A stretch of 36,782 bases of DNA from Candidatus Dormiibacterota bacterium (GTDB lineage: Bacteria; Vulcanimicrobiota; Vulcanimicrobiia; Vulcanimicrobiales; Vulcanimicrobiaceae), in NCBI GenBank assembly GCA_035532835.1, contig DATKQG010000031.1, forward strand, positions 1-36,782, read 5' to 3'. Position 1 is the first letter of the stretch. Every line of letters starts with the position of its first letter. Below, piece by piece: positions 1 through 36,782 of the stretch. Made by a program: the position numbers and the translations under genes. Under the pieces are notes generated by a model that did not search any database, was not told the origin of the DNA, and saw only the letters and a program-made list of their open reading frames with translations.

Positions 1-162
1 CGGCCGGGTAAAGCGCCCGGGGGTTGGGGGACCTGTGATTTTTGTGCAATCGACATGGATGTCGACTTCCTTTGAAATGTTGCACAAAAACATAGGAGTA
101 GGAAGCGCGCAGGATGCGCGCTGACGAACGGTCCCCCAACCCCCGGGCGCTTTACCCGGCCG
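1..162. repeat. 162-bp element with perfect 33-bp inverted ends
   Basis: Positions 1-33 and 130-162 are exact reverse complements over all 33 bases; the copy may extend left of the window. Inside lie further nested inverted repeats: an 11-bp pair at 39-49 and 80-90 (TTTTTGTGCAA and its complement), a 7-bp pair at 50-56 and 59-65 around GTCGAC, and GCGCGC at 105-110 and 116-121. The outer arm is itself partly palindromic (CCGGG...CCCGG) and carries two G5 runs. No protein is encoded. A smaller hairpin (GCTAACG at 162-168 with CGTTAGC at 179-185) abuts it and overlaps the stop codon of the next gene. The layout resembles a MITE-like or palindromic intergenic repeat; a structured RNA or 3'-end processing element is also possible. 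I saw no second copy in the window. Confidence 0.75.
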
Positions 163-180
163 CTAACGGCGATGCTAGCG

Positions 181-1719
181 TTAGCGCTGTGCCGCCAGCG
201 TCGCCGCGTACCAGCGTTCGAGGTCGTCGTGGAACGATGCGAGCGCCTGCGTGTTGAGATAGATCATGTGCCCGGACGGATAGAAGCCGTACGTGATGTG
301 CGCTTGAAGTGCCGGGGCTAGCCCCAGGTGATGGAGCGTATAGATCGTCGCGGCCCACGGCGTGACCGAATCGAAGTAACCGTTCGCAGAGAAGACGCGC
401 AAGCCGGGGTTGAACGTCATCGCTTGCGCGAGATCTCCGGCCGTCTCGAGCGGGAGGCTGCCGTTGTGTTTGAAGTCCCATCCGCCGTCGGCTTGAATCG
501 TGCTGTACGCGCCGACGCGGTAGAGCAGCGACGTGTTGAAGTGCAGGTCGTCGCGCAGGTATTGATTGCCGAGCGCGAAGTACGGTGAGTCGATCGCCGC
601 GTCGCTCGGCTCGAGCGTGGGATACTCTTCGGCGCGATCGAGCGTGTAGAGCTGGAAGCGCGAATCGTAGATGCCCTCGGTCTTGCCCTTTTCGCGCTGG
701 AATTCCGCGATGTAGCGCTCGGCGGGGATGCGCAGGTTGGAGTTGCGGATGAATTGTTCGGAGACGCCGAGATAGCGATGGAGCTTGGCGACGATCGCGT
801 CGTATTGCGCGGGCGGTAAGTTGAAGCCTTGGTCCAGGGCGTTGCGATAGTCCGTCATCGCGAAGTGATGGACTTCGCGCACGTATGCGGTGAGCGTCGA
901 CGGTGCGTTTGGTACGGCGTGATAGTAGTACGCGGTCGCGGCTTCGGTCGGGAGATAGAACACGTACTGCCAGTCGTCCGTATCGGCGCCGCCGTAGACA
1001 TCGCTCGAGGCGAGCGAGTAGTCGAGAATCGAAGACTGCAGCACGACGCCGTTGATGCCGATGTTGTGTCGCTGCAGATAGTTTACGAGCATTGCCGAGC
1101 GCGGCGTGCCGTAGGATTCACCGAACAGAAACTTGGGCGAGTTCCAGCGGTGGAACGCCATCAGGTAGCGCTCGATGAACTGGGCGAAGGCCTTGATGTC
1201 GTTGTCGCTGCCGAAGATCTTCTTTGGGTCGGCGCCCGGCAGGATGCGTCCGAAGCCGCTTGCCGGCATGTCGATGAAGACGAGGTCGCTCTTGTCCAGC
1301 AACGAGTAGCGATTGGAGACTAGCGAATACGGCGCGGGCGGCGTGATCGATGGGTTTCCGGTGACGACGCGGACGGGGCCGAAGGAGCCCATGCGTAGCC
1401 AAATCGTCGAACTGCCGGGGCCGCCGTTGTAGAAGAAGGTCACCGGGCGCGTATTGAGGTTCGCGCCGTCGAGCGTGTCGGCGGTGTAGAACATCGTCGC
1501 TTCGGGCTTGTCGTTGGCGTCCCGGATGACGATCGTTCCCGCGCGAGCCGTGTAGTTGTAGTTTTTTCCACCGAGCGTGATGCGATGCTGCGTCACGGCA
1601 TCGTGGGGAATCGGCTCTTGCGGAGCCGCCTTGGCGGCGGCTTGGGCCGGAAACGGGGTAGAGCATGCGAGGGTCGCGGCGAGCGCGCCGAAGATTGCAA
1701 GACGGCTGAAGAAGCGCAT
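181..1719 (-). CDS. secreted S10-type serine carboxypeptidase-like protein (copy B)
   Basis: A 512-residue protein of the serine carboxypeptidase (peptidase S10) family, alpha/beta-hydrolase fold. An N-terminal signal peptide ends near residue 27, so the enzyme should act outside the cytoplasm. The oxyanion-region motif NGGPGSS lies at residues 98-104, the nucleophile motif GESYG gives Ser202, and the remaining triad candidates are Asp450 (NGYFD) and His484 (SGHMIY). Length fits the bacterial S10 group. Its start overlaps the stop of the upstream gene by one base (TGATG on the coding strand), so the two copies are co-transcribed and probably translationally coupled. They share most motifs and look like a tandem duplication. 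The substrate is unknown; the family typically removes C-terminal residues from peptides, and some members are acyltransferases. Confidence 0.9.
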   Translation of the reverse strand: MRFFSRLAIFGALAATLACSTPFPAQAAAKAAPQEPIPHDAVTQHRITLGGKNYNYTARAGTIVIRDANDKPEATMFYTADTLDGANLNTRPVTFFYNGGPGSSTIWLRMGSFGPVRVVTGNPSITPPAPYSLVSNRYSLLDKSDLVFIDMPASGFGRILPGADPKKIFGSDNDIKAFAQFIERYLMAFHRWNSPKFLFGESYGTPRSAMLVNYLQRHNIGINGVVLQSSILDYSLASSDVYGGADTDDWQYVFYLPTEAATAYYYHAVPNAPSTLTAYVREVHHFAMTDYRNALDQGFNLPPAQYDAIVAKLHRYLGVSEQFIRNSNLRIPAERYIAEFQREKGKTEGIYDSRFQLYTLDRAEEYPTLEPSDAAIDSPYFALGNQYLRDDLHFNTSLLYRVGAYSTIQADGGWDFKHNGSLPLETAGDLAQAMTFNPGLRVFSANGYFDSVTPWAATIYTLHHLGLAPALQAHITYGFYPSGHMIYLNTQALASFHDDLERWYAATLAAQR

Positions 1720-3260
1720 CAGTTGCGCCCTCCCAGCGTCGCGCTATACCAGCGTTCGAGATCGTCGTGGAGTTGCTGCAGGGCGGTGGGCTGCAAGTAG
1801 ATCATGTGTCCCGATTGATAGAAGCCGTAGGTGATGTTCTTTTTGAGCGACGGCTCGATCGTGAGATGGTCGAGCGCATACTCCGTCTCGAAGAACGGCG
1901 TCGCGAAATCGTAGTATCCGTTGGCGGAGAATATCTGCAAGTGCGGGTTGTAGGTCATCGCTTCGGCCAGGTCCGGCGCGACGTTGGTCGTTGGGTTGCC
2001 GCGATGTTTGAAATCCCATTGCTGACCGTTGGCATAAATGATGTCGTAGATCGACGTGCGGTAATGCAGCGGGCTCGTATAGTGGAGATCTTCGCGCAGA
2101 TACGAGTTGATCGCCGTGGTGTAGGGCGAGTCGATCGCCGCATCGGTCGGATCCCACGGGGGCTGGTCCGCAAGCCGGTCGGTCGTGTGGGTTTCAAAGC
2201 GTCCATCGAGGCGCCCCAGGATCGTGCCCTGGTTGCGGAAGAGGACGGTTTCGAACCGGGAGTACGATACGCGAATGTCGTTGTTCCGAATGTATTGTTC
2301 GGAGAGTCCGGTGTACTGATGGAGTTTGCGCACGACGTCGTCGTACTCTCCGCGCGGACACTCGGAGCCCTTGGCCAGACAATCGGCGTATTCGTTCATC
2401 GCAAAGTCTTTGACTTGCGAGACGACGGCGTCGAGGGTTCCGGGTGAGCCGGGCAACGCGTGGTGGTACCACGCAGCCGCGGTTTCGGTAGGAAGATACA
2501 GGATGTACGGCCAGTCGTTGCTTCCGGTATCCGTGCCGTCGATGCCGAAGTTGAGAATCGTCGATTGCAGGACGACGCCGTTGACGCTCACCCCGGCGTT
2601 CTGCAGGTAGTCAACCAGCGCTGCGGAGCGCGTGGTGCCGTAGCTTTCGCCGTAGAGAAATTTCGGTGAGTTCCAGCGCGAGAATTCGGTCAGATAATTT
2701 TGCACGAATTGGCCGAATGCTCGCACGTCCTGATCGACGCCGAAAAAGTCCTTGGGCTTTCCCGCGCCGATGATGCGCCCAAAACCCGAATCGGGCATGT
2801 CGATGAACACCAAGTCGGTCGTGTCGAGCAGGCTGTCCTTGTCGGCGACCAGACGATAGGGTGCCGGCCGCGTGATCGTTCCGCTCGCCCCGGCATCGAT
2901 GCGCACCGGCCCGAACGAACCCATGTGCAACCACATCGACGAGCTCCCCGGGCCGCCGTTATATAAGAAGGTTACGGGCCGGTCCGCGGCTTTCGCACCG
3001 TCGAGCGTATAGGCGACGTAGAACATCCGCGCGGTCGGTTCGCCCGCACGATCGTGCAGGGTGATCGTTCCGGCTCGCGCCGTGTACGGATACGTCTTGC
3101 CGCCCAGGACGATGGTGTGCTGGGTTACGGCATCCGGGACGCTAGGCGGCACCGGCGCAACCGCGGCCGGGCTCGCCTTCGGCGCCGGGGTCGCGGCATA
3201 TGCCGGGAGCGCGCATGCGAAAAGCGCACTCAGAGATAGACTTGCAATCAACGCCTTCAA
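1719..3260 (-). CDS. secreted S10-type serine carboxypeptidase-like protein (copy A)
   Basis: A 513-residue paralogue of the adjacent downstream gene. From the chosen start the triad candidates are Ser206 (GESYG), Asp451 (NGYYD) and His485 (SGHMIY), with NGGPGSS at residues 101-107. I chose the TTG at 3260 because AGGAGAG lies eight bases upstream and a typical signal peptide (KALIASLSLSALFACALPAYA) follows immediately. An ATG at 3332 would add 24 Arg-rich residues, has no good ribosome site and begins close to the upstream operon's terminator. The protein is then almost the same length as its 512-residue neighbour. Probably the first gene of a two-gene operon of exported peptidases. Function is assigned by motifs; the substrate is not known. 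Confidence 0.88.
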   Translation of the reverse strand: MKALIASLSLSALFACALPAYAATPAPKASPAAVAPVPPSVPDAVTQHTIVLGGKTYPYTARAGTITLHDRAGEPTARMFYVAYTLDGAKAADRPVTFLYNGGPGSSSMWLHMGSFGPVRIDAGASGTITRPAPYRLVADKDSLLDTTDLVFIDMPDSGFGRIIGAGKPKDFFGVDQDVRAFGQFVQNYLTEFSRWNSPKFLYGESYGTTRSAALVDYLQNAGVSVNGVVLQSTILNFGIDGTDTGSNDWPYILYLPTETAAAWYHHALPGSPGTLDAVVSQVKDFAMNEYADCLAKGSECPRGEYDDVVRKLHQYTGLSEQYIRNNDIRVSYSRFETVLFRNQGTILGRLDGRFETHTTDRLADQPPWDPTDAAIDSPYTTAINSYLREDLHYTSPLHYRTSIYDIIYANGQQWDFKHRGNPTTNVAPDLAEAMTYNPHLQIFSANGYYDFATPFFETEYALDHLTIEPSLKKNITYGFYQSGHMIYLQPTALQQLHDDLERWYSATLGGRN

Positions 3261-3343
3261 GGCGATAGCTCTCCTATGGGAACGGCGAACGCGGCTGTGC
3301 GATCGTTTTCTCCACGATGCTCGCTCGGCCATGGTCCGTCCAT

Positions 3344-3378
3344 CAAAATGCCGTCATTTTCGAATCGATGACGGCATT
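3344..3378 (-). terminator. intrinsic terminator of the solute-binding/sorAB-like operon
   Basis: Perfect 11-bp inverted arms at 3347-3357 and 3368-3378 (AATGCCGTCAT and its complement) enclose a 10-base loop. On the minus strand the stem is followed by TTTTG, and it lies 22 bases beyond the cytochrome gene stop. Position and shape fit a Rho-independent terminator. It separates this operon from the carboxypeptidase pair. Confidence 0.7.
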
Positions 3379-3400
3379 CTGTCCGGAGGATGAGCGCTGT

Positions 3401-3829
3401 TTACTGCGCTGCCGGCGGCCCGGCGTAGCTCAGCGGCGGCGCGGTCGCCGTCGGTGGCCCGGCTCGGCGGGGAACGGTCGGTCCCAAGTATTTCGCAAGG
3501 TAGGCGACGACGGCAGCCTTATCGCTCTTTGGCAGCGGCGAGCCGAACTTCATCATCTTGGTGACCTCGGCATCCCACATCGGCTTTGAGAGCCGCTGGG
3601 TGTACCACATATCGCTCGAGTGGCAGATCTGGCAACTCGTTTGCAGGTCGCTCAGCTCGTGCCCCGCGGGGAGATTGGTTCCCCCGAACGAGGACATATC
3701 CGCGCTCGCCGACATCGGGGTGACCGCGGCGACCACCGCGGGCGCGCTGGTGGCTGCTTCCTGCGTTTTGCCGCCTCCGGCGCACGCAGCGAGGGCGAGA
3801 ACGGCCAGTATGGCAGCGGCGTTACGCAT
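3401..3829 (-). CDS. sorB: SorB-like lipoprotein cytochrome c
   Basis: A 142-residue small cytochrome c with a lipoprotein-type signal (LALAAC, Cys16). It has one haem site, Cys66-Gln-Ile-Cys69-His70, and a Met-containing stretch (KMMKFGSPLP) that can supply the sixth haem ligand. It ends in a Pro/Ala-rich tail. The start overlaps the end of the molybdoenzyme gene by eight bases and has a strong ribosome site (AGAGGTGAG) inside that gene, so the two are translationally coupled. In SorAB enzymes the small cytochrome subunit accepts electrons from the molybdenum subunit; neighbourhood and size support the same role. The symbol is given by analogy, and another periplasmic electron carrier is possible. 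Intrinsic termination follows 22 bases downstream. Confidence 0.78.
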   Translation of the reverse strand: MRNAAAILAVLALAACAGGGKTQEAATSAPAVVAAVTPMSASADMSSFGGTNLPAGHELSDLQTSCQICHSSDMWYTQRLSKPMWDAEVTKMMKFGSPLPKSDKAAVVAYLAKYLGPTVPRRAGPPTATAPPLSYAGPPAAQ

Positions 3830-4988
3830 TGCTCACCTCTACATCCACGGAGTGAATGCCGTTCCACACGTAGCCGCCGGGATTCCAGGGCGACTTCATC
3901 GGTTGGACCGCTCCGCGATTGTCTTTCGCGCGCGCCATAATGCGAGCGCTACCCGCCGTTTTCGGCGTCCAGGTGAGGGTGAACGTTCGCCAAGCGAATT
4001 TTCCGGGGCTTTCACCCAGCGTTGCAGGCAACCATGTCGCGCCGCCATCGGTAGAGATGTCGACTGCCGTAGCGTAGGCGCCATCCCCCGACCAGGCGAA
4101 GCCGTTGATGACAACGGGCGCGCCGACCTTGACGCTTGAGTGCGTGGCCGGAGCCGTGAGGATCGACTTGACGTTGAGAACGGTAACCGGATGTTCGACG
4201 TTCGGTTTCACGCCGACGCCCGGTTTGCCGATTTTATCGGGGTAGCGGTAGCCGATACCCGTCCAGAATGCGTCGGTGATCTTCTCGGTGAGCGTCATGT
4301 TCGTAATCCACTTCACCGAATGGTCGGCCGCCCAACCCGGGACGAGCAGACGCACCGGAAACCCGTGGTAGTAGGGGAGCGGCGCTCCGTTCATTTCGTA
4401 GACTAGAAGCGTATCTTCGTCCATAAGCTTAGCGAGCTCGATTCCGCGAACGAACTTCGGCGTGGTCGGCAATACGGGATTATCGCGGCCGAAGTTGGTC
4501 GAGAAATGCGCGGTCGATTTGACGCCGGCTTTCGCCAGCACGTCGCGGACGCGCGCGCCGCCCCAGCGCGCGTTGCCCACCCCGCCCGTGCGCCACTGAG
4601 CGCCGGCCGGATGCGATGCGTCGGGATACGCATCGCCGTAGTAAGAACGCCCGTTGCCCGCGCACTGCAGTACCGAAGGCACTTCGTGTTTGGGGAATGC
4701 GCGCAAATCCGCAACGGAGAGGTGGAGCGGATGATCTACCAAGCCGTCGACGGTAAGCCGCCAGGTATCGGCCGGGGTTGTTGCGGGCGGCCCCATGTGG
4801 GAGCGGATGAAGAAGATGTTGTTCGGCGTATAGAGCGATCGGCCAAGTTCGTCGAGGGGCGTTCCCCAATCGTACGGGCGTTGGTTGATCATGCTCATCA
4901 CGGCCGCATCGGTCGGAAGGGCCAGGGCGCCGGCTCCGGCGCCCAGGGCCGCAAGAAATCCCGTGCGCGACCATCGTTGAGAGTCCAT
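3822..4988 (-). CDS. sorA: periplasmic molybdenum sulfite oxidase-family enzyme (SorA/SoxC-like)
   Basis: A 388-residue sulfite-oxidase-fold molybdopterin protein. The export signal (residues 1-30) contains SRTGFLAALG, a Tat-like motif lacking the second arginine. The cofactor domain has the Mo-ligand cysteine in LQCAGNGR (Cys109), followed by GNARWGGARVRDVL and the family block GFPVRLLVPGWAADHSVKW. The C-terminal third (from about residue 265) matches the Mo-co dimerisation domain, with the typical GFAWSGDG and DGGATWLPA stretches. A strong ribosome site (GAGGTG) precedes the ATG. With the overlapping cytochrome c gene it resembles sulfite:cytochrome c oxidoreductase SorAB, which oxidises sulfite in the periplasm. 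A related enzyme of unknown substrate cannot be excluded from motifs alone. Confidence 0.85.
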   Translation of the reverse strand: MDSQRWSRTGFLAALGAGAGALALPTDAAVMSMINQRPYDWGTPLDELGRSLYTPNNIFFIRSHMGPPATTPADTWRLTVDGLVDHPLHLSVADLRAFPKHEVPSVLQCAGNGRSYYGDAYPDASHPAGAQWRTGGVGNARWGGARVRDVLAKAGVKSTAHFSTNFGRDNPVLPTTPKFVRGIELAKLMDEDTLLVYEMNGAPLPYYHGFPVRLLVPGWAADHSVKWITNMTLTEKITDAFWTGIGYRYPDKIGKPGVGVKPNVEHPVTVLNVKSILTAPATHSSVKVGAPVVINGFAWSGDGAYATAVDISTDGGATWLPATLGESPGKFAWRTFTLTWTPKTAGSARIMARAKDNRGAVQPMKSPWNPGGYVWNGIHSVDVEVSNA

Positions 4989-5042
4989 AGTGCACCTCGC
5001 GTAAAAGCAGTGGCTTCTAGTGACTAACGTGGTCTTTCGGGG

Positions 5043-6059
5043 TTATTTTGTTAGGGCCTTGAAGCCGTAGCGCTCGAAGATCTGCAGGGCGGTCGGCGAA
5101 GCGAGGAAGGCTAGCCACGCTTTGCCTGCGATGGGATGAGGTGCGTTTTTCACGAGCCCCCCGCCGTAGATCGCCACCGCGTTTTGCGCCGGGGGAATAT
5201 CGACGTGGGATATGGGGTGACCGGACTGCTCCTGAAAGATCGCCTCCGATTTCCACGTAACTCCCGCAACCGCAAGCCCCTGCATGAGGAAGAGCGGCGT
5301 CTGGCGATGGTGGATGTGGGTGAGGATCGTCTCGCCGTTCGCGACCTTCGTAGTATAGACGGCGCGGACTAGCGCGGGGCCGCCGGCTTTACGCAACGCC
5401 GCTTCGATCTGGCGGGCAACGCCTTCGAATTTTGGGTTCGGCATCACGAGCCGCACGCCGGGTTTACCGAGATCCGTCAGACTATGGATATGCCCGGGGT
5501 TGCCCTTGGGCACCATGATCGTCAAATCGTTGGTTGCATAGGCCACGACGGGCCCGACCAAACGTCCGGCATCGACCTGCGCGAGCACCTTTTTCTTACC
5601 TGCGGCAAAGACGTCGGGGTGAACGGTAAAGGTCATATTGCCGGAGGTAAAGGTGTCACGATCGATCATCGCTTGGACCAGCAATCCGGGCGGTATGGTG
5701 ACGGAAAAGATGCGTCCCTTGTATTCGGGATGGATGCGTTCGAACGCAGCGACCAGCGGCGCCATTGCGAAATAGTAGTTGCCGCCGACGTAAATGACGA
5801 GTTTGGGATCGTTCAGATTTCCGTGGAAGTCCGCCATGTCGTCGACCTCGGGAACGGTGAACGGCAGGCCCTTGTACGTGGCGGGGTCGTTGTTGCCGTG
5901 GCTCCACGGCGGGAAGAGTTGCCCCGTGTAGGTGGGCGGGGTGTAGGGGTGGGGGGCGGCCAGGGCGAGACCGGACGCAACGATGGCGCACGATACGAGC
6001 GTCCCCAAGAACCGACCGATGGGAAAGCGATATTTCATACACCAACGTGCGACGCTCAC
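5043..6059 (-). CDS. periplasmic molybdate/sulfate-type solute-binding protein, orphan
   Basis: A 338-residue exported type-2 periplasmic binding protein related to the ModA/sulfate/thiosulfate-binding group. An N-terminal signal segment lies within about residues 12-35. The body shows binding-protein features: KLVIYVGGNYYFAMAPLV, DLTIMVPKGNPG, LTDLGKPGVRLVMPNP, and a C-terminal AGKAWLAFLASPTALQIFERYGF block typical of ModA-like proteins. The start is a GTG at 6059; an ATG at 6038 would remove seven residues and still leave the signal. It lies 54 bases upstream of the sulfite-oxidase-like gene on the same strand, with no permease or ATPase gene beside it. It may bind an oxyanion relevant to the Mo enzyme (molybdate, sulfite or sulfate), but the ligand cannot be read from sequence. 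Confidence 0.8.
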   Translation of the reverse strand: MSVARWCMKYRFPIGRFLGTLVSCAIVASGLALAAPHPYTPPTYTGQLFPPWSHGNNDPATYKGLPFTVPEVDDMADFHGNLNDPKLVIYVGGNYYFAMAPLVAAFERIHPEYKGRIFSVTIPPGLLVQAMIDRDTFTSGNMTFTVHPDVFAAGKKKVLAQVDAGRLVGPVVAYATNDLTIMVPKGNPGHIHSLTDLGKPGVRLVMPNPKFEGVARQIEAALRKAGGPALVRAVYTTKVANGETILTHIHHRQTPLFLMQGLAVAGVTWKSEAIFQEQSGHPISHVDIPPAQNAVAIYGGGLVKNAPHPIAGKAWLAFLASPTALQIFERYGFKALTK

Positions 6060-6163
6060 TCGCCCGGTCCCTAAAAAACGCCCTCGCAGTTACCGATGGC
6101 CGCTCTCATCGAAAGCGATGATGGGGTGGATGTGGGCGCCGGCGGCCGCGGGAACTGCCGGGC

Positions 6164-6652
6164 ATGCGTATCGTACGGCCCCTCGTAGCCCTCGCCCTCG
6201 CCCTCGGTGCGCTCGGCGCTTCGTCCGCCCCAGCCCCGCAGCCCCTTCCCGCCGGATTGATGAATCAACGCTTTGAATCGGTACGGGGCCCCGCGACCAA
6301 TCTTCGACACTACGTCGGGCGGCCGATCGTGTTGAATATCTGGGCGACGTGGTGCCCGCCGTGCCAGGAAGAGCTGCCGCTTCTCGAAAGCGCGCAACTC
6401 GCGCACCGCAACATCACGATCGTCGGCGTCGATCAGGGCGAGGCGCGAGCACACGTCGCAGCGTTTTTGGCACGCGTCGAAGTGACCTATCCTATTCTCC
6501 TCGACCGAAGCGAAGTCTACGGCGCCGCTGCGGGATTTGCGTTTCCGACGACGGTGTTTCTGGATGCTTCGGGACGCATCAAGGGCGTGCACCGAGGCGC
6601 GCTCGATGCCGCCAGCCTGCGCAGCGGCATCGCGGCGATCACCGCACGATAG
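6164..6652 (+). CDS. TlpA/ResA-like periplasmic thioredoxin
   Basis: A 162-residue exported thioredoxin-fold protein. A signal peptide covers about residues 1-22. The redox motif is WCPPC (Cys64 and Cys67) in the sequence NIWATWCPPCQEELP, and the cis-proline loop is FAFPTTVFLD. WCPPC motifs are typical of TlpA/ResA/CcmG proteins, which reduce disulfides in the periplasm, including apocytochrome c haem-site cysteines. It is transcribed divergently from the operon containing a cytochrome c, and two other c-type haem proteins lie in the window, so a role in cytochrome maturation is plausible but inferred. Its 3' end is only seven bases from the end of the convergent gene. Confidence 0.88.
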   Translation: MRIVRPLVALALALGALGASSAPAPQPLPAGLMNQRFESVRGPATNLRHYVGRPIVLNIWATWCPPCQEELPLLESAQLAHRNITIVGVDQGEARAHVAAFLARVEVTYPILLDRSEVYGAAAGFAFPTTVFLDASGRIKGVHRGALDAASLRSGIAAITAR

Positions 6653-6659
6653 CTACCCG

Positions 6660-9122
6660 TTACGGCTGATTGATTTCGATCAAGCAGAAGCCGCCGGCGT
6701 CGATCACCACGGCGATGCCGTCGAGGATGTCGTTCCGTTTGAGCCGGCCCAGGTCTTGCCACTGATTCCACACCGTCGAGAAGACGCGAACCGAGTGTTC
6801 GTCGCGAGGGAGTTGGGCAATCGTGGCCGCCGTCGTGATGGTTTGCGGGCTCGAGTTCCCTAGGAAAATCAGCGTGGCTTCGGCGTCGGCAAATCCCACC
6901 AGGGTCACGAGCGGATCCGCGACGCTGCACGTGTCGGTGATATCGCTCGCGTAGGCGGTGAGCGGCGCGTCCGACGCGAGATGGGACGTCGTGTAGACGT
7001 GCAGACCGTCGGGCATGCGAGTCGCAATCCACGCGATATGCGTGTCGCGATACGGGACGTTGACGGCGGTGAGCCAGCGCCACTGCTCCGATAGGCAAGG
7101 ATTGATTTTCGGCACGGATCCGGTAACGTCGAGCCCCCCGGCCCCTTCGATTGCCGCCCACAGATAGCGCGGCGCATCCCACGGAGAGAGCATCATGCCC
7201 TGGTTGACCAGAATCTCGCCGTGTAACCATTCCGAGAATTGTCCCGGAACCGTGTTGTTCCGTCGCGGATCGCTGGAGAAATGCCGAAAGCTGCTCGAGA
7301 GGGCCTTGGCCATGAAGCCCGGATTGTATTTGGCGGCCGCAAACGCGTACCAATAGGTGACGGCAACCCAGACCCCGCCCAAAAGGCCGTAGCCGTTGAT
7401 CGGCCCATAGGTAAGGTCGTCGCGCGGTACGGTACGGATGCCCGCCTCGGTCCAAAACGCCGCGTCGCTCAACGCGCCGATGATCCGCGCCGCGCGATCC
7501 GGCGGCGCGACGCCGAACAACACCGGAAAGACGAGATCGGCGGTGACTTCCGAACGGAGCGAACCGTCGACGTCGATGGTTAGATAGTAGAGGTCGTTCT
7601 GCGGATTGACCAGATGCGTGTTGATCGCGTCGTAGAGTTCGCTTGCCGCGCTCTCGTATCGTTCCAGGGAAGGGCCGTCGTCGAGCAGTTTGGCGATTTC
7701 CGCCAGCGCCCGCAGGGCCGCGTAGCACTCCGAATTGAGCTCCGTCGACGCACCGCTGATGCGATAATTTTGGATGACGTTGCGCCAGCCCACGATGCCC
7801 CAATCCGACGTCGCGGTCGACGTGCACCAGACGAGCCCTTGCGCGTTGCGTTGCGAAAGCATGTACTCCATGGCGCGTCGCGCGTTGGGGTACGTTTCGC
7901 GCACGAAATCCCGATTGCCGGTGACCGCATAGTGATGCCACAACGCGATGACCATGAGCGGGGTGTTGTCGTTGACGTTGAGCCCGTAGTCGTCCCACTT
8001 GTCGTTGCGAACGTCGTAGTACTCGACGATTTTCCCATCGGGCTCCTGAAGGCGAAAGTATGCGGCCAAGGAGTCGTGCGCGAACTCCGGTCGCAGGTAA
8101 TCGGCCCCGAAGGACATCCAGGCGGTGTCGCGGCCGACGCTGTTGTTGCTGCGGGTGGGATCGTTCGTGAAGCACCACCCGGTGGGCGCGTAGGTTTGTA
8201 CGCGGAGCATATTGGCTTTCGCCCACAGTACGCCCTGATTTACGTCGTGATCGGGCGTTCGTAGAATCGAGCGGCGCAGATACTTCCAGTAGTACGCGTT
8301 GGTCTGCTCGAGCGCGACGGCGCCGGCGGGAATCCGTTCGCGGATCGCCGCGAGATCTTCGCGCGACGTCGGGCTCAGCACGCAGACGAAATCGAGCCAG
8401 CGTTCCTGCTGGGGTTGGAGCTCCACCGCGATGTGGAGCGCACCGACCGGATTGGGGCCGATGGAGGAGGCCGCATTGCATAGGGCCCCCGGCGAATTTC
8501 GCGAGACCAATTTGCCGCGGTCGTCGGTCGTCTCCCAATTCGTCACCCCGCCTAGGACCGCATAGAGCCGGTTTTGCGAAGGCGTGCTCGCGTTCCATCC
8601 GACGATCCCATCCATCGCGTCGTCATACTCCGCCAGCACGTCCTGCGCGGTATTGCCGCGGAGTTCGCAGAAGCCGTACACGTCGAACGAGACGGGTATC
8701 TCGTTCTGGTTTTCGAGATGGAGGCGATAGTAGACGACCGGCGGAGGCAGCGACGTGCCGTCGTCCCCATCGTGGTTATATGCAAAGACCTGCTCGTGGA
8801 CGCGCACGCCGTTGTCGAGAGTGTAGAGATGGTCTTGTCGCGCCGGATGAATGTGAAATTCGCCGTGGTGGCTCGAAAGACGCACCTTGCTTCGGCGATC
8901 CCAGAAGTGCACGCCCATCGCGCCGAAGAAATTGTAGCCTGCATCGGAGCTATAGACGTTTTGGATCGTTCCGGTGGGTTTGATGATAACGCAGCAGCGC
9001 GGGGCGCCGAGCGTGCTGCCTTGTGCCATTTCGTCGTCATCGAGCACGTAGGCGAAATGCGGGTCGATCACGGTCCCGTGAAACGGATCGGTGGCCGCAC
9101 CGATGAGATCGTAACGAGCCAT
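6660..9122 (-). CDS. (alpha/alpha)6-barrel glycoside hydrolase, glycogen-debranching-like
   Basis: An 820-residue protein without signal peptide, so probably cytoplasmic. The N-terminal third is beta-rich and looks like the beta-sandwich found before catalytic (alpha/alpha)6 barrels. The middle contains barrel blocks such as NSVGRDTAWMSFGADYL (Asp332), which resembles the GRDT block of amylo-alpha-1,6-glucosidases, and DYGLNVNDNTPL shortly after. Further barrel helices follow (NAQGLVWCTSTATSDWG, LTYGPINGYGLLGG), then a C-terminal beta domain. The fold is shared by GH133/GH63/GH37-type hydrolases and GH94-type phosphorylases. I favour a glucan- or oligosaccharide-acting enzyme of the amylo-alpha-1,6-glucosidase group; substrate and exact family are uncertain. 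It appears monocistronic and starts at ATG with a weak ribosome site. Confidence 0.7.
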   Translation of the reverse strand: MARYDLIGAATDPFHGTVIDPHFAYVLDDDEMAQGSTLGAPRCCVIIKPTGTIQNVYSSDAGYNFFGAMGVHFWDRRSKVRLSSHHGEFHIHPARQDHLYTLDNGVRVHEQVFAYNHDGDDGTSLPPPVVYYRLHLENQNEIPVSFDVYGFCELRGNTAQDVLAEYDDAMDGIVGWNASTPSQNRLYAVLGGVTNWETTDDRGKLVSRNSPGALCNAASSIGPNPVGALHIAVELQPQQERWLDFVCVLSPTSREDLAAIRERIPAGAVALEQTNAYYWKYLRRSILRTPDHDVNQGVLWAKANMLRVQTYAPTGWCFTNDPTRSNNSVGRDTAWMSFGADYLRPEFAHDSLAAYFRLQEPDGKIVEYYDVRNDKWDDYGLNVNDNTPLMVIALWHHYAVTGNRDFVRETYPNARRAMEYMLSQRNAQGLVWCTSTATSDWGIVGWRNVIQNYRISGASTELNSECYAALRALAEIAKLLDDGPSLERYESAASELYDAINTHLVNPQNDLYYLTIDVDGSLRSEVTADLVFPVLFGVAPPDRAARIIGALSDAAFWTEAGIRTVPRDDLTYGPINGYGLLGGVWVAVTYWYAFAAAKYNPGFMAKALSSSFRHFSSDPRRNNTVPGQFSEWLHGEILVNQGMMLSPWDAPRYLWAAIEGAGGLDVTGSVPKINPCLSEQWRWLTAVNVPYRDTHIAWIATRMPDGLHVYTTSHLASDAPLTAYASDITDTCSVADPLVTLVGFADAEATLIFLGNSSPQTITTAATIAQLPRDEHSVRVFSTVWNQWQDLGRLKRNDILDGIAVVIDAGGFCLIEINQP

Positions 9123-9280
9123 CAGCGCGAGCCCGCGATGCGCTTACCGGCGTGTCGTGCGTACGGGACCTTCAATAAAACCATGCATGCCAAGTGTTGC
9201 CGCGCCCGCAGTCTTACCTGCAGGAGCCGCCGTCAGAACGTACCCTGGTCGTCATAAAAACGTGTGTTATAGCCGTGGGT

Positions 9281-9849
9281 ATGCGCGGACGATTTATGTG
9301 TTGTGTCTGGAGTGCGTTGCTGCTGGCCGGGTGCGGAGCCGGATCGGTCTCGCCGCCGGGCTCGCCTCTTCTGACGATCGTTTCGGCCTCGCAAAACCTT
9401 GGAGCCGCCGCCCGCTGCCGCTGAACGGTTCGCCACAGGCGGATCCCGGCTATCTACGCGATTTGCTGGTCAATGTCGCGGAGTACGTCGAACCGCCGAG
9501 CTTGGTCGAACGCGCCGTCAATAGCGGTATGGTCGACTCGCTCGCCAGCGGTAGTGCCACCATGCAGAGCATTCAGCAGGGGATCCTTTCGCTGGCCAAC
9601 CCGCCGAAGTTCGTGGAAGCCGCCGGTTATAACCCGCTGCCCTTCGAACAGACGGCCGGCGTACATTTTGCGTACGAAGTGTTGTTCGGTTTCTTTCCGA
9701 ACGACGGCGTGGTTGAGGTGCAGAGCGCGCAGAGCCAAAGTTTCGCGCACACGATTCTGATTGCCGGAGAGTTCCCCGACGATCACCTTCAGCTCGAATG
9801 CGACGATCCGTCAATCCTCTCGTTCGTCGGGAAGTACATGACGCAATAA
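9281..9849 (+). pseudogene. frameshifted lipoprotein; tail resembles an alpha/beta-hydrolase C-terminus
   Basis: A lipoprotein signal starts at the ATG at 9281 (MRGRFMCCVWSALLLAGC, lipobox LAGC) but that frame stops at 9424. The next frame, open from 9157, carries the protein-like remainder from about 9400 to the stop at 9849: PGYLRDLLVNVAEYVEPP, then FPNDGVVEVQSAQSQ and HTILIAGEFPDDHLQLE. The last two resemble the final Asp and His regions of lipase/esterase-type hydrolases. No GxSxG nucleophile motif is present in either frame, so besides the frame change the core seems to be missing. A sequencing error at about 9400 would instead give an intact short lipoprotein. The reading from 9157 alone would start with a Cys/Arg-rich segment that does not look like a real N-terminus. 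Confidence 0.5.
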
Positions 9850-9864
9850 GGAGCGCGCTCCGGG

Positions 9865-10635
9865 CTACAGCTCTTGCTGGGTGGGCCGGATGAGGATCTC
9901 GTTGATCGCCACGTGACGAGGGCGCGTGACGACGTATTCCACCGCATCGGCGATGTCTTGGGGTTGCAGGCGTTCCCCAATGTCGTCGAAGCGCTTGCGT
10001 AGCGTCTCCCGCACCTCCGGATTATTGTGCGAGGCGAGTTCGGTCTCGACCGCTCCCGGTTCGACCAGCGAGACGCGAACGTGACGCTTGGTGACTTCCT
10101 GACGGAGCGATTCGCTGAAGGCGGTGACGCCAAACTTTGTAGCGTTGTATACGCCGTTGCTCAGGCGCGCCATCCGTCCGGCTACCGAGCTGATGTTCAC
10201 GATATCGGCAACTCCGCGCGGACCGTCGGCGGCTGCCTTCAGCAAGTGGGGCAGCGCGATGTGGGTCGCGGTGAGCAACGCCCTTAAGTTCAGGGAAATC
10301 ATGCGCTCCCACTCGTCCCGCCGTGCGTCCACGATCGGGCCCAGTAGCATGACCCCGGCGTTGTTGACGAGGATATCGAGCCTTCCGAAAGACTCGAGCG
10401 CCGTATCGATCATGCGTTGCGCATCGTCCGGCGCGGTGATGTCGGCTACCACTTCGGCGCAGATCCCGCCTTCGTGCCGGATCGATTCGCCGATCGCCTT
10501 TAAGCGATCGCCACGCCTAGCGGCCAGGACAACCGCGGCGCCTTGCGCGGCCAACGTGCGCGCCGTTGCCTCGCCGATGCCCGAGCTCGCGCCGGTGACG
10601 ACTGCGACATGCTTTTCAAGAATGCGTGCGTTCAT
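9865..10635 (-). CDS. short-chain dehydrogenase/reductase (classical SDR)
   Basis: A 256-residue classical SDR oxidoreductase, cytoplasmic, using NAD(P)H. The cofactor motif TGASSGIG is at residues 14-21, NNAG at 91-94, the catalytic Ser is in NISSVAG (149-150) and YNATK gives Tyr163 and Lys167. AARRGDR after the second strand suggests an NADP preference, as basic residues there bind the 2'-phosphate; this is inference. The C-terminal DIADAVEYVVTRPRHVAINEILIRPTQQ is typical of the YdfG-like subgroup. The start is the ATG at 10635; the same frame stays open for about 1.2 kb upstream, but that part is shadow of the neighbouring genes. Substrate unknown. Confidence 0.9.
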   Translation of the reverse strand: MNARILEKHVAVVTGASSGIGEATARTLAAQGAAVVLAARRGDRLKAIGESIRHEGGICAEVVADITAPDDAQRMIDTALESFGRLDILVNNAGVMLLGPIVDARRDEWERMISLNLRALLTATHIALPHLLKAAADGPRGVADIVNISSVAGRMARLSNGVYNATKFGVTAFSESLRQEVTKRHVRVSLVEPGAVETELASHNNPEVRETLRKRFDDIGERLQPQDIADAVEYVVTRPRHVAINEILIRPTQQEL

Positions 10636-10797
10636 ACACCTAGTCAACACAGCCTTCCCGCGCGAGGTTCCGCCGAAACGCTCGAGACCGGAGCAACGTT
10701 TGATGTTTGCAGAGGGTCGCGGCGGGTACAACCCACAGGCGTGCGCTCGCGCACCACTCCATAACAGCACGATAGCATGACGGAAGGCCGATGTCCG

Positions 10798-11265
10798 ATG
10801 AATAACCGAGCGATCAGAATTGCTGCCCTTGGTGTACTGTTGACCGCGTCGGCCTGTAGTGGTAGCGGTGGCGGCGGCGTTTTCGGGGGCGGTAACCCGG
10901 TGCTCTCGCAGTGTTATCCCGGAACGCAGGTGCAGCTGGCGCGGCCGGCTCCCAACCAATACGCCGCCAATGTAACGTCGATCGAAATCGTAGCCGACGG
11001 TAATAACAACCTTCTCAACCAAGCACCCGGGTCGTGGTACTTGCAAGTACAAGACACGTTGGGCGACCCTCCGTTTACGAGCAACGGTCTCACTCCCGTA
11101 CCCGACCCGACCGGGCCACACCCGTTCCCCAGCGACTTCTACTACTCGGGCAATCTCGGGACGGCGCTTCCGGCCGGTTATACGTGGTACGTTTCTTTGG
11201 TGCAGAACCAATCCGGCTATCAAAGCTGCACGCCGTATAGCGTCCAAGGTTCGTTCTCGACGTAA
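10798..11265 (+). CDS. small lipoprotein of unknown function
   Basis: A 155-residue protein starting at the ATG at 10798, ten bases after GGAAGG; an ATG seven codons upstream has no ribosome site. The signal ends in a lipobox-like ASAC before a Ser/Gly-rich linker (SGSGGGGVFGGG). The mature part is rich in Asn, Pro, Gly and Tyr, contains two Cys (SQCYPG and QSCTPY) that could form a disulfide, and includes short beta-type segments such as NVTSIEIVADGN and SWYLQVQD. That suggests a small beta-sandwich anchored in the envelope. It is divergent from the SDR gene and convergent with the FecR-like gene. I do not recognise a family. Confidence 0.75.
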   Translation: MNNRAIRIAALGVLLTASACSGSGGGGVFGGGNPVLSQCYPGTQVQLARPAPNQYAANVTSIEIVADGNNNLLNQAPGSWYLQVQDTLGDPPFTSNGLTPVPDPTGPHPFPSDFYYSGNLGTALPAGYTWYVSLVQNQSGYQSCTPYSVQGSFST

Positions 11266-11270
11266 GGCTG

Positions 11271-13049
11271 CTATTCGCCGTGCGGGGGTGCGCTTGGACG
11301 CGCGCGCGGGCGAGGGTCCGCGCGCCGTTGCGGAGCGCTGCGTTGTTGCGGCGGGGTGCTGCGCGGTTGCTCCATGTGTTGGGGCACTTGCGGATCGACG
11401 TGTCGCGGAGCGGCTTGATCTGAACGCGGCGGATTCGCATGCATGTGATACGTGCGAGGTGGAGTTACGCGCGACGGATTCGTACGAACGGGATTTGCAC
11501 GCATCGGGTATGCGCGCGATCCCTCGTACGTTGACGGTTGCGAATCGTGCCGCGGCGATGATGGGCCCGAGCGTGTGAAGCGTTGCAGGTGTGGTTGCGC
11601 CGGCGCTCCGGTGCGAGAGCCGTCGAAGGTACGCCAGCCGGGCGCAGTGGATGTCGCGCGCTGTTGTAGGGGGTGCGCGACGGGAACGAACGCACGCGTG
11701 ACGGGAACGTATGCAGGCGCGTCGTGCCGTGCGGCGGAGCTTTGAACGTGGACGATGCGGGGAGCTCCGGGGACGGTGCGGCCGGTGCGAATCTGCCGCG
11801 GATCGAACGATACGACGCGGCGCACGTTCCCCTGATTCCACGTTGCAAGGGTCACACCGCTAATCGCGTGCGGCGCTCGGAAGTTGGCGTAACGCCGCTG
11901 CCAGCCGGGGTTACCGCTTGCGATCGTCACATGGTTGTTGACGATCGTGGTGCTACGATGCGGGCCCCACCACGGGTGGAGCGTTTCACCCGGCGCCAGC
12001 GGCACCCATCCGACGTTGCCCGCGCCGGCATGGACGCCGCCGGCGGTAAAGCCGAAGAATCCGACCAAGGCAGGCGACCATAGCGGACGCACCACGCGAC
12101 GTCCCGGATCCCACGACCAGCCGACGCGCGGCGTATAGAACCAGCGGCCGTAATGGTACGGTGCCCAGCCCCATGGTTCGTAGCCGACCCATGTCGGCCC
12201 GTAATAGTTGTTGGTGATCCACGTGCCGTTTTGATACGGCGCCCAGCCGGCGTATTCGTTCGGATGCCAGCACTCTCCATAGCCCGGAATGTAGTTCCAC
12301 GATCCGTACTCGTCGAGGTCGTTCGCCCCGATGACGTACTGATTGACGTATTGGTAGGCACCGGTCTGTGCGAGCTGACGATCGAGGTTGTCGTTCCATT
12401 GCTCGAAGCCATCGTACGGAGCGGTGGCGACGTAGGTGAACTGCGGGTCGTTCGCATTCCCGGTGGCCAGCATCGTCCGTCCGGGCCGCAGCTCTTGGCT
12501 ACCGCCGGGCGTGACGATATCAGCTTCGCCGGAGCGCACGGTGATTTGCGTGGTGCCGTCCGGGGTGACGCTCACCAAATACGCGCCCGGCTGCCGCGGC
12601 CGTACGGTGACGGACGGCGTCTCGATCAGCGGATGGTCGCTCGAGGCGCGCAGCGTTCGAAGTTCGACCGTGCCGGCCGCGAGTTGCACGGTATCGCCGA
12701 TGCCGTCCAAGTTGGTGAAACGCAATTGGGTGTAGCTCGCCGCGCGCAATGCGTCGGCGTAACCGAGTTGCACCTCGGCCCGCGATTCGCCTGAGGTGGA
12801 GAGGTATTGGCCGGGGAGCACCGGCATGTTGACGCGGGCCTGTATCGATTGCGAGGTGTCGTTGCCGATCGTCACGTTGCCGGCGACGTTGCTGAGTCGA
12901 GCGACGTTGGGCGTTTGGTCGGCTCGCGCCGCAGCATACGAGCCGCCGAACGCGAGCGTTAGGACCGCGCACGGCACAAGGGCCGCCCCCGCGATCGGGC
13001 GAGCACCGGAGCGCAGGATCGTGGCGCAGGCCGAGAAGAGGTGACGCAT
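11271..13049 (-). CDS. FecR-domain, Trp-rich (DUF6600-like) envelope protein with Pro/Arg-rich tail
   Basis: A 592-residue exported protein with three parts. After a signal (to about residue 43), residues 48-195 form a FecR-like domain (ARLSNVAGNVTI, VQLAAGTVELR, ITVRSGEADIV). Residues 250-320 are very Trp/Tyr-rich, with WNYIPGYGECWHP, AGWAPYQNGTW and GWAPYHYGRW, as in DUF6600 proteins. The last 200 residues are low-complexity Pro, Arg, His, Gln and Ser. There is no transmembrane anti-sigma arrangement and no neighbouring ECF sigma factor, so a FecR signalling role is not supported; a surface or periplasmic structural protein is more likely. Three TCGTTATT repeats lie just upstream. The function of this family is not established. 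Confidence 0.78.
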   Translation of the reverse strand: MRHLFSACATILRSGARPIAGAALVPCAVLTLAFGGSYAAARADQTPNVARLSNVAGNVTIGNDTSQSIQARVNMPVLPGQYLSTSGESRAEVQLGYADALRAASYTQLRFTNLDGIGDTVQLAAGTVELRTLRASSDHPLIETPSVTVRPRQPGAYLVSVTPDGTTQITVRSGEADIVTPGGSQELRPGRTMLATGNANDPQFTYVATAPYDGFEQWNDNLDRQLAQTGAYQYVNQYVIGANDLDEYGSWNYIPGYGECWHPNEYAGWAPYQNGTWITNNYYGPTWVGYEPWGWAPYHYGRWFYTPRVGWSWDPGRRVVRPLWSPALVGFFGFTAGGVHAGAGNVGWVPLAPGETLHPWWGPHRSTTIVNNHVTIASGNPGWQRRYANFRAPHAISGVTLATWNQGNVRRVVSFDPRQIRTGRTVPGAPRIVHVQSSAARHDAPAYVPVTRAFVPVAHPLQQRATSTAPGWRTFDGSRTGAPAQPHLQRFTRSGPSSPRHDSQPSTYEGSRAYPMRANPVRTNPSRVTPPRTYHMHANPPRSDQAAPRHVDPQVPQHMEQPRSTPPQQRSAPQRRADPRPRARPSAPPHGE

Positions 13050-13079
13050 CGGGGGCTCCCTTCGGATCGAAAAGGGCAG

Positions 13080-13107
13080 TCGTTATTCGATCGTTATTAT
13101 CGTTATT
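13080..13107. promoter_or_regulatory. three TCGTTATT repeats in a divergent promoter region
   Basis: TCGTTATT occurs at 13080-13087, 13091-13098 and 13100-13107, spaced 11 and 9 bases. This is the most AT-rich stretch between the divergent FecR-like and DUF1028 genes. Such clustered direct repeats often mark a regulator binding site or a promoter core; no regulator gene is adjacent. Confidence 0.4.
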
Positions 13108-13205
13108 TATGAAGTAACGCTGCAACCTGCGGCAGCGTTGCGGCGGCGGTAAAAAGCTTCATCGCGGATTAACGCCGGCACGCGTACTCGCCGGCAGGAG
13201 CGCTC

Positions 13206-14099
13206 GTGGTGGCGGCAGCACATCGCAGCATGAGTCTACCGCAGCCCTCGACCTTCTCGGTGGTCGCCGCCGACGTGCGGACGGGCGAAGTCGGCATCGC
13301 CGTGCAATCGAAGTTTCTGAGCGTCGGCGCGATCGTTCCGTGGGTGCGTGCGGGCGTGGGTGCAATCGCCACGCAGGCGTTTGCAAACACCGCTTACGGG
13401 CCGGTCGGCCTCTCACGTCTCCAGGCGGGGGAGACTCCCCAAGAGGTTCTATCGGCGTTGCTCGGGCCCGATGGCGGGCGCGAAGACCGGCAGATCGGCA
13501 TCGTCGATGCGAGCGGCCGCGCCGCGAGTTTCACCGGCTCGTCGTGCATCGAGTGGGCCGGCGGCATCGCGGGAGCGGGGTTCGCGGCGCAGGGTAACTG
13601 CTTGGCGGGTTCCGCTGTGGTCGAAGCCCTGGCCGCCGCATTTACGGCGAGCACCGGGCATTTGGCGGATCGGCTCGTCGCCGCGCTGCGGGCGGGGCAG
13701 GCCGCGGGCGGCGACAAGCGCGGGCAGCAGAGCGCGGCTTTGCTGATCGAGAAACCCGGTGGCGGATACGCGGGGTTCAACGATCGCTACGTCGATCTGC
13801 GTATCGACGATCACGGAGCGCCGATCGAAGAGCTGGCGCGCATTCTGGACTTGCACAAGCTGTATTACTTTGCGCCCACGCCCGAGGAAGTACTGGAGAT
13901 CGACGAGCCGCTGGGCCGCGAGATCGTGCGCGAATTGCGCCGCGTGGGTGCGCTTGCGACGCCGAGCGACGCATTTGATGCCGGCGCGCGGGCGGCGCTG
14001 ATCGCGTTTATGCATGTGGAGAATCTCGAGAACCGCGTCCGCTCGGATGGCCGAGTAGACCGGCAAACGCTTGAGTACCTACGCGCTCACGCGCGTTAA
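13206..14099 (+). CDS. DUF1028 family protein (Ntn-hydrolase-like) with C-terminal extension
   Basis: A 297-residue protein. Residues from about 12 to 205 match the DUF1028 family: TFSVVAADVRTGEVGIAVQS, then AFANTAYGPVGL, QIGIVDASGRAASFTGS and KRGQQSAALLI. The family has an Ntn-hydrolase-like fold; its activity is not well established. The C-terminal 90 residues (from about ELARILDLHKLYYF) form the helical, peptidoglycan-binding-like extension often seen in this family. No signal peptide. AGGAG at 13196-13200 is 5 bases from the GTG at 13206 and 8 from a second GTG at 13209; an ATG at 13230 (MSLPQPSTFS) is also possible and fits the domain start well. Followed 25 bases later by the cupin gene, so probably co-transcribed. 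Confidence 0.85.
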   Translation: MVAAAHRSMSLPQPSTFSVVAADVRTGEVGIAVQSKFLSVGAIVPWVRAGVGAIATQAFANTAYGPVGLSRLQAGETPQEVLSALLGPDGGREDRQIGIVDASGRAASFTGSSCIEWAGGIAGAGFAAQGNCLAGSAVVEALAAAFTASTGHLADRLVAALRAGQAAGGDKRGQQSAALLIEKPGGGYAGFNDRYVDLRIDDHGAPIEELARILDLHKLYYFAPTPEEVLEIDEPLGREIVRELRRVGALATPSDAFDAGARAALIAFMHVENLENRVRSDGRVDRQTLEYLRAHAR

Positions 14100-14124
14100 G
14101 AACCGTTTTTAGCGAGGGACGAAC

Positions 14125-14604
14125 GTGCGTATTGTCAACACCAACGACATCGAAGCGATGCGCTGGAACTCTCCCCAGGGGCGCTTTCGCGGAGCGGGGA
14201 TCGAGATTTCGGAGGCGTTAGGCCGCGAGCCGGCGTCGACCGACATCATGAAGCGCCATCCGTTCGACGTAGAGATTCTGCGGATCGCACCCGGGCAGAC
14301 GCCCTATCCCTACCACGCGCACAGCGCGCAGTGGGAGTTCTACCACGTCATCTCCGGCAACGGGACCGTTCGACACGCCGGCGGCACGAGCGCGATCGCG
14401 CAAGGCGATGCGTTTCTGTTCGAACCGCATCAGCCGCACCAGATCGTCAACAGCGGCGATGTGGACTTGGTGCTGTACGTCGTTGCGGACAATCCCATCG
14501 GAGAGTCGGCGTATTTCCCCGACAGCGAGAAGTGGATGGTTCACACCCCGCAAGCAAGGCTCGTGAGATCGGAAGCGATCGATTACTTCGACGGCGAGGA
14601 CTGA
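14125..14604 (+). CDS. cupin-domain protein
   Basis: A 159-residue single-domain cupin starting at GTG, 6 bases after GAGGGA. The first cupin motif is visible in YHAHSAQWEFYHVISGNG (His, His, Glu metal ligands spaced as usual) and the second in GDAFLFEPHQPHQIVNSG (His ligand). The core is a small beta-barrel that probably binds a divalent metal. Related proteins include sugar-binding cupins and auxiliary regulators; the specific reaction cannot be inferred. It follows the DUF1028 gene on the same strand with a short gap. Both lack export signals. Confidence 0.85.
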   Translation: MRIVNTNDIEAMRWNSPQGRFRGAGIEISEALGREPASTDIMKRHPFDVEILRIAPGQTPYPYHAHSAQWEFYHVISGNGTVRHAGGTSAIAQGDAFLFEPHQPHQIVNSGDVDLVLYVVADNPIGESAYFPDSEKWMVHTPQARLVRSEAIDYFDGED

Positions 14605-14710
14605 TCGGCGCTCGCGGCACCGGCGCGTTCCATAATCGAACGCTATGCTTTTCATAATGAATCAATAAGCGAAGGTTAAAGCCGGTTGCTTACACTGCCG
14701 GGAGCGGGCC

Positions 14711-17392
14711 ATGGGCACGCACCGTCTTTTTATTATGGAGGTCCCGGCATTGCCGCGTCCGTTACGCTCACTATTCGGCATGTTCTCAATCGCAGCCGCC
14801 GTCTTCGCGCTGAGTACGATGCCGGTACTCGCCCTTCCGACATCCGCGAGTTCCCTGACGGGAACCCTTACGACAACGGCAGGGCACCGGCCGATCCCCA
14901 ACGTTCAAATCGTCATCGAGGGTGCTAACGGCCAAGGCTCGTTTAGCGCGACGACCGACGCGCGCGGCGCGTTCGATTTCCCGAGTATTCCGAGCGGCTC
15001 ATACCGTTTGGCGACGCAATCGACATCGTATTACGCGCGATCTCAGAGCATCGACGTGCGAAACGGAGAGGCTGCTTCCATCGCGCTCGAAGGGTTTCGT
15101 ACCATTGCGGCCGTGGTCGTCTCGGCGCCTCGCCGTCTTGCGCCGAGCAAATCGCAGCTGTATCATTCGTCGCTAACGCAAGTCGTGCTCGATGGAAACA
15201 TCATCAAGGCCCAAGCGCCGCTCGCGGGTTCCGAGCAGTTGCTCGCCGCCGCGCCCGGCGTGATGCAGGCGAGCTACGGGTCGACCGGCGCTGCTAAAGG
15301 CATGATCAGCCTGCGCGGCTTCAAACAGGGATGGGCCAATCAAGCCGGTGTCGTTGACGACGGGCTCTTCGGCGTAACGCTCAACGGCGTGTACATGAAC
15401 AATCCGCAGTCCGGTATTTGGGAGCCGAATGAGGTCCCCGATCTTTCGATCATCTCCGGTTCGCGCATCACGTTCGGGCCCGGGGACGCGGCCTCGCGAA
15501 CGTTCGATAGTTTGGGTGGAACCGTCGATTTCTACACGATCCTGCCCAGCAAAACATCGTCGTTCCGCTCGAGTTTCACCACCGGCAGTTACGGCGGGCA
15601 AGGATACCACTTCGATTTTAGCCGTGCCCTTTCGTCGCACTGGGGCGTGCTCGTCGCACAAGGTAGAACGTTTTCGAAGGGCTTCCGCAATATTCTCGGA
15701 TCCGGCAATGCCGGCCCGGGAAGCACCTACGGGACGTTTGCGGAGTTGCAAGACTTGTTTAACGGGGGATCGCTGCTGATTTTCGGTTACGCCGCCGACG
15801 GTACCGATTATCGCCCCAATCTCGTGCCGGTTACGCCGCTCCTGGGCCCGGGCGGTAGCGTCGTAAGCGTGAATGGCTTCGACGGTAATGGTAATCCTAT
15901 CGCAGGCTCCCCATATAGCCAGCAAACCAGCGGCTTTTACTCGGCGCTTCCCGCAAATGTTTGGCAGAAGACCGACACCAATGCCACCCGCTTAATCGGC
16001 GTCGATCTCACGCGAAATATGGGGCGTGGATCGTATCTCAGCAACCAGGCGTGGTACCGCCACGGCGACCGGCTTCACGTAAAAGACTTCAACTTCGATC
16101 AGGCCAACAACACGTCGCGCTTCGAATACAACAACCCGTACTCGAACGCCCTGGGAGACAACTTCACCTATCACGTGATTCACGGGCCGCACGATATCTC
16201 AGCCGGATTCAACCTCCTCTATTCCCGGTACGAGACCCGAAATGCGTTTTACAATCCGGACCCAACGCAGTCGGCGCCAAACGCGCCGACCACGATCACT
16301 ACGCCGTCGAATTTTCGCAGCAACGATTTCTGGATGCAGGATGTCGCGTTCTTTGCACAAGACGACGTCCATCTCAGCGACCGCGCGGAGTTTATCCCGA
16401 GCGTGCGAACCGTTGCGCTCAACACCAGCTTCGTAAATAATGGATTAGCGGTATTCCCCGCTTGCACCGACCCGGCGTCGGCGTGCTATGGGAACAATCA
16501 TACCTCGCAGCCGAACTCCACCACCTCGTTTCACGCGATCGAACCTTCGGCTTCCTTCCGTTACGCGGTAGCGCGCAACCTCGCAGCCTACGTGTCGTAT
16601 GGGCGAGGCGTGCGCAATCCGCAGACCTCACCCGGCGGCCCGTATCAAAAGGTCTCGGTCATCGGCTTGGTCCCCGAAGCGACCGACGATACCGAGGGCG
16701 GATTGAAGTTTTACAAGCGTCTCTCCGGAACGAATCTCGATGGTTCCGACCGCGAAAACGCTGCGAGCGTCGGCCTGTTCGATAGCACGCTGCAAAACCA
16801 GAACATCCCGATTACCACCGGCCAAGGCCTCAAGGTCTCGTCGGCTAGCGGAACTTCGCACTACGCCGGGCTGACGTTCGCGTTCAGTGCCGATATGCAG
16901 CGCGATCTCCAGATCTTCGGGAGCTATTCGATCACGCACGCATCGTTCATCGACTACGTCACCGGCGGCGTTTCGTATAACGGCCTCCCGGTCTCGCAGA
17001 CACCGGTGAATACGGGCAACGTCGGGATGGTGTTGGAAACACCGGTCGGCGCGAATCTCGTGACGTCGCGGCTGTGGGATCAATATGTGGGGCCGCAACC
17101 GATGTGGAACAACAATTTGGGAATGCCGGACCCGACCGGGCTGATGATTCCTTCGTACAACCTCGTGAATGGTTCGCTCGGCTACCGCTTCGGCACCAAG
17201 GTGGAGCCGATCACCGTGTCGCTCTCGGCCACGAACCTCTTCAACCGGAAGTACAACGCCTTCGAGTACGTTACGTCGGGTGCGTATTTCGCGGGCGGCG
17301 TCGGGCAGAGCACGAACTATGGAACGGGGCAGCTTCTGGCCGAACCGGGGCCGCCCCGCGAGGTGCAGTTCACCGTCTCGTTCGGCGAGTAG
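14711..17392 (+). CDS. TonB-dependent outer-membrane receptor
   Basis: An 893-residue outer-membrane transporter. Residues 1-45 contain the export signal; residues 49-128 form a carboxypeptidase-regulatory-like domain (LTGTLTTTAG...GAFDFPSIPSGSYRL). The plug domain follows from about 150 to 285 (AGSEQLLAAAPGVMQASYG, MISLRGF, NGVYMNNPQSGIWEPNEVP, SLGGTVDFYT). The remaining 600 residues are barrel-like, with YVSYGRGVRNP and a terminal strand ending in EVQFTVSFGE. Such receptors take up scarce ligands using TonB energy; no TonB/ExbBD genes are nearby and the ligand is unknown. An internal ATG at 14735 is an alternative start that keeps the signal. Upstream, CATAAT repeats at 14631 and 14653 may belong to the promoter. 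Confidence 0.93.
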   Translation: MGTHRLFIMEVPALPRPLRSLFGMFSIAAAVFALSTMPVLALPTSASSLTGTLTTTAGHRPIPNVQIVIEGANGQGSFSATTDARGAFDFPSIPSGSYRLATQSTSYYARSQSIDVRNGEAASIALEGFRTIAAVVVSAPRRLAPSKSQLYHSSLTQVVLDGNIIKAQAPLAGSEQLLAAAPGVMQASYGSTGAAKGMISLRGFKQGWANQAGVVDDGLFGVTLNGVYMNNPQSGIWEPNEVPDLSIISGSRITFGPGDAASRTFDSLGGTVDFYTILPSKTSSFRSSFTTGSYGGQGYHFDFSRALSSHWGVLVAQGRTFSKGFRNILGSGNAGPGSTYGTFAELQDLFNGGSLLIFGYAADGTDYRPNLVPVTPLLGPGGSVVSVNGFDGNGNPIAGSPYSQQTSGFYSALPANVWQKTDTNATRLIGVDLTRNMGRGSYLSNQAWYRHGDRLHVKDFNFDQANNTSRFEYNNPYSNALGDNFTYHVIHGPHDISAGFNLLYSRYETRNAFYNPDPTQSAPNAPTTITTPSNFRSNDFWMQDVAFFAQDDVHLSDRAEFIPSVRTVALNTSFVNNGLAVFPACTDPASACYGNNHTSQPNSTTSFHAIEPSASFRYAVARNLAAYVSYGRGVRNPQTSPGGPYQKVSVIGLVPEATDDTEGGLKFYKRLSGTNLDGSDRENAASVGLFDSTLQNQNIPITTGQGLKVSSASGTSHYAGLTFAFSADMQRDLQIFGSYSITHASFIDYVTGGVSYNGLPVSQTPVNTGNVGMVLETPVGANLVTSRLWDQYVGPQPMWNNNLGMPDPTGLMIPSYNLVNGSLGYRFGTKVEPITVSLSATNLFNRKYNAFEYVTSGAYFAGGVGQSTNYGTGQLLAEPGPPREVQFTVSFGE

Positions 17393-17400
17393 CTACTCGC

Positions 17401-17453
17401 CGTATCGCTACGCCGTCGTCGGAGGATCGCCCCGATGGCGGCGTAGCGGTGCG
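17401..17453. terminator. possible bidirectional terminator between convergent genes
   Basis: CGCTACGCCG at 17406-17415 pairs perfectly with CGGCGTAGCG at 17439-17448, and a few more pairs (some G-U in one strand) extend the stem to 17401 and 17453. It lies between the ends of the receptor and carbonic anhydrase genes. It lacks a T-run, so factor-independent termination is uncertain. Confidence 0.4.
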
Positions 17454-17465
17454 CATGCCGGACCC

Positions 17466-18044
17466 TTACAGCAGCGCGACTTTGCCGGTGGAGAGATCGT
17501 AGACTGCGCCGACGATCTCGTGTCCATTTTTCAGGGCCTGGGTCATGATCGGTTCGGACTCGCGCAACGTACGAGCGTTCAATCGAGCGTTCTCGACAAC
17601 GGCGTTGCTCCACCAATCCCCCGGCTGATGCTCGCACGCCTTCGCAGCGGGCAAAATCGCGTCGACCAGCATGTGCATATGGCCGGGCAACTTGATGCCG
17701 GTGCGCGCGTACTCGACTGCAGCTTGGACCGCACCGCACGAAGTGTGTCCCAGCACCATCACCAGCGGCGACTTGAGAACGGCGGTAGCGTATTCGATCG
17801 ACGCAAGCGCCGCATCGCTCACGAAATTCCCCGCTAAGCGTACGACGAAAATATCGCCGGGGGCGTGATCGAAGAGCGTTTCGACCGGGACTCTGGAATC
17901 CGCGCATGCGAGCACCGTTGCGAAGGGCGATTGTCCGCTCGCCAATTCGCGAACCTGCGAGACGGTGGGGCGGCAGAGGGGGTTCCCGGCGACGAACCGA
18001 GCGTTCCCCTCCAAAAGATTCCGGAGAGCGGCGCTTGCAGACAT
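17466..18044 (-). CDS. beta-class carbonic anhydrase
   Basis: A 192-residue beta-carbonic anhydrase, which interconverts CO2 and bicarbonate using zinc. The ligands and catalytic pair are visible: Cys47 and the Asp49/Arg51 dyad in CADSRVP, and His100 and Cys103 in GHTSCGAV. The family block GDIFVVRLAGNF is at residues 63-74. No export signal, so cytoplasmic. It lies 21 bases downstream of the alpha/beta hydrolase gene on the same strand and is probably the last gene of that group. Length and motifs are normal for the prokaryotic beta class. Confidence 0.95.
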   Translation of the reverse strand: MSASAALRNLLEGNARFVAGNPLCRPTVSQVRELASGQSPFATVLACADSRVPVETLFDHAPGDIFVVRLAGNFVSDAALASIEYATAVLKSPLVMVLGHTSCGAVQAAVEYARTGIKLPGHMHMLVDAILPAAKACEHQPGDWWSNAVVENARLNARTLRESEPIMTQALKNGHEIVGAVYDLSTGKVALL

Positions 18045-18065
18045 GACGTTTCGTTCGGCGCCGGT

Positions 18066-18926
18066 CTATGCGACGGCCTCCGCGTCGCCCGCGAGGAAGG
18101 TGACGATTTCGGTGCATGCGGCCGGCGCGCACACGATCCCGAAGTGATTTTCGGCGATCTCCACGCCTCGCCGCTGGGCGTGCCGGGAGAGAAATGCGGC
18201 GTAATCTGCACGCGTTAGGACGAACCCATCGGATGCGGAACCCAGCGGCACGACCGCGCGAAGCAACATCGTCGGAACGGTGACTTTGGGCCACAGCACG
18301 CGGGGATTATGAGTGGCCCCATAGGCGGAGTCTTCGGCTACGGCCGCATACGCGGTGCGCGAAGCAACCGCCCCTCCGCTCGCGACTAGGTCGTAGCGAT
18401 AGTGTCGCTCCCAATGGGCGTTCCACGGTGTGACCAATCCGGCGGTGCGCACCGCGTCCACGTAAGCGTCCGCATCGGTAAACGTCGCATTGAGGCGTTG
18501 CACCCCCGCGCCGATGGCCCGCAGTGAGGACATGGTCGGAATACCGACCGCGTCGACGAGCACTAGGCGACGTATGCGATGCTCGCGATCGAGCGAGGCG
18601 GCCACCATGCCGATATAGGCCCCCATCGAATGCCCCACCAGATCGAACGATCGAATGCCCAGAACGTCCGCTGCTTCGAGAATGTCGCGTGCGTGGCGTT
18701 CCCAGCCGTACGTGCCCGAGGCGGTGATATCGCTCCATCCGCGTCCGCGCAAATCGAACGCGATCGCCTCGCCGCCTCGGCTCGCGACGCTCTCACCGAG
18801 AGCGTCGAACGCGCACGAATTCGAAGAGAGCCCCGGTATACATAGGGTGGGCGTTGCGCCCGGGTGGCCAAACCGTCGGGCGCGGAGTCGACCGCGCTCG
18901 ACCGTTACGTCGAAGTCTTGCGCCAT
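18066..18926 (-). CDS. alpha/beta-fold hydrolase
   Basis: A 286-residue cytoplasmic alpha/beta hydrolase. The oxyanion strand is LCIPGLSSNS, FDLRGRGWSD is the usual second block, and the nucleophile elbow GHSMGA gives Ser100. The final histidine is likely His261 in ENHFGIV. It belongs to the large esterase/haloperoxidase-like group; substrate cannot be told. The ATG overlaps the end of a short upstream reading frame by 22 bases, suggesting translational coupling. The order on this strand is 3-hydroxybutyrate dehydrogenase, short frame, hydrolase, carbonic anhydrase. Confidence 0.9.
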   Translation of the reverse strand: MAQDFDVTVERGRLRARRFGHPGATPTLCIPGLSSNSCAFDALGESVASRGGEAIAFDLRGRGWSDITASGTYGWERHARDILEAADVLGIRSFDLVGHSMGAYIGMVAASLDREHRIRRLVLVDAVGIPTMSSLRAIGAGVQRLNATFTDADAYVDAVRTAGLVTPWNAHWERHYRYDLVASGGAVASRTAYAAVAEDSAYGATHNPRVLWPKVTVPTMLLRAVVPLGSASDGFVLTRADYAAFLSRHAQRRGVEIAENHFGIVCAPAACTEIVTFLAGDAEAVA

Positions 18927-19027
18927 CTACGTGCGAGCAGTTCACCCGCGAACTCAAGCCCTTCGTACGGTACCGCATCGAGCATCGGCCCGAGAACCGT
19001 CGCGCTTTCACCCAGGATCGCCATCAT
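18905..19027 (-). CDS. short or 5'-broken reading frame between bdhA and the hydrolase
   Basis: On the minus strand a frame stays open from just inside the end of bdhA to a TAA at 18905. It reads like protein with local codon usage: GGAENHRNCVWSGDSYHP, then YIGFYRSYACAAVMM and GESATVLGPMLDAVPYEG, ending in ARRWRKTST. Its only standard starts are two adjacent ATGs at 19027 and 19024, leaving 40 residues; the convincing part upstream of them has no start codon. It may be an intact small gene with an unusual start, or the remnant of a longer gene with a lost or shifted 5' end. A GTG overlapping the bdhA stop opens a different frame. The 243 bases between the recognised genes hold nothing else that I can support. 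Confidence 0.3.
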   Translation of the reverse strand: MMAILGESATVLGPMLDAVPYEGLEFAGELLARRWRKTST

Positions 19028-19169
19028 GACCGCCGCGCACGCATACGAACGATAGAAACCGATGTAAGACGGATGGTAGCTATCTCCTGACCAAACGCAG
19101 TTACGGTGATTCTCCGCCCCACCGGATCGCGGGCCGGCGCGGAAGATATCTTCGCGCCCACAAGGCCGA

Positions 19170-19952
19170 TCACTGCATGTGCCATCCGTGGCTCACGACG
19201 ACGGACTGGCCCGAAAGCGCAAGGCTCGGAAAGGCTGCCAGGAAGACTGCCACGTCGGCGACGTCCTGCGCGCTGGTGAATTCACCGTCGATCGTCTCTT
19301 TGAGCATGACCTTTGCGATAACATCCGCTTCAGAGAGGCCGAGCGCTGCCGCCTGCTCCGGAATTTGGCGGTCGACCAGCGGCGTTCTCACGAAACCCGG
19401 GCAAATGACGTTCGCGCGCACGCCGTGCGGTGCGCCTTCTTTAGCGACGACGCGGCATAGGCCCAAGAGCGCGTGCTTTGCCGCCACGTATGGGCCTTTG
19501 AGCGGTGAGGCTTCCTTGGAATGCACCGATCCCATGTAGATAATCGCGCCGCCCGCAGGCACCGCATACATGTGGCGCAGCGCGGCACGCGTGGTGAGAA
19601 ACGCCGCGTCGAGGTGCACCGCGATCAGACGACGCCAATCGCTGTAAGCAAGCTCGTGCAACGCCGCGATGTGTTGGACGCCGGCATTGCTTACCAAGAT
19701 ATCGAGGCCGCCTAGGGTCTCGACGGTGCGTCGGACCCCGTCGTCGACGGCCCGCTCGTCAGTAACGTCGAGCGCGAGCGCTAACGAACGGCCCCCAAGA
19801 GCCGCTATCTCGCCCGCAGCACGAGCGGCCGCTTCGCCGTTGATATCGGCGATCGCGATGCTCGCACCCTCGCGCGCCATCGAGCGCGCAATGGTCAAGC
19901 CGATCCCGCTGGCGGCGCCGGTGATAAAGGCGGTCTTTCCGGAAAGGTTCAT
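19170..19952 (-). CDS. bdhA: D-3-hydroxybutyrate dehydrogenase
   Basis: A 260-residue SDR enzyme that interconverts 3-hydroxybutyrate and acetoacetate with NAD, in ketone-body and polyhydroxybutyrate turnover. The cofactor motif is TGAASGIG (11-18), NAG at 89-91, and the catalytic residues are Ser142, Tyr155 and Lys159. Beyond the general SDR motifs it carries subgroup-specific blocks: [50 protein letters not shown] and a C-terminal VVSHGWHMQ. These support the specific name. A good ribosome site (GGAGG, nine bases before ATG) is present. No other polyhydroxybutyrate genes are adjacent. Confidence 0.92.
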
Positions 19953-20188
19953 GGGGCGAAGCCTCCGCTGAGCGGATCGTCAAGAAATTTGCCGAGCCGT
20001 CTACACCATACTGTGCGATGCCTCTTTTGACACAAACGGTCCTTCAGACCCGCGCTCGTCAAAGCGTTTGCGGGTCCTCGCATCGCGATCGGTGATCGCG
20101 CAATTCAACGACGCGGAAGCGATCCTTGGAATTGGCGATCGCGATCGCTCGAGGGCCGAGGGTCACCCGCATAGCTCGTGGGCGTACG

Positions 20189-20299
20189 ATCGTGCTCGAC
20201 GTCAACGCTTACTACGGCGAGTCGCACGGCATGTCGTTCGACGTGCATCGCGGCGAAGCCGTGCCGCAAGAGGGATATTCTCGACTTCTCTGCGTCTAG
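20189..20299 (+). pseudogene. decayed LivF-type ABC ATPase N-terminal fragment
   Basis: In the 424-bp space between bdhA and the export operon (19953-20376) a 36-codon stretch reads IVLDVNAYYGESHGMSFDV then HRGEAV, ending at TAG. This matches the start of LivF-type ATPases (branched-chain amino acid transporters), which read roughly L-x-V-x-x-L-x-A-x-Y-G-x-S-H, a short segment, then V-S-F-x-V-x-x-G-E. A few residues after SH are missing, and the frame breaks up before the Walker A motif. I read it as a remnant of a lost transporter gene. The rest of this space (19953-20188 and 20300-20376) shows no convincing gene, apart from a weak 7-bp stem at 20047-20053 and 20070-20076. Confidence 0.4.
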
Positions 20300-20376
20300 G
20301 AAACGTCATCGAACCTTCCCATTCTCTGGAAGCCTCCTCGGTACGATGGTGACGCTGCCTTAGGCTAGGGGGATGT

Positions 20377-20559
20377 GTGAGACCGATACGCGTTGACCCG
20401 CTGGAGCGCGCCCGCTCGATCGTACTCAACGCCATGTTGCGAGAATCGGACGCACATCGGCGCGATTGCGCACGGCGACGGCGATACCGCGATTGTGCCA
20501 TTATCGCTTGGATTGTCGTGTCGGCCGCCGTGCTTGCTTGGTTCGTCTACGGCCAGTAG
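20377..20559 (+). CDS. 60-residue single-pass membrane protein at the head of the ABC operon
   Basis: A 60-residue protein starting at GTG, preceded by AGGGGG at suitable distance. The first 40 residues are strongly basic (including RRDCARRRRYRDC) and the end is one hydrophobic helix (CAIIAWIVVSAAVLAWFVYGQ). By the positive-inside rule the basic part should face the cytoplasm. It stops six bases before the start of the HlyD-like adaptor gene, so it is very likely the first gene of the same transcript. I do not recognise a family. Small single-pass proteins often act as accessory or regulatory partners of transporters, but that role here is inference. Confidence 0.5.
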   Translation: MRPIRVDPLERARSIVLNAMLRESDAHRRDCARRRRYRDCAIIAWIVVSAAVLAWFVYGQ

Positions 20560-20565
20560 AAGGCT

Positions 20566-21807
20566 ATGAAATCGCCCGACCGAACGCGCGTTCTGGTACT
20601 TGCTGCCGTGGTGATCGCCGTGCTCGTCGTTATCGCGATCGCGATGGGCGTCGTTGCGCGCTTAACGCCCGTTCGGGGAATAGAGGCCTCCGGCACGATC
20701 GAAGCGACCGAAAGCGACCTCTCGCCGAAGGTGCAAGGACGTCTACTCGAGTTACGCGTGCATGACGGCGATCCGGTGAAGAAGGGGCAGATCCTTGCGG
20801 TCTTGGAACGGCGCGATCCGGCGCTGAACCTCGAACAAGCACGGGCCAACGTGGCCGCCGCCCTCGCGCAAGTGACCGCTTCGCAAGCGGCGTACGATCT
20901 GCAGGCGGCGACGTATCAGACGAACCTTGCTCGGGCGAGCGAAGGCGTTTCGATTGCGCGATCGAGCCTCGGTCAAGCCGGCGAGAACTTGGATATCGAG
21001 AAGAAAACTGCGGCGCTCGCCGTCGACCAAGCGCAAGCGCAATTCGCGGCCGCGCAGTCGACATACGCACGCGCGAACACCAATCTTTCCCGTACCCGCA
21101 GCTTAGTCGCTACCGGCGACATGCCCCGCCAAGCACTCGACGACGCAACGGCTGCGTACGCGACCGCCGATGCGCAAATGCGGGCCGCTCGCGATGCGGT
21201 ATCGCTCGCAAGGGCGAATAGCAGCAACGTCCAGATCCGTCAACTCGGCGTCCTTGCGTCCCGCTCGCAGCATCGGCAATCGATCGCGACGCTCGACTCC
21301 GCCAGGGCGGAACGGGAACTCGTGGCGCAGCGGCGCGCGCAAGTTCTAGCTGCAAAGGGCCAACTCGGGCAAGCTCGCGCGGCTTTGGCATTGGCTCAAA
21401 ATCAGGTCGATGAGACCGACATCGTCGCCCCGTTCGCAGGCTACGTCATCTCGCACAACTTTGAAGTCGGCGACCTCGTCGCCCCGGGTTCGGCCGTCAT
21501 GACCATCGGCGATCTTGCCCACCCATACGTCTACGTGTTCGTGAGTGAAACGGACTTGCCGCACGTCAAGACCGGCGCGCGTGCGGACATATCTGTGGAC
21601 GGGATGCCGGGCCGCGCGTTCGCGGGCAGCGTGACGGAGATCAGCAATACGGCTGAATTCACGCCGGAGAACGTTCAGACCAAGCAAGATCGCATCGATT
21701 ACCTGGTGTTTCGCGTGAAGATTCAACTTCGCGACACGACGGGATCGCTCAAACCGGGGCTGCCCGTCGACGCCGTCATCAGCACGTCACCGAGCCCGCG
21801 GCCGTGA
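20566..21807 (+). CDS. HlyD-type periplasmic adaptor (membrane-fusion) protein
   Basis: A 413-residue membrane-fusion protein linking an inner-membrane exporter to the outer membrane. One N-terminal transmembrane helix (residues about 9-32) is followed by a first lipoyl half (GTIEATESDLSPKVQGRL, VHDGDPVKKGQILAVLE). A long Ala/Gln-rich alpha-helical coiled-coil hairpin (about 80-280) comes next, then the second lipoyl half (DIVAPFAGYVISHNFEVGDLVAPG) and a beta-barrel ending in LKPGLPVDAVIST. It resembles YbhG/EmrA-like adaptors. The stop overlaps the start of the first ATPase gene by four bases (GTGA), so the operon is translationally coupled. No outer-membrane TolC-like gene is present here. 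Confidence 0.9.
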   Translation: MKSPDRTRVLVLAAVVIAVLVVIAIAMGVVARLTPVRGIEASGTIEATESDLSPKVQGRLLELRVHDGDPVKKGQILAVLERRDPALNLEQARANVAAALAQVTASQAAYDLQAATYQTNLARASEGVSIARSSLGQAGENLDIEKKTAALAVDQAQAQFAAAQSTYARANTNLSRTRSLVATGDMPRQALDDATAAYATADAQMRAARDAVSLARANSSNVQIRQLGVLASRSQHRQSIATLDSARAERELVAQRRAQVLAAKGQLGQARAALALAQNQVDETDIVAPFAGYVISHNFEVGDLVAPGSAVMTIGDLAHPYVYVFVSETDLPHVKTGARADISVDGMPGRAFAGSVTEISNTAEFTPENVQTKQDRIDYLVFRVKIQLRDTTGSLKPGLPVDAVISTSPSPRP

Positions 21808-22721
21808 ATGCGGCAATCGAGATCGTAAGCGTCACGCGACGTTTCGGCGCGACCGTTGCGGTGGCCGGGTTGACCCTGGAAGTGGCGCGAGGGGAGATTT
21901 TCGGACTCGTCGGCCCCGATGGGGCCGGCAAGACGACGCTCATGCGGCTGATCTGCGGCGCCCTCGCCGTAGATTCCGGGAACCTGCGCGTCGACGGCGT
22001 CGATGCCGTCGCGGATGCCCCTCGCGTGCAAGCGATGATCGGATATATGCCGCAGCGCTTCAGCCTCTACCCCGATCTTTCGGTGATGGAAAATCTGCGC
22101 TTCTACAGCGACATTTTCGGCGTCACGAGAGACATGTTCGAGACCCGTTCCAAGTCCTTACTGGATGAATTCGCGTTGACGCCGTTCCATGCGCGACTTG
22201 CCGACGAGCTTTCGGGAGGCATGAAGCAAAAGCTCGCTTTGGCCTGCACGCTCATCCATAGCCCGACGACGATTCTCCTGGACGAACCCACGGCCGGCGT
22301 CGATCCGGTCTCGCGCCGGGAGTTCTGGCGGATCCTCTACGGTATCAATCACACCGGGACCACGATCTTCGTCAGCACGCCGTACATGGACGAGGCCGAA
22401 CGTGCGGTGCACGTTGCGTTTATGAGCCGGGGCTCGATCCTGAGTTGCGGCACGCCCAAGGAACTCAAAGAGCAGCTCCAAGGCGACATCGTCGAGATTC
22501 GCTGCGCGAAACGCGCGGATGCCTGGCGCTTATTGCGCACGGAACCGCTCGTGCGCAGCATCGAGGTCTTCGGGGATACGCTGCACGCGCTGGTTGCTAC
22601 GGCGGCCGAAGCGATGCCCCAGATTGCGCAGCGGCTGCAATCCGCGCAGATCGGTGACGTGCGTATTCGCGAGATCCCGCCGTCGCTCGAAGATGCGTTC
22701 GTGGCGAAACTCACGGCGTAA
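21804..22721 (+). CDS. ABC exporter ATPase 1 (YbhF-type, N-half)
   Basis: A 305-residue ABC ATPase. Walker A is GPDGAGKTT, the signature is LSGGMKQK (Ser137), and Walker B is TILLDEPTAGVDP. The switch (H-loop) position reads STPYMDEAE, with Pro193 where most ABC ATPases have His. The C-terminal 80 residues (from about RSIEVFGDTLHALV) form the extra domain common in ABC-2 drug-type ATPases. It pairs with the second ATPase gene five bases downstream. In YbhF these two halves are fused in a single protein; here they are separate genes. The starting GTG overlaps the adaptor stop. Confidence 0.92.
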   Translation: MNAAIEIVSVTRRFGATVAVAGLTLEVARGEIFGLVGPDGAGKTTLMRLICGALAVDSGNLRVDGVDAVADAPRVQAMIGYMPQRFSLYPDLSVMENLRFYSDIFGVTRDMFETRSKSLLDEFALTPFHARLADELSGGMKQKLALACTLIHSPTTILLDEPTAGVDPVSRREFWRILYGINHTGTTIFVSTPYMDEAERAVHVAFMSRGSILSCGTPKELKEQLQGDIVEIRCAKRADAWRLLRTEPLVRSIEVFGDTLHALVATAAEAMPQIAQRLQSAQIGDVRIREIPPSLEDAFVAKLTA

Positions 22722-22726
22722 CGACG

Positions 22727-23671
22727 ATGGCAACGACCGTTCGAGTGGAATCCCTCACGCGCCGGTTCGGCGATTTCGTGGCGGTGGATCGCGTCTCGTT
22801 CGAGATCCAGTCCGGCGAGATTTGGGGTTTTCTCGGGCCGAACGGTTCGGGAAAGTCGACCACGATCCGCATGTTATGCGGCGTGTTGGCTCCCACGTCG
22901 GGTAGCGCGGAGGTGCTCGGATACGACGTCGCGCGAGACCCGGAATCGATCAAGCTCCGCATCGGTTACATGTCTCAGGGGTCGAGCTTGTGGAACGATT
23001 TGACCGTTGAGGAGCACCTGCGCTTTTACGCCGGACTATTCGGGATATACGGTTCCGCGCAAAGCGCCGCCGTTAACGAGTGGATAAGCCGCGTGGGCTT
23101 AACGGAGCACCGCCGGCAACTCGCGGGATCGCTCCCCGGCGGGTTTCGCAAACGCCTTGCGTTCGCATGCACGCTGCTCCACCGCCCGAAAATGCTGTTT
23201 CTGGACGAGCCGACGTCGGGAGTCGATCCGCTATCGCGCCGCGAGTTTTGGGAGCTGATCGTCGAGCTTGCGGATGAAGGCGCCACGGTGATGGTGACGA
23301 CGCATTACCTCGATGAGGCCGAACATTGCAACCAACTCGCGTTTATCTACGGTGGGCGCGTCATCGCGCGCGGTTCGCCGGAAGCGCTCAAGCACGCACC
23401 CGAAGCTGGGATAACGGTGGAAATCGTCTCGCCCGATAACATCGCGCTGCTGGATACGCTCGACGACCTCGCATACGTACGCAGCGCCTCGCTGTACGGA
23501 TCCTCGCTACACGTAACCCTCGAACGAGGCGACGACATAGCGACGTTGCAGAGCGTCATCGAAGCGCGCGGCATTCATCTGCCGGCGCTGACGCCGATCA
23601 CGCCGTCGCTGGAGGATGTGTTTGCCGGTATCGTCACCGGCTCGAGCGCGTCGGGAAGCCGGCCGGCATGA
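22727..23671 (+). CDS. ABC exporter ATPase 2 (YbhF-type, C-half)
   Basis: A 314-residue ABC ATPase. Walker A is GPNGSGKST, Walker B is MLFLDEPTSGVDP, and the H-loop is canonical (TTHYLDEAE, His193). The signature is degenerate: LPGGFRKR, with Pro137 in place of Ser. It therefore complements ATPase 1, which has a good signature but no switch His. A heterodimer would have one complete and one impaired ATP site, as in several asymmetric ABC exporters. The gene begins five bases after ATPase 1 and its TGA overlaps the permease ATG, so expression should be tightly matched. Confidence 0.92.
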   Translation: MATTVRVESLTRRFGDFVAVDRVSFEIQSGEIWGFLGPNGSGKSTTIRMLCGVLAPTSGSAEVLGYDVARDPESIKLRIGYMSQGSSLWNDLTVEEHLRFYAGLFGIYGSAQSAAVNEWISRVGLTEHRRQLAGSLPGGFRKRLAFACTLLHRPKMLFLDEPTSGVDPLSRREFWELIVELADEGATVMVTTHYLDEAEHCNQLAFIYGGRVIARGSPEALKHAPEAGITVEIVSPDNIALLDTLDDLAYVRSASLYGSSLHVTLERGDDIATLQSVIEARGIHLPALTPITPSLEDVFAGIVTGSSASGSRPA

Positions 23672-24795
23672 ATTGGCAGCGGGTCTGGACGATCGCCCTC
23701 AAGGAATACGTGCAGTTTTTCCGCGATCGGCGAACGGTCGCCGTAACGATCCTGATGCCGCTGATTCAAGTGGTTCTCTACGGCTATCTTTCGAGCGACG
23801 TCAGGTACCAGCCGACCATCGTGTGGGATCAATCGCAAACCGCTCAAAGCCGCGAGTTGCTGCAGGCCTTTACGAATTCGCAGTACTTTTCGATCAAATA
23901 TTATGCGAAGAACATGCAGGACGTGGTGCACCGTATCGAAGGCGGCGATGCCCTGACCGGCATCGTCATTCCGCCGAACTACGCGAAGCTGCTGCATCAG
24001 AACAAGAGACCCCAAGTGATGGTCGCGGTCGACGCTTCCGACGCCACGGCGGCGCGAACGAGTCTCTCGGTTGCTCAAGCCATCGGCGGCAGCGTTTCTG
24101 CGTCGATGCAGCTCAAGACGCTGCATCTGAGCGGCGCGGCCGTTCCTCGGGTCGGCGTCGACGTCCGGACGCGGGCGTGGTTCAACCCATCCCTTCGCCA
24201 AGAGGTCTTCATCGTGCCGGGCGTGCTCGCGCTGGTGATGCAATTCACGATGACGTTTCTGAGCATGAGCACGATCGTGCGAGAGCGCGAACTCGGAACG
24301 CTCGAGCAGCTCATCGTCAGTCCGATTCGGTCCTCGGAATTGATGCTCGGAAAAATGATACCGCTGATGACCATCGGATACATCAACGTCACGACGATCC
24401 TGCTCCTGGCGGTGCTTTGGTTCGGCGTGCCGGTCGTCGGAAGCGTCCTATTGCTGTACTTTACGGTGTTCATTTTTTTCTTTACGACGCTCGGCATGGG
24501 GACGCTGGTCTCCACGATTTCGAAAACGTACATTCAAGCGATGCAACTCATCCAGTTTTTTCTGATGCCGAGCATGCTGCTTTCGGGATTCATCTTCCCC
24601 GTAGCGGCGATGCCGCCCGTGCTCCAAGCGCTGTCGTATCTGGTGCCGCTGACCTATTTCCTTACGATCGTGCGAGGCGTCATCATCAAGGGCGTCGGGA
24701 TCGACTTTCTCTGGCCGCAGATTCTGCTGCTGACGCTGCTCGGGCTCGGGGTGTTCGTCACCGCCATCCTGCGTTTCCGCAAACGGATCGATTGA
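23668..24795 (+). CDS. ABC-2 type permease (YbhR/YbhS-like)
   Basis: A 375-residue inner-membrane permease of the ABC-2 type. One N-terminal hydrophobic segment (about residues 22-42) precedes a large periplasmic domain of about 150 residues. A bundle of about five helices follows from about 180 (VPGVLALVMQFTMTFLSM, VTTILLLAVLWFG, TVFIFFFTTLGMG, FFLMPSMLLSGFIFPVAAM, LLTLLGLGVF). The motif ERELGTLEQLIVSP is typical of the family. Only one permease gene is present, so a homodimer is likely, whereas the YbhFSR system has two different permeases. Substrate unknown; homologues export drugs or other amphiphiles. Its start overlaps the second ATPase gene by four bases. Confidence 0.92.
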   Translation: MNWQRVWTIALKEYVQFFRDRRTVAVTILMPLIQVVLYGYLSSDVRYQPTIVWDQSQTAQSRELLQAFTNSQYFSIKYYAKNMQDVVHRIEGGDALTGIVIPPNYAKLLHQNKRPQVMVAVDASDATAARTSLSVAQAIGGSVSASMQLKTLHLSGAAVPRVGVDVRTRAWFNPSLRQEVFIVPGVLALVMQFTMTFLSMSTIVRERELGTLEQLIVSPIRSSELMLGKMIPLMTIGYINVTTILLLAVLWFGVPVVGSVLLLYFTVFIFFFTTLGMGTLVSTISKTYIQAMQLIQFFLMPSMLLSGFIFPVAAMPPVLQALSYLVPLTYFLTIVRGVIIKGVGIDFLWPQILLLTLLGLGVFVTAILRFRKRID

Positions 24796-24809
24796 GGAGC
24801 CGGACCGCG

Positions 24810-25358
24810 ATGCGGCGTCATCTGTGGATTCTCGAACCGCTCGCCACGTTGAGCCTCGTCTTGTGGCTGGGTTATCTCGTGATCGACCGTCGTGAGACCA
24901 TGCGCGAGTGGTTGCTCACGTCCGGGGCGCTTGGGCCGCTGCTGTCGGTTGGGATCTACACCGCTTTGGCAAGCGCGCCGTTTATCTCGGCCGGGGCGCT
25001 CGCGCTTCTCAACGGGGCGATCTTTGGAGTCTGGGAAGGCGCCGCCATCAACTGCGTAGCGGTGGTCCTGAGCGGGGTGAGCACCTATGCGCTCGCTCGG
25101 CATGCCGATGCGCGCCTCCATCTCCATGAGGATTTGGAACGCCTCCCGGCATGGGCCAGACGTCTGCCCGTGGGCTCCCCGCTCTTCCTCATCGCTTTGC
25201 GGCTGATTCCTTGGATGGGCGGCACGATCGCCAACAACGTCACCGCCTTCTACCACGTCTCGATCTGGCGCCACATGTGGACGCGCGTCGTCGTCGCCGT
25301 GCCGATTGCGGTTTTCAATGCCTACCTAGGATGGAAGCTGGCCGGCCTCGTGCGGTAG
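24810..25358 (+). CDS. TVP38/TMEM64 (DedA-like) membrane protein
   Basis: A 182-residue integral membrane protein of the TVP38/VTT (SNARE-associated) superfamily. Hydrophobic segments lie at about 10-25, 40-65 and 67-92 and in the C-terminal 40 residues. The re-entrant family block PFISAGALALLNGAIFG (about 52-70) and the LIALRLIPWMGGTIANNV stretch (about 130-147) are characteristic. The start is the ATG at 24810, after GAGGAG, 14 bases beyond the permease stop. The same frame is open far upstream through the permease gene, but that part reads as shadow sequence. Some members are lipid scramblases or flippases; the role here is unproven. Probably the last gene of the export operon. Confidence 0.85.
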   Translation: MRRHLWILEPLATLSLVLWLGYLVIDRRETMREWLLTSGALGPLLSVGIYTALASAPFISAGALALLNGAIFGVWEGAAINCVAVVLSGVSTYALARHADARLHLHEDLERLPAWARRLPVGSPLFLIALRLIPWMGGTIANNVTAFYHVSIWRHMWTRVVVAVPIAVFNAYLGWKLAGLVR

Positions 25359-25437
25359 GTGGTATTTTCGGACCGCCGGCCCAGACGGGAACCGCTTGAA
25401 TGGGGGTCCAAGGTAGCCGGGTGGAGGGATAATCTTG

Positions 25438-27576
25438 ATGTATTTTCGGTCTAGGCTAACGACGTTCGCCGCAACCTGCGCGATTTTTTCCATCGGTGTC
25501 CTCGCGGGTTGTAACGGCGGATCGAATTCGACGAGCACCACTTCGGGCGCAACGGCGGCAACAGAGGCCACGGCCGCTGCGACCGGCGAGGCGAGCGGCA
25601 CCGCTACCGGTGCCCCGACCGGCGCGGCGAGTACCGGCTATTTTACGGATGCTCAAGCATCTACCGGCGCGACCGTCTACTCGGCCAGTTGCGCGCAGTG
25701 CCACGGTGCAAAACTTCAGGGGCAGAGCGGCCCTTCACTCGTCGGCGCGCGCTTCGCGCACTCCCTAGTGAATTATCAAACCGGCGCGCAGATGTACGAT
25801 TTCATTAGCAAGCAGATGCCTGCAAACGCGCCGGGATCGCTCACGAGCGATAACTATCTCGCGGTAATGGCGTACCTTCTCCAGCAAAACGGCTTCACTT
25901 CGGGAAGTCATCCGCTCGATACGACGATGCTTTCGAGCGTTAACCTTTCAAACGCGGTGGCGGTGTCGTCGAGCCCAGGTGCTGCGAACAATAACGAAAT
26001 CGTTCGCCAAGCCGCGCCCACGACGACCGTCTTCGGACCGATGCCCACCAACGTCAACGTCTCGGATGCGATGATGACCGGAGCGTCGGCGAATAACCAA
26101 GATTGGGTACTGCCCGGCCGTACCTATTCAAACGATCGCTATTCTCCGCTCTCGGCCATCAACGTCGCGAACGTCGCGTCGCTCACTCCGGCCGCGCTCG
26201 CGCAGACCGGCATGACGGCGAGTTTTGAAACCACGCCGATCGTCGTCGGCGGCGTCATGTACATCACCACGCCGGTGGTGAGCGACAAGATGAAGATCAT
26301 GGCGCTCAACGCCGTTACGGGCGAACGCATTTGGGAGACGACCTATAACCTGGGCTCGTTCCAGATTTGCTGCGGCCCCGTCAATCGCGGCGTCGCGGTC
26401 GGCTATGGCAAAGTGTTTGTCGACACACTCGACGATCAATTATTGGCACTCGATGCCGACAACGGCAAAGTCCTATGGCAGAAGACCCTGGCGGATCCGA
26501 CGCTCGGCTATTCCGAAACGATGCAGCCAACGCTGTACAACGGCAACGTGATCGTGGGCAGCGCGGGCGGCGAGTGGGCGATCCGTGGATTCGTTGCCGC
26601 GTTCGATGCGAACACCGGCGCGAAGAAATGGCAGTTCTGGACGACCGATCCCAAGAGCTTCGAGGGCGATTCGTGGAAGCAGGGCGGCGGGATGGTCTGG
26701 ACGACGCCCGCGATCGATCCGAAGTTGGGCTTGTTGATCTTCAGCACCGGTAATCCGAACCCGGACCTGTTCGGAGCCGTGCGTAAGGGCGACAATCTCT
26801 ATACCGATTCCATCGTGGCGATCGACGTGAACACCGGGAAACTCCGCTGGTACTACCAAGAAGTTAAGCACGACGTGTGGGATTACGATGCGGTCAGCAA
26901 CCCGGTGCTGTTCGACGTGCACGAAAACGGCAAGACGATTCCCGCCGCCGGTGAGGCCGGCAAGGTGGGATGGATCTTTATCGTCGATCGTCGGACCGGT
27001 AAGCTGATCCGTAAATCCGCGCCGTTCGTGATGATGTCGAAGAATATGTTCAGCACGCCGACCAAGGCCGGCGTGGCGATGCTCCCCGGTGCAAACGGCG
27101 GCGCCGAGTGGTCGCCTCCGGCGTACTCGCCGCAGACGCACGATATGTACGTCATGGCGATGAATCAGCTCATGAACTTCACAACGCAAGAGCCGCATAC
27201 GGGCCCCGGCCAAATTCGCCTGGGCAGCGCGTTTACGAACATCGCGAAGAACGGCGTACAGAACGGCCCGTTCGTGGCGGTGAACATGGATACCGGAAAA
27301 ATTGCATGGCAGTATCTCGCGCCGCAGCCGTTAATCGGCGGAGCGCTAGCGACTGCGGGTAACCTGGTCTTCATGGGCGAGGGGAACGGCTGGTTCGATG
27401 CGTTCAATGCCAAGACCGGGCAGCGCGTATGGCGCTATCAACTCGGCGCCGGCGTGAACGCACCTCCGGTTACCTACGAGGTGAACGGCGTGCAATACAT
27501 CGCCGTCGCCGCGGGTGGAAACTTCCAGCTTGGGTATCCCTACGGCGATACCGTAGCGATTTTCCGCCTCAAGTAA
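25438..27576 (+). CDS. PQQ-dependent dehydrogenase with N-terminal cytochrome c domain (lipoprotein)
   Basis: A 712-residue quinohaemoprotein, starting at the ATG nine bases after GGAGGG (a TTG one codon earlier is less likely). The lipobox VLAGC puts the anchor at Cys25, followed by a Thr/Ala-rich linker and a cytochrome c domain with Cys85-Ala-Gln-Cys88-His89. The eight-bladed PQQ propeller follows from about residue 215. It shows the vicinal disulfide Cys311-Cys312 (QICCGP), STGNPNPD for metal and PQQ binding, and KHDVWDYDAVSNP with catalytic Asp482 and a second acid at Asp484. It should oxidise an alcohol or sugar in the periplasm and pass electrons through its own haem. The haem domain is N-terminal, unlike classical type II alcohol dehydrogenases. 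Substrate uncertain. Confidence 0.92.
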   Translation: MYFRSRLTTFAATCAIFSIGVLAGCNGGSNSTSTTSGATAATEATAAATGEASGTATGAPTGAASTGYFTDAQASTGATVYSASCAQCHGAKLQGQSGPSLVGARFAHSLVNYQTGAQMYDFISKQMPANAPGSLTSDNYLAVMAYLLQQNGFTSGSHPLDTTMLSSVNLSNAVAVSSSPGAANNNEIVRQAAPTTTVFGPMPTNVNVSDAMMTGASANNQDWVLPGRTYSNDRYSPLSAINVANVASLTPAALAQTGMTASFETTPIVVGGVMYITTPVVSDKMKIMALNAVTGERIWETTYNLGSFQICCGPVNRGVAVGYGKVFVDTLDDQLLALDADNGKVLWQKTLADPTLGYSETMQPTLYNGNVIVGSAGGEWAIRGFVAAFDANTGAKKWQFWTTDPKSFEGDSWKQGGGMVWTTPAIDPKLGLLIFSTGNPNPDLFGAVRKGDNLYTDSIVAIDVNTGKLRWYYQEVKHDVWDYDAVSNPVLFDVHENGKTIPAAGEAGKVGWIFIVDRRTGKLIRKSAPFVMMSKNMFSTPTKAGVAMLPGANGGAEWSPPAYSPQTHDMYVMAMNQLMNFTTQEPHTGPGQIRLGSAFTNIAKNGVQNGPFVAVNMDTGKIAWQYLAPQPLIGGALATAGNLVFMGEGNGWFDAFNAKTGQRVWRYQLGAGVNAPPVTYEVNGVQYIAVAAGGNFQLGYPYGDTVAIFRLK

Positions 27577-27584
27577 ACGCACCT

Positions 27585-27630
27585 CACATAACAACATGGG
27601 TCGCCGGCCGGCGACCCATGTTGTTATGTG
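27585..27630. repeat. perfect 46-bp palindrome, no loop
   Basis: Bases 27585-27607 are the exact reverse complement of 27608-27630; the centre is CGCCGG/CCGGCG. It begins eight bases after the quinoprotein stop and lies 57 bases before the next gene on the same strand. As RNA it gives a very stable hairpin of up to 23 bp, but no T-run follows, so it is not a classical intrinsic terminator. It could act as an mRNA-stabilising end, a terminator in both directions, or a cruciform or protein-binding site. Confidence 0.85.
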
Positions 27631-27687
27631 GTGAAACGGCCTCCTAATGGGTAAGCCCCCTAAGACATCCGTCTGAAGGGACGTTCC

Positions 27688-28734
27688 ATGCGACTCATCC
27701 AACGCGCAATCATCGGCCTAGCTGCCGCATTTTTTCTATTCGCGACGGTTCCGGCGAGATCCGAGGCCCAGGATCTTTCCAGCCTCGGAAGCTTGTCCGG
27801 GATCCTCAGTCTTTTGACGAGTTTGGCTCCGCCGGCATTGCCGGCGTACTATCAGCCACCCGCCCCGGCACAAAACCTGATTTGGCAGCCGGGATATTGG
27901 GCTGCCGGGCCGGCCGGTTACTTCTGGGTTCCTGGAACCTGGGTGACGCCACCGCAGCCGAATTTGCTATGGACCCCAGGATACTGGGCTTCCAACCCGG
28001 GCGGACAGTATCGTTGGGTTCCCGGATATTGGGCACAGAACGTCGGCTACTACGGCGGCATCAACTATGGCAACGGGTACAACGGCTCGGGTTACACCGG
28101 GGGGCGTTGGCAGAACAACACGTTCTACTACAATACCGCGATTACGAACGTCAATCGAACGGTCGTACGTTACGTCTACTCCGATCGCGGAACGAACGAA
28201 TACAACGGTAGTCACGTGAGCTACAATGGCGGTCGCGGCGGCGTGAACGCGCGCCCGGATAGCCACCAAATCGCGTGGGGACGCGAGCGTCATTACGCAA
28301 TGACGAACGCGCAGCAAGAACACGTCCGGATCGCCGCGCAGAACCGGAACTACCTACAGGCCGTCAACCATGGACGTCCGCCGAACGTGAGCGTCCAAAG
28401 ACCCCTCGCCGCGAACAATCGCCCGGCAGGGTTCGCACCGATTCGAGCGTCCGACCGCGCACACGCACAGATCCGCCAATCTCCCCATCAAGCGATGCCG
28501 ATACGTCAGGCGCCGAAACAGCAGACGCGTCCGCAACATCAGCAGACACAACGACCGCAGCCGCAGCGTCAACAGGCGCAACGACCGCAGCCGCAGCGTC
28601 AGCAGGCACAACGACCGCAGCCGCAGCATCAGCAGGCGCCGAAGCAGCAAGCGCATCAGGGTGCAAGCCCGAAGGGCGGTTCGCACCAAGCTCAGCCACA
28701 TGGGCGCCCGTCGCCGCACCCACTGGGCCAATAG
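27688..28734 (+). CDS. exported WxPGYW-repeat (YXWGXW-type) protein with Gln/Pro-rich tail
   Basis: A 348-residue exported protein with a ribosome site AAGGGA just before the ATG. After a signal (to about residue 28), residues 50-130 contain four Trp repeats: WQPGYW, WVPGTW, WTPGYW and WVPGYW. This pattern is found in YXWGXW-repeat and related bacterial envelope proteins. A Gly/Asn/Tyr-rich middle follows, then a basic Gln/Pro/Arg/His tail that includes a threefold 10-residue repeat. No catalytic motif is visible; it is probably structural or wall-associated. It resembles the Trp-rich part of the FecR/DUF6600-like protein at 11271-13049. Function unknown. Confidence 0.8.
   Translation: MRLIQRAIIGLAAAFFLFATVPARSEAQDLSSLGSLSGILSLLTSLAPPALPAYYQPPAPAQNLIWQPGYWAAGPAGYFWVPGTWVTPPQPNLLWTPGYWASNPGGQYRWVPGYWAQNVGYYGGINYGNGYNGSGYTGGRWQNNTFYYNTAITNVNRTVVRYVYSDRGTNEYNGSHVSYNGGRGGVNARPDSHQIAWGRERHYAMTNAQQEHVRIAAQNRNYLQAVNHGRPPNVSVQRPLAANNRPAGFAPIRASDRAHAQIRQSPHQAMPIRQAPKQQTRPQHQQTQRPQPQRQQAQRPQPQRQQAQRPQPQHQQAPKQQAHQGASPKGGSHQAQPHGRPSPHPLGQ
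28552..28641 (+). repeat. three 30-bp tandem repeats coding for RPQPQRQQAQ-type units
   Basis: Three units at 28552-28581, 28582-28611 and 28612-28641 differ at only a few bases and each encodes a ten-residue Gln/Pro/Arg unit. They keep the reading frame, so copy number can change without disrupting the protein. Confidence 0.85.
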
Positions 28735-28749
28735 GGGCTCGGCGGACGG

Positions 28750-29259
28750 TTACTTCAACTGCGTGAGGACGTAGTACGCAACGTCGTGAAGGTCGCGTTG
28801 GGATAGCACCCAGCGCGGCATGACGGGGTCGAGTTTGTCGCCATCGTTATCGATGCCGGCGGAGACGGCTCGCTCCAGGAGTGCGAGCGTGTAGGGGGGC
28901 TTTTGATGGGTTACGAGCGCCGCATGCCGCAAATCGGCGCTCACCGCGCCGTCGGGAAAGTGGACGCCTCCGGCCCCCGTCGGCATGTGACATGCCGCGC
29001 AACTGGGTCTCTGCGCGGGCGGCTTCGCCACGATATGCGAGCCGCTCGCATCGATGCCCGTGAGGAAGATCGCACGCCCGTTCGCGATGGCGGCGGCATT
29101 CGTCGATTGGGCAGTCTTGGCGGGTGCTGCGGGCGCCGTCGTTGCCGAGGCGGCGACGGCAGCGGTCGAGCCGGCTGTAGAATCGGCGGTATGCGACGAG
29201 CACGCGCTCGTTGCGACGCCCAGAAGCAGAACGGCGAAGATCCCAAAATAGCGTTTCAT
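28750..29259 (-). CDS. lipoprotein cytochrome c
   Basis: A 169-residue periplasmic monohaem cytochrome c. The start at 29259 gives a clean lipoprotein signal ending VATSAC (Cys20); an ATG at 29307, with GAGAGG upstream, would add 16 residues before it. A long Ala/Thr/Ser linker precedes the haem site Cys87-Ala-Ala-Cys90-His91. MPTGAGG follows, and PVMPRW near the C-terminus probably supplies the Met ligand. It ends in VAYYVLTQLK, as in many class I cytochromes. The gene converges on the Trp-repeat gene and lies near the PQQ dehydrogenase, so it may accept electrons from it; this is inference. Confidence 0.85.
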   Translation of the reverse strand: MKRYFGIFAVLLLGVATSACSSHTADSTAGSTAAVAASATTAPAAPAKTAQSTNAAAIANGRAIFLTGIDASGSHIVAKPPAQRPSCAACHMPTGAGGVHFPDGAVSADLRHAALVTHQKPPYTLALLERAVSAGIDNDGDKLDPVMPRWVLSQRDLHDVAYYVLTQLK

Positions 29260-29307
29260 CGTCGGCCCGTTCGCGGAGCGCCGGATGGAACCTACCGAAG
29301 CATGCAT

Positions 29308-29610
29308 CCTCTCGGAGGCTGCGAAAACTCTCTTGCGTCACCTGGGAAAATGATTCTATTTTCCACCCAAAATGGGTATAAAGTGACCCTGATGGGTTTT
29401 GAATTGGCGATTAGAGCGTCGCCGGCTCCTTTGGCCGTCCGTGTCAATCCGCCGATCGTTTCCGGAACGGAATTGGCGAAGCGCGCGCGAACCGCCACGA
29501 TTGCCGTCACGAACCACTCCGGGGTGATCCCCGATTTCGCGAGCGAGCCCTTAAGCTTCGATCCGGTAGGCCGAAACATTGACTTGTATGCGTAATGCTT
29601 CCATCCCCGG
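29308..29610. other. 303-bp intergenic region with adjacent palindromes
   Basis: Between the divergent cytochrome c and A24-peptidase-like genes. An unusually AT-rich patch holds the palindrome GGAAAAT-N6-ATTTTCC (29345-29364), immediately followed by ACCCA-AAA-TGGGT (29365-29377), with ATGGGT repeated at about 29391. These look like operator or promoter elements. A minus-strand frame from an ATG at 29579 to a stop at 29292 stays open for about 95 codons but lacks a ribosome site and has weaker codon bias in its second half, so I do not call it a gene. Confidence 0.4.
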
Positions 29611-30252
29611 GTGCGGCGGTCCGACTCCTGGATATGGCTAATGCCGGCGCTCGCATGGACGACGGCGCTCGTTGCTCTATGGTTTCTTTTAAGCGTGTTG
29701 ATCGACCGCCGAAACGCGTTGCGCGAGGGCGTTTCCGCGGTTTCGTTTGCGGAGATCGTTGCGGTGGGGGTTCTCGCGCTTGCGGGGGCGTTGCTGGCTC
29801 CCCCTTCCGAACGGATCGCGGTGGGCCTAGCTTTAGCCGGCATCGGCATCGCGGCGTGCGGCGACGTTCGCCATGGGTACCTGTGGGAAGAAATTACCGT
29901 GCCCACGCTCTTTGCCGTACTCGCAGCTAGCGCGTATGCCGGTATCGCGCCGAACGCCGCTGCCGGCATCGTCGCGCTCGGCGGCATCGCGTTGGCGATC
30001 TATTTCGGCGGGCAACTGCTCGGCAAAGAACCCGGATTCGGCGATATCGTTCCTACGGCCATCATCGGCGCTGCCGTGGGCCCCGTGCCCGGGCTCGCGG
30101 CTTTGGCGATCGCGTGCGCCGGATTCGTCATCGCGGCTCTGATCCTGGGGCGGCGGTTCGGCATTGCCTTGCCGTTCGGCCCAGCTATCGCGGCTGCGAT
30201 CCTGATCGGTGCCGCAGCCGCGTCATGGTTGCCCGCCATCGCCGGACGCTGA
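29611..30252 (+). CDS. A24-type prepilin peptidase-like membrane protein
   Basis: A 213-residue polytopic membrane protein with about seven hydrophobic segments. It carries both aspartates of type IV prepilin peptidases: Asp85 in CGDVRHGYLWEEI (first conserved region) and Asp145 in GFGDIVP (the GxGD motif). It is shorter than PilD and lacks the cytoplasmic zinc/methyltransferase domain, like TadV/CpaA. The start is taken as the GTG at 29611; an ATG at 29641 is possible. It is on the opposite strand from the pilus operon and its 3' end overlaps that of the DUF192 gene by 30 bases. It could process the Flp pilin or pseudopilins encoded elsewhere. Confidence 0.72.
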   Translation: MRRSDSWIWLMPALAWTTALVALWFLLSVLIDRRNALREGVSAVSFAEIVAVGVLALAGALLAPPSERIAVGLALAGIGIAACGDVRHGYLWEEITVPTLFAVLAASAYAGIAPNAAAGIVALGGIALAIYFGGQLLGKEPGFGDIVPTAIIGAAVGPVPGLAALAIACAGFVIAALILGRRFGIALPFGPAIAAAILIGAAAASWLPAIAGR

Positions 30253-30597
30253 TTGGACGAATCTCATCCGATCGCCGCATAACATATCGAATTCCTCGCA
30301 CGTTCCGGCTCGCAACTCCACGACGTGCGTGGCATTGGCTTGGGCGACGGCAAGGCAACCGGGGCGCACGTCCCGGCGTATGCTCACGATGCGAAATGCG
30401 TCGTCGAGAAAAACAACGTCGATGGGAAAGCGCATGCCGATCGTGTGGATTCCAAAGCAACGGTTGATCCACAAGCCTTCGTCTGCGTCGATCGACGAGC
30501 GCGTCAGCAGCCCCAGGTTTCGGCCGCACCACCCTTTGGGCGCGAGCACCTTGCGCGCGACCACTTCACCGGTTGCCTGATTTTCGAATGAATACAA
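30223..30597 (-). CDS. DUF192 family protein, end of the Tad operon
   Basis: A 124-residue DUF192 (COG1430) domain protein. Family blocks are clear: ARKVLAPKGWCGRNLGLLTR, EGLWINRCFGIHTIGMRFPI, DVVFLDDAFRIVSI and CLAVAQANATHVVELRAGTCE. I take the TTG at 30597 as the start, with GGGGG about nine bases upstream, since the domain begins right there; the frame is open further upstream through the preceding gene. It lies four bases after that gene and is probably the last cistron. DUF192 genes recur in Tad pilus loci, but their biochemical role is not known. No signal peptide from this start. Confidence 0.8.
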   Translation of the reverse strand: MYSFENQATGEVVARKVLAPKGWCGRNLGLLTRSSIDADEGLWINRCFGIHTIGMRFPIDVVFLDDAFRIVSIRRDVRPGCLAVAQANATHVVELRAGTCEEFDMLCGDRMRFVQSASGDGGQP

Positions 30598-30601
30598 CGC
30601 G

Positions 30602-31198
30602 CTAACCCCCGAACGCGAGCGCGGCGACGACGGTCGCGCCGACGAGATAGGGTGCCATCTGAACGGTCGCGTGCCGCCGCAGTCCCCATTGTATGAAAGC
30701 CAGGAGCAGTCCCGCGGCGGAAAAAGCGACGACTGCGGGAAACAGTCCAAGCAGCGACGCCCCTAAGGCCGCAACGCGCACGTCGCTCCAGGACATGCCG
30801 GCGCCCTTTGTCATGAGGGCGACGCTTGCAAACGGCACGGAAACCAGCAACGCCGCGAGCGGTACCGCATATGCGTGCTGCAGGAGCGCTAGAACGCAGA
30901 TGCACGCCAGCGGGATCAGCGAAAGCCAAGGCGGCGTCCAATGGATGCGAACGTCGCACCGTACGAGCGCAACCAAAGCGACGACGATGAAACTCAGTGC
31001 CAACAGATGTAGCGGGTTCGTCTCGCGCAGCCCGAATTCGGCACCGGCGATCGCGCACGCCGGCACCACGAGCAGCGGCCATACGTCACCAAAACGATCG
31101 CCGTGCCAACGCTGGATGAGGACGTTCGCAAGCGCGTAGCCGAACCACCCGGAAGATGCAAACATCAGCGCGCCCACGAGGGCTAAGCTCCCGTTCAT
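30602..31198 (-). CDS. second A24-like membrane protein in the Tad operon
   Basis: A 198-residue hydrophobic protein with about six to seven membrane segments. It resembles a diverged prepilin peptidase: Asp82 in RCDVRIHWTPPWLSL sits like the first catalytic aspartate, and Asp139 in GAGMSWSDVRVAALGASLLG sits like the GxGD aspartate, with Ser138 replacing the preceding Gly. Whether it is active is open. Its ATG overlaps the TadC stop by four bases, so it belongs to the pilus operon. It could instead be a membrane assembly factor that kept only the fold. Confidence 0.6.
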   Translation of the reverse strand: MNGSLALVGALMFASSGWFGYALANVLIQRWHGDRFGDVWPLLVVPACAIAGAEFGLRETNPLHLLALSFIVVALVALVRCDVRIHWTPPWLSLIPLACICVLALLQHAYAVPLAALLVSVPFASVALMTKGAGMSWSDVRVAALGASLLGLFPAVVAFSAAGLLLAFIQWGLRRHATVQMAPYLVGATVVAALAFGG

Positions 31199-32061
31199 TT
31201 CGCCCAGCTCACGAACTGCGGAAGCAGTTCCGCCGCAACCGAGCCGAAGATGATCGTGAACAGCGCGGGCAGTAAGAACAGAGCCATGGGAAAGACCATT
31301 TTGATGGGCAGCTTCGCGGCCTGCTCTTCAACCGCCATGACGCGTTCGTTCCGGACGTCGATCGAGAGTTCGTTGAGAAGCGTTGAGATGTTCGCACCGA
31401 GCTTTTCGGCTTGCGTAATCGCCGTGATGGTGGCCGTTAGCTGCGGTTGACTGACGCGCATCGCTACCGCGCGCAATGCGTCGCCGTGGCTGCGCCCGAG
31501 GCGGATCTGCGAGAGGCATTCCTTGATTTCGTCCCCCAGCGCGCCGGGCGCTACCGCCACGGCATACCCTAAGGCCTGGTTGAGCGCGATGCCGGCTTGC
31601 ACGGTCGTTGCGACCATGTCGAGAAAATCGGGGAGCGACCGTTGTACTTCTTCCTTACGTTTGGCGATGGCTTGATTGAGAGCCATAAACGGGAGATACC
31701 CGCCGACGATCGCCGGGATAAGCGGTATCAGGAGATACGCCGATTCGAACGGATGCAGAAAGAATAGCGGCAGCAAGCCGACCGCGATGCCTGCGATGAG
31801 GCCGCCTCCAACTCGCGCGCCCATTTGCGCGGGCGTTGTCGTGTACCAGCCCGCTTCCATCAACTGTCGTTGCAATTGCGAGCGGCCGTCGTCCCCGAAG
31901 ATTTTCTCCATGGCGGCAAAGCGTTCGCGCGCCGGGCCCGAGATGTTGCGAGACCTGATATGCTCGAGTTGCTCCGAAAGCGGACTTTTTTGCGGTGTTA
32001 ACGAGACGACGAAGAGGCCGATCGTTATCGCAACGCACACAGCGATGATGCCGAGCAGCAC
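31195..32061 (-). CDS. tadC: Tad pilus inner-membrane platform protein TadC
   Basis: A 288-residue type II secretion F-domain protein. An N-terminal membrane segment (residues 1-22), a pair of helices near 85-130, a cytoplasmic GspF domain (about 150-250: RSLPDFLDMVATTVQAGIAL, IRLGRSHGDALRAVAMR, LGANISTLLNELS) and C-terminal helices (LPIKMVFPMALFLLPALFTII) give the usual TadC layout. With TadB it forms the platform for pilus assembly by the TadA ATPase. It starts two bases after the TadB stop, so it is co-translated. Confidence 0.92.
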   Translation of the reverse strand: MLLGIIAVCVAITIGLFVVSLTPQKSPLSEQLEHIRSRNISGPARERFAAMEKIFGDDGRSQLQRQLMEAGWYTTTPAQMGARVGGGLIAGIAVGLLPLFFLHPFESAYLLIPLIPAIVGGYLPFMALNQAIAKRKEEVQRSLPDFLDMVATTVQAGIALNQALGYAVAVAPGALGDEIKECLSQIRLGRSHGDALRAVAMRVSQPQLTATITAITQAEKLGANISTLLNELSIDVRNERVMAVEEQAAKLPIKMVFPMALFLLPALFTIIFGSVAAELLPQFVSWAK

Positions 32062-32063
32062 GA

Positions 32064-32927
32064 TTACACGTTGACTTTCAGCATCTTATTCAACGAATAG
32101 ATCGCCATGAGTTCGAGTGCCACGGCTACGGCGAGCACGGCGTGGCCGATCAGCGTGCTCATCAGGGCTTTCCCCATCGGCGGCTCCATGACCAGAACGA
32201 AGAAACCCACCCCGACGGGAAGCGCCTCGAGAACCAGGGCGCCGATCCGTCCCTCCGCCGTCAGCGCGGAGATTTTTCGCTGGATTTGACGCCGTTCTTT
32301 AATCGTTTCGGCGAGATGATCGAGAATCAATGAGAGGCTGCCGCCGGTTTGGCGCTGCACCCGAATCACGCGAGCGAGCATCAACGTTTCGTTGCCCGCC
32401 ATCCGTTCGGCGAGCGAATCGAGCGCATCGGGCATAGAGACGCCGACGCGGGTCTGGGTAACGACGCGGCGGAATTCGAGGCGTGCCGGGTCCGTCATCT
32501 CCTCGATGATGTGCGCCATCGCTTGGGGCAGGCTTAAACCGATCCGAACGCCCCCGGACATCAAGCGCAACGCCATCTCGAGTTGGTCCAGGAAGCGGGA
32601 GCGACGCTGCGCGACGCGCCTCTTTATCCAAAATGAGGCCGCGTAAAAAACCGCAGCTTCAAACAGCGGCAACGCGAGCAGCTCTGGCACGAGGCTCAGG
32701 TGCGCTACGAGAACGGTGAAGAACCAGAGCAGGGCGCCGGTGGCGAAGATCGCCGTAGCCACGACGTCTACCGGCCGGCCGATACCCGCCAGTTCTAAGA
32801 GGGATGCGGCTTTAGTGACGCGTGGATGTTCGCGCGCTATCATGCCGTTCACGACGATATAGCACGCGATCGTTCCGCCGAAGGCTAGAAACACTCCGAT
32901 AAACGTGGACGTGAGCGCTGCTACCAC
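32064..32927 (-). CDS. tadB: Tad pilus inner-membrane platform protein TadB
   Basis: A 287-residue type II secretion F-domain protein. The N-terminal segment (1-30) is hydrophobic, a second pair of membrane helices lies at about 55-105, the GspF domain follows (FLDQLEMALRLMSGGVRIG, RVGVSMPDALDSLAERM, RQTGGSLSLILDHLAETI), and the end is hydrophobic (VGFFVLVMEPP, AVAVALELMAIY). Its start overlaps the end of the fused TadZ-TadA gene by seven bases. Order and spacing are as in other tad loci. Confidence 0.92.
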   Translation of the reverse strand: MVAALTSTFIGVFLAFGGTIACYIVVNGMIAREHPRVTKAASLLELAGIGRPVDVVATAIFATGALLWFFTVLVAHLSLVPELLALPLFEAAVFYAASFWIKRRVAQRRSRFLDQLEMALRLMSGGVRIGLSLPQAMAHIIEEMTDPARLEFRRVVTQTRVGVSMPDALDSLAERMAGNETLMLARVIRVQRQTGGSLSLILDHLAETIKERRQIQRKISALTAEGRIGALVLEALPVGVGFFVLVMEPPMGKALMSTLIGHAVLAVAVALELMAIYSLNKMLKVNV

Positions 32928-35023
32928 GCGGTTGCGTCCTGGGCCATCGTCGAGAGTTGACGGATGTCGTATTCGATACCGTGCTCGTCGAAACGGGTGA
33001 TTGCATACGGCTGGACGCCCGTGTATTGGAAGTCACCGCTGACCGTACCGTCGAGATCTAATCCGTGTTGGTTGAACTTGACGATATCCTGAAGCGTGAC
33101 GACGTCGCCTTCCATGCCGACGACTTCGGTAATGGCGACGATCTTGCGGGACCCGTCGCGCAGGCGCGTCGTCTGGATCACCAGGTCGATCGCGCTCGCG
33201 ATCTGCTCGCGAATCGCGCGGACCGGCAGATCGAATCCCGCCATCATCACCAGAATCTCAAGGCGCGATATCGAATCGCGCGGCGAGTTGGCGTGCAACG
33301 TGGTGAGCGAACCGTCGTGGCCCGTGTTCATGGCCTGAAGCATGTCGAGCGCTTCGGCGCCGCGACATTCGCCGACAACGATGCGGTCCGGACGCATGCG
33401 TAATGCGTTGCGGACGAGGTCGCGAATTTTCACCTCGCCGTAGCCTTCGATATTCGGCGGGCGCGATTCGAGACGTACGACGTGCGGTTTTCCGAGCAAG
33501 AGCTCCGCCGCATCCTCAATGGTGACGATGCGGTCGCCGTCCGGAATAAAGTTCGACATGATGTTCAGGAGCGTCGTTTTGCCGGACCCGGTGCCGCCCG
33601 AGACGAGGATGTTCATTCGGGATTCGACGCAAGCGCGCAGGAAATCGGCCATTTGTTCGGTCAGCGCGCCGAGTCGTAACAGGTCGGGAATCCCCATGCG
33701 ATGCTTGCCGAAGCGCCGAATCGTGAGCACGCCGCCGTCGAGCGCTAGCGGCGCGATGATCGCATTGACGCGCGACCCGTCGGGTAGACGCGCGTCGACT
33801 AGCGGGGAGGCCTCGTCGACTCGACGCCCGAGCGGGGTGATAATACGATCGATCGTTTGGCGCAGCTGGCCTTCGCTTGAGAAACGGACGTTGGTGAGGA
33901 CGAGTCTGCCCTTGCGCTCCGCGTAGACGATGCTTGGACCGTTCACCATGATCTCGGTGATCGAGTCGTCCTGTAGAAGATCCTCGAGCGGCCCTAATCC
34001 CAGCGCCTCGTCTAGGACTTCTTGACGCAGCTGCGTCGACTCCTCGGGAGTCAAGTTTTTCCGATCGGCGATGATCTCCGTAACGAGATCTTCGATGACT
34101 TTTTTCATTTCGGACTGAGAACGCGTGCTCGTTTTTAGGGAGTCGATGCGTTTGCCGAGTTCGGCGTGGATATCCGTTTTGAGAATCGCGCGCCGTTCGG
34201 CCACAACGTCGCGCCTCGGATCTTCGGCGGGCGCCTGGAGATCGAAAGGCTGGCGTTCCCCGCCGGCGCTGCGAGTCGCCTCGCCGTTCGCGGAGATGTC
34301 CGGCATGGCGTTGGCACGGCGAATCGTCCGTCGCTCGCCGAGCGAGGCATGCGTCGCGGACACGACCGAATCGGCCCGCGGTTCCTCCGGCAAGGCGAGC
34401 AAGGCGCGGCTCAGATCGTCGATGGATTTGCGATACGTCCGCTCCGACGACGGCGGAATCTGCGCGAGAACCGGAATGCCGAGGTTGCGCTCGATCTCGG
34501 CCGGCGTTACGTCCAGACGGCCCGAATGCCACTCTAATACAGCGAAAATGCGGTCTTTGGGGAAATTGAAGCGGATCATCGAATTGAGCATCGCTCGCGC
34601 GCCGGTGATCCCGAGCAGGGTCGGGGGCGTAACGAGTAAGTATCTCGTCGCGCGCATCATCAGCGGGCGAGTAGCGGCTGCAAACGGCTGCGTTGCATCG
34701 ACGAACACCATCGCATAGCCGACGTCCAGCGTCTTAGCCAGCGCTTCGCTCACCTCTGCGTTCACGGCCAGCGCCGCATCGAAGCTCTCGCTCATTTCGA
34801 TCGTCATCACACCGTCGACTTTGAGCATGGAAACGGGGTGTTCGCCTCGGGCGAGATCTAACTCGTCGGTGCACTTGGCGAGCACCGCTAGGCTGCGACG
34901 CCCGGCAAAGTCCGCGTCGATCGCGGCCGACGGCAGCGTTCCCGAGCTCATTTTCGCGAGCTCCCAGGTGAGCGTCGTTGCCCCGCTGCCGCCCTTGGAA
35001 CCGACCACCGCGATCCAACTCAC
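32921..35023 (-). CDS. fused TadZ/CpaE-like and TadA/CpaF ATPase
   Basis: A 700-residue protein joining two normally separate Tad proteins. Residues 1-215 form a MinD-like domain with a deviant Walker A (GSKGGSGATT, Lys10), AIDADFAGRR and VFVDATQPFAAATRP, matching TadZ/CpaE, which localises the pilus machine. A charged low-complexity linker spans about 215-290. The rest is a full secretion ATPase: LEDLLQDDSITEIMVNGPS, DARLPDGSRVNAIIAPLA, Walker A GGTGSGKTT (Lys482), an Asp-box region IEDAAELLL, and Walker B/His-box blocks RIVVGECRGAEALDML and GSLTTLHANS. It starts at GTG overlapping the cpaB stop by four bases. The frame is continuous through the linker, with no internal stop. The usual order cpaE-cpaF is thus preserved as domains. 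Confidence 0.9.
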   Translation of the reverse strand: MSWIAVVGSKGGSGATTLTWELAKMSSGTLPSAAIDADFAGRRSLAVLAKCTDELDLARGEHPVSMLKVDGVMTIEMSESFDAALAVNAEVSEALAKTLDVGYAMVFVDATQPFAAATRPLMMRATRYLLVTPPTLLGITGARAMLNSMIRFNFPKDRIFAVLEWHSGRLDVTPAEIERNLGIPVLAQIPPSSERTYRKSIDDLSRALLALPEEPRADSVVSATHASLGERRTIRRANAMPDISANGEATRSAGGERQPFDLQAPAEDPRRDVVAERRAILKTDIHAELGKRIDSLKTSTRSQSEMKKVIEDLVTEIIADRKNLTPEESTQLRQEVLDEALGLGPLEDLLQDDSITEIMVNGPSIVYAERKGRLVLTNVRFSSEGQLRQTIDRIITPLGRRVDEASPLVDARLPDGSRVNAIIAPLALDGGVLTIRRFGKHRMGIPDLLRLGALTEQMADFLRACVESRMNILVSGGTGSGKTTLLNIMSNFIPDGDRIVTIEDAAELLLGKPHVVRLESRPPNIEGYGEVKIRDLVRNALRMRPDRIVVGECRGAEALDMLQAMNTGHDGSLTTLHANSPRDSISRLEILVMMAGFDLPVRAIREQIASAIDLVIQTTRLRDGSRKIVAITEVVGMEGDVVTLQDIVKFNQHGLDLDGTVSGDFQYTGVQPYAITRFDEHGIEYDIRQLSTMAQDATAW

Positions 35024-35880
35024 GAACGCGGGCCGTCCATGACCGTGCTGCCGTCGATGACGGTCACGCCGTTGATGGTGGGGCCGCCGGCTATCGTAGG
35101 CCTCGGCGCCGACGCAAACGCCGGAATGAACGCTCGGGCGGGCGCTGCGGCCGCGGGCACGTAGCCGCGCGAGTAACCCGCGCCGTCGAAGACGAGGCGC
35201 TGGGTCGGTTCCGACCCGATCGGTTCTTTCGGTGAGCGCAACGTGAGCCGGAGAACGGCGTTTTGATCGGCCGTCATGAGCGTATCAGCCTGCGCCGGGG
35301 TTACCGCCAGCGTAACGGTCGACGCGCTCTGCGCAACCGGCGAAGGTGTTGCGCCCGCGGTTTCGAGGGCGATGCCCATGGCGAGCACGAGAATGCCGCG
35401 CAGAATGGTCGCGGCCGGCTGAACGCTATTGCCGATGCGGGGACCTTGTGCGAGCACGTCCACGCGATCGCCGGGTTGGATGAGCCCGGAGACATCCTTC
35501 ACCGGATCGACGCTGATGCTCATCGCGCGCTGCCCGGGTTTGAGCCGTACCGAAAGCCCGACGTCGGCCGGCGTTCCGATTTTTGAGGCCGTAAGCAGCG
35601 AGCCGGCCGGCATACCGATCAGCGCTAACTGCCCGTTGATCATCTTCGGATCGGTGAGGACATCCGGATCGACCTTGCTGCGCGGGCGCGTTTCGACGCT
35701 AAACATTGCTGCGGTAATCGGAATGCGCGCCGGAATATTCTGGTTGGCGACCAGCACTCTGGTCATCAGGGCTTCGGGCGAATTCGCCTGACGGAACGAG
35801 TTTAAGAAAATCAGGACGAGCGCGGCGCTGCCGAGAGCGAACACGATTGCCGCAATGATGGTGATTCTGCGGACGTTCAT
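35020..35880 (-). CDS. cpaB: Flp pilus assembly protein CpaB/RcpC
   Basis: A 286-residue periplasmic protein with one N-terminal membrane anchor (residues 7-30). A SAF-like domain follows (VLVANQNIPARIPITAAMF, GSLLTASKIG), then the RcpC/CpaB region (LKPGQRAMSISVDPVKDVSG, LIQPGDRVDVLAQG, VTLAVTPAQADTLMTADQ). The C-terminal 60 residues are Ala/Pro-rich and end in INGVTVIDGSTVMDG. CpaB normally works with the secretin CpaC, but no secretin gene is in the window. It lies four bases after the TadV-like gene. Confidence 0.9.
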   Translation of the reverse strand: MNVRRITIIAAIVFALGSAALVLIFLNSFRQANSPEALMTRVLVANQNIPARIPITAAMFSVETRPRSKVDPDVLTDPKMINGQLALIGMPAGSLLTASKIGTPADVGLSVRLKPGQRAMSISVDPVKDVSGLIQPGDRVDVLAQGPRIGNSVQPAATILRGILVLAMGIALETAGATPSPVAQSASTVTLAVTPAQADTLMTADQNAVLRLTLRSPKEPIGSEPTQRLVFDGAGYSRGYVPAAAAPARAFIPAFASAPRPTIAGGPTINGVTVIDGSTVMDGPRS

Positions 35881-35884
35881 CGTT

Positions 35885-36412
35885 TTACAGCCTCAATGCC
35901 GGGATGGCGGTCATCGCTAATGCGGTGAGAGAGGCGCCGCCGAATATGGCGACCCCATAGGGAATTTTGGCCGTAGTGAAAGGCAACGACCTCGGCACGA
36001 CGCCGACGAGTAACGGATGCAGCGTGCTGCCGACCGATTGAAACGATCGGCGTAGGCTACCCGAACGCCATGCGACGAAGAGAGCCAACAGTCCACCCGC
36101 AAACATCGTGTATAAAATGAATTGCCAAAAATAGTGATAGGACACCAGGGCGCTGCATGCGACGATCATCTTGACGTCGCCGCCGCGCAACAGCCCGAAT
36201 GCGAAAAGCGGAAGGCTCGCGGCAAGGACGCCGATCATCACCAGCAGCGCGATCGCTCCGGGTATCGGCCCCTGTGCGGCGTAGAGCACGAAAGCCAGGG
36301 CTGCCAGCGAATAGCTGAGCCAATTCGAAATTCTGCCCGTGCTGAGATCGGAGATCGCCGCCGCCGCGGTAGCGACGAGCAGAATAACTGGAATGAATTG
36401 CATGATGTGCAT
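35885..36412 (-). CDS. tadV: TadV/CpaA prepilin peptidase
   Basis: A 175-residue membrane-embedded A24 aspartic peptidase that removes the leader of Flp pilin. The catalytic aspartates are Asp22 in ISDLSTGRISNWLSY and Asp79 in LLRGGDVKM; both fit the family consensus. It has about four to five membrane segments and no zinc/methyltransferase domain, as usual for TadV. The start is the ATG at 36412; a second ATG at 36403 would shorten it by three residues. It follows the pilin gene with a short gap containing a hairpin. Confidence 0.9.
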   Translation of the reverse strand: MHIMQFIPVILLVATAAAAISDLSTGRISNWLSYSLAALAFVLYAAQGPIPGAIALLVMIGVLAASLPLFAFGLLRGGDVKMIVACSALVSYHYFWQFILYTMFAGGLLALFVAWRSGSLRRSFQSVGSTLHPLLVGVVPRSLPFTTAKIPYGVAIFGGASLTALAMTAIPALRL

Positions 36413-36442
36413 ACGAGCCGATCCCGCTAAGAACCGGCTCGT
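36413..36442 (-). promoter_or_regulatory. hairpin between pilin and tadV covering the tadV ribosome site
   Basis: ACGAGCCG at 36413-36420 is complementary to CGGCTCGT at 36435-36442, giving an 8-bp stem with a 14-base loop directly in front of the tadV ATG. The weak tadV ribosome site (GCGGGA) is in the loop. It may limit read-through or translation so that pilin outnumbers the assembly proteins. Confidence 0.45.
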
Positions 36443-36458
36443 TGGTCGTTTTTCCGGA

Positions 36459-36620
36459 TTAGACTGAGCCCGCGACGGTGGTGAACAGACCGGTAAGACG
36501 GGTACCGATCAGGGCAACTGCCGCGATGCAGACGACCGCGATGAGTGCGACGATAAGACCGTATTCGACCATGGTCGCGCCTTCATCGTCTTTGTGGAAT
36601 ACGGCGATTAACTGTTTCAT
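36459..36620 (-). CDS. flp: Flp-type major pilin prepilin
   Basis: A 53-residue Flp/Fap pilin. The short basic leader (MKQLIAVFHKDDEG) ends at Gly14; the mature protein begins ATMVEYGLIV with Glu at position +5 and a hydrophobic helix of about 20 residues. The cleavage site and VEYGL match the Flp family. The start at 36620 is supported by AAAGGAG six bases upstream; a further-upstream ATG at 36698 would give an implausible leader. It heads the pilus operon and is probably transcribed from the 36621-36782 region, where I cannot assign promoter boxes with confidence. Confidence 0.93.
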   Translation of the reverse strand: MKQLIAVFHKDDEGATMVEYGLIVALIAVVCIAAVALIGTRLTGLFTTVAGSV

Positions 36621-36782
36621 GGAAGCTCCTTTATTCGTGGCGGTTAGCCGGTGGGGATTGGGATGTCTGTGGTCCGGCGACATGAAAACAGCAAGCAACC
36701 GCGGGCGAGAAACCGTCCGTTGAGGCTTGCACGGATAGTACTGCGATATGCTCGGATGCCGGCGTATAGGGTAAGACAGCGG

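Follow-up and report, generated by a model that had tools for sequence, protein, structure and literature searches.

A single gene joins a TadZ-like ParA domain to a TadA motor in a bacterial Tad pilus locus

The ATPase TadA, or CpaF, works as a hexamer, and it drives both the extension and the retraction of Tad (type IVc) pili. A survey published in 2025 sorts 292 CpaF orthologues into three classes by their N-terminus, which has either no extension, a disordered region (IDR), or an FHA domain followed by an IDR; there is no class with a ParA domain (PMC12019362). Truncation of the IDR lowers pilus dynamics while ATPase activity is retained (PMC12019362), and removal of the disordered region of Caulobacter CpaF leaves phage infection unaffected (PMC11300603). 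The partner protein TadZ, or CpaE, is tied to localisation in the studied systems, and it encircles CpaF in situ (PMC13170226, PMC6668835). In a 2026 in-situ model, six CpaE dimers (twelve CpaE) are fitted around the CpaF hexamer; in Caulobacter, the dimers are proposed to contact one another through their receiver domains and to bind the membrane by a C-terminal amphipathic helix (PMC13170226). We found no description of a fusion of TadZ to TadA, or of CpaE to CpaF, in the literature that we searched, which did not include two 2012 papers on TadZ (Xu; Perez-Cheeks). Sequence databases, on the other hand, will contain such proteins.

Here we analyse one such fusion, which lies in a draft genome of the GTDB order Vulcanimicrobiales (hereafter, the order). 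We call the stretch of DNA analysed the window; it is one whole contig of 36,782 bases, and Table 1 gives the coordinates of its Tad genes and of the domains of the fusion. The original prediction had proposed an uninterrupted frame of 700 residues, naming no strand, that joins a TadZ-like to a TadA-like ATPase and fixes their ratio at one to one. A single intact gene on the minus strand bears this out. The frame is open from GTG to TAG, and the stop or frameshift in the linker that would have divided it is found neither there nor anywhere else in the 700 codons, nor in intact single-frame homologues across the order. The plus strand of the same region has many stops. Pfam assigns CbiA (ParA/MinD) to residues 4-192 with an E-value of 1.5e-5, and T2SSE to residues 341-619 with an E-value of 1.9e-68. 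The secretion-ATPase Walker A expected at Lys482 is present, in GGTGSGKTT, and Lys10 of the N-terminal half lies in SKGGSGATT.

Table 1. Tad genes in the window and domains of the fusion protein, in the direction of transcription.
Feature	Position	Strand	Description	Evidence
tadV prepilin peptidase (Peptidase_A24)	35885..36412	-		Pfam
cpaB/rcpC	35020..35880	-	overlaps fusion-gene start by 4 nt	TIGR03177, 158 bits (cut-off 71)
tadZ::tadA fusion gene	32921..35023	-	700 aa, GTG start, TAG stop	ORF, Pfam, homologues, selection
TadZ-like ParA/MinD-type domain	34388..35023	-	residues 1-212	Pfam CbiA, AF2 model, fold match, motif counts
Variable disordered linker	34181..34387	-	residues 213-281	length variation in 22 relatives, pLDDT, internal-start scan
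Predicted three-helix bundle (3HB/NTD1 of CpaF)	34019..34180	-	residues 282-335	phmmer match and model helices
TadA N-terminal domain (NTD2)	33701..34018	-	residues 336-441	Pfam and CpaF comparison
TadA RecA-like ATPase domain	33104..33700	-	residues 442-640	Walker A GGTGSGKTT (Lys482)
tadB, platform protein (T2SSF)	32064..32927	-	overlaps fusion gene by 7 nt	Pfam
tadC, platform protein (T2SSF)	31195..32061	-		Pfam
Conserved membrane protein after tadC	30602..31198	-		weak Peptidase_A24 similarity, E 0.022

The gene order tadV-cpaB-[tadZ::tadA]-tadB-tadC is kept in all eight related loci that we compared, from eight genera. Relatives with longer contigs have genes for a secretin, TadE, a TadG-like protein and the Flp pilin nearby; as the window is a whole contig, the remainder of this Tad locus falls outside it. 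The membrane protein that follows tadC occupies the same place in seven of the eight related loci, and is possibly a second prepilin peptidase. Further along, on the plus strand (29611-30252), there is a multi-pass membrane protein with a prepilin-peptidase-like GFGD motif and no Pfam match.

The fusion is the sole Tad-type TadA and the sole TadZ-like protein that we found in its genome. There is no stand-alone tadZ among the ParA/MinD-like genes that we looked at, which are a MinCDE cluster, a ParA beside ParB, and others that lie outside any tad locus. In four well-assembled relatives, no stand-alone match scores like the fused ParA domains. The MinCDE cluster of the genome (contig C96, L129:628-3614) is arranged minC-minD-minD-minE and has two differing adjacent MinD genes, of 263 and 290 aa; paired MinD matches also occur in four relatives.

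The C-terminal part of the protein, residues 282-700, is a complete TadA/CpaF motor. The phmmer match to Caulobacter CpaF chains spans all of it, and residues 309-700 match the solved Caulobacter CpaF (8rjf) with an E-value of 2.3e-121, leaving FlaI (1e-38) and VirB11 (1e-31) far behind. It shares with TadA/CpaF (8rjf, 9e24) the three-helix bundle, the N-terminal domain and a RecA-like ATPase that has all the catalytic motifs, as well as the company of tadB and tadC in the operon. The Walker A (Lys482), Glu503, Glu552, His569 and His577 are invariant in 22 relatives. The best NCBIfam match is the TadA model TIGR03819 (TadA family conjugal transfer-associated ATPase), at 340 bits against a cut-off of 373; because this is a narrow hypothetical-equivalog model, we file the protein under CpaF on the evidence above and not under TIGR03819.

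It is at the N-terminus that this motor departs from the described ones. Where Caulobacter CpaF has a disordered region of 79 residues, the fusion has, beyond its linker, a folded ParA domain of about 212 residues. A similar arrangement is that of class III CpaF (FHA-IDR-CpaF, mainly from betaproteobacteria), which likewise consists of a folded domain, a disordered linker and the CpaF core, but in which the folded domain is the phosphopeptide-binding FHA (PMC12019362). With an extension made of a ParA domain and a disordered linker, the fusion fits none of the classes I-III of that survey (PMC12019362).

For the ParA domain alone, the AF2 model has a pLDDT of 92.8 and the ParA/MinD fold. Its closest fold match is 3ea0, with a Z-score of 22.6, which is tied with MinD at about 22. 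A single-sequence search of the PDB with the domain gives weak matches, with MinD first (1g3q, E 0.017) and 3ea0 also among them; a profile built from 78 of these domains recovers 3ea0 (4.5e-46), MinD/FleN and 3fkq, which is the solved TadZ of E. rectale (4.6e-16). Plasmid sequences gave no match to residues 1-219 of the fusion protein. In a tree of ParA domains, the fused domain falls among stand-alone TadZ proteins and is split from the MinD pair of its own organism with a support of 100. Its neighbours are lysine-less TadZ proteins of Acidobacteriota, Planctomycetota and others, joined with a support of 83 and a long branch, and its exact position among TadZ proteins is poorly supported.

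Among 23 fused ParA domains of the order, the signature lysine (Lys10), Asp36, Asp38 and Asp109 are invariant, and position 15 of the P-loop is Ala in 14, Thr in 4, Ser in 3 and Val in 2, and never Lys. The second of the two lysines that characterise the deviant Walker A of MinD is thus replaced in every one of them. The MinD-like deviant Walker A of the original prediction is correct as to Lys10, but the P-loop deviates twice, Ala15 replacing the P-loop lysine. By comparison, 30 of 45 stand-alone TadZ proteins have Lys or Arg in the P-loop.

The ParA half shares with TadZ/CpaE (E. rectale TadZ 3fkq, Caulobacter CpaE) the ParA/MinD fold, the deviant Walker A with its signature lysine, the acidic residues and the site in the Tad locus directly before tadA, here fused to it between cpaB and tadB. 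It differs in lacking the P-loop lysine, in not being a separate protein, and in having no N-terminal receiver (REC-like) domain. There is no room for a receiver, since the ParA domain starts immediately: Walker A occupies residues 9-17 and nothing precedes it. Of five stand-alone TadZ proteins scanned as controls, three have a Response_reg match, and in the other two about 130-150 residues at that place are unassigned. The identification of the N-terminal domain as TadZ-like stands by fold, tree position and genomic place, with the qualification that two features of the family are missing. As it is in a single frame with TadA, we class the protein as TadZ-derived, and probably TadZ-like in its working, but not as a TadZ protein.

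The linker, which had been described as charged, does exist, but it is better characterised as a low-complexity segment rich in A, R, P, S and G. Its length varies from 44 to 94 aa in 22 relatives, and it is predicted to be disordered, with pLDDT values of 33-39 across most of residues 221-270; its end adjoins the three-helix bundle that opens the CpaF core. It contains no conserved internal start, and none of its start codons is preceded by a Shine-Dalgarno motif. An amphipathic helix comparable to the C-terminal one of TadZ/CpaE was not seen, as a scan of the linker found nothing consistent; this is a weak test, because the tails of the organism's own MinD proteins also scored only moderately. 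The AF2 prediction for the full-length protein has low confidence in the ATPase domain (pLDDT about 26-39 for residues 500-570) and so gives no readable interface between the ParA and TadA parts.

Of the 103 genomes of the order in our census, 67 match the fusion strongly. There are 69 intact single-frame copies in 59 of these genomes, and the other eight have only copies that are cut by contig ends or NN gaps. No unfused or split tadZ-tadA pair was found in the census, and full-length single-frame homologues with about 50-97% identity occur throughout the family and the order. Relative to the nearest homologue (97% identical), dN/dS is 0.057 for the ParA domain, 0.077 for the linker and 0.013 for the TadA core, and both halves of the fusion are under purifying selection. 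Seven genomes have apparent TadA-only or ParA-only copies, all of which end at contig ends, and the broken copies in three more carry NN gaps and are not real splits. These gaps are two bases long and lie within the TadA part (about residues 531-590) in drafts of different genera, probably from scaffolding across a conserved or repeated stretch. Three genomes carry three fused copies each, and four carry two each, at different loci, which indicates duplication or transfer of the fusion as a whole. One relative (G019, L035:9011-9736, minus strand) also has a stand-alone ParA-only paralogue of 241 aa whose gene shares 4 nt with the start of the fusion; it is a tandem partial duplication, and its product might dimerise with the fused domain.

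How widespread the fusion is can be answered in part: it is in all Tad loci sampled in the order and in at least three other lineages. From a scan of bacterial and archaeal genomes we took the best 80 TadA relatives, so that the counts among them are not frequencies. In 69 of these 80 we found no fusion, and mostly a separate tadZ just upstream. As tadZ is a separate gene directly upstream of tadA in most of the other phyla sampled, the fusion unites ordinary neighbours. The remaining 11 are true fusions, from Bdellovibrionota, Omnitrophota, WOR-3 and one bin labelled 'Deltaproteobacteria' that falls inside the Bdellovibrionota clade. They too encode a ParA domain, a linker and TadA as one reading frame, and those scanned likewise have no receiver match; the fused domains of these lineages differ from those of the order in retaining Lys or Arg at the P-loop lysine position (10/10 aligned). 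Long single tblastn matches in other phyla, at at least four loci, turned out to be neighbouring tadZ and tadA genes that share a frame but are divided by a stop codon, and at least two distant matches are in conjugation loci (TrbB/VirB11-type), not Tad loci.

The fused TadA parts of the order form one clade with a support of 100, and so do their ParA domains. In free trees of both domains, the other fusions are placed away from those of the order, which suggests several origins of the fusion as opposed to one old event. When all fusions are held together, AU tests give p-values of 0.67 for TadA and 0.51 for ParA; as a single origin is not rejected, we make no claim for one origin or several.

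We think that the fusion is probably a Tad pilus motor with a receiver-less ParA domain of the TadZ/CpaE type tethered to its N-terminus, where it does TadZ's docking. The TadA parts would assemble into the usual hexamer at the inner-membrane platform (TadB/TadC), and there drive the extension and retraction of the pilus. Since it is a single protein, the machine by construction has six ParA and six TadA parts, and the six tethered ParA domains would be placed around the ring, most simply as three nucleotide-bound dimers, and would dock the motor and hold it at the assembly site. That the ParA half positions the motor we infer from the separate TadZ/CpaE proteins, which are tied to localisation in the studied systems. 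The missing P-loop lysine makes nucleotide binding by the ParA half uncertain, and it also makes a scaffold held by nucleotide likelier than a cycling ATPase; if it binds nucleotide, as it probably does, it would be as a slow scaffold and not as a fast-cycling enzyme. The disordered linker would replace the N-terminal disordered region of Caulobacter CpaF, so that the ring could turn over without release of the ParA domains. The features behind the twelve-CpaE ring are missing here, so the ParA parts must be held in another way, which the tether could supply.

Other explanations can be proposed. That the window is a single contig from a draft genome, and that three relatives have NN gaps inside the gene, could raise the suspicion of an assembly or gene-calling artefact. 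The same frame is present in a relative assembled as a single contig and in dozens of independent drafts, and this rules an artefact out; the fusion is confirmed as a real and conserved natural single gene. The gene could still encode a precursor. A linker that is long, poorly conserved and disordered might be cleaved, or internal initiation might yield a separate TadA, either of which would return the ordinary separate TadZ and TadA. The linker has no conserved internal start, however, and none with a Shine-Dalgarno motif; and if being separate were needed we would expect a split gene somewhere in the order, where we found none. We regard a precursor as improbable.

The remaining alternatives concern the ParA half. 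One is that it is a newly recruited MinD or FlhG and not TadZ, as might be proposed from the single-sequence search that ranks MinD first and from the tied fold scores of MinD and 3ea0. But the genome's own MinCDE keeps both lysines, the operon place is that of TadZ, and in the ParA tree the fused domain lies apart from the organism's own MinD and together with lysine-less TadZ (by a long branch), all of which leave very little likelihood to a MinD or FlhG. A more serious contender, which we still find unlikely, is that the ParA half regulates the motor, braking or gating TadA according to its nucleotide state or by touching the platform, and has no positioning role. A P-loop lysine that is always missing and a receiver that is lost would suit a regulator, and the N-terminal additions of CpaF do differ between lineages (IDR, FHA-IDR), with truncation of the IDR cutting dynamics and not ATPase activity (PMC12019362). 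In contrast, the kinship to TadZ, and the fact that the fusion fills the only TadZ slot of its genome, point to TadZ's localisation-linked role.

For the docked and tethered motor that we favour, the fusion bears on how TadZ/CpaE contacts the motor, on their ratio, and on the need for an ATPase cycle. It fixes a ratio of one to one, where the current in-situ model has two to one (PMC13170226). We give about even chances to the stronger proposal that this is a fourth architecture of Tad motors, with an obligate 6:6 ratio of TadZ to TadA on one ring and with neither receiver nor P-loop lysine in the ParA half. The fusion extends the published three-class scheme of CpaF by one architecture. With the receiver and the P-loop lysine stripped and the ratio fixed, it is a natural demonstration of what evolution can dispense with. 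If these pili are functional, then neither the ring of twelve CpaE joined by receiver-receiver contacts, as proposed for Caulobacter, nor ATP hydrolysis by the ParA protein would be a general requirement of Tad systems.
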